Below, one piece after another: positions 1 to 64,000 of a stretch of DNA of 64,000 nt (its first letter is position 1; each line of letters opens with the position of its first letter). The notes under the pieces are model-generated. The model was given only the letters and a program-made list of their open reading frames with translations. It was not told the DNA's origin and made no database searches. The stretch covers positions 1-64,000 of the forward strand of contig NZ_JBFCVL010000009.1 of assembly GCF_040712075.1 (NCBI RefSeq), read 5' to 3'. Source of the DNA: Fodinicurvata sp. EGI_FJ10296 (GTDB lineage: Bacteria > Pseudomonadota > Alphaproteobacteria > DSM-16000 > Inquilinaceae). Position numbers and translations under genes: made by a program.

Positions 1-457
1 CCAGATAGAGGTTCTGCAGCGGCAGACCATCTTGTACGCTGCGTTCCGCAAGATCGGCGGCGCTGTTCCGGTCTCCGTCAAGAAGGCGATCGAGATAACA
101 TCGCGCGAGATCGCCGTTTGCCGCTGCCGGATCCACGAAGGAGGGCGGCATGACCGCCGGCGCGTCGATGTCGGCGAGGGCGGCATCGAGATGGGACATG
201 GCGACCGCCGCGGCCGGTCGGGGCAGATGCCGAACGAGCACCGGCCGGAGGTCGGAAAGGCTTGCATTTGCATCGTCGGCCCTGACACCTCGCGCCGACA
301 GCATCGAGCGCAGCCAGAGCCCGTAATCCGCAAACAGCGCCGGGTCGCCGCCGGCCACCGCCCCTGTCAGGACAGCGAGATGCTTCTCGTTGTCTGGCAG
401 GTTGTTGCCATCGACGTGGTCGATCCGTTTGCCGGTTCCATCGCTTTGTTCGGTCAC
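1..457 (-). CDS. Cobalamin (B12)-binding sensory protein, N-terminal part
   Basis: The minus strand is open from a GTG at 457 to the window edge, giving the first 152 residues of a longer protein. The last visible stretch, about residues 115-152, reads like the four-helix cap that precedes a B12-binding Rossmann domain: CYLDRLLDGD, then an Ala/Glu-rich helix and DGLPLQNLYL. In that family this module is followed by the DxHxxG cobalamin motif, which would lie outside the window. Such proteins in alphaproteobacteria act as light or cobalamin-dependent regulators, often near two-component genes, as here. The start is uncertain because no strong ribosome binding site precedes the GTG. The family is inferred from the helical-cap pattern only. 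Confidence 0.6.
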   Translation of the reverse strand, partial: MTEQSDGTGKRIDHVDGNNLPDNEKHLAVLTGAVAGGDPALFADYGLWLRSMLSARGVRADDANASLSDLRPVLVRHLPRPAAAVAMSHLDAALADIDAPAVMPPSFVDPAAANGDLARCYLDRLLDGDRNSAADLAERSVQDGLPLQNLYL

Positions 458-710
458 ATCGTTGCCTGGTGTTGCTGTCTGGAGCCCGAAACGTCTATGA
501 AGATGTGCGTTGGGAGTAAGAAAAACAACCCCCTGATGAGAGGTCAGGATCCTCGTGGATAGCCAAAAAGATGATTATATCGGAAAATATGATAAAAATC
601 TAAATAAAATGGATCGAGTAATTCATAATAGCATGCATAATTATGAGTTTTCACTTGTAGAATATCGATATAATCCGTTAAATACAGCATGGAATCTTTT
701 ATATCGGACC
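458..710. promoter_or_regulatory. AT-rich divergent intergenic region
   Basis: This gap separates two divergent genes. From about 555 to 710 it is strikingly AT-rich compared with its neighbours. An in-frame extension of the downstream gene runs back to 555, but the Asn/Tyr/Lys-rich peptide it would encode does not resemble a receiver N-terminus. I read the stretch as promoter and leader DNA. No single -35/-10 pair stands out. Confidence 0.4.
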
Positions 711-1496
711 ATGCTCATGACGGCAGCGGTAAAATCCGTCACCGTACTGGTCGGCGACGATCAGCGTTTTCTGCGCACTGCCGTGCAGCGTGCGCTCGGG
801 TTGGTCGACAGTAAGGCCATGAATATCCGTTGCCTCTTTGCACGGGATCACGCCGAGATCATGGCGCATCTGGACGGATCAACGGCGACCGACGTTCTGA
901 TCACGAACAGGTTGGTGGGCGATGCATCCGGCCTGGATGTCCTGAAAAGCATTCGATCAGGATTGACCGGGGCACCAGGAACGATGCCGGTACTGCTGGT
1001 CATCGGATATGGCGATCCGGAACTTGTCCGGCTGGCCCGTGCTCTCGATGTCAATGCTATTCTGGTACGGCCGATATCGCTGCGCCTGCTCATCGACCGG
1101 ATCCGGCACGCGATGTTGCACCCGATCGAACCGGGTGACGTAGCACGCTATCATGATGTCCGTTTGCCGCAAGCCCTGGCGGAGGCGCCGGATGCTCGCC
1201 GGTCGCCGGGTGTTGTCCTCGACAAAACGCTGCGTCCGACGCAGGTGCACGGGGGAACGGATGCCAACAGCCGGAAGCGAACGCTATGGGTGAGGGTGGA
1301 GAATCTTCGTGCGGGCATGACCGTTGCTCAGGATGTCCGGGGACCGACCGGCAGTCTGGTCGTCGGCCACGGCGTACCATTGACTCCGCGATTGGTATCC
1401 CGTTTGAACGAGTTGGTCACACGCTTGCCGCAAACGAGTGCTATAAAAATATATGGTGATGCTTCAGCTTCTCGTGACAAATCGCCGGAATCATGA
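711..1496 (+). CDS. Atypical response regulator, degenerate receiver plus C-terminal GMxxAxDV module
   Basis: The protein has 261 residues from the ATG at 711. Residues 10-125 have the receiver layout (VTVLVGDDQRF at the start, acidic pair D16/D17). The phospho-acceptor aspartate is replaced by Asn66 in VLITNRLVGD, and the conserved lysine is Arg120 (ILVRPIS). It is therefore unlikely to be phosphorylated in the usual way. The C-terminal part (about 190-240) carries LRAGMTVAQDV followed by GVPLTPRLVSRLNEL, a motif known from the N-terminal segments of HD-GYP and related cyclic-di-GMP proteins. A canonical single-domain regulator lies 39 bp downstream on the same strand, so the two are probably co-transcribed. 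An upstream start at 555 is possible but would add a low-complexity, AT-rich peptide. Confidence 0.7.
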   Translation: MLMTAAVKSVTVLVGDDQRFLRTAVQRALGLVDSKAMNIRCLFARDHAEIMAHLDGSTATDVLITNRLVGDASGLDVLKSIRSGLTGAPGTMPVLLVIGYGDPELVRLARALDVNAILVRPISLRLLIDRIRHAMLHPIEPGDVARYHDVRLPQALAEAPDARRSPGVVLDKTLRPTQVHGGTDANSRKRTLWVRVENLRAGMTVAQDVRGPTGSLVVGHGVPLTPRLVSRLNELVTRLPQTSAIKIYGDASASRDKSPES

Positions 1497-1535
1497 GCGA
1501 AGCCACAATCAATATTATTCCCTGGAATACGTAGT

Positions 1536-1949
1536 ATGGCCGACATTTTACTTGTCGATGACGAATCGCTCGTCCGGGAAACGATCGCGGCGATGCTTCG
1601 CCGTCAGGAGCATGCTGTTGTCAGCGCCGGGGACGGCTCGGAAGCCCTGCAGAAGATCGGCGAGGGACGCTTCGATATCGTGCTGATGGACATTCTGATG
1701 CCAACGATGGAAGGCATCGAGACAATCTCGAAGATTAAAAAGGATTACCCGAACATCAAGATACTGGCGATGTCCGGGGGTGGCAGCTTCGGCGGCCATA
1801 ATTATCTCGATGTCGCGCTTAAACTGGGCGCCGCCGACATCATCCGCAAGCCATTCACCTCCGCCGACCTGCGGACGAAAATCGAAGGGCTGACCGGCAA
1901 CGGCCTGGGCCCGATCGCCAATCAGGGCGACGCCTCGCCCGGGTCCTGA
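1536..1949 (+). CDS. Single-domain response regulator (CheY-like)
   Basis: This 137-residue protein is one receiver domain with a short tail. It has all key residues: the acidic pair D8/D9, phospho-acceptor D52 (VLMDILMP), S80 at the switch position and K105 in the RKPF motif. No output domain follows, so it should act by protein-protein contact or as a phosphate shuttle. It probably forms an operon with the degenerate receiver gene upstream. No cognate kinase is adjacent. Confidence 0.88.
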   Translation: MADILLVDDESLVRETIAAMLRRQEHAVVSAGDGSEALQKIGEGRFDIVLMDILMPTMEGIETISKIKKDYPNIKILAMSGGGSFGGHNYLDVALKLGAADIIRKPFTSADLRTKIEGLTGNGLGPIANQGDASPGS

Positions 1950-1967
1950 GACAGTCCGGCCGAAGCA

Positions 1968-2885
1968 TCAGGACGTTGGCCAGCGCGCGGTATCGATGCC
2001 CAGCATCCGGGCATGGCCGGCCAATGCCCGCAGGCCGAACGGCGTCGGCACGGGACCGCCCCCGGAAACACTGGCGCGGGGATGAAAATCGAGCCCGTTG
2101 CGCAGACAGAAAAGCAGCTTGCCGTAGACGGTCAGGGAGTCGAGCGACTGCACCACGAATGTCGCCATCGGCAGGACGCGGGCATAAGCCGCGCGCGCCT
2201 CGTCTTCTCGTCCGGCGGCCATATGCGCCCAGATGCCGATCAGGAAATCGGCATATTCCGGCGCGGGAACATGGCCGTCGATGCCACCCTGGATGCAGTC
2301 GATCAGTTCCAGGCCGCCGCGTCCGGAGAACACCTGCAGCCGGTCGCCGACGGCGTCGACCAGGGCAGCTGTCTCGACGGCGGAAACCTCCTGTTTGACC
2401 GCGATCAGGTTCGGGTGCCGGTCGCTCAGCGCCTTGATCGCCGCGACACTCAGGCCCACGCCGATGAACTGCGGCGCGTTCTGAATGGCGGCACGGATGG
2501 GGCATTGCCTCAGAACCTGATCGAAGGCGGCGGTCAGCGTCGCCTCGTCGTGCGCCGTCGCCGGCGGCTGGACGATGACCCAGGCCGCGCCGTGATCGGC
2601 CGCGTGGGCGATCGCCGCGATCTGTTCGTCGGGTGTCGGTTCGAAGATGGTGACCGCCAGCGGGACTCGCCCGGCGATGTCCCGGGTGTTCCATTCGACC
2701 ATCTGGCGCCGTTGGACCGCCGTCAGGTGGCGAACCTCCGTTGCAAGGCCAAGCGTGACAATGCCGACGGCCCCCTGATCGATTGCAATATCCACCTGTC
2801 GGCGCATGGCGTCGCGGTCGAGCTCGCCGTGTTGGTTGAACAGGGCGTAGAGGACGGTGTGAACACCGCGTGGCAGTTTATCCAT
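1968..2885 (-). CDS. DapA/NanA-family lyase or dehydratase
   Basis: This 305-residue protein is a TIM-barrel enzyme of the dihydrodipicolinate synthase/N-acetylneuraminate lyase family. The Schiff-base lysine is K164 (IAVKQEV). The tyrosine of the usual YNxP motif is replaced, since the sequence reads IQNAP at 134-138, so a true DHDPS mechanism is unlikely. The gene starts 1 bp after the IlvD/Edd dehydratase stop, with GGGAG as ribosome binding site. With that partner, a likely role is aldol cleavage or dehydration of a 2-keto-3-deoxy sugar acid. It is the last gene of the operon that begins with tctC. The upstream in-frame extension lies inside the dehydratase gene and is rejected. Confidence 0.82.
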   Translation of the reverse strand: MDKLPRGVHTVLYALFNQHGELDRDAMRRQVDIAIDQGAVGIVTLGLATEVRHLTAVQRRQMVEWNTRDIAGRVPLAVTIFEPTPDEQIAAIAHAADHGAAWVIVQPPATAHDEATLTAAFDQVLRQCPIRAAIQNAPQFIGVGLSVAAIKALSDRHPNLIAVKQEVSAVETAALVDAVGDRLQVFSGRGGLELIDCIQGGIDGHVPAPEYADFLIGIWAHMAAGREDEARAAYARVLPMATFVVQSLDSLTVYGKLLFCLRNGLDFHPRASVSGGGPVPTPFGLRALAGHARMLGIDTARWPTS

Positions 2886-2886
2886 A

Positions 2887-4623
2887 TCAATGAGACTCCC
2901 TGGGGACGGCAGCACCACGACAGCCGACCAGAAAGTCCAGATCGGCGCCCTGATCGGCCTGAAGCACGCGTTCGACATACAATCCCTGATAGCCGCCGAC
3001 CGTCACCGGCGCGGGGGCGGTCCAGTCGGCCATCCGCGCCCGAAGCGCGTCATCGTCGATCAGCAGGTCGAGCCGCCGTGCGGGCACGTCCATTCTGATC
3101 CGGTCGCCCGTTCGCACGACGGCAAGCGGTCCGCCGGCGGCGGATTCCGGTGCGGCATGCAGAACGACCGTGCCATAGGCCGTGCCGCTCATCCGCGCGT
3201 CGGATATGCGCACCATGTCGCGCACGCCCTGCTCGACCAGCTTGCGCGGAATGGGCATGTTGCCGACCTCCGCCATGCCGGGATAGCCTTTTGGGCCGCA
3301 ATTGCGCAGGACGAGCACGGTATCGGGCGTGACCGGCAGGTCGGGATCATCGATCCGCGCCTTCAGGTCCTCGATGGACTCGAATACCAGCGCCGGTCCT
3401 TCGTGAACGAGCAGATCGGGCGACGCGGCCGATGGCTTCAGCACCGCCCCGCGTGGCGCCAGGTTGCCGCGCAGCACCGCTATGCCGCCATTCTCGGTCA
3501 GCGGACGATCCCACGGCCGGATCACGTCGTCGTTGTGGACCGGCGCGTCGGCGACGTTCTCGCCCATCGTGCGGCCGTTGACAGTCAGCGCGTCGCCGTC
3601 GAGCATGCCGTTCTCGGCCAGACGGCGCGCTACGGCCGGAACGCCGCCAGCATAGCAGAAATCCTCCATCAGATACCGCCCCGACGGCATCAGATCGACC
3701 AGCGTCGGCACGTCGCGGCCCCATTCGTCCCATTGGTCCAGGCCGAACGGCAGCCCCAGCCGACCGGCGATGGCGATCAGATGAACAACGGCATTGGTCG
3801 AGCCGCCGATCGCCGCATTGACCCGGACCGCGTTCCGGAACGCATCCATTGTCAGAACGCGCGACAGCTGCAGGTCACTTTCGACGATCTCGACCGCACG
3901 GCGGCCGACCATGTGGGCCAGAACCTTGCGGCGTGCGTCCACAGCGGGGTAGGCGGCGTTGTACGGCAATCCCAGACCCAGGGCTTCGACGATGCTGGCC
4001 ATGGTCGAAGCGGTGCCCATGGTCATGCAGTGACCGGCCGACCGGCTCATCGCGGCTTCGGCGGCCATGAAGTCGTCGACCGAGATCACCCCGGCGCGTA
4101 CCTCTTCGGAAAGCCGCCAGACATCGGTGCCCGAGCCGATGACGCGCCCCTCGTGGTGGCCATTCAGCATCGGCCCGCCCGACAGCCCGATGGTCGGCAG
4201 ATCGCAACTGGCCGCGCCCATGATCAGCGAGGGCGTGGTCTTGTCGCATCCCATCATCAGGACGACGCCGTCGATCGGGTTGCCGCGGATGCTTTCTTCC
4301 ACATCCATGCTGGCGAGGTTGCGGAACAGCATCGCCGTCGGGCGCAGATTGGACTCGCCGCACGAGAATACCGGAAACTCCAGCGGCCATCCGCCGGCTT
4401 CGATCACCCCGCGCTTCACCGCCGCGACGAGGTCGCCGAAATGCGCGTTGCACGGCGTGAGTTCGGAATACGTGTTGCAGATGCCGATGATCGGCCGCCC
4501 ATCGAAGGCGTGGCTGGGAATGCCCTGATTGCGCATCCAGCTTCGATGGATGAAGCCGTCCTTGTCCAGGCCGCCGAACCAGGCCTGCGAGCGCCGCTTG
4601 TCCTTCCTGTCGCTCCTGCTCAT
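2887..4623 (-). CDS. IlvD/Edd-family dehydratase, probably sugar-acid dehydratase
   Basis: This 578-residue protein belongs to the iron-sulfur dehydratases that include dihydroxy-acid dehydratase, phosphogluconate dehydratase and aldonate dehydratases. Three cluster cysteines are visible: C58 (TPCNAH), C126 (MMGCDKT) and C199 (AGHCMTM). K128, next to C126, is the lysine carbamylated in this family. The length and the WFGGLDKDGF/HRSWM start resemble the arabinonate/xylonate-type branch rather than IlvD itself. The start ATG overlaps the stop of the upstream dehydrogenase (ATGA), implying translational coupling. Context suggests dehydration of an aldonate imported by the Tct system to a 2-keto-3-deoxy acid. 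The exact sugar is unknown. Confidence 0.88.
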   Translation of the reverse strand: MSRSDRKDKRRSQAWFGGLDKDGFIHRSWMRNQGIPSHAFDGRPIIGICNTYSELTPCNAHFGDLVAAVKRGVIEAGGWPLEFPVFSCGESNLRPTAMLFRNLASMDVEESIRGNPIDGVVLMMGCDKTTPSLIMGAASCDLPTIGLSGGPMLNGHHEGRVIGSGTDVWRLSEEVRAGVISVDDFMAAEAAMSRSAGHCMTMGTASTMASIVEALGLGLPYNAAYPAVDARRKVLAHMVGRRAVEIVESDLQLSRVLTMDAFRNAVRVNAAIGGSTNAVVHLIAIAGRLGLPFGLDQWDEWGRDVPTLVDLMPSGRYLMEDFCYAGGVPAVARRLAENGMLDGDALTVNGRTMGENVADAPVHNDDVIRPWDRPLTENGGIAVLRGNLAPRGAVLKPSAASPDLLVHEGPALVFESIEDLKARIDDPDLPVTPDTVLVLRNCGPKGYPGMAEVGNMPIPRKLVEQGVRDMVRISDARMSGTAYGTVVLHAAPESAAGGPLAVVRTGDRIRMDVPARRLDLLIDDDALRARMADWTAPAPVTVGGYQGLYVERVLQADQGADLDFLVGCRGAAVPRESH

Positions 4624-5642
4624 GCCTTTCTTTCCTCTGGTGTCGAGACGGCGTTGACCAGGGCATGCCCGGCCGCGGCGCGGCGGATATTGTCGGTCAT
4701 CAGCGACAGGCGGCGCGCCACCGTTCCTGATGTCCAGCCTGACAGATGCGGGGTCATCATGATGTTGGGCAGGGTCGCAAACGGATGATGGGCCGGTGAC
4801 AGGTCCGGGTCGTCGGCGCCCGGATAGCGATACCAGACATCGATGATGGCGCCGCCGATGCGGCCGCCGCTCAGGGCGTCCCAAAGGGCGGTTTCATCCA
4901 CGACCGGACCGCGCGCCACGTTCACCAGGACGCCTTGGGGCCCGAGGGCGTCGAGGGTCGCGGCGCCGATCAGCCCCCGCGTTTCCGGCGTCAACGCGAT
5001 GGCGACGACCGCGAAATCGCAGTCGCGCAGCATCACCGGAATGTCGGCCAGCGCGTACCGGCCGTCGACATCGGCGTCGGCCGGGATGGCCGAGCGATTG
5101 GCGGCCAGAATGCGCACCCCGAATCCCTGGAGTTGCCGCGCCAGCACCCGTCCGATCGCGCCGAAACCGATGATGCCGACGGTCGCGCCGGACAATTCCC
5201 GGTGGGGCGGCGCGCCGAACCGGCTCGATCGCTCCCAGGACCCGCGCCGGAAGCCCTCTTCGGCAGGGCGCAGGCGGTGGCACCATTCCAGCATCTGGGC
5301 CATGCAGTATTCCGCGACCCCGGTCTCGTGTCCGCCGACATTGCAGACGGTGGCGCCCGACGGCACATGGCCGAGGTCGATTTCGTCCCAGCCGATGCCC
5401 GGCACCTGGATCAGGCGCAGCGACGGCGGGATAGGCGTGTCGGCATCGATGCGCACGGCAATCGTGGCCAGGGCATCGGCGAACGCGGACTCTTTTTCCG
5501 TCCGGGACGCGCCGTGGCCGATCGTGACGACGGTGAAGGCGTCGCCCAGTGCGGCCTGGATTTCGGCCCGGCGGTCGGCGAAACTGTCGCCGTAGATGAC
5601 GACCTTATGGATTGGTGCGGTATTAGCGGGTTGTTCTGGCAT
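4620..5642 (-). CDS. D-2-hydroxyacid dehydrogenase (NAD-dependent)
   Basis: This 340-residue protein has the SerA/GyaR-family layout. The Rossmann motif is GIIGFGAIGR at 156-165, the substrate-binding arginine is R244 (NVARGPV) and the catalytic histidine is H299 (TPHLSGW). It should oxidise or reduce a 2-hydroxy/2-keto acid. The gene sits between gntR (51 bp upstream) and the IlvD/Edd dehydratase, whose start it overlaps by 4 bp. This placement ties it to the same sugar-acid pathway. The N-terminal substrate domain has no recognisable substrate signature. Confidence 0.85.
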   Translation of the reverse strand: MPEQPANTAPIHKVVIYGDSFADRRAEIQAALGDAFTVVTIGHGASRTEKESAFADALATIAVRIDADTPIPPSLRLIQVPGIGWDEIDLGHVPSGATVCNVGGHETGVAEYCMAQMLEWCHRLRPAEEGFRRGSWERSSRFGAPPHRELSGATVGIIGFGAIGRVLARQLQGFGVRILAANRSAIPADADVDGRYALADIPVMLRDCDFAVVAIALTPETRGLIGAATLDALGPQGVLVNVARGPVVDETALWDALSGGRIGGAIIDVWYRYPGADDPDLSPAHHPFATLPNIMMTPHLSGWTSGTVARRLSLMTDNIRRAAAGHALVNAVSTPEERKA

Positions 5643-5693
5643 CGGGTGACCGTATCCGTTCGGCGATGGACGGGAAATCGATAGCAGCGGCGG

Positions 5694-6383
5694 TCATGAC
5701 GCCAGACTCCGGGCCTGGCTGGCGCCGAGTTCGTGGGCGATCCGGGTCGAGGTGGCGAGCAGGTCGTCCAGCGCGGCCTCGGCTTCAGTCGTGTCGCCTT
5801 CGGCGACCGCTGTCATGATGCGCACATGCTCACGCCCGGTTTCGGCCAACCCGGCCCCTTTTGCGCCCGCATAGACGAAACCGGCGCGCCGGTTGACGCA
5901 GTGCAGCGGTTCGAAGGTGCGGGCCGCGACCTCGTGATCGGCGGCTTTGGCGAGCAGCCGATTGAAGGCGTCGTCGATGCGCATGAAGCGGCGCAGATCC
6001 GGTGTGCGCGCGGCATCGCCGATCATGGCGGCCAATTCGCGGAAATGCCGCCGTTGGAGGTCGTCGGCCAGTCTGGCGGCGCGCTGGATGATCAGGCGCT
6101 CGACCGATTGCCGGATATCGATCGTCATCAGAATGTAGTCGACCTCGATGGGGCGCACCAGGATCCCCCGGCGGGGCAGGATCCGCACCAGGTAACCATA
6201 AGAAAGACGCAGCAAGGCCTCGCGCACCGGCGTCCGCCCCAGCCCGGTCTGTGCGCAGAGCCGCTGTTCGGTGGTCATGGTTGCCGGCGGCAGTTCCAGT
6301 GTGACGATCATTTCCTCGATCGTGCGATAGGCCGATTCCGAAAGCGTCTCCGGTTCCAGGTCGAATGTCGTCCGGTCGATCAC
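5694..6383 (-). CDS. GntR-family transcriptional regulator with FCD domain
   Basis: The protein has a winged helix-turn-helix near the N-terminus (LSESAYRTIEEMIVTLELPP, then TGLGRTPVREALLRL) and an all-helical FCD effector domain typical of FadR-type regulators. I prefer the GTG at 6383, which overlaps the tctA stop as GTGA and follows a GAAGAGAG purine run, giving 229 residues. An ATG at 6425 would add 14 residues and overlap tctA by 46 bp. It lies inside the operon it probably controls. FCD domains usually bind small carboxylic acids, consistent with a sugar-acid inducer. Confidence 0.85.
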   Translation of the reverse strand: MIDRTTFDLEPETLSESAYRTIEEMIVTLELPPATMTTEQRLCAQTGLGRTPVREALLRLSYGYLVRILPRRGILVRPIEVDYILMTIDIRQSVERLIIQRAARLADDLQRRHFRELAAMIGDAARTPDLRRFMRIDDAFNRLLAKAADHEVAARTFEPLHCVNRRAGFVYAGAKGAGLAETGREHVRIMTAVAEGDTTEAEAALDDLLATSTRIAHELGASQARSLAS

Positions 6384-7882
6384 GCTCTGCGCTCTCTTCT
6401 GTTCCCGATCAGACGGATCAGCCATGCGGCCAGTGGCATCAGCCAGATCAGGATCGTCACGGCCGCCAGCCCGCCCGCAACGGGCCGCTCGACAAAGGCA
6501 AGCGGGTCGCCGCGCGCACGGGTCAGCGAGGTCAGGAAGGTTTCTTCCAGCATCGGCCCGATGACGAGGCCGAGTATGGCGGGCGCCAGCGGAAAACCGC
6601 CTTCCTCAAGAATATAGGCGATGATGCCCATGGACAGCATGGTCACGATCGCAAACATGGTGTTGTCGACGGCAAACGCGCCCACGATGCAGAAGGACAG
6701 GATCACCGGCATCAGAACCGATTTTGGTACCCGCAGGACGTATTGGTATCCGGCGATTGCCGCGAATCCGAACGGTATGATCAGCAGATTGGCGATCAGA
6801 TACGATAGGAAGACTGCGTTGATCAGGTCGGCGTTGGTCAGGAATACCGTCGGACCGGGGTTCAGGCCCTTCATGAACAGAACGCCGATGATGATTGCGG
6901 TCAGGCTGTCGCCGGGAATGCCGAATACCGTAGCCGGGATCAGGGCGCCGCCGATCGATGAATTGTTCGAAGCCGAGGCCGAGGCGATGCCATCGGTAAT
7001 GCCGGTGCCGAATTTCTCGGGATGGCCCGACAGCCGCTTCGACAGGGCATAGGAGACATAAGCGGCGATATCCGCGCCCGCGCCGGGGATGGCGCCGATG
7101 ACGGCACCGATGACCGATCCCCTCGCGATACCCCATTTCAGTCGCTTCAGGTCCGTCCAGAGGCCCTGGAAAAGGCCGGTGGTCGCGTTGATGACGCGCT
7201 CGGCGGTGCGGCCGGCGCCAAAGGCATAGCGCAGGACCTCCGGGATGGCGAAAAACCCGATCAGCACCGGGATGAACGAGAAGCCGGCGGTCAGATCGCC
7301 AACGCCGAAGGTGAAACGCAACTGGCCAGATACCGGGTCGAGCCCGACCTGGGCGATCGCCAGCCCCAGCAGTAGCGACAACGCGCCCTTTGACCAGTGG
7401 CCCTGGCTGACCGCGGCGGCGGCCGTCAGGCCCAGGCAGGCCAGCCAGAATTTCTCGTAGCTGGAGAATTGAAGGGCGATGCGCGCCAGCCAAGGAGCTG
7501 CCGTGATCAGCAGGATGGCGCCGAAGATGCCGCCGATGGCCGAGCAGACCAGACCTATGCCCAGTGCCTGCGAGGCTTTGCCCTTTTGCGTCATGCGATA
7601 GGCTTCGTCGGCATAGGCCGCCGATGCCGGCGTCCCCGGAATGCGCAGCAGGGCGCCGGGCAAATCGCCCGCGAAGATGGCCATTGCCGCCAGGGTCATC
7701 ACCGCCGCCAGGGCGGGCACCGGCTCCAGAAAAAAGGTGATCGGAATGATCAGGGCGACCGCCATGGACGCCGTCAGGCCCGGGATCGATCCGACGGCAA
7801 GACCATACACCGATGCCAGCAGCATGGCCGCGATCACCGTCGGATCCGCCAGCAGGGTCAAGGACCGGAGCATCAGATCCAT
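6380..7882 (-). CDS. tctA: Tripartite tricarboxylate transporter, large membrane subunit TctA
   Basis: This 500-residue, highly hydrophobic protein matches TctA in length and in its conserved loops: GSIPGLTASM near residue 32, LLRIPGTPASA near 78, and the second-half repeat IGAIPGAGADIAAYVSYALSK. Together with TctB and the periplasmic TctC it forms a secondary transporter for organic acids, driven by ion gradients. The start overlaps tctB by 10 bp and the end overlaps gntR, so the genes are co-translated. The imported compound is not fixed by sequence. The linked dehydratase and aldolase-family genes suggest a sugar acid rather than citrate. Confidence 0.93.
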   Translation of the reverse strand: MDLMLRSLTLLADPTVIAAMLLASVYGLAVGSIPGLTASMAVALIIPITFFLEPVPALAAVMTLAAMAIFAGDLPGALLRIPGTPASAAYADEAYRMTQKGKASQALGIGLVCSAIGGIFGAILLITAAPWLARIALQFSSYEKFWLACLGLTAAAAVSQGHWSKGALSLLLGLAIAQVGLDPVSGQLRFTFGVGDLTAGFSFIPVLIGFFAIPEVLRYAFGAGRTAERVINATTGLFQGLWTDLKRLKWGIARGSVIGAVIGAIPGAGADIAAYVSYALSKRLSGHPEKFGTGITDGIASASASNNSSIGGALIPATVFGIPGDSLTAIIIGVLFMKGLNPGPTVFLTNADLINAVFLSYLIANLLIIPFGFAAIAGYQYVLRVPKSVLMPVILSFCIVGAFAVDNTMFAIVTMLSMGIIAYILEEGGFPLAPAILGLVIGPMLEETFLTSLTRARGDPLAFVERPVAGGLAAVTILIWLMPLAAWLIRLIGNRRERRA

Positions 7883-8349
7883 GTCAGCACCCCGGAATAC
7901 GTCTCAAGCAGACCCCAGGGCAGGGGAACGCGCATGAATTGCTGAAACAGGATTTGCAGCACGAACGCCGCCAGGGTGCCGATGACGATCGATGACAGCC
8001 AGCGTCCGCGCATCAGCCCGATCAGCCCGCTGAGCAACACCGGCATGACGATGAGGTAGCCGATGACGGGCACGGCAAGGATGAACACGATCGGCACGGC
8101 GACGAAGGCCACGACGGGCAGACCGAAGCGATAGCCGGCGTCACGCGGCGGTGGCGCGGGGTCGGCGCCGGTCCAGGCGCGAGCTACGGCCACGAGACCG
8201 AAAACGATCATGCCGATGCCGACGATGGTGGGAAACAGGTCGGGGCCATAGGGAATGTGGCGCGGTGTCGTCAGCGGCATGGCAAAGACGATCAGCGAAG
8301 CGCCCAACACCACGAATGCCGATCCGATGGCGATGTTCCTGGGATTCAT
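7873..8349 (-). CDS. tctB: Tripartite tricarboxylate transporter, small membrane subunit TctB
   Basis: This 158-residue protein has four predicted membrane segments, at about residues 5-25, 40-60, 75-105 and 120-145, with the short motif YGPDLFPTIVGIGM after the first helix. Both fit TctB. It is poorly conserved in general, so the call rests on size, topology and its place between tctC and tctA. It overlaps the start of tctA by 10 bp. Confidence 0.88.
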   Translation of the reverse strand: MNPRNIAIGSAFVVLGASLIVFAMPLTTPRHIPYGPDLFPTIVGIGMIVFGLVAVARAWTGADPAPPPRDAGYRFGLPVVAFVAVPIVFILAVPVIGYLIVMPVLLSGLIGLMRGRWLSSIVIGTLAAFVLQILFQQFMRVPLPWGLLETYSGVLTWI

Positions 8350-8432
8350 GGCGGTGGCAAATCCGGCATTGACGGGGGGCGCCGCCGGTGACGACGGCGC
8401 CCCCGATCAGTATGGAATGATTGGGTCCGGTG

Positions 8433-9395
8433 CTAGAGTTCCAGGGTGCCGATCAGGGCGCGAACCTGTTCTTCCTCGTTTAGCAGGAAGTCCTCGAACT
8501 CGGCCGTATCGCGCCAGCGCAGGCCAAAGCCGCGCGACGTCATCGCCTCCTGGAATTCCTCGTCGTCATAAATGTCTTCCATGGCTGCCCCCAGCTGGTC
8601 GACGACATCGTCGGGCAGGCCGGCCGGACCGACAAGGCCGCGCCAGGCGCCCAGTTCCAGTTCAAGCCCGGTTTCCTCTTCCAGCGTCGGGATGTCGGGG
8701 AATGCTTCGAGCCGCTCGGATCCGAACACCGCGAGGCCCTTGACCAGCCCGGATTCGATCAGCGACCCGGCTTCGGGGACCGAGCAGGGGACGACGTCGA
8801 AGCCGCCGGCGACCATCTCCTGCAGCGCGGCGGCCGCGCCCTGACCGGAGATCATCCGGACTTCGCTGAGGTCGACGTCCCATTCCTGGAGCAGGGTGGC
8901 CAGTGCGATCGGCCATGACCCGCCGCAGCCGCCGCCGCACGCGATGTCATAGGCGGCCGGATCGGCTTTGATGTCGTCCAGCGCCTGGGTGATCGTGTCC
9001 CATTCGGAGTCCTGACGAACATGGAAACCGGCCGGATCGAAGTTGTACTGGGCGATCGGCGTCATGTTGGCGACGTCGAAATCGCCCTGGCCCATCGGCT
9101 TGTAGTGCGCGAAATTATACGCGATGCCGAGCGTATAGCCGTCGGGTTCGGCTTCGGTCATCGTGGTGAAGCCGATGACGCCGCCGCCCTGGCCCTGGTT
9201 GACGACATTGACCGGCTGGCCGAGGCGCTCTTCCAACTCCGCCGCCAGCAGGCGGCCGGTCGCATCGGTGCCGCCGCCGGCACCGGCGGGGACGATCAGG
9301 GTAATCGGGCGTTCGGGCCACTGGGCGAGTGCGGCGCCGGGCAGGGCGAGAATCAGGGCAACTGCGGACGCCGTAGCGGAGAATGGTATTCTCAT
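8433..9395 (-). CDS. tctC: Tripartite tricarboxylate transporter substrate-binding protein TctC
   Basis: This 320-residue exported protein has a signal peptide at 1-24 ending in GAALA before QWPERPITL. The mature start with PITLIVPAGAGGGTDATGR is the hallmark of TctC/BugT-type receptors, whose loop binds the carboxylate. A strong ribosome binding site (GGGAGGAAACA) precedes the ATG at 9395. A short Gly/Cys-rich loop (CGGGCGGSW) near residue 150 is less common. As first gene of the operon it should set the substrate range of the Tct system. Confidence 0.92.
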   Translation of the reverse strand: MRIPFSATASAVALILALPGAALAQWPERPITLIVPAGAGGGTDATGRLLAAELEERLGQPVNVVNQGQGGGVIGFTTMTEAEPDGYTLGIAYNFAHYKPMGQGDFDVANMTPIAQYNFDPAGFHVRQDSEWDTITQALDDIKADPAAYDIACGGGCGGSWPIALATLLQEWDVDLSEVRMISGQGAAAALQEMVAGGFDVVPCSVPEAGSLIESGLVKGLAVFGSERLEAFPDIPTLEEETGLELELGAWRGLVGPAGLPDDVVDQLGAAMEDIYDDEEFQEAMTSRGFGLRWRDTAEFEDFLLNEEEQVRALIGTLEL

Positions 9396-9410
9396 TGTTT
9401 CCTCCCAAAT

Positions 9411-9430
9411 TGATATTTTGTAATATATCA
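9411..9430. promoter_or_regulatory. AT-rich palindrome upstream of tctC, candidate GntR operator
   Basis: TGATAT at 9411-9416 and ATATCA at 9425-9430 form a perfect 6-bp inverted repeat around an 8-bp AT-rich centre. It lies 16 bp upstream of the tctC start codon, in the promoter region of the seven-gene operon. The GntR-family regulator encoded in that operon is the natural candidate to bind it. That link is inference. Confidence 0.4.
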
Positions 9431-9499
9431 GATACCTGACAGACTTTCGTATGTCAACGCCGGGACCCTCGCAGGTCCGGCCGCCGCCACTCCCTGATC

Positions 9500-9520
9500 G
9501 TCCCCGCCTTGAGCGGGGAC
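9500..9520. repeat. Perfect GC-rich hairpin, 8-bp stem
   Basis: GTCCCCGC at 9500-9507 and GCGGGGAC at 9513-9520 pair perfectly around the loop CTTGA. It lies between the TRAP operon end and the tctC promoter. Its form, GTCCCCGC-loop-GCGGGGAC, resembles short dispersed palindromes common between genes in alphaproteobacteria. It may also help end transcription from the TRAP operon. Confidence 0.5.
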
Positions 9521-9573
9521 CTCGCGCAGCAACTTGCGATCGCGAGACACGAGCAGGCCTCATGCGGCTCGGG

Positions 9574-9595
9574 GCCCCTGATCGGTGTCAGGGGC
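9574..9595 (-). terminator. Hairpin downstream of the TRAP permease gene
   Basis: GCCCCTGA at 9574-9581 and TCAGGGGC at 9588-9595 form a perfect 8-bp stem with a 6-nt loop, about 50 bp after the TRAP permease stop. No T-run follows on the minus strand, so it is a weak candidate for an intrinsic terminator or an mRNA 3'-end stabiliser. Confidence 0.4.
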
Positions 9596-9643
9596 GATCA
9601 GGTGATGGAAATAATCGCAATCCCACCGCCGAGAGGATCAGCG

Positions 9644-11464
9644 TCAGATCAGGAAGATCACACCGAGGCCAGCCGGTATGGCGGCAATGCGCAGCAGCTC
9701 GAACAGGCGCGTGCGCGGACCGCCAATGGCACCGAAACTGACCAGCCACAGGCCGAAAGCGATCTGGATGAACGCCAGCAGCGCGGCGACCGGTGCGTCG
9801 GCGATGCGCAGCAGGTCCTGATTGGCGATGAAGGCCGGCGGCACCAGAAACAGCCCGAGCCCCAGGCGCATGGCGTTGCCGGCGACCGGAAGCCAGGGCG
9901 TCTGCGCGATCCCGGCCGCAATGAAGACATTGCCGCAGACCGGTGGTGTGATTGTGCAGAGCAGCGCGTACCAGAACACGAACAGATGGGCGTAGAGCTC
10001 CGGCACGCCCATGGTGACCAGGGCCGGGGCGGCGACGGCGGCGCAGATGACATAGGCCGCGGTCGTCGGCAGTTCCATGCCCAGAACCAGACTGGCCAGT
10101 GCCGTCAGTGCCAGCGCGGCCCACAGATGGCCGCCCGATGCGCTGAGGATCACCGAGGTCAGCTTGACGCCCAGGCCCGTCATGTTGAAGACGCCGACGA
10201 TGATGCCGGCGCAGATGATAACGGCCGCGATCATCGCCACCTGCTGCGCGGCCGTGATCAGGGCGTTCAGCGTCCGGTCCCACCAACCGCGCAGCGACAC
10301 GCTGCCATCGGCTTCGAACATCAGTGTCACCCAGGTCGCCGCCGTGGCGAAGACGGCCGCGAACTGGAGCGTATAGCTGGTAAAGATCAGCGTGCCGATC
10401 AGGATGCCGAACGGGATCAGGAAGAAGGGCAGCGATACCATGACCACGCGCCAGCCCGGCAGCGCGTCGCGCGAGAGTGCCGGGAGGTCGTGGCGCAGCG
10501 CGTAATTCTGCACGCCCATCCAGGCGGTAACGAAGAACAGCAGCGCCGGCAGCGTGGCGGCGATCATGATTTCGGTATACGGAACGCGCACAAGCTCGGC
10601 CATGACGAACACGCCGGCGCCCATGACCGGCGGCAGGATCTGGCCGCCGGTGCTGGCCACCGCCTCGACCGACGCCGCAAAGGCGCGCGGATAGCCCAGC
10701 CGCTTCATGGCCGGGATGGTGATCATGCCCGTGGTTGCTGTATTCGCGGCCGCGACGCCGGAAATCGTGCCGTAAAAGGCCGAGGACAGGACGGCGACCT
10801 TGGCCGCACCGGCCCGGAAGCGGCCGGCAATCTGGGTCGCGAACGACATGAATCCCTGGCCGGCCTGACCGGCGGAAATGAACCCGCCGAGAATGACGAA
10901 CATCGAGATCGTGTCGACGGATGTGCCGGTCAGAGTGCCCCAGAGACCGCCTTCGGTGATCGTGAGCGTGCCCAGGATATAAGTCGGGGTCAGTCCGGAA
11001 TGGCCGAAATAGCCGGGAATCCACTCGCCGACAAAGGCATAGGCCAGCACCAGGGCGGCCACGATCGGCAGCACCGCCTTGATCGCACGGCGCGCCATTT
11101 CCAGCACCGTGACGATCAGCACAAGGGCGACGGCGATCTGAAACGCGCCGTCCAGCGCGCCATACTGGCGCGTCAGCGCGGGTCTGTCCCAGATGATATA
11201 GGCACATGCCGCCACGCCCAACGCCGCCAGCACATAACCGGAATACCGTTCAAACGCCGCCCGGTCGGCGCGATAGCCGACCAGGAAGATGAACGGCACC
11301 GCCAGTGCCAGATGCAGCGGCCGGGTGACCAGATTGGGGATCAGGCCCGCGAAGGCGTTGTAAAGGTGGAACCCGACCGTCAGGACCGCGAGCATGATCG
11401 CGGCCCCGCCGTAGACGCGCCCGTCCACGGAAACGGTCGGCACCAGAGAGCGTACCGACGACAC
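9644..11464 (-). CDS. TRAP transporter fused permease (DctQM type)
   Basis: This 606-residue membrane protein fuses a short N-terminal four-helix DctQ-like part (about residues 15-145) to a DctM-like large subunit. DctM signatures include FGHSGLTPTYILGTLTITEGGLWGT, SGVAAANTATTGMITIPAMKRLGY, and the GGQILPPVMGAGVFVMAE loop. Fused permeases of this kind typically pair with TAXI-family receptors, and the gene just upstream is one. Transport is sodium- or proton-driven uptake of a carboxylate. The two genes are 11 bp apart and form an operon. Confidence 0.92.
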   Translation of the reverse strand: MSSVRSLVPTVSVDGRVYGGAAIMLAVLTVGFHLYNAFAGLIPNLVTRPLHLALAVPFIFLVGYRADRAAFERYSGYVLAALGVAACAYIIWDRPALTRQYGALDGAFQIAVALVLIVTVLEMARRAIKAVLPIVAALVLAYAFVGEWIPGYFGHSGLTPTYILGTLTITEGGLWGTLTGTSVDTISMFVILGGFISAGQAGQGFMSFATQIAGRFRAGAAKVAVLSSAFYGTISGVAAANTATTGMITIPAMKRLGYPRAFAASVEAVASTGGQILPPVMGAGVFVMAELVRVPYTEIMIAATLPALLFFVTAWMGVQNYALRHDLPALSRDALPGWRVVMVSLPFFLIPFGILIGTLIFTSYTLQFAAVFATAATWVTLMFEADGSVSLRGWWDRTLNALITAAQQVAMIAAVIICAGIIVGVFNMTGLGVKLTSVILSASGGHLWAALALTALASLVLGMELPTTAAYVICAAVAAPALVTMGVPELYAHLFVFWYALLCTITPPVCGNVFIAAGIAQTPWLPVAGNAMRLGLGLFLVPPAFIANQDLLRIADAPVAALLAFIQIAFGLWLVSFGAIGGPRTRLFELLRIAAIPAGLGVIFLI

Positions 11465-11475
11465 TTAGATCAGGC

Positions 11476-12453
11476 TCACTTCATGCTGTCGGGGATGTCG
11501 ACGCCCTGTTCCTCGTAGAAGGCGAGGACGCCGGGATGAATGGGTGCCTGAAGCTGTGTGACGAGTTCCGGCGCGACACCGGCCCACCACGGGTTTTCCT
11601 CGGCCAGGTCTTCACGCTGCTCCCAGAACTGCTCGACCAGGAACAACGCGGTTTCGTCGTCGATATTGGTGCCATAGCCGCCGACCGGAACGCCCATCGT
11701 GGCCACGTCCTCGTCGACTCCGGCATAGGTGCCCCCGGCAATGGTCAATTCGCCCGCCGCCGGATTTTCCTCGATGATGGCGGCGCGTTCCTCATCGCTG
11801 AAGCTGAGGATCCGGATGTCCAGCGTCGAGGCCAGTTCCTGGACCTGCGGTGTGGGGTGAGAACTGCAGGTGGCATAGCCGTCGGCCTGCTGGTTGCGCA
11901 AGGCGTTGGGGGCGCCGGAGAGTTCCATTTCCGGGGTGTCGATGCTGTCGGTAAGACCGAGTACGTCGAAGATCGCCGCCGTCTGGCCGGCGCAGAACGT
12001 TCCCGTGCCGCCGGCGATGAAGGTCGAGCCTTCCAGATCGGCCACGGAATGGATGTCGCTGTCGGCCCGCACCACGAAATGGATGGTGATGAAGGGCATC
12101 GGGAACAGCGTCCGGATGCCATCGTAATCGCCGCTGGTGAACGGCTCTTCGCCCGCCCAGGCGTCGAGCAGCAGGTTCGGCGGTGTCGTGAAGAAGAAGG
12201 CGCCCGGGCGGCGGCCGGCTTCGGTCACGTTCTGAACGGAACCCTGGCTTTCCTCGACCGTCGGCAGGATGTCGCCGTCGCTGGCCGAGCGCAGCATTTC
12301 GCCGAGCTGAACCGTCATCGCGTAATAGGACGAGGTCGAAGACGCCGATTTCAGCGTCAGCCGGGTCTGTGCTTCGGCCGACGGGGCTGTGAGCGCCGTG
12401 GCTCCGAAAGCCGCCGCGATGGCGACGGCCGATACGGCGAGTGATCTGGTCAT
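11476..12453 (-). CDS. TAXI-family TRAP transporter solute receptor
   Basis: This 325-residue exported protein has a signal peptide at 1-28 (ends TAPSAEAQ). TAXI features include the N-terminal strand RLTLKSASSTSSYYAMTVQLGEML, the QGSVQNV segment, and HPTPQVQEL further on. The ATG at 12453 is preceded by GGGAGGGC. It delivers substrate to the fused permease encoded downstream. TAXI receptors are known for glutamate-like and dicarboxylate ligands, but the ligand here cannot be read from sequence. Confidence 0.9.
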   Translation of the reverse strand: MTRSLAVSAVAIAAAFGATALTAPSAEAQTRLTLKSASSTSSYYAMTVQLGEMLRSASDGDILPTVEESQGSVQNVTEAGRRPGAFFFTTPPNLLLDAWAGEEPFTSGDYDGIRTLFPMPFITIHFVVRADSDIHSVADLEGSTFIAGGTGTFCAGQTAAIFDVLGLTDSIDTPEMELSGAPNALRNQQADGYATCSSHPTPQVQELASTLDIRILSFSDEERAAIIEENPAAGELTIAGGTYAGVDEDVATMGVPVGGYGTNIDDETALFLVEQFWEQREDLAEENPWWAGVAPELVTQLQAPIHPGVLAFYEEQGVDIPDSMK

Positions 12454-12655
12454 GGGTGATGCCCTCCCGAGTGTGGCCCGATTACGGTCCGCCAATGGTC
12501 CGATTCCGGGCGTCCCTGATGTTCCGGCCGCGCGGCCGACGGCGCAAGGCCTAGCACACCCCCACACTCGGCCGGAAGGGCTTTCCCGCGCTTCTCGGCC
12601 AGGGTGGGTTTCAGAAAGCTTTTTCTGACGGCCCGGGACGGGCTATAAGCCCCTG

Positions 12656-13798
12656 ATGACAATTTACTCCCGAATGGGTTCCCGAATGCGCCCCTGGCCG
12701 GATTCCGGAGTCGGCAACGCGCTCAGGCAGATCGTCGCCGTGGCCGGCGGATTGGCGGGCGGGACGGTCTGGTGGCTGCTGTCTTTGCCGCTACCCTGGA
12801 TGGTTGGATCAATGGTTGGTGGAACCTTGATCGGTCTGTTGCCCATGCGCCCGATGGTCGGTCGTCACTGGCGGTCGGCCATGATGATCGCGGTCGGCAT
12901 CATCGTCGGCAGTGCCGTCCCCGCCAATTTTCTCGATGCCATCAGCGGCTGGCACATTTCACTGGCCATGATCGCTGCCTATACGGTCACGGTCATGATC
13001 GTCGGCACGCTGCTTCTGCGGCGGTTCGCGGGCTATGACGCCGTGTCGTCCTATTGCATGGCGGCGCCGGGCGGGTTCATGGAAATGGTGCTGATCGGAA
13101 CGGCCATGGGCGCCGATCCGAACAGGATCGCCCTGGTGCACAGTGTCCGGATGCTCTTTGTCGTCCTGATCGTGCCGCCATTGATGGTCACGAGCGGCCC
13201 CGAACCGGGCGCCGGTTCAATGACGGGGATAGCCGGGGGGATGGCGGGAGGTGCCGGCGGTGAGGGCGCGATCGGGATCCAGGACGTCCTCGTGCTCGCC
13301 GGCTGTGTGGCGGGGGCGTTGATCGGCCGCCGCCTGCGGGTTCCCGGTGCCTTGATGGTCGTCCCGATGATGCTCACCGGGACTGCCTATCTGACCGGTC
13401 TGACCGATGCCCATTTGCCCCCGTGGGCGCTGGTCGTCGCCCAGGTCGTCGTCGGCACTTCGATGGGATGCGGCATCGCCCTGCTTCGGCCGTCGACCAT
13501 GCTCAAGGCCCTGATGTTCGGCACGGTCCTGGTCAGCGTCTTCCTTGTGTTTAGTGCCGGCTTCGCCGCGGCCCTGAGCATGATCACGGGGCTGCCGATC
13601 AATCTCGCGTTCCTGCTGTTCGCGCCCGGCGGCGCGCCCGAGATGAGCCTGATTGCGCTTTCGCTCGGCATGGAGCCGGCCATGGTCGCCAGCCACCATA
13701 TCTTCCGGCTGTTGCTGGTGGTGTCGCTGGCGCCGGTGGTCGGCCGGATGCTGAGACGAAGGGCCGAAGGCGGCGACCCCGAACGCGCGGCCCCCTGA
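12656..13798 (+). CDS. AbrB-family membrane protein (putative transporter)
   Basis: The 380-residue product has about ten hydrophobic segments and two related halves, as in the AbrB/AidB-regulator membrane family. Matching loops are LPWMVGSMVGG (about 46-57) in the first half and LRVPGALMVVPMMLTG in the second. Both halves contain a conserved APGG element (MAAPGGFMEM and FAPGGAPEMSLI). The family's function is poorly defined; export or uptake of organic anions is suspected. The gene is divergent from the TAXI receptor, with about 200 bp of shared promoter DNA. A Gly/Met-rich linker of about 25 residues separates the halves. The stop codon lies within a 14-bp tandem duplication. Confidence 0.82.
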   Translation: MTIYSRMGSRMRPWPDSGVGNALRQIVAVAGGLAGGTVWWLLSLPLPWMVGSMVGGTLIGLLPMRPMVGRHWRSAMMIAVGIIVGSAVPANFLDAISGWHISLAMIAAYTVTVMIVGTLLLRRFAGYDAVSSYCMAAPGGFMEMVLIGTAMGADPNRIALVHSVRMLFVVLIVPPLMVTSGPEPGAGSMTGIAGGMAGGAGGEGAIGIQDVLVLAGCVAGALIGRRLRVPGALMVVPMMLTGTAYLTGLTDAHLPPWALVVAQVVVGTSMGCGIALLRPSTMLKALMFGTVLVSVFLVFSAGFAAALSMITGLPINLAFLLFAPGGAPEMSLIALSLGMEPAMVASHHIFRLLLVVSLAPVVGRMLRRRAEGGDPERAAP

Positions 13799-13823
13799 AC
13801 GCCCGAACGTGAACGCCCGAACG
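13796..13823. repeat. Exact 14-bp tandem duplication including the stop codon
   Basis: TGAACGCCCGAACG occurs twice head to tail (13796-13809 and 13810-13823), with a partial third unit beginning at 13824. The first TGA is the stop codon of the AbrB-family gene. It looks like a recent slippage or duplication event. Confidence 0.85.
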
Positions 13824-13847
13824 TGAATACGCGTCACGAGGGTCCGG

Positions 13848-14471
13848 TCAGGCCGCTTCCAGAATGCAGAGCTGGCACCGATAGCCGGCCTTTTCGTGAT
13901 ACGGCGAGTCCTTGATTTCGCGCACGCGCATCAGCCCCTGACGCTCCAGCTTGCGCAGATGATTGAGATAGCCGTCCTTGTCCCAGACCTTTTCGTGCAC
14001 GGTGACGACGACCGGTGCACCGGGCTTGGTGATGCGCAGCAATTCGTCGATCGCGTCCGGGCCGACATGGCCGCTGGTAAAGGTGCCGACACAGATCACG
14101 CCATCATATGTGTTGTCGGCGAAACCAAGGCGCTGGGTCATATCGGCGACCGAAAGGGTGCGATAGACCGATTTCTTTGCCGCGACGTCGAGCATTTCGG
14201 CCGACAGATCGATGCCGTCGATCGTCATCAGTCCGCGGCGGTGCAGTTCCTCCCCGGCCAGCCCCGTGCCGCAGCCGGCGTCGAGCACGACCCCGTCGAA
14301 GGAGACCAGCTCGGCCAGCTCGGACGCCGCCAGTCCGGGCGCGACATAGCCGAACTCGTTTGCCGTGTCGCGATCATAACTTTCGGCCCAGTCGGCATAC
14401 ACATCGCGGGTCTTGTCGGGATCGCCGTCCAGCGAATAGGCGCGGCGCAATAGCGGGTTTTCTTCGGCCAT
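13848..14471 (-). CDS. Class I SAM-dependent methyltransferase
   Basis: This 207-residue protein has SAM-binding motif I as VVLDAGCGTGLAGEEL near residue 62, the acidic motif II DGIDLSAEML, and a post-motif LLRITKPGAPVVVTVHE. AGGAGG sits just upstream of the ATG at 14471, deciding the start. The N-terminal region DKTRDVYADWAESYDRDTAN resembles small-molecule methyltransferases of the methyltransf_11/25 group. The substrate is unknown. It is convergent with the AbrB-family gene and divergent from the cytochrome b561 gene. Confidence 0.85.
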   Translation of the reverse strand: MAEENPLLRRAYSLDGDPDKTRDVYADWAESYDRDTANEFGYVAPGLAASELAELVSFDGVVLDAGCGTGLAGEELHRRGLMTIDGIDLSAEMLDVAAKKSVYRTLSVADMTQRLGFADNTYDGVICVGTFTSGHVGPDAIDELLRITKPGAPVVVTVHEKVWDKDGYLNHLRKLERQGLMRVREIKDSPYHEKAGYRCQLCILEAA

Positions 14472-14628
14472 TCGGTGTGGCCTCCTGATAGTGTTCGATG
14501 GATTGCGAACCATGATCATACGGGAGTTGCCCCCCATCTGGCAAATCCGGGCCAATGGGGGATGCTGCCCGTGACCGGCGGGCCGGTGACGGACCGATGG
14601 CCGGGGTAATGGACGGAGGGGGGATGGC

Positions 14629-15231
14629 ATGGCGAGAATCAATGAGAGCAAAAAAGCCGGGCGCGGTTATGGCACTGTGGCGCGGCTGTTTCACTGGGCT
14701 ACGGTGCTGCTGGTCCTCGTGATGTTGGCGGCCGGCATCGCCATGACCAGCGAGGGGTTCGAGGCGATCGGTGACCCTCTGTTCATCCTGCACAAGAACC
14801 TCGGCGTTATCATTTTCTTCCTGGTCGTCGCCCGCCTGATCTGGCGTCTGACGCATCGGCCGGATCCGCTGCCGGACAGCCTGACGCCGCTGGAACGCCG
14901 GGTCGCCGGCGCCAGCCACGCCGCGCTCTATGCCCTGATGCTGACCATGACCGTGACCGGCTATTTCCGTGTCGTCGGGGGCGGGTTTCCGATCGAGTTG
15001 CTGGATGCGCTTGGCATCCCGCCGCTCGTCTCGCCGTCCACCACGCCCGGCATGGAGGATTTCGCAACGACGCTGTCCGTGATCCACAAGGTCACAGCTT
15101 TTGTGTTCGTGGCGGTGATCGCCGCCCATGTCACGGCCGCGCTGAACCACGCGCTGATCCTGCGCAACGGCGTTTTCCGGCGCATCTGGCCGCCGGTCGC
15201 GCCGCGCGGGAACGATCGTGGCGGCGTCTGA
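14629..15231 (+). CDS. Cytochrome b561
   Basis: The 200-residue membrane protein has four predicted helices and the histidines expected for two b hemes: H22 (RLFHWATV), H54 (LHKNLGV), H96 (ASHAALY), H152 (IHKVTAF) and H166 (AAHVTAAL). It belongs to the bacterial CybB group that transfers electrons from quinol, including superoxide:quinone activity in E. coli CybB. GGAGGGGGG precedes the ATG. It stands alone between a methyltransferase and small membrane-protein genes. Confidence 0.9.
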   Translation: MARINESKKAGRGYGTVARLFHWATVLLVLVMLAAGIAMTSEGFEAIGDPLFILHKNLGVIIFFLVVARLIWRLTHRPDPLPDSLTPLERRVAGASHAALYALMLTMTVTGYFRVVGGGFPIELLDALGIPPLVSPSTTPGMEDFATTLSVIHKVTAFVFVAVIAAHVTAALNHALILRNGVFRRIWPPVAPRGNDRGGV

Positions 15232-15431
15232 GTTATCAATCAGCGGGAAGGCGTCGGGCGCGGGGTTTCCGGGTAGCCATTTGTGGGATCCTTGATAATT
15301 CACCGGCGCTTCCCACTCTACTGCTGCACTGTCACATGGTTATTGGAGCCTGTGGATACCGGGGCATTGGTCGCCGGTACCGATACCGCTGCAGCGATCT
15401 GCACGCGGCGAACCAGTTCTTGGAGTCCCTC

Positions 15432-15590
15432 ATGGATATTGTCCGCATTATCTTCGCTATCCTGCTGCCGCCGGTCGGCGTCTTTCTTCAGGTCGGCATT
15501 GGCCCGCAATTCTGGATCAATATCCTGCTGACGCTGCTGGGCTACATTCCCGGTATCGTGCACGCCGTCTACATCATCGCAAAACGCTGA
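15432..15590 (+). CDS. Pmp3/YqaE-family small membrane peptide
   Basis: This 52-residue peptide has two hydrophobic helices joined by a short loop. It shows the Pmp3 pattern: AILLPPVGVFLQVG in the first helix, then INILLTLLGYIPGIVHAVYII. Members are stress-induced plasma-membrane proteolipids thought to adjust membrane potential. The ATG at 15432 follows TGGAGT; a longer frame from 15336 is not family-like. The DUF4112 gene follows 20 bp later, so the two may be co-transcribed. Confidence 0.9.
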   Translation: MDIVRIIFAILLPPVGVFLQVGIGPQFWINILLTLLGYIPGIVHAVYIIAKR

Positions 15591-15610
15591 AACTGGCGAT
15601 AGCTGACGCG

Positions 15611-16024
15611 ATGCCAGAGATCGTGACCGGCGATTTGACGCGGGACGTATCCGGGGGCGTGCCTCCGGGCCTGTCCGTGGACGAGGCGCGCCGTCTTCGC
15701 CGCCTGCAGTCGCTTGCGCGCGTAATGGATTCCGCCGTTTCTGTTCCGGGAACGCGCTGGCGTGTCGGGCTCGACCCGATCATCGGCCTGGTACCCGGAA
15801 TCGGCGACGCCGCCGGACTGGCGGTGTCGGCCTATGGATTGATCGAAGCGCGCCGGCTTGGCATTCCGAAATCGCTGATGCTGCGCATGATGGCCAATAT
15901 CGGTATCGATGCGGCCGTCGGTGCCATCCCACTGTTCGGCGACTTGTTCGACGCCGGGTTCAAGGCGAATATCCGCAACCTGCGCCTGATCGAGCGCCAT
16001 CTCGACCGCCGTTCGGCGCGGTAG
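15611..16024 (+). CDS. DUF4112 domain protein
   Basis: This 137-residue protein carries the DUF4112 core: LARVMDSAVSVPGTRWRVGLDPIIGLVPGIGDAAG at about 36-70, then SLMLRMMANIGIDAAVGAIPLFGDLFDAGFKAN at about 88-120. The two Gly/Pro-rich segments are probably re-entrant or amphipathic membrane elements. Function is unknown. It follows the Pmp3 peptide gene by 20 bp, hinting at a shared role in membrane stress. Confidence 0.88.
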   Translation: MPEIVTGDLTRDVSGGVPPGLSVDEARRLRRLQSLARVMDSAVSVPGTRWRVGLDPIIGLVPGIGDAAGLAVSAYGLIEARRLGIPKSLMLRMMANIGIDAAVGAIPLFGDLFDAGFKANIRNLRLIERHLDRRSAR

Positions 16025-16208
16025 GGAACGGCTGTCACCCAATACCTGGCCGGAAAGTATACCATACCCGCTCTGAAATTGCCGCCGAACCATCGGCGTC
16101 CAACGGAACCATGCACTGCCCGAGATCGTTCGCGTCGCAACGCGGCCGGATCGGACCGGGGCTGGGGCCGGGCGCATTCGCCACGGCGACATGGGGGGCA
16201 CCCGGATA

Positions 16209-17294
16209 ATGACGAATGGCGTCGATTTGATCTCGTTGGCGACGGCGGTTCCACAGCACGCCTTGGTGCAGGCCGAGGTCGCGGATGCCGCACAGGCCGT
16301 CTTCGGGCGGCGCATGCATGGATATGACCGGTTGGCACGGGTATTCGAAAGCGCCGGGATCGAATGCCGGTACGGCATTCGGCCAAAAGATTGGTATCTC
16401 GAAGAACGAGGGTGGCACGAGCGGACGGCGGCCTATACCGCCGGCGCAACGGACCTTCTGGTCACCGTTGCGAACCGCGCATTGGCTAAGGCCGGTCTGG
16501 CGGGCGCGGATGTCGATACGGTCGTACTTGTATCGTCCACCGGCATTGCCACGCCCAGTCTCGAAGCGCGCATTGCCCCGTCGGTCGGCTTCCGTCCCGA
16601 TGTACGGCGTGTCCCCGTCTTCGGGCTTGGCTGTGCGGGCGGCGTCACCGGTCTGGCCCTGGCATCGCGGCTTGCGGCCGTGCCGGCGGGCGGCACCGTT
16701 TTGCTGCTGGTTGTCGAAATCTGCACGCTGGCCTTCCGGCTGGACCAGTTGACGAAAGCCAACATTGTCGCAACGGCGTTGTTTGGCGACGGTGCGGCTG
16801 CCTGCGTTTTGCGGGCGGGCGATAAGGGGGCCAGTGGCGGGGGTTCCGGCGGACATCCGGTTCTGGCGCGGGTGACCGGCAGTGGCGAACATCTGTGGCC
16901 GAATACGCTCGATATCATGGGCTGGCGTGTGGACGATCAGGGGTTCGGCGTCATCTTCGACCGGTCGATACCGCCGTTCGTCGAGGAGCATGCCGCAGCC
17001 GCCGTCGATGCCATCTTCAGCCAGGCCGGCACCGATCGCGGAGCGGTCGGCCGCATACTGTGTCATCCCGGCGGCGCCAAGGTGGTCGAGTCAATCGAGC
17101 ACGCCCTGGCGCTCGGCGCGGGATCGCTGGACCATGAGCGCACGGTGCTTCGCGACTTTGGCAACATGTCGGCCGCGACGGTGCTGTTCGTGCTGGAGCG
17201 CGCGCTACAGGCGGGCTTGCCCCACCGCTCAGCCCTTTTTGCGCTCGGTCCGGGTTTCACGGCGAGCGGCGTAACCCTGGCCGGACCGCAATGA
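16209..17294 (+). CDS. Type III polyketide synthase (chalcone/stilbene synthase family)
   Basis: This 361-residue protein has the complete catalytic triad of type III PKS enzymes: C142 in FGLGCAGG, H286 in CHPGGAKV and N319 in DFGNMSAAT. A GPGF motif (LGPGFTASG) closes the active site near the end. Such bacterial enzymes extend fatty acyl-CoA or other starters with malonyl-CoA to alkylpyrones, alkylresorcinols or similar aromatics. The start is placed at the ATG at 16209, which follows a GGGGGG tract and gives a family-like N-terminus; an ATG at 16191 is possible. Its last codons overlap the next gene (ATGA), which encodes an ICMT-like methyltransferase. Methylation of the polyketide product is therefore likely. 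Confidence 0.92.
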   Translation: MTNGVDLISLATAVPQHALVQAEVADAAQAVFGRRMHGYDRLARVFESAGIECRYGIRPKDWYLEERGWHERTAAYTAGATDLLVTVANRALAKAGLAGADVDTVVLVSSTGIATPSLEARIAPSVGFRPDVRRVPVFGLGCAGGVTGLALASRLAAVPAGGTVLLLVVEICTLAFRLDQLTKANIVATALFGDGAAACVLRAGDKGASGGGSGGHPVLARVTGSGEHLWPNTLDIMGWRVDDQGFGVIFDRSIPPFVEEHAAAAVDAIFSQAGTDRGAVGRILCHPGGAKVVESIEHALALGAGSLDHERTVLRDFGNMSAATVLFVLERALQAGLPHRSALFALGPGFTASGVTLAGPQ

Positions 17295-17809
17295 CACTGG
17301 CCACGATCGTCCTTGCTCTTGTGACTTTGGAGCGGTTGATCGAATTATGGATCGCCAGAGCCAACACGGCGCGGCTGCTGGCGGCCGGCGGGCAAGAGCA
17401 TGCGCCGGGGCACTACCGCGCAATTGTCCTGCTTCATGCCGCATGGCTTGCGGGGTTGTGGGTCCTGGCCCGGGACGCGCCGGTTCAGACTGGATGGCTG
17501 GTGGCTTTTCTCGGTCTTCAGGCCGTGCGAATATGGGTTCTGGCCACACTCGGCCGCCGGTGGACGACGCGCATCATCGTCGTGCCCGGGGAGCGGCTGG
17601 AGCAGAGCGGACCGTATCGATACGTCGCTCACCCCAATTATCTGGTCGTTGTCGGCGAGATTGCGGTGCTGCCGCTGGCGCTGTCGATGCCACTCTATGC
17701 GCTCGTCTTCTCAATCCTGAATGCCGCGGTTCTCACTGTGCGTATCAGAGCCGAGAACGCGGCGCTGGACTCCGCCGTCCGGCGGTCCCCGTCGCGCGGT
17801 TCGCAGTGA
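17291..17809 (+). CDS. ICMT-family methyltransferase, likely tailoring enzyme of the type III PKS
   Basis: This 172-residue membrane protein has about four hydrophobic helices and the family motif GPYRYVAHPNYLVVVGE (about 110-126), followed by an acidic/arginine-containing tail (IRAENAAL). It resembles isoprenylcysteine carboxyl methyltransferase and the bacterial homologues that O-methylate alkylpyrones or alkylresorcinols next to type III PKS genes (BpsB in Bacillus, SrsB in Streptomyces). It overlaps the PKS gene by 4 bp. Function in product methylation is inferred from that coupling. Confidence 0.88.
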   Translation: MTLATIVLALVTLERLIELWIARANTARLLAAGGQEHAPGHYRAIVLLHAAWLAGLWVLARDAPVQTGWLVAFLGLQAVRIWVLATLGRRWTTRIIVVPGERLEQSGPYRYVAHPNYLVVVGEIAVLPLALSMPLYALVFSILNAAVLTVRIRAENAALDSAVRRSPSRGSQ

Positions 17810-17836
17810 GCCCGCGGGTCGCCGGCCCGTTGGGTT

Positions 17837-19273
17837 TCAGGTCTTGTCGACCGGCAGTGCGGCGGGTAGCGTCACCTCGACAATCGTGCCTTTGCCCGGC
17901 CGGCTCTTCAGGGTGAGGCCGCCGCCGTGCAATTCGGCCAGCGACCTGGCCAGCGGCAGGCCGAGGCCGGTGCCGCCCGCCGCCCGGGTATAGCTGTTGT
18001 CGGCCTGCTCGAAAGGATGCAATACCCGTTCGAGGTCGTCGGCTTCGATGCCGATGCCGGTGTCCTCGATCGACAGCATTACGGTGTCGCCGTCGACGCG
18101 CCGGGATCGCACCACCACCGATCCGCCGGCCGGCGTAAACTTGATCGCGTTGACGACCAGATTGAACAGGATCTGGCTTATGGCGCGGCGGTCGCCCATG
18201 ACGCGCCGGGCATCGGGCGCCAGATCGACCGATAGGCCGACCGATGCTTCCTCGGCTTTTATGCGCAGCAGACGCAGAACGGAGTCGACGGCGCCGGTCA
18301 GGTCCAGCGGTACCTTGCTGATCTCCATATGGCCGGCTTCGACCTTCGACAGATCCAGAATATCGTTTACCAGATCGAGCAGGTGCCGGCCGCTTTCGTG
18401 GATGTCGCGCGCATAATCCGTGTATCGCGGCACGCCGACGGGGCCGAACTGCTCGTTGGCGATGATGTCGGAAAACCCGAGGATGGCATTCAACGGCGTG
18501 CGCAGTTCGTGGCTCATCATCGCCAGAAACTGGCTCTTGGCGCGGTTGACGGCCTGCGCGGCGTCGCGGGCCCCGATCAGGCGTTCTTCGGCGGCAAGCA
18601 GTTCCGCCAGCAGCGCTTCATTCTGGAACCGAAGCGTGAGTGCCTCGACGGCTTGACGGTGGTTGTTGTAGGCGAAGAATGACAGCGCGACGGCGTAGAT
18701 CGCCATCAGGGTTGCAAGCGGCGCCATGGCGGCGCCGTGGCCGGCGATCAGGCCGCCGATCGTCGGCATGAACGACGCAGCGATAAAGGCCGCGACCGAC
18801 GACATCAATGCCGATTGGCCGGCTACGAAGGCGCCGGCCAGGCCGGCCAGTACGATTGCCGGCAATGCAAGCCCCGTCAGGCTTTCGGCCTGGAACACGA
18901 TGCCGCCCAGGCCGACCCCCCAGGCCGCGCCATTCAGGCCTGCGCCGACCATGAGGAGCCGGCTCCAGCGGGCTGGCGCCTGCACCCGATCGTGTCGACG
19001 GACGTAGATTCTGTGCAGGCCGATATTGATGACGGCCGCGGTGATTACGCCGGCCAGAAACGCCGCCAGCCATCCGGATGGTACCTCCCCCCATACGGTT
19101 GCGGACAGGATCGCCGCCACAACGGGGTTGAGGGCGAGGGCCGGCGGTGCCGCATTCATGAAAACGCGGTCGTTCAACGACACCAGAAGCCAGTCGTGAG
19201 GCGGATGGTGCCGACGCTGCCGCTCTTCGGTGACGGACCCTGGCCGGCGGAGGGGCGGGTTGGAATTCGGCAT
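17837..19273 (-). CDS. Membrane sensor histidine kinase
   Basis: The 478-residue protein has an N-terminal membrane domain of about six helices (residues 40-190), a short coiled segment, then HisKA and HATPase domains. Catalytic motifs are all present: H-box AMMSHELRTPLNAILGFSD, N-box ILFNLVVNAIKFTPAGG, G1 IEDTGIGIE, F-box HPFEQAD and G2 GGTGLGLPLARSL. No periplasmic ligand domain is visible, so the sensing region is the membrane block. I chose the ATG at 19273, which follows CCGGAG; an upstream frame to 19429 lacks a site. No response regulator gene adjoins it. Confidence 0.87.
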   Translation of the reverse strand: MPNSNPPLRRPGSVTEERQRRHHPPHDWLLVSLNDRVFMNAAPPALALNPVVAAILSATVWGEVPSGWLAAFLAGVITAAVINIGLHRIYVRRHDRVQAPARWSRLLMVGAGLNGAAWGVGLGGIVFQAESLTGLALPAIVLAGLAGAFVAGQSALMSSVAAFIAASFMPTIGGLIAGHGAAMAPLATLMAIYAVALSFFAYNNHRQAVEALTLRFQNEALLAELLAAEERLIGARDAAQAVNRAKSQFLAMMSHELRTPLNAILGFSDIIANEQFGPVGVPRYTDYARDIHESGRHLLDLVNDILDLSKVEAGHMEISKVPLDLTGAVDSVLRLLRIKAEEASVGLSVDLAPDARRVMGDRRAISQILFNLVVNAIKFTPAGGSVVVRSRRVDGDTVMLSIEDTGIGIEADDLERVLHPFEQADNSYTRAAGGTGLGLPLARSLAELHGGGLTLKSRPGKGTIVEVTLPAALPVDKT

Positions 19274-19491
19274 CGGCTCCGGACACTTTTCGGCCACGAT
19301 CGGGAGTCCCGGCGTCTTGATCGTGCCGAAAATCCGGCGCGGCGACGGGAGCGAAACGTCCGTGGTCTTTTCGGTCGCGCTAAGACGCTTCTTTGTGTTG
19401 ACCGTCGCATTAACGAACGGTGGCACCAAGAGAATTCAGCGTACGCCGGAATGACTTACCGATTATGTGCGGGTTGATTGCCGAACGACTG

Positions 19492-19848
19492 TCAGTTTTC
19501 CAATGCAGGGTAATAGCAGGCTTCGTAGCGGTGTTTCCAGCGGGCACCGCGCATGCCGTTGACGCATCGCTGGATGGCCAGACGGATATGGGCGGAAGGC
19601 TCCGACTGCAGCCGATGAATGATGCCGCGTCGAGGATTGTTGACATGGGGGGCGCGGCGGCACCCCGGGGCCGTTCCGGGGCTGCCGTGCGGCGCGCCGC
19701 ATCCATAGGGCGGCCCGCCAGCGACGACGATGATCGAGGCATCCGTGCCGTGAGTGCCGGAAGAGGCCGCGGCTGCGGCGGCCTGAACGATCGAAAGACC
19801 CATGATGGCGACCCCGAGCGCGAACAGTGGTTTGGCGACAATTCGCAT
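19492..19848 (-). CDS. Small secreted protein of unknown function
   Basis: This 118-residue product begins with a good signal peptide (LFALGVAIMGLSIVQAAAAA). The mature part has four cysteines, two in a Gly/Pro-rich segment (YGCGAPHG, APGCRRAP) and two in the C-terminal part (QRCVNGM, YEACYYP), which suggests two disulfides in the periplasm. GAGGGG upstream of the ATG at 19848 supports the start. I recognise no family. The signal peptide and cysteine pattern are the reasons to accept it over overlapping frames. Confidence 0.55.
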   Translation of the reverse strand: MRIVAKPLFALGVAIMGLSIVQAAAAAASSGTHGTDASIIVVAGGPPYGCGAPHGSPGTAPGCRRAPHVNNPRRGIIHRLQSEPSAHIRLAIQRCVNGMRGARWKHRYEACYYPALEN

Positions 19849-19993
19849 TCTCGTTCCCCTCATGCAGAATTATGTAGACGTTCCTGGGGTATTCCCTTCA
19901 TGAGTGTAGTATGGCGACAAAAATGATCGAAAATCAATAGAGAAGAAATCGGCCGGTACTTGCAATGAAAATACAATTTTAGTTTTATCAACG

Positions 19994-21616
19994 TCATTCG
20001 ACCGTAGACGGAAGATCGATCGTTTGATCTGCGCCGACCGCGCGAAGGAAGGCCGGATCGTGACTGGCAATCAGCAGCGCGCCGCCATACGATCGCAGTG
20101 CCGACTCGACAGCGGCGATGCTTTCAAGATCGAGGTGGTTGGTCGGTTCGTCGAGGATCAGCAGTTCCGGTGCGGGCCGCGTGCCCAGGACGCAGGCCAG
20201 CCCGGCTCGCACCCGTTCACCGCCGCTAAGGCTGTCCACCGGCTGATGCACCGTTCCGCCCCTGAAGAGAAAAGCCGCCAGCAGGCGTCGTCCCTCGTTA
20301 TCGTTCAGTCCCGGATCGAGACGGCGCAGATTGCCGAGCAGGCTCATGTCCCGCCGCAGCAGAGTGACGTCCTGATCGAGCATCGCCAGCCGCACTGTTC
20401 GGCGGATCGCGCCGCTGTCCGGAACCAGCGTGCCCGCCGCAAGCCGCAACAAGGTCGATTTCCCGCTGCCATTGGGGCCCCGGACCGCCAGTCGCCGCGG
20501 CCCCGTGATCGTCATCGAGAATTCCCTGAGCGTGGTAATGCCGGGTGCCGGTCCTGCCGTCACGCGGTCGAACGACAGCACCGTCCGTGCCGCGGGCAGT
20601 GCAACGTCGGCCGTCGCCAGCTTGAGGATGCGGTTTCGCTCGACGCGGGCTTCCGCCTGCGCCAGCGCATCGGTAGCCGTACCGTGCAGGCGGTCTTGCA
20701 GCAGATTGCCCCTGGCGCCGCTGCGTTCGGCGGTATCGCGTCGGGCGTTCATCGCAATCTTCGGCATATCGTTGCGCAGGCGGCTGCGTCGGCCGCCGGC
20801 ATCGCGGCGCGCCTTTCTTTCCTGGGCGTCGCGGTTTCGCCGCTTGATCGCGTCGAGATGTTTTTCCGCCTCGGCCAGATCATGGGCGGCCGCCGCGCGC
20901 TCGCGTTCCTTTGTAGCGGCATACAGATCCCAGTTGCCGCCATAGGCACAGGCACCCAGGTCTGACATCTCCACGATCCGGTCCATGTGACCAAGCAGCG
21001 TTCGGTCATGGCTGACAACGACACAGCCGCCGGGCAGCGCGTTCAGTACGTCGATCAGGGCGGAGCGGCCGTCGGCGTCGAGATTGTTGGTAGGTTCGTC
21101 GAAAAGGACGAGCGGCGGACTGTCCCAGATCGCGGCGGCCACGGCCAGTCTGGTGCGCTGGCCGCCGCTGAGAACGTCGACAGCGGCACGCGGGTCCAGT
21201 TCGTGCAGCCCGACGACCCGCAGGCATTCCGCGATTCGATCCTCCAGCGTCCAATCGGCCCTGTCGGCGTCATCGGGCGTGCCGGTTCCGGCCAGCAGCC
21301 TGTCAATCCGGGCCAGAGCGTCGCTGGCGCCAAACGCATCGGCAACGCTGCGCCAGGGCTGTGCACCGAGATCCTGGGCCAGCAGTGGCACGATGCCCGC
21401 GGTCTCCCCGGGAACGTCCCGGTGTCCCGATGATGGCGCCTGAATGCCCGCAATGATCCGTAGCAATGTCGACTTGCCAATGCCGTTGCGGCCGACCAAG
21501 CCGGTTTTCTCGGTGCCGAAGGCAACCGATAAGGGGCCGAATAGGGGGGTGCCGTCAGGCGTCGTGCAGGAAACGTCGTGCAGGGAGACGATCGACGGTG
21601 AAGCGAACGAAGGCAT
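19994..21616 (-). CDS. ABC-F family ATPase
   Basis: The 540-residue protein has two ABC domains and no membrane part. Domain 1 has GRNGIGKST, LSGGQRTRLAVA and LFDEPTNNLD. Domain 2 has GPNGSGKST, LSGGERVRAGLA and ILDEPTNHLD. Between them lies a charged helical linker of about 80 residues (AAAHDLAEAEKHLDAIKRR and on), the P-site tRNA interaction motif region of ABC-F translation factors. Members act on the ribosome, relieving stalling or conferring antibiotic protection. Which subtype this is cannot be decided here. A GTG at 21643 would add nine residues; neither start has a strong ribosome binding site. Confidence 0.9.
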   Translation of the reverse strand: MPSFASPSIVSLHDVSCTTPDGTPLFGPLSVAFGTEKTGLVGRNGIGKSTLLRIIAGIQAPSSGHRDVPGETAGIVPLLAQDLGAQPWRSVADAFGASDALARIDRLLAGTGTPDDADRADWTLEDRIAECLRVVGLHELDPRAAVDVLSGGQRTRLAVAAAIWDSPPLVLFDEPTNNLDADGRSALIDVLNALPGGCVVVSHDRTLLGHMDRIVEMSDLGACAYGGNWDLYAATKERERAAAAHDLAEAEKHLDAIKRRNRDAQERKARRDAGGRRSRLRNDMPKIAMNARRDTAERSGARGNLLQDRLHGTATDALAQAEARVERNRILKLATADVALPAARTVLSFDRVTAGPAPGITTLREFSMTITGPRRLAVRGPNGSGKSTLLRLAAGTLVPDSGAIRRTVRLAMLDQDVTLLRRDMSLLGNLRRLDPGLNDNEGRRLLAAFLFRGGTVHQPVDSLSGGERVRAGLACVLGTRPAPELLILDEPTNHLDLESIAAVESALRSYGGALLIASHDPAFLRAVGADQTIDLPSTVE

Positions 21617-21805
21617 GGTGAACCGATGAAGCAATTGCGACACGGGCGAAAGACGGATGTGTCGTCGTCATTTTCATCGGTCGGTCCTCAACTTCGCATC
21701 ATCCATTTGCGCGGTACGAAGTATGGCGCGCAGGTATCCGCAGCGCAAGTGCCCGTCAACGTCCGCGGGGTGTCGGTGCCCATGCTGTCGTGTCCGCCTT
21801 TGGCT

Positions 21806-22525
21806 CTAGGCAGACAGCCGGTCATTCGCAGCACCGGGATCGGCGCGGCCATTACTCGGCTCTGCGCCTGATGCCAAGCCGCCCGCTTTCTGAAGGTAGG
21901 CGGCGGCCAGTTGCGTGCGCTTGTTGACGCCCAGCAGCCGCATGATCTGCCTGACTCTGGCCTTTATGCGATCCTCCGACACGCCGAAATCACGCGCGAT
22001 TTCCTTGTTCGACCGCCCCTTCGCAATGCAGTCCAGCAGGTCGGCGTTCTCGGCGACGACGCCGGTCGCTGAGGTGTCGATTGCGATTTTTGGGGGCGTC
22101 TGCGAAATGGCGAGGTCGACGATATCGCGCGAAATGTAGACGACCTCGTTGGGGGCATCTTTGAGAATCGCGCTAAGGATCGACAGATTGGAATCCGCCG
22201 AAAGAACGCCATTGAACCCCAGGTCGAGTCCTTCCCTGATTCTGCCCGGTTCCGCCATCAAGGTCTCCGCAGTATGAACGAGCACCATCCCCGGAGCGCG
22301 CCCCGAAGCGGGATCGCTGGCACTGCGGCAGATGTCCACGACACGACCGAGATCAATCGACCACCCCAGCACGACGACCCAGCCGGGAAGGTCGCGTTCC
22401 AGGCTTTCGACAAGCGGGTTATAGTCGTCGCAGAGATCAATCTTGACGACGTCAAATACATCGCCGATCAAACTTGCGCAGCCGGCACGCGCCAATTCGT
22501 CGCCGCCTACTATCAATACCGTCAT
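21806..22525 (-). CDS. LuxR-family regulator with degenerate receiver
   Basis: The 239-residue protein starts MTVLIVGGDELARAGC. It has a receiver-like N-terminal domain and a C-terminal LuxR helix-turn-helix (LLDCIAKGRSNKEIARDFGVSEDRIKARV, then IMRLLGVNKRTQLAAAY). The receiver lacks the usual acidic pair (GGD instead of DDD) and the phospho-acceptor region reads VVVLGWSIDLG, without an aspartate at the expected site. It is probably controlled by something other than phosphorylation. No kinase gene is adjacent. An upstream ATG at 22570 has no receiver-like sequence. Confidence 0.8.
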   Translation of the reverse strand: MTVLIVGGDELARAGCASLIGDVFDVVKIDLCDDYNPLVESLERDLPGWVVVLGWSIDLGRVVDICRSASDPASGRAPGMVLVHTAETLMAEPGRIREGLDLGFNGVLSADSNLSILSAILKDAPNEVVYISRDIVDLAISQTPPKIAIDTSATGVVAENADLLDCIAKGRSNKEIARDFGVSEDRIKARVRQIMRLLGVNKRTQLAAAYLQKAGGLASGAEPSNGRADPGAANDRLSA

Positions 22526-23560
22526 ACCGCGTCCCCTCAGTCGTCTTCCCGTCATGCAGTCGGCCGTCACACAGCCGTCCTCCGTTTGTGGGCATCTATT
22601 GACAGCATCATCGCCTTATTGACGTGTGGTGCGGATTTTCGGAATCATTCACACCCCATTTTCCCGCTCTGTGAAATGTAACGGGGCGAAAAGGCCTGCA
22701 GTAGATTTTCTTCATTGTAGCGGCACATCGGTTCAGTCTGCAACCTTCAGAAGCGAGTCGGCCACCGACTATACAAATTAGGCGCTGTCAACTAACTTAA
22801 TGGGCATTCGATCAGCGAATTCGGACTCATGTTCCTCCACGTTTCGTTTTGTATTAGCAAATGATTCTGTCAATTGAGGTATATGCTTGCCGAAATGGGG
22901 TGCAACCCCGTTGATCCGATTGGTCTCCAGGGATGCCCAATGGCGTGATGCCCCGCTCGAATGCCCATCGCGACCGACGAAATATCCACGGCATTTTATT
23001 AATATGTATGCGATGATGTGTCGGGAATGGCCAATGGTCACGGGCAGAGCGGCGATGCAAATGAAAAAAGGAAAATTACGCGAGCAAATCGGCCTTGCGC
23101 CTGTCGAAACATGCCGCCGCGGCACCCTTCGTCTCGAAGCGCCTGGTATCGAGTTCGCGGACGATATCAGCGCGGATATTTCCGCCATTCTTGCTCGTAC
23201 GCTGCGCCAGTGCGTCAACCGCATATTGGTGCTGAGAATCGAACGGCGCCAGATCCATTTCGTCGTTATGGTCGATGAAATGTTCTCTGCGGCCGAACTG
23301 ATCGAGCTTGTCCGGCGGCGTTCCGCCATCTCCATGTTTCAGTTGCTGCCGACAGTCCGCGCGGCTGTGGCGAGTCCGGAAACGATTTGGCAGGGCTGTA
23401 CGACGGTCGCGGATCGTCGGCGGCAATGATGTCATTGCGGCCTGACTCCTGTATGCAATTCATGCAATGAATCCGTGGAGGTGGCGTGATAGCCTCTCCG
23501 GCGATGGCAGTGCGATCGGCCCGAAGGCGCACCGAGGCACGATTCGACAGGAGAAAGCAC
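22526..23560. other. Low-coding stretch of about 1 kb
   Basis: No recognisable gene fills this interval. From 22,560 to 23,060 it is noticeably more AT-rich than its surroundings. Overlapping open frames exist on both strands at 23,055-23,435, and codon-position base composition (counted by eye) does not separate them. A minus-strand stretch at about 22,778-22,990 reads GYFVGRDGH and then a charged tail ending MPIKLVDSA, but has no sensible start codon. It could be a decayed gene. I see no inverted repeats or transposase remnants. Confidence 0.4.
23055..23429 (+). CDS. Possible small hypothetical protein
   Basis: A 124-residue frame starts at an ATG at 23055 and encodes an amphipathic pattern (ILVLRIERRQIHFVVMVDEMF, then SAAELIELVRRR). 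It has no family I recognise. A 119-residue minus-strand frame covers the same DNA (23076-23435), and neither has a clear codon-position bias over the other. Treat it as a candidate only. Confidence 0.2.
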   Translation: MQMKKGKLREQIGLAPVETCRRGTLRLEAPGIEFADDISADISAILARTLRQCVNRILVLRIERRQIHFVVMVDEMFSAAELIELVRRRSAISMFQLLPTVRAAVASPETIWQGCTTVADRRRQ

Positions 23561-24511
23561 GTGAAACCGAACGTCCTGGTACTGGGCCCGAAGATGCCCG
23601 GCATCATCGATCTGGTGTCGGAATTCGCCAATCCCGTGGCCCACTGGGATCACGGCGATCTCGATGCCTGCCAAGCGGCGGCGGGCGGCCCGTTCCGAGG
23701 CGTGCTCGCCACCGGCGAATCCAGAGTGACACGGGCGTTCCAGGCCGAGTTGCCGGAGCTGGAGATCATCGGCTGTTTCGGTGTCGGCTATGACGGCATC
23801 GATGTCGAGGCCGCGCTCGAACGCGGAATAGCGGTCACCAATACGCCGGGCGTACTGACCGAGGATGTTGCCGATCTGGCCGTCGGGTTGATGATCACTG
23901 TGCGCCGGAACATGGTGCAGGCTGATCGCTACATCCGCGACGGACGGTGGGAGCGCGAGGGCCCCATGCCGCTCGCCGGGCGCGTCCAGGGCAAGAAGGT
24001 GGGGCTCGTCGGTCTGGGCCGGATCGGTCTCGCCATCGCCCGGCGCCTTGAAGCGTTCAATTGCACCATTGCTTACCACAAGCGCACGCGTCTGACCGAC
24101 AGCGCGTATCCCTATGTCGAAAACCTCGTCGAACTGGCATCGGCCAGCGACATTCTCGTCGTTTCCACGCCGGGCGGCCGGACGACCGAAGGGATGATCG
24201 ATCGCTCTGTCCTGAGGGCGCTCGGCCCTGAGGGCACGTTGGTCAACATCGCGCGCGGTTCCGTCGTCGACGAACAGGCGCTGATCGAGACGCTAAAAAG
24301 CGGCGAACTCGGCTCGGCCGCCCTGGACGTCTTCCGCGATGAACCGCGGGTGCCGGATGCACTCAAGCGCCTGCCCAATGTCGTGCTGACACCGCATATC
24401 GGCAGCGCCACATCGGAGACGCGCCACGCCATGCGCGACCTCGTCCTGGAGAACCTGCGGAACCATTTCGACGGCAAGCCGCTGGTGACGCCGGTTCCAG
24501 AGATGGGTTGA
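23561..24511 (+). CDS. D-2-hydroxyacid dehydrogenase
   Basis: This 316-residue protein begins at a GTG at 23561 preceded by AGGAG, giving the start KPNVLVLGPKMPG. It has the NAD-binding motif VGLVGLGRIGLAIARRL, the substrate arginine in NIARGSVVDE and the catalytic histidine in LTPHIGSAT. The overall pattern is that of glyoxylate/hydroxypyruvate reductases of the GyaR group. It is monocistronic as far as I can see, with an SDR gene 170 bp downstream. It is a different subfamily from the two other hydroxyacid dehydrogenases in this window. Confidence 0.88.
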   Translation: MKPNVLVLGPKMPGIIDLVSEFANPVAHWDHGDLDACQAAAGGPFRGVLATGESRVTRAFQAELPELEIIGCFGVGYDGIDVEAALERGIAVTNTPGVLTEDVADLAVGLMITVRRNMVQADRYIRDGRWEREGPMPLAGRVQGKKVGLVGLGRIGLAIARRLEAFNCTIAYHKRTRLTDSAYPYVENLVELASASDILVVSTPGGRTTEGMIDRSVLRALGPEGTLVNIARGSVVDEQALIETLKSGELGSAALDVFRDEPRVPDALKRLPNVVLTPHIGSATSETRHAMRDLVLENLRNHFDGKPLVTPVPEMG

Positions 24512-24681
24512 ATGGGAATGGGCTTCGGTATCATCCGCAAAGCTGCCCGCTCTGGCCTACAGGCCAGTTTTCAACAATGGCAGGAGCGCATTGTTTCCCG
24601 TTGGTTATGTCGAAAATGAAGCAACTGAACCGGCGCGAAGCCGTTGTTCAGTCTGCTGGCATTGACACGAAGGGATACGAG

Positions 24682-25356
24682 ATGAAAACGAAGGCACTTT
24701 TCATTACAGGCGCGTCGAGCGGGATCGGGGCTGCAACGGCGCGGTTGGCTGTTGCCCAGGGTTGGCATGTCGGGCTGTTCGCGCGATCCGAGGACAAGCT
24801 GGACGCTCTCGTCAACGAGCTCGGCGAAAATGCAATCGCTTTGCCGGGGGACGTGACAGACCTGGAAAACCAGAAGGCCGCGATGGCGATATTCGTTGGC
24901 AAGACCGGCGGACTGGACGCGGCGTTCGCCAATGCCGGGATGGGGCTCTCGGCCGCTGGCACCGATGCAGGGGACCCGGAAGAATGGGAGCGAATGATCG
25001 GTGTCAACATCCTGGGTGTCCTTTGGACTGTCACGACAGCGATGCCGCACCTGAAAGCGCGGGCCGGGCATCTCCTGCTGACGGGATCGGCTGCCGGACG
25101 GCGGCATATCTCCGGATCGGTTTACGGAGCGACAAAATGGTTTGTGCACGGCTACGGCGGCAACCTTTCCGAGGAGATGAAGTCTTTCGGGGGGCGATGC
25201 ACGGTCATCGCGCCCGGGATGGTCGACACGCCATTCTTTGACCAGCCCAAGCCAGACAAGTTGCAGCCTGAGGACGTGGCCCGAGCCGCGCTGTTTGCCC
25301 TTGAGGCCGACCCACGCTGCGCAGTGAACGAGATTTTCCTGATGCCAACGCAATAA
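24682..25356 (+). CDS. Short-chain dehydrogenase/reductase
   Basis: This 224-residue classical SDR has the cofactor motif TGASSGIGAAT at the N-terminus, the structural NAG motif (AFANAGMGL), the catalytic serine in LLLTGSAAG and the YxxxK pair in SVYGATKWFVHG. The short length and the SGSVYGATKW site resemble the YdfG/serine-dehydrogenase-like group of NADP enzymes. The start at 24682 follows AAGGGAT. The substrate is unknown. Confidence 0.88.
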   Translation: MKTKALFITGASSGIGAATARLAVAQGWHVGLFARSEDKLDALVNELGENAIALPGDVTDLENQKAAMAIFVGKTGGLDAAFANAGMGLSAAGTDAGDPEEWERMIGVNILGVLWTVTTAMPHLKARAGHLLLTGSAAGRRHISGSVYGATKWFVHGYGGNLSEEMKSFGGRCTVIAPGMVDTPFFDQPKPDKLQPEDVARAALFALEADPRCAVNEIFLMPTQ

Positions 25357-25567
25357 ATAATGAAGGATATTTAGAGTATTTTGTATCGGGCAGAAAAATA
25401 TCTGCCGGAAATGCTCAAACTACGTTGGCCTGTCCGACCGGGGGCCGTTCAGGCAGGCCTGGGCGGCGGTGGAGATAACGGCGGGCCTGCGCCGTCATGT
25501 GCCATGGGTCAGAGCAGGGAGAAAGCCGCACGATGGCGGCCAAGTCGTTGATATCACTGCATAAATT

Positions 25568-25644
25568 TGGTGTCCCCGGCAGGATTCGAACCTGCGGCCC
25601 CCAGATTAGGAATCTGGTGCTCTATCCTACTGAGCTACGAGGAC
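25568..25644 (-). tRNA. tRNA-Arg (anticodon CCU)
   Basis: The minus strand folds into a full cloverleaf. The acceptor stem is GTCCTCG with CGGGGAC, the anticodon stem-loop CCAGA-TTCCTAA-TCTGG gives the anticodon CCU, and the T-arm carries GGTTCGAATCC. CCA is encoded at the 3' end (25568-25570). It would decode AGG arginine codons. Confidence 0.96.
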
Positions 25645-25684
25645 GAACCGCCTATTGAATACCAGATCGTTTCCCGTGGTTCCA

Positions 25685-25702
25685 GCCCCGCGAATGCGGG
25701 GC
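25685..25702 (-). terminator. Hairpin after the DECR2-like SDR gene
   Basis: GCCCCGC at 25685-25691 and GCGGGGC at 25696-25702 form a perfect 7-bp stem with a 4-nt loop, 8 bp beyond the stop codon of the minus-strand SDR gene. It also lies just upstream of the tRNA gene. There is no clear T-run. Confidence 0.55.
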
Positions 25703-25709
25703 GCGGCGG

Positions 25710-26534
25710 TTATTCGCCGCCGGGCTTGGGGCCGGCCGCGCGGGCGAGGGTGGTCATGGCAGCCGCCGCGCCGCCCAGCGACCAGCCGCCATCCACCGGC
25801 AGGATGGCGCCGTTGATATAGCCCGCCAGCGGCGAGCTCAGCAGCAGCGCGCCGTTAGCGATATCGGCGACGGTGCCATAGCGGCCCATGGGCACCGACG
25901 CTTCGACGACCGCGCGGGCCTTCGCGCCGGGCGCAAGTCGGTTCATGCCCTCGGTCTCGTCGATCGGACCGGGCACGATCGCGTTGACGCGCAGTCCTTC
26001 CGGCGCCCATTCGATCGCGAGCGTCCTGACGAGCATGTCGACGCCCGCTTTGGCGGCGCAGACATGGGCCTGCATCGGCATCGGCAGCGTCGATTGCGGT
26101 GCGGATACCGCGATCATGCTGCCGCCGGGCCGCGTCATATGCCGGTGACAGGCGCGGAAGACGTTATAGGTGCCCAGAAGGTCGATATCCACGACGGCCT
26201 TGAATCCGTTGGCCGACATGCCGGCCGCCGTTGCCGGGAAGTTGCCGGCGGCGCCGGAGATGACCACATCGAATCGGCCGTGCCGTGCTGCAGCGGCGTC
26301 GATGCCGGCCGCCGTGGCGTCGTAGTCCCGCACGTCGGAGGCAAATCCGTCTGCGGCCCGGGCGCCGTCGGCCAGCAACGTCTCGACCGCCGCCGAGACC
26401 TTGTCCGACGACCGCGACGAGACAACCACGTTTGCGCCATGCGCCGCAAACCCGCGTGCGATGCCGAGATTGATGCCGCTGGTGCCGCCCGCCACATAGA
26501 CGACCGTGCCCTCGAACGCGGTGGGGTTCAACAT
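25710..26534 (-). CDS. SDR enzyme, 2,4-dienoyl-CoA reductase (DECR2)-like
   Basis: This 274-residue SDR has the cofactor loop VAGGTSGINLGIARGFA and the segment NAIVPGPIDETEGMNRLAPG. The usual YxxxK site is absent; the sequence there is QAHVCAAKAGVDMLVRTLAIEW. Peroxisomal-type 2,4-dienoyl-CoA reductases show the same QxHxxxAKAAVD pattern and the following RVNxxxPGPI..TEG, so that family is the best fit. It would reduce conjugated enoyl-CoA during beta-oxidation of unsaturated fatty acids. An enoyl-CoA hydratase gene is divergently oriented 152 bp away, supporting the role. Confidence 0.82.
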   Translation of the reverse strand: MLNPTAFEGTVVYVAGGTSGINLGIARGFAAHGANVVVSSRSSDKVSAAVETLLADGARAADGFASDVRDYDATAAGIDAAAARHGRFDVVISGAAGNFPATAAGMSANGFKAVVDIDLLGTYNVFRACHRHMTRPGGSMIAVSAPQSTLPMPMQAHVCAAKAGVDMLVRTLAIEWAPEGLRVNAIVPGPIDETEGMNRLAPGAKARAVVEASVPMGRYGTVADIANGALLLSSPLAGYINGAILPVDGGWSLGGAAAAMTTLARAAGPKPGGE

Positions 26535-26686
26535 GCGCTGCCCTTCATTGAGTTGGCGATGCCGGCCTTTGTGGGCCATGCCGGTTGCATCATGGCGCAA
26601 CAGTGTCCACCCTGACAACCTGAGCGTCGGCGAATTTCTCATCACAGGAGCCCGGCGCACAACCGAGACCGAAGGGGAGAACGCGA

Positions 26687-27571
26687 GTGGAAAGCGGTTC
26701 CACCGCACATGCCGCGCCAGCCATCCTGACGACGGCGGACGGTATCGCGACGATCACGCTGAACAGGCCGGAAGTCCTGAACGCCCTGAATGCCGCGATG
26801 GTCAGCCGACTGCACGCGCTGGCCGTCGAAGTGGAGACGGACGAGACAATCCGCGCGGTCATCATCAAGGGGGCGGGACGTGCCTTCATGGCTGGCGGCG
26901 ATATCGGCCAGTTCGCACGCTTCCTGACAACGGACGCTTTCGGTCACGCCGAGAGTGATTCAGCACTGGCGCCGGGCGGCGAGGCGGGTTCCGGAGAGGC
27001 GGGCGATAGTAATGAAGCAGCCTTTACCGATCTGCTGGAGCAGGTCAACGCGATCGTCCTGACGCTGCGGCGGATGCCCAAACCGGTGCTGGCCGTGGTC
27101 GAGGGTCCCGCTGCCGGATTCGGTGTTTCGCTGGCGCTCGCTTGCGACATGGTCGTCGCCTCGGACGATGCCCGCTTCGCCCCGGCCTATGCCCGCATTG
27201 GCGCGACGCCCGATGGCGGCATTACCCGCCACCTGCCCATGGCCATCGGCAGGCAGGCGGCGTTCGAATTGCTGACGCTGATCGATGGCGTCGACGCGTA
27301 CACGGCGCGTGATCTGGGGCTGGTCAACCGGGTCGTCCCGGCCGACAGCGTCGAGGATGCCTCCGGCCAGCTGGCGCGCCAGTTGGCCGATCTGCCGACC
27401 GCTGCTGTCGGGCGGACCAAGGCGCTGCTGGACGGCGCGACGGACGAACCGCTGGCCACGCGGCTGATTCACGAGGCCCGGGCCTTTGTCGAAACGACGC
27501 GCACGGATGATTTCCGCGAGGGCGTGCAGGCATTCGCCGAAAAGCGCAAACCCCGCTTCACGGGCCGGTGA
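26687..27571 (+). CDS. Enoyl-CoA hydratase/isomerase family protein
   Basis: The 294-residue crotonase-fold protein starts at a GTG preceded by AAGGGGAG. Oxyanion-hole segments are GRAFMAGGDIGQFA near residue 65 and VEGPAAGFGVSLALACDM near 140. At the usual second glutamate, the sequence reads IGATPDGGITRHLP, so Glu is replaced by Asp or Gly. The N-terminal half carries a Gly/Ser/Glu-rich insertion of about 25 residues (SALAPGGEAGSG and on) not typical of the family. The reaction is probably hydration or isomerisation of an acyl-CoA. It is paired with the divergent DECR2-like gene. Confidence 0.85.
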   Translation: MESGSTAHAAPAILTTADGIATITLNRPEVLNALNAAMVSRLHALAVEVETDETIRAVIIKGAGRAFMAGGDIGQFARFLTTDAFGHAESDSALAPGGEAGSGEAGDSNEAAFTDLLEQVNAIVLTLRRMPKPVLAVVEGPAAGFGVSLALACDMVVASDDARFAPAYARIGATPDGGITRHLPMAIGRQAAFELLTLIDGVDAYTARDLGLVNRVVPADSVEDASGQLARQLADLPTAAVGRTKALLDGATDEPLATRLIHEARAFVETTRTDDFREGVQAFAEKRKPRFTGR

Positions 27572-27589
27572 GGGGGGCGAACGCCAAGG

Positions 27590-28195
27590 CTAGCGGGTCC
27601 GCGCCAGAAAATTGCCAAGCAGGGCGTGCCCGTGTTCGGTCAGAATGGCCTCGGGGTGGAATTGCACCCCCTCGAAGGGGAGCGTCCGGTGCCGTAGTCC
27701 CATGATCGTCGGCGCCGTGGTCCCGGCCTCGTCAGTTTCCTCCGGGGTCCAGGCAGTAACCTCCAGACAATCGGGCATGCTTTCCGGTGCCACGGTCAGA
27801 GAATGATAGCGCGTCGCCGTGAACGGATTCGGAAGGGTGGCGAACACGCCGGTGCCCGCGTGGTGAATGGGGGAGGTCTTGCCGTGCATCACGGTGGGCG
27901 CGCGAACGATCCGGCCGCCGAAATGTTGTGCGATCACCTGATGGCCAAGACACACGCCCAGGATCGGTATCGGGGCCGGTAAAGGTGCTGCGGTGGCGAT
28001 CAGGTCCAGCGACATGCCGCCATCGTCCGGGGTGCCGGGCCCCGGCGAGATGATGATGCCTTTGGGCCGGCGCGCAAGGACGGCCGAAACCGTCGCGGCA
28101 TCATTGCGGATTACCGCCAGTTCTGCGCCCAGGCTGCGCAGGTACTGAGCCAGGTTGAAGGTGAAGCTGTCATAATTATCGATCAGGACGATCAC
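27590..28195 (-). CDS. pabA: Aminodeoxychorismate/anthranilate synthase glutamine amidotransferase subunit
   Basis: This 201-residue class I glutamine amidotransferase has the triad C82 (GVCLGHQ), H180 and E182 (FHPEAI) and the PGPGTP oxyanion strand. It provides ammonia to the PabB subunit. It overlaps the upstream pabB by 4 bp (ATGA), so the two are made together. Because the partner is PabB rather than TrpE, its main role is 4-aminobenzoate (folate) synthesis, although such subunits can serve both pathways. Confidence 0.92.
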
Positions 28196-29439
28196 GGCAA
28201 TGGCTCACTCTTCGAGTCCCGCACCCCGGTTTCGGACAGAGCAAACAGATACCGGCCCTTGAGCAGGCACTCGTCAAACTCAGCCGCCGGATCGCTGTCG
28301 TGAACGATGCCGCTGCCGAGACCGAGATAGCCGATGCGGGGCGTATCGGCCATTTCCCGCCCCTGCGGCGCGGTGATCGTGATCGTGCGTATCGGCACGT
28401 TGAACGCCATGTCGCCATCCGGGCCAATATGGCCGATCGCGCCGGTATAAAACCCGCGCGGGCTGGTTTCCAGTTCCCGGATGATCTCCATGGTGCGGAC
28501 CTTGGGCGCGCCGGTGACCGATCCGCAGGGAAACAGCGCTGCGAGAATATCGGTGAAGCCGATGGTGCGCGGCACCTTGGCGCTCACGCTCGACGTCATC
28601 TGGTTCACCGACCGATAGGCTTCGATGTCGAACAGTGAGTCCACGCGCACCGAACCGGGTTCGGCGATGCGGCCGAGATCGTTGCGCATCAGGTCGACGA
28701 TCATGACGTTTTCCGCCCGGCTCTTGGGATCGGCCCTGAGGGTGTCGGCGATATCGCGGTCGGCCTCCGGTGTGTGCCCGCGCGGGGCCGTGCCCTTCAT
28801 CGGTTTGACCGATATCCGGTCACCGGATTTCTTGAAGAACAGTTCCGGCGATCTCGAAAGCACGTCCAGTCCCGGCAGCCGGACATAGGCGCCGTAAGCA
28901 ACCGGCTGCGTCGTTCGCAACCGACGGAACAGGGCGATCGGATCGCCCGGAACCGGGAACGACGCCCTGAAGGTATGGTTTACCTGATACGTATCTCCGG
29001 CAGCGATGTGGGCGCGCAGCTTTTCCACGGCCCGAATATAGTCATCGCGCGTGACGTCGAGGTCGATCCGGCCGATCGGGGCTGTTTCGGGATTGGTCGT
29101 GCCGCCCCGCTCCTCCAGGAAGGCGTCCACCTCACCCTCGTTCACGGGCCGGCGTTCGCGGAACAGCCCCATCGCGATCAGCGGCACGCCGGATGGTGGC
29201 GAGGCGCGCGCGATCAGCGCCGGGTCGATATGCGGCGCAAGTTCGTATGCCAGCGCCCCGGCGGCGAACAGCCCCTTTGCAACGCCGCCGTCGATCTCCT
29301 GCAGCGCCTTGTACACGGCATCCGGGGTCGCGTCGGCCGCATCGAGCCGAACCACGCGCTCCAGGCCGGTGAACAGTGCCGAGCACGGTACGTCGGAATG
29401 ATTGTCATCGAGCAGGACGAAAGGCGAATCGAGCGGCAT
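28192..29439 (-). CDS. pabB: Aminodeoxychorismate synthase component I
   Basis: This 415-residue chorismate-binding enzyme carries [10 protein letters not shown], where the lysine (PIKGT-type motif) separates aminodeoxychorismate synthases from anthranilate synthases (PIAGT). Other family blocks are [34 protein letters not shown], and [11 protein letters not shown]. It converts chorismate and PabA-derived ammonia to 4-amino-4-deoxychorismate in folate synthesis. A GTG at 29451 would add four residues. A pabC lyase is not in the window. Confidence 0.93.
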
Positions 29440-29483
29440 CGCGTTAGGCACCGATTGGAAGGCGGCTGCAGGAAAACGGACGT

Positions 29484-29497
29484 GTATCGTGCGATAC
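29484..29497. promoter_or_regulatory. Palindrome in the pabB/ATP-grasp divergent region
   Basis: GTATCG at 29484-29489 and CGATAC at 29492-29497 are a perfect inverted repeat with a 2-bp spacer, 45 bp upstream of pabB. It sits in the 220-bp region between two divergent genes, so it could be an operator for either. No regulator is assigned. Confidence 0.3.
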
Positions 29498-29659
29498 GTG
29501 CCGACGCTTGCGCCTCGGTTTCAAGTGTGTCAAGGACACTCGTTACGCGCCAGAATGCGATACTAAAATCAGTATAAAACACGTTATAGGTGCATCACGC
29601 CTTCCGACGCGATATACACGGGATAGCGTCACGGCTGAGCGGCCAGGAAGGAAACCGAC

Positions 29660-30532
29660 ATGCACGATATCTTCAACCCGATCGTCAAGGAATGCCTGCG
29701 CTCGAACAAGGGCGACTACACCTTGTATGTCTTCGGCGACGCCACGCATCTCAGATGGGCGGTGCTCGGCAAGATCGCGCAGCATTTCAGGATCGAAGTC
29801 GAAGAGATTCGCGATGGTGACCATCTGGCATCGCTGCCGAAAAGCGGGCGGCGGGCCTTCATAAAATGGTCGCCGAGGTCACGGTACATCGTGCCCGATG
29901 AATGGAAAGCGCTCTTGCCGCCCGGCACCCATATCATCAACGATACCGGCTTTGACTGCGACAAGACGAACGTCGAGAAATGTTTCGAGACCGTCGCCGG
30001 CTATCCGCTCGCCGTCGATCCCCTGACCTATGACGGCATCGCGGCATCGAAATCGATCCGCAACGCCGCCCATGACGGCAAGACCGTGCAATGCCCGGTG
30101 ACGTCGGTCGAGCCCGATCAGGTCTACGAGCGGCTGATCGACAACGTGTATTCCACCAGGGCGGGCGACGACTATGTCTGTGATATGCGCACCCCGGTAA
30201 TCTTCGGTGATGTACCGTTCGTCTATCTGAAATACCGGCCGATCAAGAGCCGCTTCCAGAACAAGAACGCCTATGCCCGCGCCGTCTCGAAATACGAGGT
30301 GTTCTCCTATGAAGAAGTGGAGATCATCAAGGCATTTTCGTGCGAGATCGAACTGGACTACGGTGAGATCGACGTGCTGCGCGACCGTCACGACGGGCGG
30401 ATCTTCATCATCGACGCCAACAACACGCCCTATGGCCCGCCCAACCACATCGACAGCGGCGACCGGTCCTGGGCGGTGCGCTTGCTGGGCCAGATGGTGA
30501 TCGAGCATTTCTTCGCGGCCCGGGACAATTGA
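29660..30532 (+). CDS. Uncharacterised ATP-grasp-like protein
   Basis: The 290-residue protein has no recognisable named family. Its C-terminal part ends with an ATP-grasp metal-binding signature, LDYGEIDVLRDRHDGRIFIIDANNTPYGPP at about 232-261, in which E236, D252 and N254/N255 would coordinate magnesium. Upstream, AASKSIRNAAHDGKTVQCP (about 128-146) can supply the nucleotide-binding lysines, and GTHIINDTGFDCDKTNVEK (89-107) resembles the segment that precedes the central ATP-grasp domain. It probably joins a carboxylate to an amine or thiol, substrate unknown. It is divergent from pabBA and 157 bp upstream of livG, with no obvious partner. To keep within what I see: the ATP-grasp assignment is motif-level. 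Confidence 0.65.
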   Translation: MHDIFNPIVKECLRSNKGDYTLYVFGDATHLRWAVLGKIAQHFRIEVEEIRDGDHLASLPKSGRRAFIKWSPRSRYIVPDEWKALLPPGTHIINDTGFDCDKTNVEKCFETVAGYPLAVDPLTYDGIAASKSIRNAAHDGKTVQCPVTSVEPDQVYERLIDNVYSTRAGDDYVCDMRTPVIFGDVPFVYLKYRPIKSRFQNKNAYARAVSKYEVFSYEEVEIIKAFSCEIELDYGEIDVLRDRHDGRIFIIDANNTPYGPPNHIDSGDRSWAVRLLGQMVIEHFFAARDN

Positions 30533-30689
30533 ACCGGGGGCGATTGAATCGCCGCTGAGCGGTCCGGGGAGTCATTTCGGTTGAGTGACGCCTGACGGCT
30601 TGGTATCTGTCCGCACCACTTCGTCGCGGGCCGTCGGCCGGGATAGCGACGAGGGATGACGACGAAAGCGTGTGGACTGCGGGGGCGCC

Positions 30690-31517
30690 ATGATCAGGGT
30701 GGAGAACGTCCGCAAGGCCTTTGGCGGCCTGCAGGCGGTAGACGATTGCAGTCTGGAGGTCCCGGCCGGCAGCATTACCGGGCTGATCGGGCCGAATGGC
30801 GCCGGGAAAAGCACGCTGTTCAACATCATCGCCGGGTTCCTGAAACCCGATAGCGGCCGCATCCTGCTTGACGGTCATGACATTACCGGCGTGCCGCCCC
30901 ATCAGCTGTTCCATCTCGGCCTTGTGCGCACCTTTCAGATCCCGAACGAATTCTCCCGGATGACGGTCCGCGAAAACCTGATGCTCGTGCCGTCGGGCCA
31001 ACTGGGCGAAAGCGTCGCGGCCACCTGGTTCCGGTGGGGGGCCGTGCGCGAGGAAGATCGCCGAGTGCGCGCGCAGGCGGACGATGTTCTGGAGTTCCTG
31101 CGCCTGACGCATGTCGCCGACGAACTGGCCGGCAATCTTTCCGGCGGCCAGAAGAAGCTGCTGGAACTGGGCCGCACCATGATGACCGAGGCGAAAGTCG
31201 TCCTGCTGGACGAGCCGGGCGCCGGAGTCAATCGGACCCTGCTGGCCCAGATCGCCGATGACATCGAACGGCTGAACCGTGAACGCGGCTATACCTTCTG
31301 CATCATCGAACACGACATGGATCTCATCTCGCGGCTGTGCGATCCGGTTATCGTCATGGCCGAGGGCCGGGTGATCGCGCGCGGTCGGATGGAGGATATC
31401 CGGCGCAACGAACAGGTCCGCGAAGCCTATCTCGGTGGCGGCGGCGCCCGAGCCGAGGCCGGAGATGCCGGGGCCGGAGATACCGGCGCGGCAGCGGTCG
31501 GGCCAGAGGGGGGATGA
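30690..31517 (+). CDS. livG: Branched-chain amino acid-type ABC transporter ATP-binding protein LivG
   Basis: This 275-residue ATPase has Walker A GPNGAGKST, signature LSGGQKKLLELGR, Walker B VVLLDEPGAGVN and the H-loop CIIEHDMDL. The Gly at DEPGAG is typical of LivG. The start ATG at 30690 gives a LivG-like N-terminus; 30672 would add six residues. The C-terminal tail is Ala/Gly-rich and contains a 15-bp near-duplicate (31458-31487). It begins the livG-F-H-M gene run. Substrates of such systems range from branched-chain amino acids to urea and amides. Confidence 0.93.
   Translation: MIRVENVRKAFGGLQAVDDCSLEVPAGSITGLIGPNGAGKSTLFNIIAGFLKPDSGRILLDGHDITGVPPHQLFHLGLVRTFQIPNEFSRMTVRENLMLVPSGQLGESVAATWFRWGAVREEDRRVRAQADDVLEFLRLTHVADELAGNLSGGQKKLLELGRTMMTEAKVVLLDEPGAGVNRTLLAQIADDIERLNRERGYTFCIIEHDMDLISRLCDPVIVMAEGRVIARGRMEDIRRNEQVREAYLGGGGARAEAGDAGAGDTGAAAVGPEGG
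31458..31487. repeat. 15-bp tandem duplication in the 3' end of livG
   Basis: GCCGGAGATGCCGGG (31458-31472) is followed directly by GCCGGAGATACCGGC (31473-31487), two mismatches. It encodes a repeated AGDxG pentapeptide in the tail, beyond the conserved ATPase core. Confidence 0.75.
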
Positions 31518-31521
31518 TCCA

Positions 31522-32226
31522 ATGAGCCTGCTGACCATGATGAATGTGCGCGGCGGCTATGGCGATGCCGACATCCTGCACGGTGTGTCGCTGGGCGTCG
31601 ATGCCGGGAACATCGTCGTCCTGATCGGACCGAACGGCGCCGGCAAGTCGACGGCGATGAAGGCGGTGTTCGGCCTGCTGACGGTGCGGGAAGGATCGAT
31701 CACGTTCGACGGCACCGATATCACGCGCAAACGGCCCGATCAGCTGGTGCCTCTCGGCATGGGGTTTGTGCCGCAAGAGAAGAACGTCTTCCCGTCGATG
31801 ACGATCCGCGAAAATCTCGACATGGGGGCCTATACGCTGAAGGGCGACTATTCCGCCCAACTCGACCGGGCCTACGAGCTGTTTCCGCTGCTCAAGGAGC
31901 GGCCGGGCCAGTTGGCGGGTCAGCTTTCCGGCGGGCAGCGGCAGATGGTGGCGATCGCCCGCGCTCTGATGCTCGATCCGAAACTGCTGTTGCTCGACGA
32001 GCCGACGGCGGGGCTGTCGCCGAAATTCATCGACATGATCTTCGATCGGGTTCGGGCGATCAACGCGATGGGCATCAGCATTCTGATGGTCGAACAGAAT
32101 GCCAGGCAGGCATTGGCCATCGCCGACAGGGGCTATGTGCTGACGGTCGGACAGAACAAGATCTCCGACACCGGCCCCAATCTGCTGGCCAACAAGGAAG
32201 TCGCCGAACTGTTTCTGGGTGGGTGA
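31522..32226 (+). CDS. livF: Branched-chain amino acid-type ABC transporter ATP-binding protein LivF
   Basis: This 234-residue ATPase has GPNGAGKST, FVPQEKNVFPSMTIRENL (a LivF hallmark), LSGGQRQMVAIARAL, LLLDEPTAGLSP and LMVEQNARQAL. It forms a heterodimer with LivG. The ATG at 31522 is 5 bp after the livG stop and follows GAGGGGGGA. The upstream in-frame extension overlaps livG and is rejected. Confidence 0.94.
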   Translation: MSLLTMMNVRGGYGDADILHGVSLGVDAGNIVVLIGPNGAGKSTAMKAVFGLLTVREGSITFDGTDITRKRPDQLVPLGMGFVPQEKNVFPSMTIRENLDMGAYTLKGDYSAQLDRAYELFPLLKERPGQLAGQLSGGQRQMVAIARALMLDPKLLLLDEPTAGLSPKFIDMIFDRVRAINAMGISILMVEQNARQALAIADRGYVLTVGQNKISDTGPNLLANKEVAELFLGG

Positions 32227-32236
32227 GGAGCGCACG

Positions 32237-33112
32237 GTGATCGAGTTCATTCAGCTAGTCGTCTATGGCGTTATTCTGGGCAGCATCATCGCCCTCGGGG
32301 CGATCGGGGTATCGCTGATCTTCGGCATCCTGCGGTTTGCCCATTTCGCCCATGGCGATCTGATGACGGTCGGCGCGTATATCGGCCTGGTGCTGGTGGT
32401 CGACATGACAATGCCGCTGTGGCTTGCGTTTCCCATCGCGATGGCTGTCGGCGCCGTCGTTGCGCTGGGGATCGACCAGGTCGTCTACAAACCGCTCAGG
32501 CGAATGCCGCCGATCCTGTTGCTGATTGCGTCAGTCGGCGTCGCGCTGATCCTGCGCAGCCTGATCGAGATCATTTGGGGCCCCAGCGTTCAGGTCTATC
32601 AGACGGGTATCCGGCCGCTTATCCCGTATATGCTGGATGAGTTCGGCATCAGGCTCCGGTGGCAGCAGATCAACCTGTTCCTCGTGGCGGCCGTACTGGT
32701 GGCGGCAATGCACGCGTTCCTGCAGTACACGCGTACAGGCAAGGCGATGCGGGCGCTCAGTGACAATATGGATCTGGCACGGATTACCGGCATCGATACC
32801 GAGCGTACGATCCGGTGGATGTGGGTGATCGCCGCCGCCCTGGCCGTTGCGGCCGGTATCCTTATGGCGATCGACACGCGCGCGCATCCGATCATGGGCT
32901 GGCGAATGCTGCTGCCGATTTTCGCCGCGGCGATCCTCGGTGGCATCGGCAAGCCCTATGGCGCGATCGCCGGGGGGCTGGTGATCGGCATCAGCCAGGA
33001 GGTCTCCACCATGTTCATCGACTCCGCATATAAGCCGGCGGTGTCCTTTGCCATTCTGGTGGCCATGCTGATCGTTCGTCCCCAGGGTCTGTTCGGAGGC
33101 AAGACGTCGTGA
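32237..33112 (+). CDS. livH: Branched-chain amino acid-type ABC transporter permease LivH
   Basis: The 291-residue product has about eight membrane helices and LivH landmarks: GAIGVSLIFGILRFAHFAHGDLM near residue 20, GKAMRALSDNMDLARITGI (the ATPase-contacting EAA-like loop) and ILGGIGKPYGAIAGG. The start is placed at the GTG at 32237 because GAGGAG lies just upstream; an earlier GTG at 32219 overlaps livF. It overlaps livM at its stop. Confidence 0.92.
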   Translation: MIEFIQLVVYGVILGSIIALGAIGVSLIFGILRFAHFAHGDLMTVGAYIGLVLVVDMTMPLWLAFPIAMAVGAVVALGIDQVVYKPLRRMPPILLLIASVGVALILRSLIEIIWGPSVQVYQTGIRPLIPYMLDEFGIRLRWQQINLFLVAAVLVAAMHAFLQYTRTGKAMRALSDNMDLARITGIDTERTIRWMWVIAAALAVAAGILMAIDTRAHPIMGWRMLLPIFAAAILGGIGKPYGAIAGGLVIGISQEVSTMFIDSAYKPAVSFAILVAMLIVRPQGLFGGKTS

Positions 33113-34062
33113 TCGAGATACCGGGCCTTCTGAATTATCTCATTTTCGCTATTTCGATGGCGGGAATCTATTCGGTGCTGGCGCTGGGCCTCAACATCCA
33201 GTGGGGCCTTACCGGGCAACTGAACATCGGCGTGGCCGGGTTCTTCGCCGTCGGCGCCTACACGGCCGCAATCCTGAGCGGGCCGGACTCGCCCAATCAT
33301 CTCGGCGGATTCGGGATCTGGTTTCCGATCGCCCTGCTGGGCGGCGTCGTTATGGCGGGCCTCGTCGCGCTGGTGATCGCGCTGATCACGGTCAACCTGC
33401 GCACCGATTATCTGGCCATTGCAACCATCGGCATTGCCGAGATCATTCGGCTGTTCTTCACAAACGAAGCCTGGCTGACCTATGGCGTGCGCGGCATGAA
33501 TGTTGATCGACCGCTGCAGAGCATACTGCCCTACTACAACATCTTTTCAATGGCATTCGTTGTGCTGGTCGTGGCTGGCGTCTACTTTCTGGCCGAGCGG
33601 TTGCGCAAAGGACCGTGGGGGCGTGTTTTGCGCGGCATCCGCGAAAGCGAACCCGCCGTGCAGGCCGCCGGCAAGAACATCAACCGATTCCGGATCGAAG
33701 CCTTTGTCATCGGATCGATGTTCATGGGGCTTGGCGGCGGCATCTATGCGCATTTCGTCGGCTTCATCAGTCCCGAAGCTCTGGACCCGATGTTCACAAC
33801 ATTTCTGGTCTGGGTGATGCTGATTGCCGGGGGCAGCGGCTCGAACCGCGGCGCCATCGTTGGCGCGTTCGTCATCTGGGCGGTGTGGTCGCTGACGCCG
33901 CTATTGACGGGGTTGCTGCCGTCCGACATGTCGACACAGGCGAGTTCATTGCGCACGCTTCTGGTCGGCGTGCTGCTGATCGCCATCCTGCGCCTGCGCC
34001 CGGAAGGCATATTGGGCGAAATCGCTGAAATCCGCCGCGAGCGTGGTTCGTCCAGCCAATAG
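33109..34062 (+). CDS. livM: Branched-chain amino acid-type ABC transporter permease LivM
   Basis: The 317-residue permease has the LivM start LALGLNIQWGLTGQLNIGVAGFFAVGAYTAA, the loop LRGIRESEPAVQAAGKNINRFRIEAFVIGS and the closing ILRLRPEGILGE. It begins at a GTG overlapping the livH stop (GTGA). It is the second membrane half-channel of the system. A hairpin terminator and the convergent binding-protein gene follow. Confidence 0.93.
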   Translation: MIEIPGLLNYLIFAISMAGIYSVLALGLNIQWGLTGQLNIGVAGFFAVGAYTAAILSGPDSPNHLGGFGIWFPIALLGGVVMAGLVALVIALITVNLRTDYLAIATIGIAEIIRLFFTNEAWLTYGVRGMNVDRPLQSILPYYNIFSMAFVVLVVAGVYFLAERLRKGPWGRVLRGIRESEPAVQAAGKNINRFRIEAFVIGSMFMGLGGGIYAHFVGFISPEALDPMFTTFLVWVMLIAGGSGSNRGAIVGAFVIWAVWSLTPLLTGLLPSDMSTQASSLRTLLVGVLLIAILRLRPEGILGEIAEIRRERGSSSQ

Positions 34063-34078
34063 TCCGCCGCCGGATTTC

Positions 34079-34102
34079 GCTGGATCAGACGCTGGATCAG
34101 AC
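34079..34102. repeat. Exact 12-bp tandem duplication after livM
   Basis: GCTGGATCAGAC occurs twice in direct contact (34079-34090, 34091-34102), 16 bp beyond the livM stop codon and before the terminator hairpin. Confidence 0.8.
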
Positions 34103-34109
34103 AAGGAAA

Positions 34110-34137
34110 CGCCCCGCCGGCCGAGGCCGACGGGGCG
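34110..34137. terminator. Bidirectional terminator hairpin between livM and the binding-protein gene
   Basis: CGCCCCG at 34110-34116 pairs with CGGGGCG at 34131-34137. The 14-nt loop region contains a further GGCC/GGCC pairing. It lies between two convergent genes, as expected for a shared rho-independent terminator, though no strong T-run follows. Confidence 0.6.
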
Positions 34138-34195
34138 AAGTCGTGATAAGGTCCGTCAATCCGGTGCACCCGTATCAGGACGTTTCGTCACACTG

Positions 34196-34229
34196 TCAAT
34201 TCAGGTCCGGGGTCAGTTCAGGTCCGGGG
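34196..34229. repeat. 17-bp tandem duplication spanning the stop of the binding-protein gene
   Basis: 34196-34212 and 34213-34229 are 17-bp units that differ at one position. The inner copy holds the last codons and stop of the minus-strand gene. The outer copy repeats them, with its own in-register TGA, just downstream. Confidence 0.85.
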
Positions 34230-35472
34230 TAATGACCTCGACATCGACGATTTCGCCGCTCTGGATCTGCCAGAAGGCGTAGCTGCCGGGAACGTCGCCA
34301 GCGTCATCGAAGTTCTGCGGTCCGCCAGCGCCTTCGTAGTTGATGTCTTCGCCAGCGGCCAGCAGCTCAAGCGCCTTCTCCCATTCGCCGGGAAGAATGG
34401 TTTCGCCCGGAGCGTTGGCGACTTCCGGCAGGGCATCGCGAATGGCCTCACCGTCGGTCGAGCCTGCATGCTGGATCGCCAGGGCCATCAGGTAAACGGC
34501 GTCATAGCTGGCGTCGATGAAGGGCTGCGGCGGCAATTCGCCGTACTCGGCCTCATAGGCTTCGCGGAATATGACCGACGATTCGCTGTCGGCCAGCGCC
34601 ACCGGGGCCGTGCCATAGGAACCGTCCAGGAAGTCGCCGCCGATGGCTTCAACCACTTCGGTGGACTTCATGCCATCGGTGAAAATGAAGCTGTCGAAAT
34701 AGGCTTCCTCAAGTGCCTGGCGCAGAATCGTGACGCCGTTCTCGGGATAGCCGATCAACAGCATCGATTCCGCGCCTTCGTTGGCCAGGCTGGCGATCTC
34801 GCCGCGATAGGATGCCTGGCCGGGCTCGTAGGCCGAAGACTGGGTGACCGTGCCGCCCTCGGCTTCGAAGGCATCGGCGAACGCCTCGGCGAGGCCTTCG
34901 CCATAGTCGTTGTTGATGTATAGAATGCCGATATTGTCCTGGCCCTGCTCTTGCACCAGATCGGCCAGCACGACCCCCTGAAGAGCGTCGGATGGCGTCG
35001 TGCGGAACAGATAGCCATTGTCCTCGAGCGTCGTGAGCACTGGCGAGGTCGATGCCGGCGAGATCATCGGTACGCCTTCGGAACTGGCTACCGAACGGGC
35101 GACGGGGATGGTGACGCCGCTGGACAGCGCGCCGATTAGTCCGGTCACGCCTTCGACCTGGATCAGATTCTGGGCGGCGTCGACGCCGACCTGCGCGACG
35201 GCCTGGGTATCGGCAACGGTGAGGCTGAGCTCACGGCCGTCCAGTAGGCCGCCTTGTTCGTTGATCTCGGCAATCGCGAGCATGGCGCCGTTCTGGACGC
35301 CCTGGCCATAGGCCGAAAGATCGCCGGTCATCGGGAAGAGCGCCCCGAGCCCGACACTCTCTTGTGCGGCCGCCGGTGCGGCAGACATGGCGCCGACGAC
35401 GATGGCGCCGGTCAGAACCGCGCTGGCGACTCCGCTTTTGAGTCGGGTACTGCGGGAAACGTCCTGGGACAT
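34213..35472 (-). CDS. Branched-chain amino acid-type ABC transporter substrate-binding protein
   Basis: This 419-residue periplasmic receptor has a signal peptide (about 1-37, ending SAAPAAAQ). The type I fold follows: SVGLGALFPMTGDLSAYGQGVQNGAMLAIAEINEQGG, GALSSGVTIPVARSVASSEGVPMISPASTSP, and ILYINNDYGEGLAEAFADAFEAEGG. It converges on livGFHM and should be their receptor. AAAGGAGG precedes the ATG at 35472. The ligand is not readable; the LivK/amide-urea branch is possible. The separate, oppositely oriented transcription unit means receptor and pump may be expressed independently. Confidence 0.9.
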   Translation of the reverse strand: MSQDVSRSTRLKSGVASAVLTGAIVVGAMSAAPAAAQESVGLGALFPMTGDLSAYGQGVQNGAMLAIAEINEQGGLLDGRELSLTVADTQAVAQVGVDAAQNLIQVEGVTGLIGALSSGVTIPVARSVASSEGVPMISPASTSPVLTTLEDNGYLFRTTPSDALQGVVLADLVQEQGQDNIGILYINNDYGEGLAEAFADAFEAEGGTVTQSSAYEPGQASYRGEIASLANEGAESMLLIGYPENGVTILRQALEEAYFDSFIFTDGMKSTEVVEAIGGDFLDGSYGTAPVALADSESSVIFREAYEAEYGELPPQPFIDASYDAVYLMALAIQHAGSTDGEAIRDALPEVANAPGETILPGEWEKALELLAAGEDINYEGAGGPQNFDDAGDVPGSYAFWQIQSGEIVDVEVITPDLN

Positions 35473-35618
35473 TGCGAGCCTCCTTTGATCTGGGCTGTTT
35501 CTTCCACCGGGTGCATTGGGATAGTGACCCGGCCCACCGCCGCAGCATAGGCGCATTGCTCGCAAAGTGCGAGAGCGCCATTGTGTAACGAGGCACGATC
35601 GATGGCGGGAGGAACGTC

Positions 35619-36440
35619 TCAGGTCTTGACGATGTGGTGGCGGCGGGACGCCAGAACATCGCGGATGGCGGCGAGAAGTTCTTCCAGCGTGAACGGCTTC
35701 GACAGGCACAGCATTGCCGGCGGGATCATGCGTTCCTTGGCGAGCCGGCGCTGCTCGTAGCCGGACATGAACATGACCGGGATTTCCGGGTGGGTCCGTG
35801 CGATTTCGCCGGCGAGTTCAGGTCCGGAAGCGCCGGGCATCACGACATCCGACAGCACGAGGTCGATGTTGCCGGACCGGCCCGCGATTATGGCCATTGC
35901 TTCTTCGGCGTTGTCGGCCCGATGAACGATGAAGCCCATTTCGCGAAGGGACAAGGCGGTCAGGTCGCGCAGCGTGGCTTCGTCATCGACCAGCAGGATC
36001 TCCGTCCGCCGGCTTGCCTTCGGGGTATCGGCAGCCATAAGGCTTGCTGCCGCGCTCTCGGCAGCGTGCGCCGCCAGAATGGTGTCAGCCAGACGGTTCA
36101 GCCGGCTGCGGGCCTCGTGCAGTGCGCGGTGCCGCAGATCCATGGGCTGCGATTCATCACCCCAGATGGCAATGTTCCTGAACACGGCGTTGGCGTCCGC
36201 CCGGTCGGGATCGAAGCTGCCCGTTTCGGTGATTCGCCGCTGACCAACCCGTATTCGGCGCAGCAGACGCCGGACAGGGCCACCCAGGACATCAACAGGG
36301 GGCGCAACGGCGGTGGATTGGCCGCGTCTGCGATTCAGCACCGCGGTCATGGCGCCGCCGACGACGGCCAGGATAAGCGCCGATACGATCAGGCCGAGGA
36401 CCGCGGGCGTTTGCATCAGGAAGGTTATGATTTCGCTCAC
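35619..36440 (-). CDS. Membrane-anchored response regulator
   Basis: The 273-residue protein starts with one membrane helix (about 10-35, VLGLIVSALILAVVGGAMTAVL), then a basic stretch, a helical linker (about 85-135), and a C-terminal receiver. The receiver is complete: acidic pair in LLVDDEATLRD, phospho-acceptor in VLSDVVMPG, the threonine/serine position MSGY and the lysine in LSKPF. A receiver tethered to the membrane with no kinase or DNA-binding part is uncommon. pspF lies 117 bp upstream on the same strand, so a link to envelope stress is possible. Confidence 0.8.
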   Translation of the reverse strand: MSEIITFLMQTPAVLGLIVSALILAVVGGAMTAVLNRRRGQSTAVAPPVDVLGGPVRRLLRRIRVGQRRITETGSFDPDRADANAVFRNIAIWGDESQPMDLRHRALHEARSRLNRLADTILAAHAAESAAASLMAADTPKASRRTEILLVDDEATLRDLTALSLREMGFIVHRADNAEEAMAIIAGRSGNIDLVLSDVVMPGASGPELAGEIARTHPEIPVMFMSGYEQRRLAKERMIPPAMLCLSKPFTLEELLAAIRDVLASRRHHIVKT

Positions 36441-36557
36441 CAGCCGTTTCCTTGCCGGATATCCGGGATCGTTGTCCGGTAATCCCGTTCATCAGACGCC
36501 AACTCTATGGCCAGCTTCTTAAAAAACTCTGAAAAAACAGATTGTTCGAAATGTAAG

Positions 36558-37646
36558 CTAAACTTGATTGCGACGTGGACGGGCCCGTCGTCCATGCCTC
36601 TTCATGATCGTGCGCAGTTGGTCATAGGAGAGATTCATATAATACGATGCATCCTTCAGGTTGTTGGCGCTTTGCTGAATGGCGGCATCCAGCAAAAGAC
36701 CCTCGACATGGCCAATGACCTTATGGAAGTCGAATGGTGTCTCCCCTGCGGATCGGACCGCCGCCGAGAGTCGGTCAAGCGGCGTGACGTGCGGGGCGTC
36801 GGGCGATGACACCGATCCGGCCGCATCGGCCGGGACAGGTGGTGTCGGCGTGACCGGTCCAAAAGGATCCAGCACGACCGCCGTGATCGGCCTGCCATTC
36901 GTACCGGCGCGCACCATGGAGCGCTCCACTGCACCGCGAAGTTCCCGGATATTGCCGGGCCAGTCGTGCGCACTGAAGGCGGCAATGGCCTCTTCGGCAA
37001 AGCCCGGGAAATGGGACCATCTCAAATCCGCCGCCATGGCACGGCCAAAATGATCCACCAGAGCCGGTATGTCCGGGCGCCGGGCGCGCAGCGGGGGGAC
37101 GCGAACGACATCGAAGGCCAGTCGGTCGAGAAGGTCTGCCCGAAACCGCCCTGACTGTGCTTCTGCCCGCAGATCGGTATTGGCGGCGGCCACGACGCGC
37201 ACATCGACCGTCAGCGTGCCGGTGCCGCCGACCCGCTCGATTTCGCCGTATTCGACGGCGCGCAGAAGTTTCTCCTGAACGCTGATCGGGGCGGAGGCGA
37301 TCTCGTCCAGGAACAGCGTACCGCCGGACGACCGCTCGAAACGGCCGGCATGCCGCCGAACCGCGCCGGTGAATGCGCCGGCCTCGTGTCCGAACAACTC
37401 ACTGTCCAGAACGCCCTCGGCCAAAGCCGCGCAGTTGGTCCGGGTAAAGGGGCCGTCCCAGCGGCCTGAAAGGTAATGGAGCCGTTCGGCGACCAGTTCC
37501 TTGCCGCTCCCACGCTCCCCCAGGATCAGCACCGGGCGATCCACCGGCGCCAGCCGCGAGACCAGGTCGAGCATTTCGAGAAAGGCGGGGGATTCGCCAA
37601 TCATGGCATTGCTGCCGGGATCGGGCGAGACCGGCGATGGGGACAT
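36558..37646 (-). CDS. pspF: Phage-shock operon transcriptional activator PspF
   Basis: The 362-residue sigma-54 enhancer-binding protein is an AAA+ domain with no N-terminal regulatory domain, as in PspF. It has Walker A GERGSGKE (43-50), the sigma-54-contact loop GAFTGA (90-95), Walker B LFLDEI (D114/E115) and the sensor region VVAAANTDLRAEAQSGRFRADLLDRLAFDVVRVPPLRARRPDI. The C-terminal DNA-binding segment is atypical and follows a Pro/Thr-rich linker. It is divergent from pspA, the standard arrangement. PspA normally binds and inhibits it. Confidence 0.93.
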   Translation of the reverse strand: MSPSPVSPDPGSNAMIGESPAFLEMLDLVSRLAPVDRPVLILGERGSGKELVAERLHYLSGRWDGPFTRTNCAALAEGVLDSELFGHEAGAFTGAVRRHAGRFERSSGGTLFLDEIASAPISVQEKLLRAVEYGEIERVGGTGTLTVDVRVVAAANTDLRAEAQSGRFRADLLDRLAFDVVRVPPLRARRPDIPALVDHFGRAMAADLRWSHFPGFAEEAIAAFSAHDWPGNIRELRGAVERSMVRAGTNGRPITAVVLDPFGPVTPTPPVPADAAGSVSSPDAPHVTPLDRLSAAVRSAGETPFDFHKVIGHVEGLLLDAAIQQSANNLKDASYYMNLSYDQLRTIMKRHGRRARPRRNQV

Positions 37647-37783
37647 GGGCGCCTCGGCAAAATGGTGAATTTCACCACTATATGGGATAACCAACCATAA
37701 TAGGAAGAGTTGTCAGGCATGCCGCTTCGCCCTCGGAAATTTTTCATGAACGTTATCAACTGATTAATGGAATTCGCCGGAGT

Positions 37784-37799
37784 TGGCACGCGCCGTGCA
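37784..37799 (+). promoter_or_regulatory. Sigma-54 (RpoN) promoter of pspABC
   Basis: TGGCACG-CGCC-GTGCA matches the sigma-54 consensus TGGCACGnnnnTTGCW with one mismatch. The GG at 37785-37786 and GC at 37797-37798 are separated by exactly 10 bp, as required. It lies 62 bp upstream of the pspA start and downstream of the divergent pspF, leaving about 90 bp for PspF-binding enhancer sites. Confidence 0.92.
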
Positions 37800-37861
37800 A
37801 AGATAGACACGAACGAGCCGTCAATGGACGGATCGACCACAGCAACCCAAGGGGTCAACAA

Positions 37862-38590
37862 ATGGGTATCTTTTCCCGCTTGTCCGATATCGTGAATTCG
37901 AACATTTCCTCGATGCTCGAACGCGCCGAAAATCCGGAAAAGATCGTCCGCCTCATCATCCAGGAGATGGAGGACACGCTCGTCGAGGTGCGGTCGTCGG
38001 CTGCCAAGGCGCTGGCCGAGCGCGGCGAACTGGATCGGCGTATCCGCCAGATGGAAGCCATCGTTGCCGATTGGCGGCGCAAGGCGGAACTGGCCGTTGA
38101 AAAGGGACGTGAGGATCTGGCCAAGGCAGCACTGATCGCCAAGAACAGGGCGCTGGAATCGGTGAACGCGCTCAAGGAGGAACTGGACCAGATCGACCAG
38201 GGTCTGGCCAAGACCGACGACGATCTGAGCAAGCTTCAGCAGAAACTCGACGAGGCCAAGAAGCGTCAGCAGGCGATTCAGGTGCGCCGCCGGACCGCCG
38301 GCGATCGGCTGAAGGTTCGTCAGAAGACGCATGACAGCCGCGTCGACGACGCGCTGGGGCGGTATGACGAGATCGAGCGCAAGCTTCATGGCGCCGAAGG
38401 CCAGGTCGACGCCTATGATCTGGGGCGCGCACCGGCAAAGGGCGGCGACGATCAGATGGAGTCGCTGCAGGCAGAGCTGGACAAACTCGACACCGACGTC
38501 GAAGTCGAATCCGAACTGGACGATTTGCGCCAGAAGGTTCGGGCGCGGCGCGGCAACGAGCAGGCCTCGGCTGGCGGCGACAAGGCGTGA
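37862..38590 (+). CDS. pspA: Phage shock protein A (PspA/IM30 family)
   Basis: The 242-residue protein is almost entirely coiled coil after a short amphipathic N-terminal helix (MGIFSRLSDIVNSNISSML). Family landmarks include NPEKIVRLIIQEMEDTLVEVRSSAAKALAE. PspA binds stressed membranes as ESCRT-III-like oligomers and holds PspF inactive at rest. It is first in the pspABC operon, behind a sigma-54 promoter. Confidence 0.95.
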   Translation: MGIFSRLSDIVNSNISSMLERAENPEKIVRLIIQEMEDTLVEVRSSAAKALAERGELDRRIRQMEAIVADWRRKAELAVEKGREDLAKAALIAKNRALESVNALKEELDQIDQGLAKTDDDLSKLQQKLDEAKKRQQAIQVRRRTAGDRLKVRQKTHDSRVDDALGRYDEIERKLHGAEGQVDAYDLGRAPAKGGDDQMESLQAELDKLDTDVEVESELDDLRQKVRARRGNEQASAGGDKA

Positions 38591-38619
38591 TCGATGATCC
38601 GACCAACCGGGGGCACTAA

Positions 38620-38850
38620 ATGATGGATCTGCTGCAACCCGTCCTCATTCTCTTCGTCGTGGTGGTGGTGCCGCTCTGGCTGCTCCTCCACTACGCTACA
38701 CGGTGGAAAGCGTCACGGACGCTTTCCACCGAAGACGAGAAGATGCTCGTCGATCTGTGGCAATCGGCTTCGAGGATGGAAGACCGGATCAACACGCTGG
38801 AAACGATTCTTGATCAGGATGCGCCGGGCTGGCGCGGGAGGAAGGAATGA
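38620..38850 (+). CDS. pspB: Phage shock protein B
   Basis: This 76-residue protein has one N-terminal membrane helix (about 5-25, LILFVVVVVPLWLLLHY) followed by a cytoplasmic helix with the pattern EDEKMLVDLWQSASRMEDRINTLETILD, as in PspB. It signals membrane stress to PspA together with PspC. The gene overlaps pspC by 4 bp. A perfect 13-bp hairpin lies inside the coding sequence (38701-38731). Confidence 0.92.
   Translation: MMDLLQPVLILFVVVVVPLWLLLHYATRWKASRTLSTEDEKMLVDLWQSASRMEDRINTLETILDQDAPGWRGRKE
38701..38731 (+). other. Perfect 13-bp stem hairpin inside pspB
   Basis: 38701-38713 (CGGTGGAAAGCGT) is the exact reverse complement of 38719-38731 (ACGCTTTCCACCG), with the 5-nt loop CACGG. 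It lies within codons for RWKASRTLSTE, just after the membrane helix. An intact stem of this length in coding DNA would form a very stable mRNA structure within the pspABC transcript. Confidence 0.75.
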
Positions 38851-39275
38851 CACGAAACAACGATACTGACGGCCCCTGGACGGGCGGGTCCGGCGGAAGC
38901 CCCAATCCGGTCAAACTGCGCAGAAACACGCAGAAAGGCGTGATGTTCGGCGTCTGCGCCGGATTTGCCGATTATTTCGGCCTGGCGGTCTGGCAGGCGC
39001 GGGCGCTGGCGGTGCTGATGCTGATCATCTTCCCGCCTCAGGCCGTCATCGTCTACCTGATCCTGGCGTTCGTCCTGAAGCCCGCACCGATCGGACAGGG
39101 CCAGCCGGCGGGCGAAGAACGGGCCTTCTGGCAGTCGGTCAACAATGATCCGTCCTCGACCTTTTCATCGCTGCGTCATCGGTTCCGCGAGCTGGACCGC
39201 CGGATCGCCGCCATGGAACGCCACGTCACGTCCGAGGACTACCGTCTGCGGCGGCAGTTCAAGGATCTGGAGTGA
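38847..39275 (+). CDS. pspC: Phage shock protein C
   Basis: This 142-residue protein has the PspC domain: KLRRNTQKGVMFGVCAGFADYFGLAVWQARAL, then the membrane segment VLMLIIFPPQAVIVYLILAFVLKP. The C-terminal part is charged and helical (RHRFRELDRRIAAMERHV). It starts ATGA-overlapped with pspB. With PspB it detects inner-membrane stress and releases PspF. No pspD is evident; the next gene is unrelated. Confidence 0.92.
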   Translation: MTRNNDTDGPWTGGSGGSPNPVKLRRNTQKGVMFGVCAGFADYFGLAVWQARALAVLMLIIFPPQAVIVYLILAFVLKPAPIGQGQPAGEERAFWQSVNNDPSSTFSSLRHRFRELDRRIAAMERHVTSEDYRLRRQFKDLE

Positions 39276-39468
39276 CAGTCGGGCCATGGCTGGACGCATC
39301 GTTGCGGGCCGCGGCCGGTGGGAGTCGGGCTGCTGATGATTGCAGCCCACAGTATGCTGATTGAGGGGGGAAAATTAAGGGTTTCTTCACCCGACGGGCT
39401 TTCCATGGCGTCCAGTCCCCACTGGATTCAATTCAGCAGACCCGCAACAGCAAGAAAGATGCGCGACC

Positions 39469-40842
39469 ATGACGGTCAAGGCCTCGGCTTCCGGTTCGCC
39501 GACTCGTTCAGCCGCTTCCGAACCCTGGCAAGAGCGCACGGCGTTTCTTGGTCTCGACCGCGACGCCTGCGCATTGCTGAGCGCCTTCTGGCCGGTGCTG
39601 GAACAGGAACTTCAGGAAATCCTCAAGGGGTTCTATGATCGTCTGCTCTCGTGCTCCGAACCCGCCGCATTGCTGGAAGGGCACGGCAAGATCGACCGCC
39701 TGAAAAAGGCTCAGCGTGAGCACTGGAAAGCGGTTTTTGCCGGACGGTTCGATGAAACCTATTACGACCGGGTGCGGCGGATCGGCAAAGCGCATGAGCG
39801 TGTCGGCCTGTCACCGCGCTGGTATATGGCCGGCTATGCCCTGATGCTGGGCCGGATCCACGAAGTTGCCGTGCGCCACAAGTCGCGCAAGCCGGCGGAA
39901 CTGGCACGGTTGATTTCGGCGATTGATCGGGCGGTCATGCTCGACGCCGAGCTGGCGGTCTCGATCTATATCGAAGAGACGGACGCCACCTATCGCCGGC
40001 GGCTCGTCGATATCGCCGACGATGTCACATCGTCCATCGATTCGGTTGCTGATTCGGTCGTGCACGAGGCCGAAACCGTCCAGAAACTGGCCGACACCGT
40101 ATCGGGTGGATCGCGCCAGACCCGCGAGCGCGCCGAAGCCGTCGCGCGGTCCGCTGCCGAGACCAGCCAGTCGATCGATTCCACCGCCGCGGCGGCTGAG
40201 GAAATGTCGGCCGCCGTAGCCGAGATCAATACCCAGATCTCGACGGCCGCGTCTCTGGCCCGTCAGGCGGTATCCACGACGGAAGACTCCAATACCAAGG
40301 TCGCCGGTTTGTCCGACGCCGCGCAACGCATCGGCGACGTCGTGAACCTGATCCAGGATATCGCGCGGCAGACCAATCTGCTGGCGCTGAACGCGTCGAT
40401 CGAGGCAGCGCGCGCCGGCGACGCTGGCCGCGGCTTCGCCGTGGTCGCGAATGAGGTCAAGGCGCTCGCGCGTCAGACGGCCGAGGCCACGTCGGACATA
40501 TCCAGTCAGATTGCCGCCATCCGCGGCGCGGTCACCGATACCGTATCGTCACTGCAGACGATTGGTACCGTCATCGGCGATATCGATCGGACCTCCACGG
40601 CCATCGCGACAACTGTCGATCAACAGAATGCCGCCGCCGGCGAAGTCGCGCGCACCATTGCGCAGGTCGCGGAGAATGCGCGCAACGTGTCTGACGCCAT
40701 CGCCGAAGTATCCGATGTTGCCGCTGAAAGTGCCCGGGCATCCGACAGTCTGGACAGGTCGTCCGGCGATCTTCTCGGCCACGGGCGCACGCTGCGCCAG
40801 TCGGTCTCCAGTCTGGCGGAACGCCTGCGCAGCGCTGGCTGA
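39469..40842 (+). CDS. Globin-coupled methyl-accepting chemotaxis sensor (HemAT-like)
   Basis: The 457-residue protein has an N-terminal protoglobin domain (about 25-175) joined to an MCP signalling domain. The proximal heme histidine is most likely H109 ([20 protein letters not shown]). The MCP hairpin tip [46 protein letters not shown] is complete. There is no membrane helix, so it is a cytoplasmic oxygen (or CO/NO) sensor, probably for aerotaxis. No che genes adjoin it. Confidence 0.92.
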
Positions 40843-40865
40843 TTGGAAGAGGGTCGCCCGCGCCG

Positions 40866-41564
40866 CTACTCGCGCAACAATGCCGTCAGGTCGGTGAAAT
40901 TCTCCACGACCCGGTCGGCGCCCAGCGCGGTGACCGGCGTTCGGCTATAGCCGAACGACACCAGAATGCAGGCCATGCCCGCCGCGCGGGCGGTGTCCAG
41001 ATCGGTGATGCTGTCGCCGATCATGACCGCCCGGTCCGGGGTGGTCCCGAGGCGCTCCAGGATCGTGGTCAGCGCCATGGGGTGGGGTTTGCGTTCCGCC
41101 AGGCTGTCGCCGCCGATCACCATTTCGAACGACCCTGCGATCCCCAGCCCGTCCAGCGCGTGCCGGGCCGCCTTTTCCGGCTTGTTGGTGCACACGGCCA
41201 TGGCGATGCCGGCTTCGCTGTACCGGGCGAGCGTTTGGCCCACGCCGGGATAGAGGTCCGACGCTCCGACCGGTACTTCACTCAGCAGGTCGGCCAGGGC
41301 CGTGTAGCGTGCCTCCATGCCGCCGCGATCGTCCGGTGACGGATGTCCGCCGGTTGCCTCATACGCGCGCGACAACAGCACGCGCGCGCCATTGCCGATC
41401 ATGGTCGTCGCCTCGCCGACCGTCAGCCGCCGCCGGGCGTCAGCCTCCAGAACAGCATTCAGACATTCGGTTATTCCCGGGGCGCTGTGGAACAGCGTGC
41501 CATCAAGATCGAAAATTGCGGCGTCGGGCCGGGAGCAGCGATGCAGGCTGGGTGCAGTCGACAC
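40866..41564 (-). CDS. HAD-family phosphatase, phosphoglycolate phosphatase-like
   Basis: This 232-residue HAD hydrolase has nucleophile D19 and D21 in AIFDLDGTLFHSAPG, motif II CTNKPEKAA, the lysine in AERKPHP and the acidic motif VMIGDSITDLDTARAAGM. The cap position and pattern match Gph-like enzymes that dephosphorylate 2-phosphoglycolate. I chose a GTG at 41564, after GAGAGG; an upstream frame to 41708 runs into non-family sequence. It is divergent from the cardiolipin synthase gene. Confidence 0.85.
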   Translation of the reverse strand: MSTAPSLHRCSRPDAAIFDLDGTLFHSAPGITECLNAVLEADARRRLTVGEATTMIGNGARVLLSRAYEATGGHPSPDDRGGMEARYTALADLLSEVPVGASDLYPGVGQTLARYSEAGIAMAVCTNKPEKAARHALDGLGIAGSFEMVIGGDSLAERKPHPMALTTILERLGTTPDRAVMIGDSITDLDTARAAGMACILVSFGYSRTPVTALGADRVVENFTDLTALLRE

Positions 41565-41667
41565 TATTGAAATCCTCTCTTTGGGGCGATTCTGCGGATG
41601 GGCTGGCGGATGCCGCCCCTTTTCCTGTAGTGCTGGAACCGGACCGCGTTCGGGCTCGGGATTGGAT

Positions 41668-43116
41668 ATGGAGACTCCTTCAACGATATGGGCCGTCCTG
41701 GTCGGCACCTATGCTCTTGTTACCAGCATTTTTCTGATCTCGGAAAACAGGCGACCCCAATCGACGCTTGCCTGGATGCTGGCATTTCTGTTGGCCCCCG
41801 GTCTGGGACTCATCATCTATTTTTTCTTTGGCCGCGATCAGAAAGCCTTCAGCCGCGAAGGAAAATTGCTGGGCCAGAGCCTGGAGGCAAGTTCGGTGCC
41901 TTTGCTGGAGCCGATTCTGGCCCGTCAGGACACCGAGATCGCCGGGCTCGAAGGCGGAAGCGTCAGCCGCCGCAAACTGATGATGCTCGTCCGCCGCAAC
42001 TCCGATTCCGCCGTTGTCCGAACGACCGAAGCCGAAGTGCTGCAGGACGCCGCGCAATTCTATCCGAGGCTGATCGCCGACATGAAGGCGGCGCGCCATT
42101 CGATCCACCATCAGTATTTCATCTGGGGCGCCGACGCCTTTACCGAGGAACTGAAGTCGGTAATGATCGCCAAGGCGCGCGAAGGCGTCGAGGTGAGACT
42201 GCTGTACGACGCCGTCGGATCGCTCCGGTATCTGAGCTATGCCTATCTTCGCGATCTTCGGCGGGGCGGGGTGCATGTGGCGCCGACCTCGCCGATTTAT
42301 CGGCTTCACACGATCGGGTATCGCAATCACCGCAAGATCAGCGTGATCGATGGCGCCATCGGCTATACCGGTGGCATGAATATCGGACAGGAGCATCTCG
42401 ACGGCGGCGCCGATTTCCCGTTCTGGCGTGACTCGCAGCTCCGACTCGCCGGCGATGCCGCCGCAATGCTGCAGGCCGTCTTCATGGTCGACTGGTTCAA
42501 CGCGGTTCAGGAAGATCTGTTCGCCCCGGCCTACTTTCCGGCGGTCGAAACGCCTGTCGCCAATGGCGTGCCTGTGCAGATCCTGACCTCGGGGCCGGAT
42601 TCGCGCTGGGCGGCGATCCGCCAGCTTTACGCCTTCATGATCGGTACGGCGCAGCGGCGGGTCTTCGTCCAGTCGCCGTTCTTCATTCCCGACGGGACGA
42701 TCGCCGAGGCGCTGAAGCTTGCCGCCCTGTCCGGCGTCGATGTGCGGCTGATGGTCAGTTCGCGGGCGTCGGGCACCCCCTTGCCGGAATGGGCGGGGAA
42801 CACCTATTTTGCCGATATCGTCGCCGCCGGTGTGCGGGTTTATCTTTACGAAAAGGGGTATCTGCACGCCAAGTCGATCAGCGTCGATTCCGAGGTATGT
42901 TCCATAGGGTCCGCCAACATCGACACGCGCAGTTTTACCATCAACTACGAGCTGAACGCCGTAATTTACGACAACGCACTGGCCTCTGGACTGGAAGCGC
43001 AGTTCGAAGCGGATATGGAGGAGTGCCGGGCGTTCGACCCCGACCATTATCAGGCGCTCGGCCGAGTTGTCCGGTTCCGGGATTCAATGGCTCGGCTGAT
43101 GTCGCCACTGCTGTGA
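41668..43116 (+). CDS. Cardiolipin synthase (phospholipase D family)
   Basis: This 482-residue membrane enzyme has two N-terminal helices (about 8-25 and 33-52) and two PLD catalytic motifs: HRKISVIDG starting at H221 and HAKSISVDSE starting at H400. The second is followed by IGSANIDTRSFTINYELNAVIYD, diagnostic for Cls. It condenses two phosphatidylglycerols to cardiolipin. It may be mechanistically related to the nearby psp genes, but no operon joins them. Confidence 0.93.
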   Translation: METPSTIWAVLVGTYALVTSIFLISENRRPQSTLAWMLAFLLAPGLGLIIYFFFGRDQKAFSREGKLLGQSLEASSVPLLEPILARQDTEIAGLEGGSVSRRKLMMLVRRNSDSAVVRTTEAEVLQDAAQFYPRLIADMKAARHSIHHQYFIWGADAFTEELKSVMIAKAREGVEVRLLYDAVGSLRYLSYAYLRDLRRGGVHVAPTSPIYRLHTIGYRNHRKISVIDGAIGYTGGMNIGQEHLDGGADFPFWRDSQLRLAGDAAAMLQAVFMVDWFNAVQEDLFAPAYFPAVETPVANGVPVQILTSGPDSRWAAIRQLYAFMIGTAQRRVFVQSPFFIPDGTIAEALKLAALSGVDVRLMVSSRASGTPLPEWAGNTYFADIVAAGVRVYLYEKGYLHAKSISVDSEVCSIGSANIDTRSFTINYELNAVIYDNALASGLEAQFEADMEECRAFDPDHYQALGRVVRFRDSMARLMSPLL

Positions 43117-43259
43117 CGTATTCGAGCGTTTTGCGACACAATAATTTTCGTTTTTGCGGCATTATATTCATTCAGGCAACTGAGTAGTATCGGAGGACGG
43201 AAGCCGCTTATGCGGCGTTCCGGCGTGCCATCGGTTTGCCCTGCAGGAGTTCGCCCGCT

Positions 43260-44147
43260 ATGTCCAATCCCGTTGACCTGAAATCTGCCGCACCCGGCAT
43301 GTTCGACATGGAGGCCGCCCCGATGCGGATCGGCCATGTCCAGCTCAGGGTTCGCAATCTGGTGCTTGTGGCGGCGTTCTACCGGAATGTTATCGGCCTG
43401 ACGCCGATCGAAGAGAGACCGAACCGGGTGAGCCTCGGCATTGGTGGAGCGGTCCTGCTGGATCTGGTCGCGGACCCGCATGCTGTGCCGGACGATCGCC
43501 GGGCGGCAGGTCTGTTCCATACGGCGTTTCTACTACCGGATCGCGCCGATCTCGGCCGATGGCTGAAATTTGCCGCCAACGAGGGAATTGAGCTGCAAGG
43601 TGCCGCCGACCACCGGGTCAGCGAGGCTGTCTATCTGGCCGATCCCGAGGGCAATGGCATCGAGATATATTCCGACCGCCCGGTTGAGGAGTGGCCGGTG
43701 GTCGGCGGCCGCTTCGATATGGGGAATGAGCGGCTGGATACTCCCGGTCTCATTGATGCCGGTTCCGGCGCGGAGTGGGCGGGCATGCCGGTGGGCAGCC
43801 GCATTGGCCATATGCATCTGCAAGTGGGCGATCTGTCGGTGGCAGAGCCGTTCTACGGCGATGTGCTGGGCTTCGACGTGACGTGCCGCTATCGCGGTGC
43901 GACTTTCCTTGGTGCCGGCGGCTATCACCATCAGGTGGCGGCGAATATCTGGAACAGCAGTGGCGCAGGTCCGCGATCGGCGGCGATGTCCGGTCTGGCC
44001 GGCATCGAAATCGTTGTGCTTGATGCAACGGTGCGCGCCGCTATCGAGGACCGCGCGCGGCAGGCCGGGTATCCGCTGGAACGATCCGCGGGCGGCACTG
44101 TGCTGCGCGACCCCTGGGGCATTGCGCTGACGCTGGTCGATGGCTGA
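43260..44147 (+). CDS. CatE-like catechol-2,3-dioxygenase, VOC family
   Basis: The 295-residue protein has two VOC modules. The first has a His-His-Glu metal set (IGHVQLRV, LFHTAFLLP, GNGIEIYSDRP) and the second has IGHMHLQVGDL and GGYHHQVAANIW. The segment EAVYLADPEGNGIEIYSDRPVEEWP and the GGYHH block match the CatE/YfiE group. It would cleave or bind an aromatic or dicarbonyl compound using iron or manganese. CAGGAG precedes the ATG at 43260. There is no aromatic-degradation operon around it, so the substrate is open. Confidence 0.82.
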   Translation: MSNPVDLKSAAPGMFDMEAAPMRIGHVQLRVRNLVLVAAFYRNVIGLTPIEERPNRVSLGIGGAVLLDLVADPHAVPDDRRAAGLFHTAFLLPDRADLGRWLKFAANEGIELQGAADHRVSEAVYLADPEGNGIEIYSDRPVEEWPVVGGRFDMGNERLDTPGLIDAGSGAEWAGMPVGSRIGHMHLQVGDLSVAEPFYGDVLGFDVTCRYRGATFLGAGGYHHQVAANIWNSSGAGPRSAAMSGLAGIEIVVLDATVRAAIEDRARQAGYPLERSAGGTVLRDPWGIALTLVDG

Positions 44148-44344
44148 GCCAAGCAATTGTTGACGTTTCGCGGCGGTGGGGCTATCAGGCAACAAGGGCC
44201 CGGAACCCTGCCGCTCGCGAGCTTCGGCTTATGGTGAATTTCCGGTCGACCATTCCTCTGGCCCGCAATTGCAGCGTGCGTCCGGATGGTAACGCGAGCC
44301 CCCGTCTGCAGGACGCCACGTCAACGCGATTGAGGCGCCTCATC

Positions 44345-44860
44345 ATGACCAACGACAATCGACTCCGGATCGATGCTCTGAAAACCCAGGCAAAACGCTT
44401 GCGCGCCGATCTGCGCGATAGGGGATCAGAGCTTTCCCACAGCCAGTCCCTCGAACTGATCGCGCGCCAGCACGGCGCGCGCGATTGGAATACCCTTGTA
44501 GCCCAAACGAGCCCGGCCCCGGCAAGGTCGAACAATTCCGTCCCGGACGCGCCGGTATTCGTCGGCCAGCGGGTTTCGGGCCGTTATCTCGGCCAGCCGT
44601 TCAGTGGCCGCGTTCTGGGGCTGACCGAACTGGTTTCGTCGGGACAGCACCGGATCACGCTACATTTCGATGTGCCCGTGGACGTCGTGACCTTCGCCAG
44701 CTTTTCCGCCCTGCGTCAACGGGTCAGCGGGATCATCGACCGGACCGGGCAGTCGCCGAGCCGGACATCCAACGGCGTTCCCCATCTGATGATTCAGGTC
44801 GGTGCCAATTCCGGCGCCGGGTACTCAGACCCTGATGTCGATGAAATATCCGCGCGGTAG
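44345..44860 (+). CDS. Hypothetical protein with N-terminal glyoxalase-related helical domain
   Basis: The 171-residue protein begins with IDALKTQAKRLRADLRDRGSELSHSQSLELIARQHGARDWNTLVA, a helical domain often found in proteins annotated as glyoxalase superfamily. The remainder, about residues 70-160, has alternating beta-type hydrophobic patterns (VSGRYLGQPFSGRVLGL) and does not show metal ligands. Function is unknown. The 3' end overlaps a convergent small gene by 36 bp. Confidence 0.6.
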   Translation: MTNDNRLRIDALKTQAKRLRADLRDRGSELSHSQSLELIARQHGARDWNTLVAQTSPAPARSNNSVPDAPVFVGQRVSGRYLGQPFSGRVLGLTELVSSGQHRITLHFDVPVDVVTFASFSALRQRVSGIIDRTGQSPSRTSNGVPHLMIQVGANSGAGYSDPDVDEISAR

Positions 44861-45088
44861 ACCAAGAGTGCTGGCCGGCATGTGAAACCGCTCGGCGATG
44901 AAACCGACCACACCGGGCGGCAGCTTGGCGGCGCCCTTTCGCTGGGGCGCAGGGGCCTCGGCGGGTGCGCGCTCGGCCCCGCGGGTCGCGGCGGCTTCGT
45001 CGGCACTGTCAACCGATGACACCGACGGCGGCCGGAACAGTGTGTGGATGGCCTGACGCATCAGGGTGAGCGATTGCTGAACCTGCAT
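44825..45088 (-). CDS. Small hypothetical protein
   Basis: This 87-residue product starts MQVQQSLTLMRQAIHTLF, has an Ala/Glu/Pro-rich middle and a conserved-looking tail (PPGVVGFIAERFHMPASTLGLPRG). The codon use at the 3' end looks coding. No family is recognised, and no strong ribosome binding site is present. A TTG at 45136 would add 16 residues. Confidence 0.4.
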   Translation of the reverse strand: MQVQQSLTLMRQAIHTLFRPPSVSSVDSADEAAATRGAERAPAEAPAPQRKGAAKLPPGVVGFIAERFHMPASTLGLPRGYFIDIRV

Positions 45089-45166
45089 CTCGAAAATCGG
45101 TCCCGATACTCTTAGGTGAAGCGTGCGTACGGCCAATCTGGCGGCTATTGGTTAATATTTCTCTGA

Positions 45167-46165
<999 letters not shown>

Positions 46166-46216
46166 GTGCACCGGACGTGCTTGCGCGGATGCTGCGTATC
46201 TGGCAGTTGAAGCGAC

Positions 46217-47653
46217 ATGGAAACAAGACGACAGAATCGCCGTCCGCCGGGGCAGAAGCCGCCGCGCGGCAACAATCATCCGGGCCGACAGGGCAAGCGC
46301 GGTGCCGCCCATAGTGGCAGCCGCGACAAGGGCACGCGCATCGAGAATGGCCCGATCCTGGAACTGGTCATCGACCATGTCGGCGGCTACGGCGACGGCG
46401 TGGCCGACTGGGACGGGCGTCAGGTCTTCGTCCCGCATACTGCGCCGGGCGATCTGGTGCGGGCCCGCCCGGTGGCGGAACACGGCGACCGCCTGACGGC
46501 CGATGCGATCGAACTGCTGCAGCACGGCCCGGGACGGGCAGAACCGCCGTGCCCGCATTTCGGACCTTGCGGCGGCTGCACGTTGCAGCATCTGTCAGAC
46601 CCGGTCTACGACGCCTGGAAGCACGAGCAGGTCGCCACCGCGCTCGGCCGTCAGTCGCTTGATCCGGCCGTCGTCGACTCCGTGATCCGAACGCCGCCCG
46701 CGACGCGCCGCCGGGCCGTTCTCTCGGTGCGGCGGCTGCGTAGCGGCGTCGTGGCCGGCTTCTACGAGCGCGGCAGCGCCCGCATCGTCGATCTGAAGTC
46801 GTGCTCGATCCTTCATCCCGATCTGGCGGCGCTGGTGGATCCGTTGCGCATCATGGCGGCCGATCTGCTGGACGGTGTTGGCGACGAAGCATCGCTGGCG
46901 ATGACACGGCTGGATGACGGTGTCGAAATCGTCATCGGCCGTCCGGGCAATCCGACGCTTGCGGATCGGGAGCGGCTGGCGGCATTTGCCGAAGCGCACG
47001 ATCTGGCGCGTCTCGGCTGGCGCAAAAGCGAAAAATCTGGTGGCGGCCAGGCGGAGGACGGCGAGGTCGAGCCGCTGGCCCATCGCCGCGAGGGCATCGT
47101 CACTCTGGGTGGTGTTCCGGTTCGCGCGCCGGGACATGCGTTCCTGCAAGCGAGCGTCGAAGGGCAGGATATCCTGACCAGCCGGGTGTGCCGCGCCGTG
47201 GGTGAAGCCGACAGCGTGATCGACCTGTTCTGCGGGATTGGCACCTTTACCTTTCCGCTTGCGGTTGGCAGGGCGGGCATGAAGCTGCGCGCATTCGACT
47301 CCGAGCCGTCGGCGATCGCAGCGCTCGACGCCGCCGCGCGCCGGTCGGGGCTGGCGGTGCGCATCGGCGCCGCCGTGCGGAACCTCAACCGCGATCCGGT
47401 TGCCGGCGACGAACTGCGCGGCGTGGAGGCTGTTGTTCTCGACCCACCCCGGGCGGGGGCGCGGGCCCAGGCCGAGGCGCTGGCGTCGAGCGGTGTCGCC
47501 CGCATCGCCTATGTCTCGTGCAATCCGTCCAGCTTTGCCCGCGATGCCCGCACGCTCGTCGACGGCGGCTATGTCCTGAGGACCGTGACGCCGGTCGACC
47601 AGTTCGTGTGGTCGCCGCATCTGGAACTGGTTGGCGTTTTCGAACGCGGATAG
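46217..47653 (+). CDS. RlmC/RlmD-family 23S rRNA (uracil-5)-methyltransferase
   Basis: This 478-residue protein has a Lys/Arg/Gly-rich N-terminal tail (1-40), a TRAM domain (about 45-100), an iron-sulfur cysteine set (C112, C118, C121 in PPCPHFGPCGGC, and a later cysteine near KSCSI), and a SAM fold with DLFCGIGTFTFPLA and VLDPPRAGA. The catalytic cysteine lies in YVSCNPSSFARDA. It methylates U of rRNA or tRNA at C5. The exact target site is not fixed by these motifs. Confidence 0.9.
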   Translation: METRRQNRRPPGQKPPRGNNHPGRQGKRGAAHSGSRDKGTRIENGPILELVIDHVGGYGDGVADWDGRQVFVPHTAPGDLVRARPVAEHGDRLTADAIELLQHGPGRAEPPCPHFGPCGGCTLQHLSDPVYDAWKHEQVATALGRQSLDPAVVDSVIRTPPATRRRAVLSVRRLRSGVVAGFYERGSARIVDLKSCSILHPDLAALVDPLRIMAADLLDGVGDEASLAMTRLDDGVEIVIGRPGNPTLADRERLAAFAEAHDLARLGWRKSEKSGGGQAEDGEVEPLAHRREGIVTLGGVPVRAPGHAFLQASVEGQDILTSRVCRAVGEADSVIDLFCGIGTFTFPLAVGRAGMKLRAFDSEPSAIAALDAAARRSGLAVRIGAAVRNLNRDPVAGDELRGVEAVVLDPPRAGARAQAEALASSGVARIAYVSCNPSSFARDARTLVDGGYVLRTVTPVDQFVWSPHLELVGVFERG

Positions 47654-47666
47654 CCTGACCCAGGGT

Positions 47667-47688
47667 TCCGGCTCCGAGAGGGGCCGGA
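47667..47688. terminator. Bidirectional hairpin between convergent genes
   Basis: CCGGCTCC at 47668-47675 pairs with GGGGCCGG at 47680-47687 (one wobble), with loop GAGA, and T47667 pairs with A47688. It lies between the methyltransferase gene and the convergent membrane-protein gene. No T-run is seen. Confidence 0.5.
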
Positions 47689-48096
47689 TTACCTGGATGT
47701 ATTGCTGGTGAAAATGCTTGAAATGATGGCCAGTCCGGCAGCGATCAGCAGTAGCGGTCCGATCGGCACATCGATCCCGGCGAGGATCAGCAGCCCGCCG
47801 ACGCCGATGAGGGCGCCGGCGCCAAGCCAGAAACGGTCGATGCCGAGGGCGAATTGCGCGCGGACCGCCTGCTCCAGCACGAGAACGGTTCCGATGCCGA
47901 TCAGTGCGGCAGCCCAGCCCAGATCCAGCAGCCAGACGAAACCGATCCAGAGCAGACCCGCGCCGAACGACGCCGATTTGACCTTGTCACGGGCGGCCTT
48001 GCGTGCCTTGCGTTCCGACTTGGTACCGACGTGGCGGTTTGCGTTTCCCCGGTCGTGATCCGGCACTTCGGGATCGGAAGGCGATGGCTGAGGCAT
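47689..48096 (-). CDS. Small membrane protein of unknown function
   Basis: The 135-residue protein has a charged N-terminal region (about 1-40, Lys/Arg/Asp-rich) and then three or four hydrophobic helices (FGAGLLWIGFVWLLDLGW, WAAALIGIGTVLVLE, LGAGALIGVGGLLILAG, PIGPLLLIAAGLAIIS). It resembles small multi-helix DUF membrane proteins. It converges on the rRNA methyltransferase. No function assigned. Confidence 0.6.
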   Translation of the reverse strand: MPQPSPSDPEVPDHDRGNANRHVGTKSERKARKAARDKVKSASFGAGLLWIGFVWLLDLGWAAALIGIGTVLVLEQAVRAQFALGIDRFWLGAGALIGVGGLLILAGIDVPIGPLLLIAAGLAIISSIFTSNTSR

Positions 48097-48320
48097 GCGG
48101 TCTGATCCGGCTGTGGTTGTGGGAAGCAGGGACGCCGACGATGCTTTGATCCTCGTATGGGTAGACGGCGGATGTCAAGATTAAGCTCATGCGTGTGGAG
48201 TGCCAGACCGCTATTGTGCGCAATGCCGAATTCGGTCGGACGCCCGCGGATTGCAATTGACGCGCCAGTTCGATTATAGACAATACGCTGCGGCCGTGTG
48301 GGCAGAATGGATAGATTGCT

Positions 48321-49055
48321 ATGAATGTCTTAGGGTCATCGCGCTTTTTTCTGGCCCCGTTGATGGTTGCCAGTGTTTTTCTTTTATCTCCAATGATCGC
48401 CCGCGCCGACGGATTTCACGACGGCATGGCGGCCTATAGTCAGGGCGATCACGCGCGCGCGATCGAGATATGGCTGCCGCTGGCCGAAGGCGGCCAGGCC
48501 GCTTCGCAGAACAATCTGGGCAACATGTACCGCCAGGGCTGGGGCGTGCAACGCGACTACGAAGAGGCATTGCGCTGGTATCGCGCCGCCGCGGCGGAAG
48601 ATCACGAACTCGCCTGGACCAATCTGGCCGTCATGCTCGAACGCGGCTGGGGCACGCGCCAGGATCACGCCGAGGCGGTCGAGTGGTATCTGAGGGCCGC
48701 CGAGGCAGGGGAGCGCGGGGCGCAACTCGCCCTCGGTCACAAATACCGGCTCGGCTATGGTGTCGACGTCGATCATGACGAAGCCGCGCGATGGTACGAA
48801 CTGGCAGCAGGGCAGGCGTCGGCCGAAGCGCAGTATCGTCTCGGCATGATGTATCGCGACGGCCGTGGGGTCGAATCCGACCCGGTCGAGGCGCATAAGT
48901 GGCTGATCCTCGCTGCCCGTTTCGGGTCCAGCGATGCGTCGGCGGAAATGCGCCGCGCCGCGCGGTCGATGACGGCGGCACAGGTCGCCGAAGCCGACCG
49001 CCAGGCCGAAGCGTGGCGCCCGGCGCCCCGGCAATGGGTGATCCGCGCCGAATGA
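48321..49055 (+). CDS. Exported Sel1-repeat protein
   Basis: The 244-residue protein has a signal peptide (about 1-29, ends PMIARA) followed by five Sel1/TPR-like units (for example NLGNMYRQGWGVQRDYEEALRWYRAAAA and RLGMMYRDGRGVESDPVEAHKWLILAA). These form a periplasmic solenoid for protein-protein contacts. The C-terminal helix reads RRAARSMTAAQVAEADRQAEAW, common at the end of alphaproteobacterial Sel1 proteins. Confidence 0.88.
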   Translation: MNVLGSSRFFLAPLMVASVFLLSPMIARADGFHDGMAAYSQGDHARAIEIWLPLAEGGQAASQNNLGNMYRQGWGVQRDYEEALRWYRAAAAEDHELAWTNLAVMLERGWGTRQDHAEAVEWYLRAAEAGERGAQLALGHKYRLGYGVDVDHDEAARWYELAAGQASAEAQYRLGMMYRDGRGVESDPVEAHKWLILAARFGSSDASAEMRRAARSMTAAQVAEADRQAEAWRPAPRQWVIRAE

Positions 49056-49221
49056 CATTCCACCATCGTTGTTCTTGACGCGGCCGGGCACATCGGCTTT
49101 TTTCGTGCCGACTCTGCTGCCCGCCATCGGGTCCGATCCGGATGGCTTGGCCTCAGGCATCTCCGCTGGCGAGCCAACGATGGTTGTTGCCTCCCGCGCC
49201 CGAACCGATGATGAGGCGACG

Positions 49222-49437
49222 ATGTACCAAAAAATTGAAACCCTCGCGGAGGGCATGACCCTGCGCGAGCGCGGCACGTCCAACATCCATTGGACGATCG
49301 CCCGGATCAAGGACGATATCTGCATCCTGACGCGGGACGACCGGCCCAGCATTTCAAGGACGCATCGACTGGAAGAAGTCGTGTCGGGCGATATTTACAC
49401 GGCCGATCCGGTGGCGACGATCAAGTCCGCCGGATAA
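49222..49437 (+). CDS. Small hypothetical protein
   Basis: This 71-residue product starts MYQKIETLAEGMTLRERGTSN and includes WTIARIKDDICILTRDDRPSISRTHRLEEVV. It looks like a small beta-rich domain. I recognise no family. GATGAGGCGA lies upstream of the ATG at 49222. Confidence 0.5.
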   Translation: MYQKIETLAEGMTLRERGTSNIHWTIARIKDDICILTRDDRPSISRTHRLEEVVSGDIYTADPVATIKSAG

Positions 49438-49536
49438 CGGTTGAGTTTCTGCTGGCCCGATAGCGGCCCCGCCGATAGAATGCGCTCGCGTTACTATGGT
49501 ATCGCATTTGTTCAACTTATCGACGAGGGGGCCACT

Positions 49537-49854
49537 GTGCCGTTTGTCATTGTTCATTCCATGCGGCCTGTGGCCGAACGCTGGTCGGACGCGCCGGCTG
49601 ATCTGGCGGCGCTGATTTCCGACTGCCTGAACACGCCGACGTCGGAAGTGCAGGTCATCGTTCAAGCGCCGACCGTCGCCGTTCATGGCGCCGCGACCTA
49701 TGTCGAGGTCAAGTGCCGGCAGAAACCCGATCGCACGCCGGAGCGTCTGGCCGACGCGGCAGCCCGGATAAAGGCGCTAGTAGCCGAACGGCTGGACGGT
49801 GATACCGTCGTGCGCCTTTTTGCCCATGCAGACGCCACCATCGGCGCCGCCTGA
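49537..49854 (+). CDS. Tautomerase-superfamily protein (4-OT/CHMI-like)
   Basis: A GTG at 49537 preceded by GAGGGGG gives a 105-residue protein beginning MPFVIVHS. Removal of Met would expose Pro1, the catalytic base of the tautomerase superfamily. Other features include a helix (SDAPADLAALISDCL), strands EVQVIVQAP and ATYVEVKC, and a C-terminal helix/strand TVVRLFAHA. It likely tautomerises a small enol/keto acid. An earlier ATG at 49441 would bury the proline and is disfavoured. Confidence 0.65.
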   Translation: MPFVIVHSMRPVAERWSDAPADLAALISDCLNTPTSEVQVIVQAPTVAVHGAATYVEVKCRQKPDRTPERLADAAARIKALVAERLDGDTVVRLFAHADATIGAA

Positions 49855-49959
49855 CGCGACCGTCTCTTACGGTAGTCGCACTTCCAGATCGATAGCGGGA
49901 ATGGTGATTTCCGCGCTTTGCAAATCCAGTGCGCGGCGCGAGCCCGGTTCCATCGGAGC

Positions 49960-50236
49960 GTGTGGGCCCCGGACAGCACTTCGTGCTTCCGGGGAGGAGA
50001 CAGGGGCGGATGCTGTGTCAATAAACACAGTTGCCGGGGAAGGGATAGAGGGGCGACGCCGCAATTAATCCCCTGCCCCGGACGCAATGCAGCATGAAAT
50101 GCTGCTTTGGAGAGCCGGGGCCCACACTATCAACTTTCTCGCGGAAGTTGTCGACTCCGGATGGCGCTTCCCGCCGAAGGGGAGGAGACAGGGGCGGATG
50201 CTGTGTCGAGAAACACAGTTGCCGGGGAGGGGATAG
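49960..50236. repeat. Cluster of dispersed palindromic repeats
   Basis: Two 58-nt units, 49991-50048 and 50179-50236, are identical at 55 positions. Each contains CTGTGT and ACACAG as a small hairpin. Between them, GTGTGGGCCCCGG (49960-49972) and CCGGGGCCCACAC (50115-50127) are a perfect 13-bp inverted repeat, with smaller hairpins AGCAC/GTGCT near 49980 and CAACTT/AAGTTG near 50140. There is no coding frame that makes sense. The structure matches intergenic palindromic elements scattered through alphaproteobacterial genomes. The rest of the 49,855-50,298 gap shows nothing else. Confidence 0.8.
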
Positions 50237-50298
50237 GAAGCGGATTTCGGCTTAACAGGTTCAGTTGGCGCTGTACCGAATTTGTGTCAGGTGGCGGC

Positions 50299-51207
50299 TT
50301 ATCGCCGGTCGGTGATCGTATAGCCGGCGGCGGTGAGCGCCTTGACCAGATGGTCGTGGCCCATGATCGAATATTCCAGCGGCGGGGCCTTGGCGGGGTC
50401 CTGTTCGGCTTCGACCACGATCCAGCCTTCATAGCCGATCGCGTCCAGCGTTCTGGCGAAGGTTGCAAAGTCGATGCACCCGTCGCCGGGAACCGTGAAC
50501 ACGCCCGCCAGCACCGCATCCAGAAAACTCAGCCGCTCCCGGCGGACCCGGTCGAGGATGGCGGGGCGGATATCCTTGACGTGGACATGGTTGATCCGCG
50601 CGCCGTGGCGCTTCGTCACCGCGATCGGGTCTTCCCCGGCGAATGTCAGATGGCCGGTGTCCAGCAGCAATCCCACGCTTTCGCCCGTTGACGCCATCAG
50701 CAGGTCGATGTCGCGGGCGCTTTCGATCACCGTACCCATGTGATGGTGATAGGCCATGGCGACCCCGGCTTCGGCCATGCGCGACGCCAGCTCGGTCAGC
50801 TTCTCGCCGTACTCATGGATTTCCGTGTCGGCAAGTACCGGCCGGTCGGCGACTGCCCTGGATCGATCGGTCTGGACGCTGCCGACGGTTTCCGCATAGA
50901 CCATGACCGGCGCGCCCAGCGCACTGAAGGTCGATAACTGGTCTCGCATGCGGTCCATTTCCATGCCGATATCGTTTTCCAGCAGCCGGCCGGAAAACCA
51001 CCCGGAGACGAGGTCCAGGTCGTGGCTTTCCAGGATCGGACCCAGCGTCTTCGGGTCCATCGGGAACTTGACCCCTGTTTCGGTCCCGGAGAATCCCGCC
51101 TGCCGGGTTTCCCTGAGGCACGTCTCCAACGACGTTTCGCCGCCCAGTTCCGGGAGATCCGAATTCGTCCAGGCGATCGGCGCAATGCCGAGGCGTACGG
51201 CTTTCAT
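50299..51207 (-). CDS. IolE-like myo-inosose-2 dehydratase or related isomerase
   Basis: This 302-residue TIM-barrel protein of the sugar-phosphate isomerase/epimerase family starts VRLGIAPIAWTNSDLPELGGETSLETCLRE, the characteristic IolE N-terminus. Metal-binding residues fit YHHHMGTVIES, LLLDTGHLTFAGED, NHVHVKDIRP and EGWIVVEAEQD. IolE dehydrates 2-keto-myo-inositol. AAGGAG precedes the ATG at 51207. It is the last gene of the minus-strand operon headed by the aldehyde dehydrogenase. Confidence 0.85.
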   Translation of the reverse strand: MKAVRLGIAPIAWTNSDLPELGGETSLETCLRETRQAGFSGTETGVKFPMDPKTLGPILESHDLDLVSGWFSGRLLENDIGMEMDRMRDQLSTFSALGAPVMVYAETVGSVQTDRSRAVADRPVLADTEIHEYGEKLTELASRMAEAGVAMAYHHHMGTVIESARDIDLLMASTGESVGLLLDTGHLTFAGEDPIAVTKRHGARINHVHVKDIRPAILDRVRRERLSFLDAVLAGVFTVPGDGCIDFATFARTLDAIGYEGWIVVEAEQDPAKAPPLEYSIMGHDHLVKALTAAGYTITDRR

Positions 51208-51246
51208 GGCAATGGCTCCTTCGACCACGGGTGCAGTGTGGTGCAA

Positions 51247-52395
51247 TCAGGCACCGTCGGCGCCGACGGATGTCCAGGCACCGGTTGCCGATGATGCGGC
51301 GATGGCATCGATAACACATTGAATGCGCCACGCCTCGCGGAAATCGGGCCATGCCGCGGCGCCGTTTCCCAGCGCCGTCATCAGGTCGCGGACCTCGATG
51401 GTCTTCATGTCGTTGAAGCCGAGCTGATGCCCCGGGGCCGGACAGAAGGCGCCATAGGGCTCGTGATCCGGTCCGGCGGTAATGGTCGTGAAGCCCCGGC
51501 GTCCGCGCCGCTGATCGGCGACATGCAGCTTCAGTTCGTTCATCCGCTCCTGGGTGAAGACGATCGATCCGCGCGTGCCCGTGATCTCGAAGGCGAGTTG
51601 CATGGTCCGCCCTGCCGCGAGCCAGCTTGCCTCCAGCGTTCCCTGCGCTCCGGACGCGAAACTGGCGAGCGCAATCGTATGGTCATCGACCGTAACAGGG
51701 CTGGTCTCGGCGGCCCCTGCCGCGATCGGCCGGTTCTGCGTGACGGTCCGCATCCGCCCCTGAACGCTGTCGATCGGTCCCATCAGAAACCGGGCCAACG
51801 CGACGATGTGGCTGCCGAGATCGGCCAGCGCGCCGCCGCCGGACGCCGCATCGGTCCGCCACGAATGGGGCGCAGCCGGATCGGCCATGTAATCCTCGGC
51901 GTGGATCCCCCGGAACGAGACGGGCTCGCCGATCTCGCCGCCCGATATGATCTCGCGCGCCAGGGCCATGATCGGGTTCTTGAGATAATTGAATCCGACC
52001 ATGGTCGTCACGCCTGCAGCGTCCGCGGCGTCCGCCATGGCGCCCGCCTGTCCGGCATCGGGCGCCAGCGGCTTTTCGCAATAGACCGGCTTGCCGGCGT
52101 TGAAGGCCGCGAAAGCAATCGGGGCGTGCAGCCGATTCGGCGCGGTAATGTCGACCAGACCGATTGCCGGATCGTCCACCAGGGCCTGCCAATCGTCCGT
52201 CGACCGTTTGAAATCCAGCGCCCGGGCGGCTTTCTCGGCCGTTGCGCTATCCATATCGGCCAACAGCACGCGCCGGGGCACCACCGGCAGGTCGAATAAT
52301 CCGGCGACGCTGCGATAGGCGAGCGCATGGGACCGCCCCATGAAGCCGCTGCCGATCAGGCCGATGCCGATTTCCGGACGCGATGGGCGGTTCAT
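51247..52395 (-). CDS. Gfo/Idh/MocA-family oxidoreductase
   Basis: The 382-residue protein has an N-terminal Rossmann fold (GIGLIGSGFMGRSHALAYR), the PVYCEKPLAPD motif with the catalytic lysine of the EKP triad, and a C-terminal beta-sheet domain (GGGALADLGSHIVALARFLMGP, with DxxxH). Members oxidise inositols or sugars with NAD(P). It overlaps the upstream hydroxyacid dehydrogenase gene by 4 bp (ATGA). The substrate is not determined; a cyclitol is suggested by IolE next to it. Confidence 0.88.
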   Translation of the reverse strand: MNRPSRPEIGIGLIGSGFMGRSHALAYRSVAGLFDLPVVPRRVLLADMDSATAEKAARALDFKRSTDDWQALVDDPAIGLVDITAPNRLHAPIAFAAFNAGKPVYCEKPLAPDAGQAGAMADAADAAGVTTMVGFNYLKNPIMALAREIISGGEIGEPVSFRGIHAEDYMADPAAPHSWRTDAASGGGALADLGSHIVALARFLMGPIDSVQGRMRTVTQNRPIAAGAAETSPVTVDDHTIALASFASGAQGTLEASWLAAGRTMQLAFEITGTRGSIVFTQERMNELKLHVADQRRGRRGFTTITAGPDHEPYGAFCPAPGHQLGFNDMKTIEVRDLMTALGNGAAAWPDFREAWRIQCVIDAIAASSATGAWTSVGADGA

Positions 52396-53399
52396 GAGCC
52401 GGCTCCTGTGACTTTGGCATCGCCGGTCTTCAGGGCTTGTGGATTGGCGACGAGCGCCGGGTCGAGGCATCCTGCAAGTCCGGCGACGATGTTCTGTGCG
52501 GACGTCACGCCCAGCCGGATGGCGCTTTCCAGCGTCAGGCCCGCATTGTGGGGGCTGAGAATGGCGGTCTCGATTGCCAGAAGCGGGTGGTCCGGGGCCG
52601 GCGGCTCGGCCTCCAGCGTGTCGATACCGGCGCCGGCGAGGTGCCCCGATCGCAACGCATCGGCCAGGGCGTTTTCGTCCACCAGGCCGCCGCGCGCGGC
52701 GTTGATCAGGACACTGCCCGTCTTCATCGCCGCCAGTTCCGCCTGACCGATCAGATGGCGCGTATCGGGGGTCAGCGGCAGATGAAGGCTGACGACATCC
52801 GCTTCGGACAATGCGGCGCGCCAGTCCGGCACCGGGTCCACGCCGGCGGCCGTCATATCCGCCGCTGATACATGGGGATCGTAAACCCGCACCGTCATTC
52901 CGAAGGCGGCGGCGCGGACGGCAACCTCGCGCCCGATCCGCCCGAATCCGACCAGCAGAAGCGTGCGGCCGGCCAATTCGACCGCGCGCAACTCGTCGCG
53001 GGCATTCCAGTTGCCGGACCGCACGGCGCGATCATGCCAGATACCGGCCTTGGCGGCCGACAGCATCATGAAAAACGTGTGCTCGGCGACGGAAAGCGTA
53101 TTCACCGCGCCGGTGAGCGCCAGCGGTATGCCCCGCGCGGTCAGCAGATCGACCGGGACATTGTCATAGCCGACGCCATGCCGGGCGACGACCTTCAGGT
53201 TCTTGGCGCCGGCGATCATGGCCGGCGTCAGCGGCGCCGTCCGGATCAGCAACCCATCGGCGTCGGTCAGCGCGTGTGCCAGCCCTTCAGCATCGGCGGC
53301 ATCAATGACGGTCACTTCCGTGTCGGGCCGCGCCTCCAGCACCGCGATTCCCTCCGGCCGGATGGCGCCCCAGATGACCACTTTTGCGGCATCTCTCAT
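52392..53399 (-). CDS. D-2-hydroxyacid dehydrogenase (SerA-like)
   Basis: This 335-residue enzyme has LLLVGFGRIGREVAVRA as NAD motif, the substrate arginine in NAARGGLVDE and the histidine in LSPHNAGLTLES. It lacks the C-terminal ACT domain of long SerA proteins. It lies between the aldehyde dehydrogenase and MocA genes, overlapping each by 4 bp. It probably acts on a hydroxy- or keto-acid from the same cyclitol or sugar pathway. Confidence 0.87.
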   Translation of the reverse strand: MRDAAKVVIWGAIRPEGIAVLEARPDTEVTVIDAADAEGLAHALTDADGLLIRTAPLTPAMIAGAKNLKVVARHGVGYDNVPVDLLTARGIPLALTGAVNTLSVAEHTFFMMLSAAKAGIWHDRAVRSGNWNARDELRAVELAGRTLLLVGFGRIGREVAVRAAAFGMTVRVYDPHVSAADMTAAGVDPVPDWRAALSEADVVSLHLPLTPDTRHLIGQAELAAMKTGSVLINAARGGLVDENALADALRSGHLAGAGIDTLEAEPPAPDHPLLAIETAILSPHNAGLTLESAIRLGVTSAQNIVAGLAGCLDPALVANPQALKTGDAKVTGAGS

Positions 53400-54835
53400 T
53401 CCAGCACCATGTGGCTGTATTTGGCTTCGAGGTAATCCATGATGCCGATGCTGCCGCCTTCGCGTCCGAAGCCGCTGTCACGGATGCCGCCGAACGGGGC
53501 TTCGGCCGCTGCCAGGGCGAATGTGTTGATGCCGACCATCCCCGATGCCAGCGCGTCACGCGTTTCATGCGCCCGTTTCAGCGATTTCGTGAACGCATAG
53601 GCGGAAAGCCCGTAGGGCAGCGAATTGGCGCGCGTGATGACCTCGTCGAAATCGAAGAAACTGGTGATCGGTGCGACCGGCCCGAAGGGTTCCTCGTACA
53701 TCAGGCGCCAGTCGTCATCGACCTCGTCAAAGACCGTCGGCTCGTAGTAATAGCCGCGGTTCATGTCCGGTGGACGACGGCCGCCGCAAAGCAGGCGCCC
53801 GCCAGCCTCGCGGGTTTCGGCGACCAATGACTCCACCGCGTCGCGCCGCTTGGCGGTCGATAGCGGGCCGATATCGGTTGCGGGGTCGAGACCGTTGCCG
53901 ATCTTGAGCGACTGGGTCACCTCGACGAAACGGTTGGTGAAGCTTTCCACCAGGGCGTCGTGGACGAAAAAGCGGCTGGGCGAGACGCAGACCTGGCCGG
54001 CGTTTCTGAATTTCGCCCGGGCGCAGGTCTCGGCCACCGCCTCGGCGTCGGCATCGTCGAAAACAATGACGGGTGCGTGACCGCCCAGCTCCATGCTGAG
54101 GCGCTTGAGCGTGTCGGCGGCGTCGCGCATCATCTGTTTGCCGACGGTCGTCGATCCGGTAAGCGAGATTTTGCGCACTTCCGGCGCCTGCATCAGCGGG
54201 GGCCCCAGAACGGATGCGCGGCCGGTCAGCAGATTGACGGCGCCGGCCGGAACCCCGGCCTCGCGGCAGCAGTCGACCAGCGCCATGGCGACGCCGGGAG
54301 ATTCCTCTGACGGTCGGCAGATGATCGAGCATCCGGCCGCCAGAGCGGGCGCGATCTTGCGCGCCGGCAGGGCGGCCGGGAAATTCCACGCCGTGAACGC
54401 GGCCACGATGCCGACGGGCTCATAGCTGACGGTCATGCGGCCAGAGGGCAGGCGGCTTTCGATGGTTTGGCCGTAGATCCGTTTGGTTTCCTCGGCGTAC
54501 CAATAGAACTGGTCGATGGCGAGACCGACTTCACCGCGCGATTGCTCCAGCGGTTTGCCCACCTCCAGCGTCATGATGCGGGCGATTTCCTCGCGCCGGC
54601 GGGTGAGCGCGTCGCCGACGGCCCGCAGCACGACCGCGCGCGACCACGGATCGAAGCCGCGCCATCGCTCCTGCCCCCGGCCGGCGGCGTCGATCGCCGC
54701 CTGAACATCCGTTGCGTCGGCCGCCGGCGCCGACCCCAGCACTTCCTCGGTCGCCGGGTCGTGCACTTCATAGGTGGCGCCGCTATTGGCGGCGCGCCAT
54801 TGGCCGTCGATGAAGAGACCGAAGGAGTCGTACAT
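53396..54835 (-). CDS. NAD(P)-dependent aldehyde dehydrogenase (succinate-semialdehyde dehydrogenase-like)
   Basis: The 479-residue enzyme has the NAD-binding GIVAAFTAWNFP and CRPSEESPG, the SLTGSTTVGKQMM loop, catalytic Glu in MELGGHAPVIVFDDAD and catalytic Cys in RNAGQVCVSPSRFF. The closing EAPFGGIRDSGFGREGG fits succinate- and glutarate-semialdehyde dehydrogenases. It is first in the left operon and divergent from rpiR. It is not an IolA-type methylmalonate-semialdehyde dehydrogenase by motif. Confidence 0.9.
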   Translation of the reverse strand: MYDSFGLFIDGQWRAANSGATYEVHDPATEEVLGSAPAADATDVQAAIDAAGRGQERWRGFDPWSRAVVLRAVGDALTRRREEIARIMTLEVGKPLEQSRGEVGLAIDQFYWYAEETKRIYGQTIESRLPSGRMTVSYEPVGIVAAFTAWNFPAALPARKIAPALAAGCSIICRPSEESPGVAMALVDCCREAGVPAGAVNLLTGRASVLGPPLMQAPEVRKISLTGSTTVGKQMMRDAADTLKRLSMELGGHAPVIVFDDADAEAVAETCARAKFRNAGQVCVSPSRFFVHDALVESFTNRFVEVTQSLKIGNGLDPATDIGPLSTAKRRDAVESLVAETREAGGRLLCGGRRPPDMNRGYYYEPTVFDEVDDDWRLMYEEPFGPVAPITSFFDFDEVITRANSLPYGLSAYAFTKSLKRAHETRDALASGMVGINTFALAAAEAPFGGIRDSGFGREGGSIGIMDYLEAKYSHMVLE

Positions 54836-54948
54836 CGCTTTCCCTCCCGTGGCGGTTCGTCACCCTCGTCTGCACCGAGCGCGACCGAACGCCTGTTTTT
54901 GTCGAACCGTAGTATAGAACGTATATTCCGTCAATCACATCATAGCAA

Positions 54949-54959
54949 TGAACGGTTCA
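54949..54959. promoter_or_regulatory. TGAAC-N-GTTCA palindrome, candidate RpiR operator
   Basis: TGAACGGTTCA is a perfect 5-1-5 inverted repeat. It lies in the 240-bp region between the left operon (starts 54835) and rpiR (starts 55076). A second symmetric element, GAACGTATATTC, is at about 54917-54928. These are natural sites for the divergently encoded RpiR regulator. Binding is inferred. Confidence 0.4.
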
Positions 54960-55075
54960 AGTGTTTAACACGGCACCGATGAAAGTTGTGACCCCGGGCC
55001 ATGTCATGCGCTATCCTGAATGAAACGATCGTTGCCGGAAGGGCTCACCCTGGCAAAACCACCGGATGCCGAGCC

Positions 55076-55942
55076 ATGGTTGCTCCACTGACTTACGAAG
55101 ACTTGATCACGGCCGTGACCAAACGCCATCCGTCGATGAGCCGGCGTTTTCAGCAAATCGCGCGGCACGTCGTGCAGAACCCCAACGACGTCGCACTCGG
55201 TTCGGTCAAGAGCATCGCGACCGAGGCCGGGGTCCAGCCGTCCAGCCTCGTCCGCTTTGCGCAATCCTTCGACTATACCGGTTTCGCCGAGATGCAACGC
55301 GTGTTCCAGGCGCGGCTGGTCACGGCGGCGCCCGGCATCAAGGAGCGCATTCACGCCCTCAAGGGCGAATTGGGGCAGCGGGCATCGACAACCGGCATGG
55401 CGACGTTGCGCGACCTCGTCATCGCCGATATGGCGGGGCTTGAGCATCTGCTGGACTCGATGACCGAGGAAACGCTGACGGCGGCTGTCGACTGCCTGGC
55501 CAACGCGCGGACGGTCTATCTGCTGGGCCAGCTTCGCGCCTATCCCATCGCGGTCTACCTGCGCTATGCGTTGATCCATCTGCGCCGCGACGTGCGCTTG
55601 CTCGACGGCGCTGGAGGACTGGCGACCGAGCAGGCGCAACTGATGGACGACAAGTCGGTGCTTCTGGCCGTCAGCTTCCGGCACTATGCGCGCGAGGTGG
55701 TCGACATCGTCGAAGCGGCGGAAGCCCGGCGCGTGCCCATCCTGGCCATCACCGACAGCCAGCTCAGCCCGTTGGCCAAGCGGGCGACGGTGTGCATGGT
55801 CGTGCCTGACGGCGAATACAATTACGCGCGGTCGCTGGCAGAACCGATCTGTCTGGCGCAGGCGTTGATCATCTGTCTGGCCCAGCGGCTGGATCTCGAC
55901 CCGGCGCCGGCGGACCCGCTGTCCGAGATCGACGCCGGCTGA
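55076..55942 (+). CDS. RpiR/MurR-family transcriptional regulator
   Basis: The 288-residue protein has an N-terminal helix-turn-helix (MSRRFQQIARHVVQNPNDVALGSVKSIATEAGVQPSSLVRFAQSFDY) and a C-terminal SIS domain (RTVYLLGQLRAYPIAVYLRYALI, DKSVLLAVSFRHYAREVVD). SIS domains bind phospho-sugars or inositol-derived effectors. It sits between the two carbohydrate operons and probably regulates both. The ATG at 55076 is chosen because upstream residues do not fit; the ribosome binding site is weak. Confidence 0.9.
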   Translation: MVAPLTYEDLITAVTKRHPSMSRRFQQIARHVVQNPNDVALGSVKSIATEAGVQPSSLVRFAQSFDYTGFAEMQRVFQARLVTAAPGIKERIHALKGELGQRASTTGMATLRDLVIADMAGLEHLLDSMTEETLTAAVDCLANARTVYLLGQLRAYPIAVYLRYALIHLRRDVRLLDGAGGLATEQAQLMDDKSVLLAVSFRHYAREVVDIVEAAEARRVPILAITDSQLSPLAKRATVCMVVPDGEYNYARSLAEPICLAQALIICLAQRLDLDPAPADPLSEIDAG

Positions 55943-55963
55943 TCGGCATGATGCATTGCGGGC

Positions 55964-56004
55964 GGCCCACATCACCCGGCCCACGTCACCTGACCCACAT
56001 CATT
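55964..56004. repeat. 14-bp imperfect tandem repeat at the rpiR/AKR gene ends
   Basis: Units GGCCCACATCACCC, GGCCCACGTCACCT and GACCCACATCATTG follow each other with a 14-bp period from 55964. The repeat fills the gap between two convergent genes and runs into the 3' end of the aldo/keto reductase gene at 56000. Confidence 0.7.
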
Positions 56005-57025
56005 GGGCCGGCACCGGCGCATCCTCCCGCAGCAGGCCTTCGGCCTTCAGTTCCGCCCACAGATCTGCCGGAATGGCCACGTCCATGGTCGCGACATTGC
56101 GGTCGATTTCGCCGGGCTTGACGGCGCCGGGAATGACGGAAAAGACGCAGGGGTGACCGAGCGGGAATTGCAGCGCGGCGGCGGCCAGGGCGACGTTGTG
56201 GCGTTTGCACACGGCTTCGATCCGCGACACGCGGTCCATGATTTCCGGCGGCGCGCGGTGATAATTGTAATAGGCGCCCGGCCGCGCGCCCGTCGCCAGG
56301 ATGCCGGAATTGTAGGGCCCGCCGAGCATGATGCCGATGTTACGCTCCTGGCATAGCGGCAGCAGCCCGTCCAGCGCGCCCTGCTCCAGCAGGGTGTAGC
56401 GACCGGCCAGCAGAAAGCAGTCGAAATCGCCGGCCCGGGCGAAGCGTTCGCACATGTCGGCTTCGTTCACGCCCACGCCGATGGCCTTGATCGTGCCTTC
56501 CTCGCGCAGGCGCAGCATGGCCTTGTAGGCGCCGCTCATCGCTTCGTCGAAGCGCGCGTCGGTCGCCTCGCGGGTGCCGTGCGTCCAGACATCGACGTCA
56601 TGGATCAGCAGGACGTCGATGCGTTGCAGCGCCATGCGCTGCAGGCTGTCCTCAACCGATCGCATCGCGCCGTCATAGCTGTAATCGTAGACGGGCTGGA
56701 AGGGCAGGGTCCGCTGGAACAGGCCGCCGTCGATATTCGCCGGATCGTCGGGCACGAGCCGCCGGCCGACCTTCGTCGACAGCACATAGCCGTCGCGCGC
56801 GTCCCAGCGCAACGCCTCACCCACCAGATGTTCGCTGAGCCCGTAGCCGTAGAGCGGCGCGGTGTCGAACAGGGTTACGCCGCAGGCTTTGGCGCGGCGC
56901 ACCGTCGCGACCGACTGGTCGTCGGAAAGAACGGCGTTCAGGTTGCCCAGCGGTGCCCCGCCGAACCCCAGAATGCTGGATTGCAGGGCTGTGCGGCCGA
57001 TGGGCCGGGTGTCGGTTGATTTCAT
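56000..57025 (-). CDS. Aldo/keto reductase
   Basis: This 341-residue TIM-barrel oxidoreductase has the tetrad layout Asp/Tyr in LFDTAPLYGYGLSE, Lys in VLSTKVGRR and His in VLLIHDVDV. The pattern matches D-threo-aldose/L-fucose dehydrogenases and pyridoxal 4-dehydrogenase. A likely reaction is oxidation of a sugar at C1. It is the final gene of the right operon. Confidence 0.87.
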   Translation of the reverse strand: MKSTDTRPIGRTALQSSILGFGGAPLGNLNAVLSDDQSVATVRRAKACGVTLFDTAPLYGYGLSEHLVGEALRWDARDGYVLSTKVGRRLVPDDPANIDGGLFQRTLPFQPVYDYSYDGAMRSVEDSLQRMALQRIDVLLIHDVDVWTHGTREATDARFDEAMSGAYKAMLRLREEGTIKAIGVGVNEADMCERFARAGDFDCFLLAGRYTLLEQGALDGLLPLCQERNIGIMLGGPYNSGILATGARPGAYYNYHRAPPEIMDRVSRIEAVCKRHNVALAAAALQFPLGHPCVFSVIPGAVKPGEIDRNVATMDVAIPADLWAELKAEGLLREDAPVPAQ

Positions 57026-57061
57026 CGTGGTTTCCGATGCTTGAGTGGCGGGAATGCCGGG

Positions 57062-58237
57062 TCAGGGGACCAGTTCGGCCCATGCGCCGTATTGATCATG
57101 GGACTTCAGCGCCGCCTCCATGAACGCCAGTCCGCGCAGGCCATCGGCGGCGGTCGGCAGGTCAGCGCTGAGCGGATCCGGCGGCGTCGCGGTCAGGCGC
57201 GCGGCGATGCGCTCGGCAACATCGCGATAGATATTGGCAAAGGCGTCGTGAAATCCTTCGGGATGGCCGGACCGCACGCGGGTGAAACGCTCGGCGCTGC
57301 CCGACAAACCCGGCATGCCGCGTGTCAATGTTCGCCCCGGACCGTCCGGCGGCGTCAAGGTCAACGCGTTCGGCGTTTCCTGACGCCACGCGAGCCCCGC
57401 CTTGTCGCCGTGAAGCCGCAGGTTCAACCCGTGCTCGCTGCCGGTCGCGGTATAACTGAGCCAGACATGCCCGATGGCGTCGTTGTCGAAACGCACCGTC
57501 ACGAATGCGTTGTCAAAGACCCGGCGGCCCGGCGACTGCGTATCGACATGGGCCGAGACGGCCGTCACCGCCAGTCCCGATACGAACTCCATCAGGTGAA
57601 AGGCATGGGTGCCGATCTCCAGAAAGATGCCGCCCCGGCCGACACGGTCGGGATCGAAGCGCCAGTGACGGGCGCCGGGGTCGGGGTCGTCATTGATCAT
57701 GCCGCCGGTGCCGACGGCAAACTCGGCGACCGCCACACGGGGGCGCCCGATCGCACCGTCGGCCACCCGCTGGCGGGCTTCGCGGATCATCGGATAGGCG
57801 GCATAGTTGTAGCTGACGGCAAAAAGGCAATCCGATGCCGCCGCGTCGGCGGCCAGCGCGCGGGCACTTGCGGGATCGTTGGTCAGCGGTTTGTCGCAGA
57901 TGACGTGGATGTCCGCGGCGAGAAACGCGCGTGCGGCCTCGGCATGGTGTTCAGGTGGGGTGCAGATGGTCACGGCGTCGATGCCGTCGGCACGCGCGGC
58001 TTCCGCCGATGCCATGGTCGCGGCATCGGGATAGCAGCGATCGGCCGCGATCATCAGCTTTTGCCCCATTTGCCGACCGCGCTCCGGGTCGGACGAAAAA
58101 CTGCCGGCGACCAGATCGAACAGGCCGTCCAGACGCGAGGCGATACGGTGTGTTTCGCCAATCAGCGACGCTTCGCCGCCACCGACCATTCCGAGGCGCA
58201 AGCGGCGGCCCAGCGTGTCGAGACAGGATTGTCGCAT
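57062..58237 (-). CDS. Gfo/Idh/MocA-family oxidoreductase
   Basis: The 391-residue protein has an N-terminal Rossmann motif (LRLGMVGGGEASLIGETHR), the EKP-equivalent HVICDKPLTND, and the C-terminal GGIFLEIGTHAFHLMEFVSG. It resembles the scyllo-inositol/levoglucosan-type branch with VGGGxxxxIGxxHR. It is placed after the binding-protein gene and 36 bp before the aldo/keto reductase. GGAG precedes the ATG at 58237. Confidence 0.88.
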   Translation of the reverse strand: MRQSCLDTLGRRLRLGMVGGGEASLIGETHRIASRLDGLFDLVAGSFSSDPERGRQMGQKLMIAADRCYPDAATMASAEAARADGIDAVTICTPPEHHAEAARAFLAADIHVICDKPLTNDPASARALAADAAASDCLFAVSYNYAAYPMIREARQRVADGAIGRPRVAVAEFAVGTGGMINDDPDPGARHWRFDPDRVGRGGIFLEIGTHAFHLMEFVSGLAVTAVSAHVDTQSPGRRVFDNAFVTVRFDNDAIGHVWLSYTATGSEHGLNLRLHGDKAGLAWRQETPNALTLTPPDGPGRTLTRGMPGLSGSAERFTRVRSGHPEGFHDAFANIYRDVAERIAARLTATPPDPLSADLPTAADGLRGLAFMEAALKSHDQYGAWAELVP

Positions 58238-58279
58238 GATCGGACTCCAATGAATCAAGGCGGCTCGTGAACAAGGAAA

Positions 58280-58317
58280 CCGGGTGCGGGATCGGCGGCT
58301 GCCAATCCCGACCCCGG
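58280..58317. terminator. Intra-operon hairpin after the binding-protein gene
   Basis: 58280-58292 and 58305-58317 pair at 11 of 13 positions (CCGGG and CGGGAT blocks with a 2-nt internal mismatch), with a 12-nt loop. On the minus strand it follows the binding-protein stop by 53 bp. It may stabilise or attenuate the transcript, giving more receptor than downstream enzyme. Confidence 0.5.
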
Positions 58318-58370
58318 ATCGCCTTTTACGCCGCTTTCACCCGTCACCGTGAGATGACGGCTTCAGCGGA

Positions 58371-59369
58371 TCACTCCGCTTCGAGGCAGGTATCCACGTT
58401 TTCCGCCGTGCAAACGTCGACACCGGTATAGATCGGGTCTTCGACCTCGCCGCCTTCGACAATCGTCAGCAGGTTCTCCATCGACCGATAGCCCATTTCG
58501 AAGGGCCGCTGGCCGACCTGACCGTGACTGTATCCGTCCGCCAGTTGCTCCATCTGCATGGGCAGCGTGTCGGCGACGACAACCACTGTGTCCATGTTTT
58601 CGAGCCGGTCGAGATGCGGCTCGATCGCCTGACGATAGGCGTTGTCGGACCATTGCGTGAACGCGCCGGTCGAGACGAAAACGTCGAGATCGTCGTGCTG
58701 GGCGAGGATGTCGGTCAACTGCTGCACTGCGACGGCGCTGTCATCGTCGGTATACAGCACGCAGCCGTCGATTTCCGTCCAGCCATTGGTGTCGTCGAGC
58801 TGCTCGCCGGGCGGGCTGTCGCTTTCGGTGCCGGACAGCGTATCGCGGATGCCCTGGATGCGTTCGTTGTGGTTGGCCGCGGCCGCCCCGCCGGACTGGA
58901 TGCAGATCGTGCCGCCGTCGGGCTTGTACTCGTTGATGAGGTTGCCGAGTTCCTCGCCGATCTGATAATTCAGCGTGCCGATATAGTTGGTCCGCAGGTC
59001 CTGGTGTTCCGGCAGCAGGTCGGAGTCCCAGGTCTGGGTTGGAATGCCGGCTTCCTGTGCGCGTTCAAGCACGCGCGCGATGGCGGGGGCATTGGACGGC
59101 GAAACGGCGATGCCGTCGACCTGACGGGTAATCAGATCCTGAACGATCTGGACCTGCTCGGCTTCGGTGTGTTCACCGGGTCCGATATACAGGCACTCGA
59201 CGTTATCGAGTTCCGCCTGGGCGGCCATGCAGCCATCGCGGGCGAGGTCGAAGAACGGGTTGTTCATCGCCTTGGGCACCAGTGCGAAAGTATAGGTGTC
59301 CTGGGCCTCGGCCGCGATCGGCGCCCCGAGGACCGCCAGGGCGCTGGCGCTGAGTAGAAGCTTACGCAT
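58371..59369 (-). CDS. Sugar ABC transporter substrate-binding protein (RbsB-like)
   Basis: The 332-residue periplasmic protein has a signal peptide (1-22, APIAAEAQ) and the type I sugar-binding fold: FALVPKAMNNPFFDLARDGCMAAQAEL, VDGIAVSPSNAPAIARVLERAQEAGIP, and PMQMEQLADGYSHGQVGQRPFEMGYRS. Several cysteines (GCMAA, VECLY, DGCVLY, VDVCTAENVDTC) suggest disulfides. GGGAGG precedes the ATG. It is the receptor for the adjacent permease and two ATPases; inositol or a pentose/cyclitol is likely. Confidence 0.9.
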   Translation of the reverse strand: MRKLLLSASALAVLGAPIAAEAQDTYTFALVPKAMNNPFFDLARDGCMAAQAELDNVECLYIGPGEHTEAEQVQIVQDLITRQVDGIAVSPSNAPAIARVLERAQEAGIPTQTWDSDLLPEHQDLRTNYIGTLNYQIGEELGNLINEYKPDGGTICIQSGGAAAANHNERIQGIRDTLSGTESDSPPGEQLDDTNGWTEIDGCVLYTDDDSAVAVQQLTDILAQHDDLDVFVSTGAFTQWSDNAYRQAIEPHLDRLENMDTVVVVADTLPMQMEQLADGYSHGQVGQRPFEMGYRSMENLLTIVEGGEVEDPIYTGVDVCTAENVDTCLEAE

Positions 59370-59461
59370 AGTTCGTCCTCCCATTGTTGATTGTATTCGC
59401 ATCGTTGGTTTCGACAGCAGAGACGGGCGGCGAGGAACGCTCGGCGCCCGTCTGGCTCGGG

Positions 59462-60460
59462 CTATTTGGCCCGAGCTTCGCGGATCCGCTGAAGCAGGAC
59501 CGCAAAGATGATGAACGCGCCGATGAAAAAGCCTTGCCAATAGGGATCGACACCTGCGAGCAGCAGGGAATTGCGGATGATCTCGACCAGTGCCGCGCCG
59601 ACGACCGCGCCGATGGCGACACCTTCGCCGCCCATCAGATTCGCGCCGCCGATGACGGTCGCGGCAATGACACGCAACTCGTATTGCAGGCCCAGTCCGT
59701 TGGTCACGGAGCCCAGCCATCCGACCATCAGGATGGCAGAGACGCCTGCCAGAAAACTGCACAGCATATAGGCCGACATCTTGATCAGGTTGACCGGGAC
59801 GCCGGTCAGGCGGGCCGCGCTCTCGTTGCCGCCGATGGCGTACAGGTACCGGCCCCACCGCGTATTGTTCAGCAGATACGAAACGATGATGGTCAGCGCG
59901 ACGAGGATCCAGACGGAATTCGGAATGGCCAGAAACCGGCCGCCGCCCAGCGTCAGCAGCAGCGCTTCGTCCGGCCCGAACTGGTAGAACATCTGATTGT
60001 CGGAGACGACGAGCGCCAGACTTCGGGCAATGCTAAGCATTCCAAGTGTCACGACGAACGGCGACAGCTTGATGTAGGCGATCAGGTAACCATTGACGGC
60101 GCCACAGGCCAGGGCCGTCAGCAGCGCGAACAGCGAGGCCGACCAGAAGCTGTATTCCAGCGACATGAACAGGCCAAGCACAATGCCGGAAAGTCCCATT
60201 ACCGACCCGACGGACAGGTCGATGCCGGCGGTGATGATCACCGCGGTCTGGCCCAGCGCCATGATGGCGATGAACGAGAAATTGCGCGTGATGTTGAAGG
60301 CGTTGTTCCAGGTGCCGAATGTATCGTTGATCATGACCATGATGACCGAAATGACGATCATCGCCATTGTGACCCAGAATGCCTGGCTGGCGCTCATGCG
60401 CTGTGTGAGGCTTATGCTGCTGGTGATCGGCATTCGATCCATGGTCGAATTCTGAGCCAT
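59462..60460 (-). CDS. Sugar ABC transporter permease (RbsC-like)
   Basis: This 332-residue protein has about ten hydrophobic helices and RbsC-type motifs: GQTAVIITAGIDLSVGSVMGL, the loop IGGNESAARLTGVPVN that contacts the ATPase, and GLQYELRVIAATVIGGANLMGGEG. It would form a homodimeric channel. It lies between the binding protein and the first ATPase, same strand. Confidence 0.93.
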   Translation of the reverse strand: MAQNSTMDRMPITSSISLTQRMSASQAFWVTMAMIVISVIMVMINDTFGTWNNAFNITRNFSFIAIMALGQTAVIITAGIDLSVGSVMGLSGIVLGLFMSLEYSFWSASLFALLTALACGAVNGYLIAYIKLSPFVVTLGMLSIARSLALVVSDNQMFYQFGPDEALLLTLGGGRFLAIPNSVWILVALTIIVSYLLNNTRWGRYLYAIGGNESAARLTGVPVNLIKMSAYMLCSFLAGVSAILMVGWLGSVTNGLGLQYELRVIAATVIGGANLMGGEGVAIGAVVGAALVEIIRNSLLLAGVDPYWQGFFIGAFIIFAVLLQRIREARAK

Positions 60461-60509
60461 CTTCAGTGTCCCCGTTCCTGTCCGTCCCGATTTTTTCTTC
60501 TTGTTGCCC

Positions 60510-61253
60510 TCAGGCCATTTCCAGTGCGCCCGTGATCAGCGCAGTCGCTTCTTCCGGCGAGCTTTCGTCGACCCGTTTGTCGGCCACCTTGCTGCCCCGG
60601 CGCATGACGACGAGCCGGTCGCAGACGGTAAAGACGTCGGGCATCCGATGGCTGATCAGAATGACGGCGATGTTCTGGTCGCGCAGCCGTTTGATCAGAT
60701 CGAGCACTTCGGCCACCTGGCGGACGCTGATCGCCGCCGTCGGCTCGTCCATCAGGATGATCTTGGAGTTGGTCAGCCGCGTCCGGGCGATCGCCACCGC
60801 CTGACGCTGACCGCCCGACATCAGCGCAACCTTGTCGGCCGGTCGGGTCTCGGATTTGAGTTCGGCGAACAAATCGCCGGATTTGTTGTTCATGTTGGGG
60901 TCGTCGAGTGCAGGCAGGAAGCCGAACAGCCGGCGCCAGGGCTCGCGGGCCAGGAACACATTGCCCGATGCCGTCAGGTTGTTGCACAGCGCCAGGTCCT
61001 GATAGACCACCTCGATCCCGGCGTGGCGGGCGTCGACCGGCTTGTGAAAATGCTGCTCCTTCCCGTCCAGCAGGATCTTGCCGCTGCTCGGCGGGAAATT
61101 CCCGGCCATGATCTTGACCAGTGTCGATTTGCCGGCACCGTTGTCGCCCATCAGGCCGACGATCTCACCCGGCTCGACGGCCAGATCGACGTCGCACAAG
61201 GCTTCGATCGCGCCGAAGTGCTTGGAGATATTCCGGAGTTCCAGCAGCGGCAT
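60510..61253 (-). CDS. Sugar ABC transporter ATP-binding protein (single domain)
   Basis: The 247-residue ATPase has GDNGAGKST, LMSGGQRQAVAIAR, ILMDEPTAAISVRQV and the H-loop LISHRMPDV. It resembles one half of RbsA/MglA, or the single-domain FrcA. All catalytic motifs are intact. AAGGGGAGG precedes the ATG at 61253. A second, more divergent ATPase gene lies 116 bp upstream. Confidence 0.9.
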   Translation of the reverse strand: MPLLELRNISKHFGAIEALCDVDLAVEPGEIVGLMGDNGAGKSTLVKIMAGNFPPSSGKILLDGKEQHFHKPVDARHAGIEVVYQDLALCNNLTASGNVFLAREPWRRLFGFLPALDDPNMNNKSGDLFAELKSETRPADKVALMSGGQRQAVAIARTRLTNSKIILMDEPTAAISVRQVAEVLDLIKRLRDQNIAVILISHRMPDVFTVCDRLVVMRRGSKVADKRVDESSPEEATALITGALEMA

Positions 61254-61369
61254 TTTACCTCCCCTTGTATTCTTTTGTTTTGTAGTCAAACAAATCCGTC
61301 GAGCGCTTGCAACACACCATTATCGTCAAGTACGAGATTCTCTCCGGTGCGCCCGCAATTGCGCCGAAT

Positions 61370-62248
61370 CTATCGGCCCCTTATCCATCCGGCCAGGTCG
61401 AACCGGTACCAGGGCGCGGACCCATGGTCGTCCGGAGCGTCGGTCCTTTCCTCGCCCATTTCCTCACGCAGTCGGTCGAGATCGAGCGCCGTGGGCGCAT
61501 CGTCCCCGCGGATCCGTCCGCGCCTGACGACCACGAGTCGATGAGCGACTCGGGCGAGCATGTCGATATCATGGCTGACGATGATCACGGTGACGCCGCC
61601 GGCCGCCAGCCGTTGAACGATGTCGATCAATAGCGTCCGCCCGGCATGGCCGAGGGCCGCCGTCGGCTCGTCCATCAGCAGCAGGCGCGCCGACGTCCGC
61701 AGCGCCCGCGCGATCGCCACCGCTTGACGCTGGCCACCGGACAACCGGCGAACGGGGCTGTGGTATTGCGACGGTTCCAGGCGCACGCCCAGCGCATCCA
61801 GTGCCCGGACGGCTTCCTCGGCTGCAGCTTGACGGTCGATCATCGGAACCACGCCGAACAGGTGCGTTTGAGGCTCGTCACCGAGGACGATGTTCTGAAC
61901 CGGGCTCAAATTCGGCGCGAGCGCCAGATCCTGATAGAGCGCGGCGATCCCGGACGTCTGGGCGGCGCGTGGCGATCCCGGCTTCAGCAGTTGGCCGAAG
62001 GCGTAAACCGTACCGTGGCACGGCGTGATCGCGCCGGTTATGGTCTTGATGATGGTTGTCTTTCCGGCGCCCGGCGGGCCGACGATGCCGACGATTTCGC
62101 CCGCAGCGAAGCGCAGATCGATGCCGTGCAGGATCTCGCGGCCGCCGAGACGGACCGCAATGCCGTCGAGGCGCAATGCAACGGCGCCGGCAGGCGCATC
62201 ATCGGTGGTGGCCGTATCGTGTGAGACCCGTGGGGCCGTGCCGATCAC
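61370..62248 (-). CDS. Second sugar ABC-type ATP-binding protein
   Basis: This 292-residue ATPase has GPPGAGKTT, LSGGQRQAVAIARAL, LLMDEPTAALG and the H-loop IIVSHDIDM. It shares the AALYQDLALAPNLSPVQNIVLGDEP pattern with RbsA-type domains and has a 40-residue C-terminal tail. It could pair with the preceding ATPase as a heterodimer, replacing the usual fused RbsA. Its closeness to that gene suggests one transporter, but a role with another permease is not excluded. Confidence 0.85.
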   Translation of the reverse strand: MIGTAPRVSHDTATTDDAPAGAVALRLDGIAVRLGGREILHGIDLRFAAGEIVGIVGPPGAGKTTIIKTITGAITPCHGTVYAFGQLLKPGSPRAAQTSGIAALYQDLALAPNLSPVQNIVLGDEPQTHLFGVVPMIDRQAAAEEAVRALDALGVRLEPSQYHSPVRRLSGGQRQAVAIARALRTSARLLLMDEPTAALGHAGRTLLIDIVQRLAAGGVTVIIVSHDIDMLARVAHRLVVVRRGRIRGDDAPTALDLDRLREEMGEERTDAPDDHGSAPWYRFDLAGWIRGR

Positions 62249-62296
62249 CCGTTTACGCTCCTGGATTGGCGCCGTGACATGCTTTATGCCGCGCCG

Positions 62297-63295
62297 CTAG
62301 TCGGGCACCTTTGCCCAGGCGCCGCTGCGTGCGCTCTCCCATGCCGCATCCGCCAGCAGCAGGGCGCGGCGGCCGTCCTCGACCGTGACAGAGGGCTGGC
62401 GCCCGGCCTCGACCGCGTCGACGAAGTCGTTCAGTTCGTTGACATAGGCGTCGCGATACCGCTCCAGGAAAAAATCCAGCAGCGGTGGCTGTGCCTCGGT
62501 CTCCGTCGCATTCGACCGCAGCATCGCCGCCGGCCGGTGATTGTCGTTGCGTACCATACCCTTGGCGCCGAAGATTTCGATGCGCTGGTCGTACCCATAG
62601 GTCGCCCGGCGGCTGTTGTTGATATGGCAAAGCCGCCCCTTGGCGGTGCGCATGATCACCATTGCGGAATCGAAGTCGCCGGCCTTGCCGATCTCGGGAT
62701 CGACGAGGCTGCTGCCGGTGGCGAAGACCTCGACCGGCTCGTCATCCAGCAGCCATCGCGCCAGATCGAAATCGTGGATGGTCATGTCACGGAAGATGCC
62801 GCCGGAAACGGCGATATAGGACAGCGGCGGCGGGCCCGGGTCGCGGCTGGTGATGATGACCTGCTCGATGGCGCCGACGTCCCCGGCGCGAATGGCGTCG
62901 CGGCAGGCGCGCATGGTCGGATCGAAGCGCCGGTTGAACCCGATGCCTGCCGGTACGCCCGATTTCGCCAGTTGGGCGACACAGGTGTCGACACGCCCGA
63001 TATCGAGGTCGATCGGCTTTTCGCACAGTATCGCCTTGCCGGCATCGGCGGCGGCGATCATCAGGTCGACATGGGTGTTGGTCGAAGACGCTATGAGCAC
63101 GGCATCGATGTCGTGGGCCTTGAAGGCCGAGGCCGCATCCGGCGCCGTGGCTGCGCCGTAAGCATCGGCCAGCGACCGGGCTGCTTCGGTGACGACATCG
63201 ACGACGCATGTCAGTTGCGTGCGTGGATTGGCGGCAATGTTGCCGGCATGCAACTTGCCGATGCGCCCGGCCCCGAACAGACAGATATTCAACAT
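62297..63295 (-). CDS. iolG: myo-Inositol 2-dehydrogenase
   Basis: This 332-residue MocA-family enzyme matches IolG along its length: CLFGAGRIGKLHAGNIAANP, AILCEKPIDLDIGRVDTCV (with the EKP lysine), GGIFRDMTIHDFDLARWLL with the catalytic Asp and His, and HINNSRRATYGYDQRIEIFG. It oxidises myo-inositol to 2-keto-myo-inositol, the substrate of IolE. It lies between the aldolase and transporter genes. Confidence 0.9.
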   Translation of the reverse strand: MLNICLFGAGRIGKLHAGNIAANPRTQLTCVVDVVTEAARSLADAYGAATAPDAASAFKAHDIDAVLIASSTNTHVDLMIAAADAGKAILCEKPIDLDIGRVDTCVAQLAKSGVPAGIGFNRRFDPTMRACRDAIRAGDVGAIEQVIITSRDPGPPPLSYIAVSGGIFRDMTIHDFDLARWLLDDEPVEVFATGSSLVDPEIGKAGDFDSAMVIMRTAKGRLCHINNSRRATYGYDQRIEIFGAKGMVRNDNHRPAAMLRSNATETEAQPPLLDFFLERYRDAYVNELNDFVDAVEAGRQPSVTVEDGRRALLLADAAWESARSGAWAKVPD

Positions 63296-63351
63296 TCAGT
63301 TTGCCTCGATTTGTGGTGACGGGCCAGTACATGCTAACCCGCTGGTCCCGG

Positions 63352-64000
63352 TCAGTATTTTGCCGTCCCCGTTTCTTCGCGCCCCGTTTCTTCGCGCCCC
63401 GTTTCTTCGCGCCCCGTTCCATCGCGCATGACCGCGACCGTGCGGGCGGCCGCGCCTGTCAACAGGCGAACATCCGAACCGATGGTCACCAGCCGGAAAC
63501 CCTTGTCGATCATCGACAGGGCGTATTCCGGCGTTCCGTTATGAATACCGGCGATGACACCGTGTTCCGTCGCCTTGGCCAATATCAGATCGATCGCCTC
63601 GACCACGACCGGATCTGTCTGATCGAAGCCGGGCGTGCGGCCAAGCGCATTGGACAGATCGGCGGGACCGATATAGACGGCATCGATGCCCGGCACTGAA
63701 AGAATGGCGTCGAGATTGTCCAGCGCCTGCCGGGTCTCGATCATCGCGATCACGGCAACGGTATCGTTGGCGCGCGCGGCATAGTCCGCCCCGGCATAGA
63801 CCGTCGCCCGGATCGGTCCGAAACTGCGGCCGCCCAACGGCGGATAACGGCATGCTTCGACCAGGCGTTCTGCGTCGGCGGCGGAATTGACCATCGGGCA
63901 GATGACGCCATAGGCGCCGGCGTCGAGAACCTTCATCAGGATGCCGGGTTCGAGCCAGGGAACCCGCACCAGCGGCACCGTCTCGGTGGTGCTGATCGCC
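63352..64000 (-). CDS. HpcH/HpaI-family aldolase, C-terminal part
   Basis: The gene runs in from beyond 64000 and gives about 215 C-terminal residues. Family motifs are VPLVRVPWLEPGILMKVLDAGAYGVICPMVNSAADAERLVEAC, GGRSFGPIRA, and IPG-like IDAVYIGPADLSNALG. It is a metal-dependent class II aldolase acting on 2-keto-3-deoxy acids, giving pyruvate and an aldehyde. The C-terminus ends in a repeated REETG pentapeptide from a 15-bp tandem repeat. It is the first visible gene of the right operon. Confidence 0.88.
   Translation of the reverse strand, partial: AISTTETVPLVRVPWLEPGILMKVLDAGAYGVICPMVNSAADAERLVEACRYPPLGGRSFGPIRATVYAGADYAARANDTVAVIAMIETRQALDNLDAILSVPGIDAVYIGPADLSNALGRTPGFDQTDPVVVEAIDLILAKATEHGVIAGIHNGTPEYALSMIDKGFRLVTIGSDVRLLTGAAARTVAVMRDGTGREETGREETGREETGTAKY
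63367..63420. repeat. 15-bp tandem repeat, about 3.6 copies, in the aldolase 3' end
   Basis: CCCCGTTTCTTCGCG occurs exactly at 63367-63381, 63382-63396 and 63397-63411, followed by a partial copy to 63420. The period is a multiple of three, so the reading frame is kept and the protein gains a run of REETG units. Confidence 0.95.

Follow-up and report, generated by a model that had tools for sequence, protein, structure and literature searches.

A 290-residue alphaproteobacterial protein with a predicted ATP-grasp fold belongs to a family without a curated model and is tentatively linked to surface glycans

Here, we ask what is encoded by a gene of 290 codons in a window of 64,000 nucleotides (the whole stretch of DNA analysed), whose product, P0001, matches no named protein family and whose neighbours are a pabBA pair on one side and a gene for an ABC ATPase on the other. 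The open reading frame is intact, and its coordinates, its length, and its neighbours are as given in a preliminary description of the locus (Table 1). Our answer is graded. The ATP-grasp fold of P0001 is well supported by a structural model, and the residues of an ATP/Mg site can be predicted. As to function, we tentatively favour an ATP-dependent ligase that joins carboxylates to amines and acts on glycans, for which we infer both the substrate and the chemistry, and we hold this reading with less than even confidence; a carboxylate-amine ligase was also among the candidates of the preliminary description. While an ATP-grasp fold alone is no surprise, the analysis assigns an unannotated gene to an enzyme family that can now be defined, whose active site is open to testing and whose gene contexts hint at substrates.

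Searched alone, P0001 gave no match at E ≤ 10 in Pfam, NCBIfam, PADLOC, or PHROGs, in agreement with the earlier view that it belongs to no named family, and its best match by sequence among solved structures had an E value of 0.87. The AlphaFold2 model, built from a 58-row alignment, has a pLDDT of 91.3 and a pTM of 0.89, and Foldseek returned 205 PDB matches to this model at E ≤ 0.001. The 50 of these 205 matches that were listed, all of which are ATP-grasp enzymes by title or by their known identity, are led by PsnB, ITPK, and ArgX, with PsnB first (E 3.4e-9). A second structural comparison gave Z scores of 16.9 for ArgX-LysW, 16.0 for LysX, 15.8 for RimK, 15.4 for ITPK1, and 15.3 for PPIP5K2. 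Because these scores are nearly tied, the fold cannot tell a ligase from a kinase. In profile comparisons, RimK was matched at E 2.5e-5 with a 13-row profile and at 1.1e-4 with the 58-row profile, over a span that covers D175xR177 to D238, while Vip1/Asp1 kinases were matched at E 0.039-0.33 with the 13-row profile and Vip1 at 0.11 with the 58-row profile. As judged from the model, P0001 has the two features expected of a member of the superfamily, i.e., the fold itself and a pre-ATP-grasp domain. Thus, the confident model and the listed PDB matches bear out the ATP-grasp fold that had been suspected from the sequence. Among viral models, the best match was BFVD A0A5B8IEU7, an unnamed protein of Mimiviridae sp. 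ChoanoV1 (TM 0.71, 20% identity), which, based on the models, is a possible candidate member of the P0001 family; by comparison, TM by query reached up to 0.57 among the 50 PDB rows listed.

The P0001 gene looks isolated within its own genome. None of the six window neighbours tested is a glycan gene, and a promoter and terminator scan at the gene gave no signal exceeding those of shuffled sequences. Its codon-position GC content resembles that of eight neighbours (GC3 of 0.807 vs 0.727-0.833), and its overall GC content is slightly below theirs (0.586 vs 0.606-0.675). P0001-type genes are also rare near home: with the own genome counted, they are present in 3 of 41 relatives, in 11 of 385 genomes sampled across the class, and in 2 of 17 genomes of the taxonomic family. 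We rejected a conserved link to pabBA based on gene presence, as a pabB-like match, in some cases a weak one, is found in all 17 of the latter genomes. An exosortase-A-type decarboxylase in the genome of the window was likewise rejected, the TIGR03099 matches of 191.9 and 47.3 bits being below the cut-off of 478.

Table 1. Features of the P0001 gene, its product, and its neighbours (positions in the window)
Feature	Position	Strand	Basis or remark
Amidotransferase (GATase, PabA-like)	27590-28195	-	Upstream of the P0001 gene
Chorismate-binding PabB-like enzyme	28192-29451	-	Upstream of the P0001 gene
AGGAAGGA, probable ribosome-binding site, ATG 7 nt further on	29645-29652	+	Sequence reading
P0001, ATP-grasp-fold enzyme, 290 aa	29660-30532	+	Open reading frame, AlphaFold2 model, PDB fold matches, conserved active site
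Pre-ATP-grasp N-terminal part, residues 1-90, approximate boundary	29660-29929	+	Model secondary structure, alignments
K102, linker lysine ahead of the ATP-grasp module	29963-29965	+	58/58
K131-S132..N135..H138-D139-G140, strand-2 Lys and N..H(D)G loop	30050-30079	+	K131, N135, H138, G140 58/58
D175-x-R177, with the Arg reported for the assemblage of amide-forming ligases	30182-30190	+	58/58; excerpt of PMC4431377
D238, first metal-site acid	30371-30373	+	58/58
D252-x-N254, metal-site motif closing the last strand	30413-30421	+	58/58
ABC ATPase with branched-chain amino-acid C-terminal domain	30672-31517	+	Downstream of the P0001 gene

At the level of the protein family, the description of P0001 as an orphan fails. 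Using a 13-row alignment to scan genome contigs, we found that 341 of 374 candidate stretches encode P0001 relatives, and the best 80 of these 341 were analysed. Further relatives are present on plasmid records of Deinococcus ficus and Palleronia. Viral contigs yielded five family loci with the larger alignment as the query and none with P0001 alone, and tblastn of phage records gave nothing useful. The best BLAST partners of P0001 are members from Mycobacterium, Oscillatoria, and Microvirga with 40-46% identity; in the alignments, residues 1-90 of P0001 diverge from the relatives. The 58-row alignment comprises P0001, 51 of the 79 remaining genome-contig loci, and six loci from a genome search; among the loci absent from it are L012 and L013, as well as L002, L004, L005, and L010, which are duplicates or near-duplicates. 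A Pfam scan of the 58 members at E ≤ 0.1 listed 11 families. A fusion to SmpB, suggested by a single Pfam row, was rejected because the open frame crosses a masked stretch. A search of the open-licence literature gave no description of the family, which is a weak negative since the family is nameless. Altogether, the P0001 family has no curated model in the four profile libraries, though its fold and superfamily are known.

In the 58-row alignment, K102, K131, N135, H138, G140, N162, D175, R177, R198, E219, D238, R241, D252, and N254 are constant in all 58 members. The ATP-grasp template consists of a linker Lys, a strand-2 Lys, a strand Asp, and an acid-x-N motif (as set out in a section of PMC4431377). 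All of these are present in P0001 as K102, K131, D238, and D252/N254, and together with the fold they support the prediction that these five residues form the ATP/Mg site. The preliminary description had taken a conserved lysine near residues 131-141 as potential support, and K131 is such a lysine; it had also proposed a metal site made of E236, D252, and N254 or N255, lack of conservation of E236, D252, and N254 or lack of the fold being taken as evidence against it. The fold, D252, and N254 hold up. By contrast, position 255 is K in 43 of the 58 aligned members, and E236 is not conserved family-wide; the position is E in 20 of 58 members, G in 35 of 58, and E in none of 37 rows of the MBL-linked clade described below, and we rejected it as a family-wide metal ligand. 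Because E236 is variable while D238 is constant, D238 takes the role of the first metal-site acid across the family. By itself, the E..DxN motif is weak evidence for an ATP-grasp site: an E-x13..17-D-x-N pattern of some kind occurs in 23.6% of 20,000 shuffles of P0001, and the exact E-x15-D-x-N-N pattern, which was picked post hoc, occurs in 0.24% of them. It is the constancy of D252, N254, D238, K102, K131, and R177 in 58 of 58 members that settles the motif question. Outside the 58 rows, the Deinococcus member L012 has Ser at N254; in the Palleronia member L013, H138 is replaced by F and R198 by G; in the viral member L128, N135 is replaced by Q and D139 by N; and in the viral member L130, D175 is replaced by E and R198 by Q. 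All four keep K102, K131, R177, D238, and D252.

P0001 departs from the template in two respects, i.e., it has D instead of E in the last motif, and N135..H138 and G140 are found where the Gly-rich ssxGbGl loop, which is usual but not obligatory in ATP-grasp enzymes, would follow the strand-2 Lys. The genome of P0001 itself has five RimK-type open reading frames, of which four are readable at both sites; three of these (L119, L121, and L122) have ExN and one (L123) has DxN, and a Gly-rich loop is present in each of the four. L123 lies on the same contig at about 77.5 kb, ~47 kb from the P0001 gene and outside the window.

The active site bears on the most persistent of the alternatives, i.e., that P0001 is an ATP-grasp kinase that phosphorylates a sugar, a polyol, or a phosphate group, in the way that inositol phosphates are phosphorylated by ITPK and PPIP5K. 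ITPK1 and PPIP5K2 score at most 1.6 Z below the best structural match, the Vip1/Asp1 profiles are matched at the E values given above, Ins134_P3_kin is weakly matched by 8 of the 58 members (best 0.019), and DxN is present in Vip1. In addition, the constant H138, which follows K131, may be equivalent to the ITPK His that contacts the nucleotide (according to a section of PMC7614388). However, the RimK profile match is the stronger one (E 2.5e-5 vs 0.039), the RimK model PF08443 is matched by 13 of the 58 members at E ≤ 0.1 (best 1.4e-4) vs 8 of 58 for the kinase model, and DxN is no diagnosis of a kinase, as it is also present in L123 and in CDC123, a predicted ligase (based on part of PMC4431377); the motif was therefore discarded as an argument that would prove a kinase. 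An Arg at the position of R177 is tied to the clade that holds most amide-forming ATP-grasp ligases (in the same part of PMC4431377). In the printed profile alignment, the yeast Vip1 kinase has Lys at this position. The constancy of R177 therefore speaks more for a ligase that forms amides than for a kinase, and its presence still falls short of proving the reaction. Altogether, we consider a kinase unlikely.

It is quite unlikely, in our view, that P0001 is a ligase of the PsnB, RimK, or LysX/ArgX type that modifies a peptide or protein, with a peptide or a carrier as the substrate. PsnB as the first Foldseek match and ArgX with its carrier protein LysW as the top match of the second structural comparison argue for such an enzyme; against it, we recognised no gene for a precursor peptide or a carrier protein among neighbouring open reading frames of at least 80-90 aa, which is a weak negative.

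Gene contexts divide the family into two parts. In an 87-row tree, there is one supported clade, which has 64 rows, support of 100/96, and almost exclusively alphaproteobacterial members. The remaining rows come from Bacteroidota, Actinomycetota, Cyanobacteriota, Ignavibacteriota, Deinococcus, and some Alphaproteobacteria, including Microvirga, Palleronia, and P0001; they do not form a supported clade, and the long branch of P0001 arises at a fork that lacks support. One locus (L058) is broken by the start rule and was excluded from the tree and from the neighbour counts. Of 61 loci in the supported clade, 59 have a gene for an MBL-fold hydrolase at a distance of at most 2.5 kb and 35 have a TIGR01244 gene nearby; of the 18 other loci, none has either. 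Ten loci enter the MBL count by an open reading frame that lies over the gene on the opposite strand, and tblastn confirmed the MBL gene in 10 of 10. The arrangement of an ATP-grasp gene near an MBL-fold hydrolase gene, often together with a TIGR01244 gene, is exemplified by L096:5744-8175. Two residues follow the same division: with P0001, L008, and L009 excluded from the counts, E occupies position 236 in 17 of 18 outside rows and in 0 of 37 rows of the MBL-linked clade, and P occupies position 257 in 18 of 18 and 0 of 37, respectively. Both E236 and P257 are present in P0001 and in three aligned viral members. Based on the tree and on these residues, P0001 lies outside the MBL-linked clade. 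E236 and P257 are possibly ancestral, however, and the grouping of P0001 with the members in glycan loci is therefore unproven. Because the rows outside the clade lack support as a clade and the shared residues may be ancestral, the function of P0001 may differ from that of these members.

Least likely among the readings weighed here is that P0001 is a ligase that acts on small molecules in central or sulfur metabolism, with no connection to glycans, and that the glycan loci reflect chance or later recruitment: the MBL-fold and TIGR01244 associations (GloB-like and Blh-type proteins act on thiol compounds) and four Flavobacteriales loci amid housekeeping genes speak for it, but P0001 is placed outside the MBL-linked clade and many of the remaining loci are polysaccharide loci.

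Indeed, many loci outside the MBL-linked clade are surface-polysaccharide loci. A glycosyltransferase or flippase gene is the first neighbour on one side in L015, L019, L022, L024, L054, L081, and the Deinococcus locus L012, and a glycosyltransferase gene is two genes off in L016. Genes for a polysaccharide pyruvyl transferase and an O-antigen ligase flank the ATP-grasp gene in L008 (observed as L098). In mycobacterial loci, one protein tested in L018 exceeds the cut-off for the acyl-CoA ligase TIGR03098 and one in L020 that for the decarboxylase TIGR03099, both of which are exosortase-A-associated by name. Among 78 neighbour proteins from 15 loci, Pfam identified Glycos_transf_2 in 8, Glycos_transf_1 in 7, and Polysacc_synt in 4; these proteins were hand-picked for size from 132 and cover 15 of the 18 loci, with three mycobacterial loci excluded. 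The neighbour proteins tested at individual loci were chosen by reading, which biases the choice towards glycan genes. Of the 18 loci in this part of the family, 7 have no adjacent glycan gene that we recognised, and all 7 come from Bacteroidota. A HhH-GPD/DUF6702/DHH cluster is common to four of these seven, and in L033, L077, L086, and L089 from Bacteroidota the ATP-grasp gene follows genes for DUF6702 and HhH-GPD (endonuclease III-like) proteins in a conserved order. A protein with an SSGYDS motif recurs near family genes in four loci (e.g., L016:10827-12329 and L018:11829-13439). From this motif, we take these proteins to be Asn-synthase-like; those of L016 and L018 have no NCBIfam match, and the one of L018 has no Pfam match.

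Because several of its nearest relatives adjoin surface-sugar genes and two viral ones a sulfotransferase gene, P0001 may attach a small molecule to a sugar of the cell surface. If P0001 is a carboxylate-amine ligase acting on glycans, as we favour, Mg-ATP would be held in the cleft by K102, K131, D238, D252, and N254; P0001 would activate a carboxylate by phosphorylation, yielding an acyl phosphate; and an amine would attack this intermediate to give an amide. More tentatively still, we suggest that the acceptor is a glycan or its precursor, e.g., a uronic acid or an amino-acid-type sugar substituent; no residue of P0001 could be assigned to substrate binding. By analogy, P0001 would play a role like that of Campylobacter Cj1438, which decorates the capsule by means of an amide-forming domain and is not a family-level homologue. 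If true, P0001 relatives would carry out an uncharacterised decorating step in polysaccharide loci, including those of the mycobacterial exosortase-A type, and in some phages.

Among the five viral loci (L127-L131), the neighbourhoods of L127, L128, and L130 were read; the match figures of L129 resemble those of L128. In both L128 (4866-6202) and L130 (4228-5971), there is a 4-nt overlap between the ATP-grasp gene and a Sulfotransfer_4 gene. In L130, an unannotated upstream gene likewise overlaps the ATP-grasp gene by 4 nt; the upstream gene that was read as one for a glycosyltransferase has no Pfam match. A Stealth_CR2 match in L128 is under the cut-off. L130 contains a terminase match, the putative terminase of L128 has none, and L127 contains a phage lysozyme gene and, 2.3 kb downstream, a gene for an FkbM methyltransferase. 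Phage sulfotransferases have been reported, and their function is called unclear (in a passage of PMC10580990). Possibly, the ATP-grasp and sulfotransferase genes of L128 and L130 form a compact phage decoration module. The broadest reading of our data, which we regard as somewhat doubtful, is that a new ATP-grasp family decorates surface glycans in five lineages (Actinomycetota, Cyanobacteriota, Bacteroidota, Deinococcota, and Alphaproteobacteria) and that phages captured it as a pair with a sulfotransferase; this pair would then alter the glycans of the host or the virion.

Compared with known systems, P0001 shares the fold, the D-x-R strand, and the D..acid-x-N metal site with RimK, LysX, and ArgX (PF08443; Z 15.8-16.9); unlike RimK, it has no match to PF08443 or TIGR00768 at E ≤ 10, and it differs from the RimK-type proteins of its own genome by the N..H(D)G loop and, except for L123, by DxN instead of ExN. 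With ITPK and PPIP5K it shares the fold, and with Vip1 the DxN motif. It differs from ITPK and PPIP5K in having no Pfam match to Ins134_P3_kin at E ≤ 10 and in the marginal profile similarity of its family, and from Vip1 in R177, which is constant in the P0001 family and K in Vip1. Pfam includes a TupA model; unlike the TupA-like ATP-grasp protein Cj1438, P0001 has no Pfam match at E ≤ 10, and TupA is not among the 11 families listed for the 58 members at E ≤ 0.1. Cj1438 is an enzyme of a surface-polysaccharide locus, and its C-terminal domain amidates capsule glucuronic acid with serinol-P or ethanolamine-P (according to a portion of PMC11800379), which suggests a likeness of role to P0001 and not shared membership. 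Finally, the R2K clade (CDC123 and DUF4343) resembles P0001 in that the Gly-rich loop motif is missing, and CDC123 resembles it in having DxN (as described in part of PMC4431377), but R2K proteins have no linker lysine while K102 is constant in the P0001 family. What sets this family apart are its distinctive N..H(D)G loop and its two separate gene contexts.
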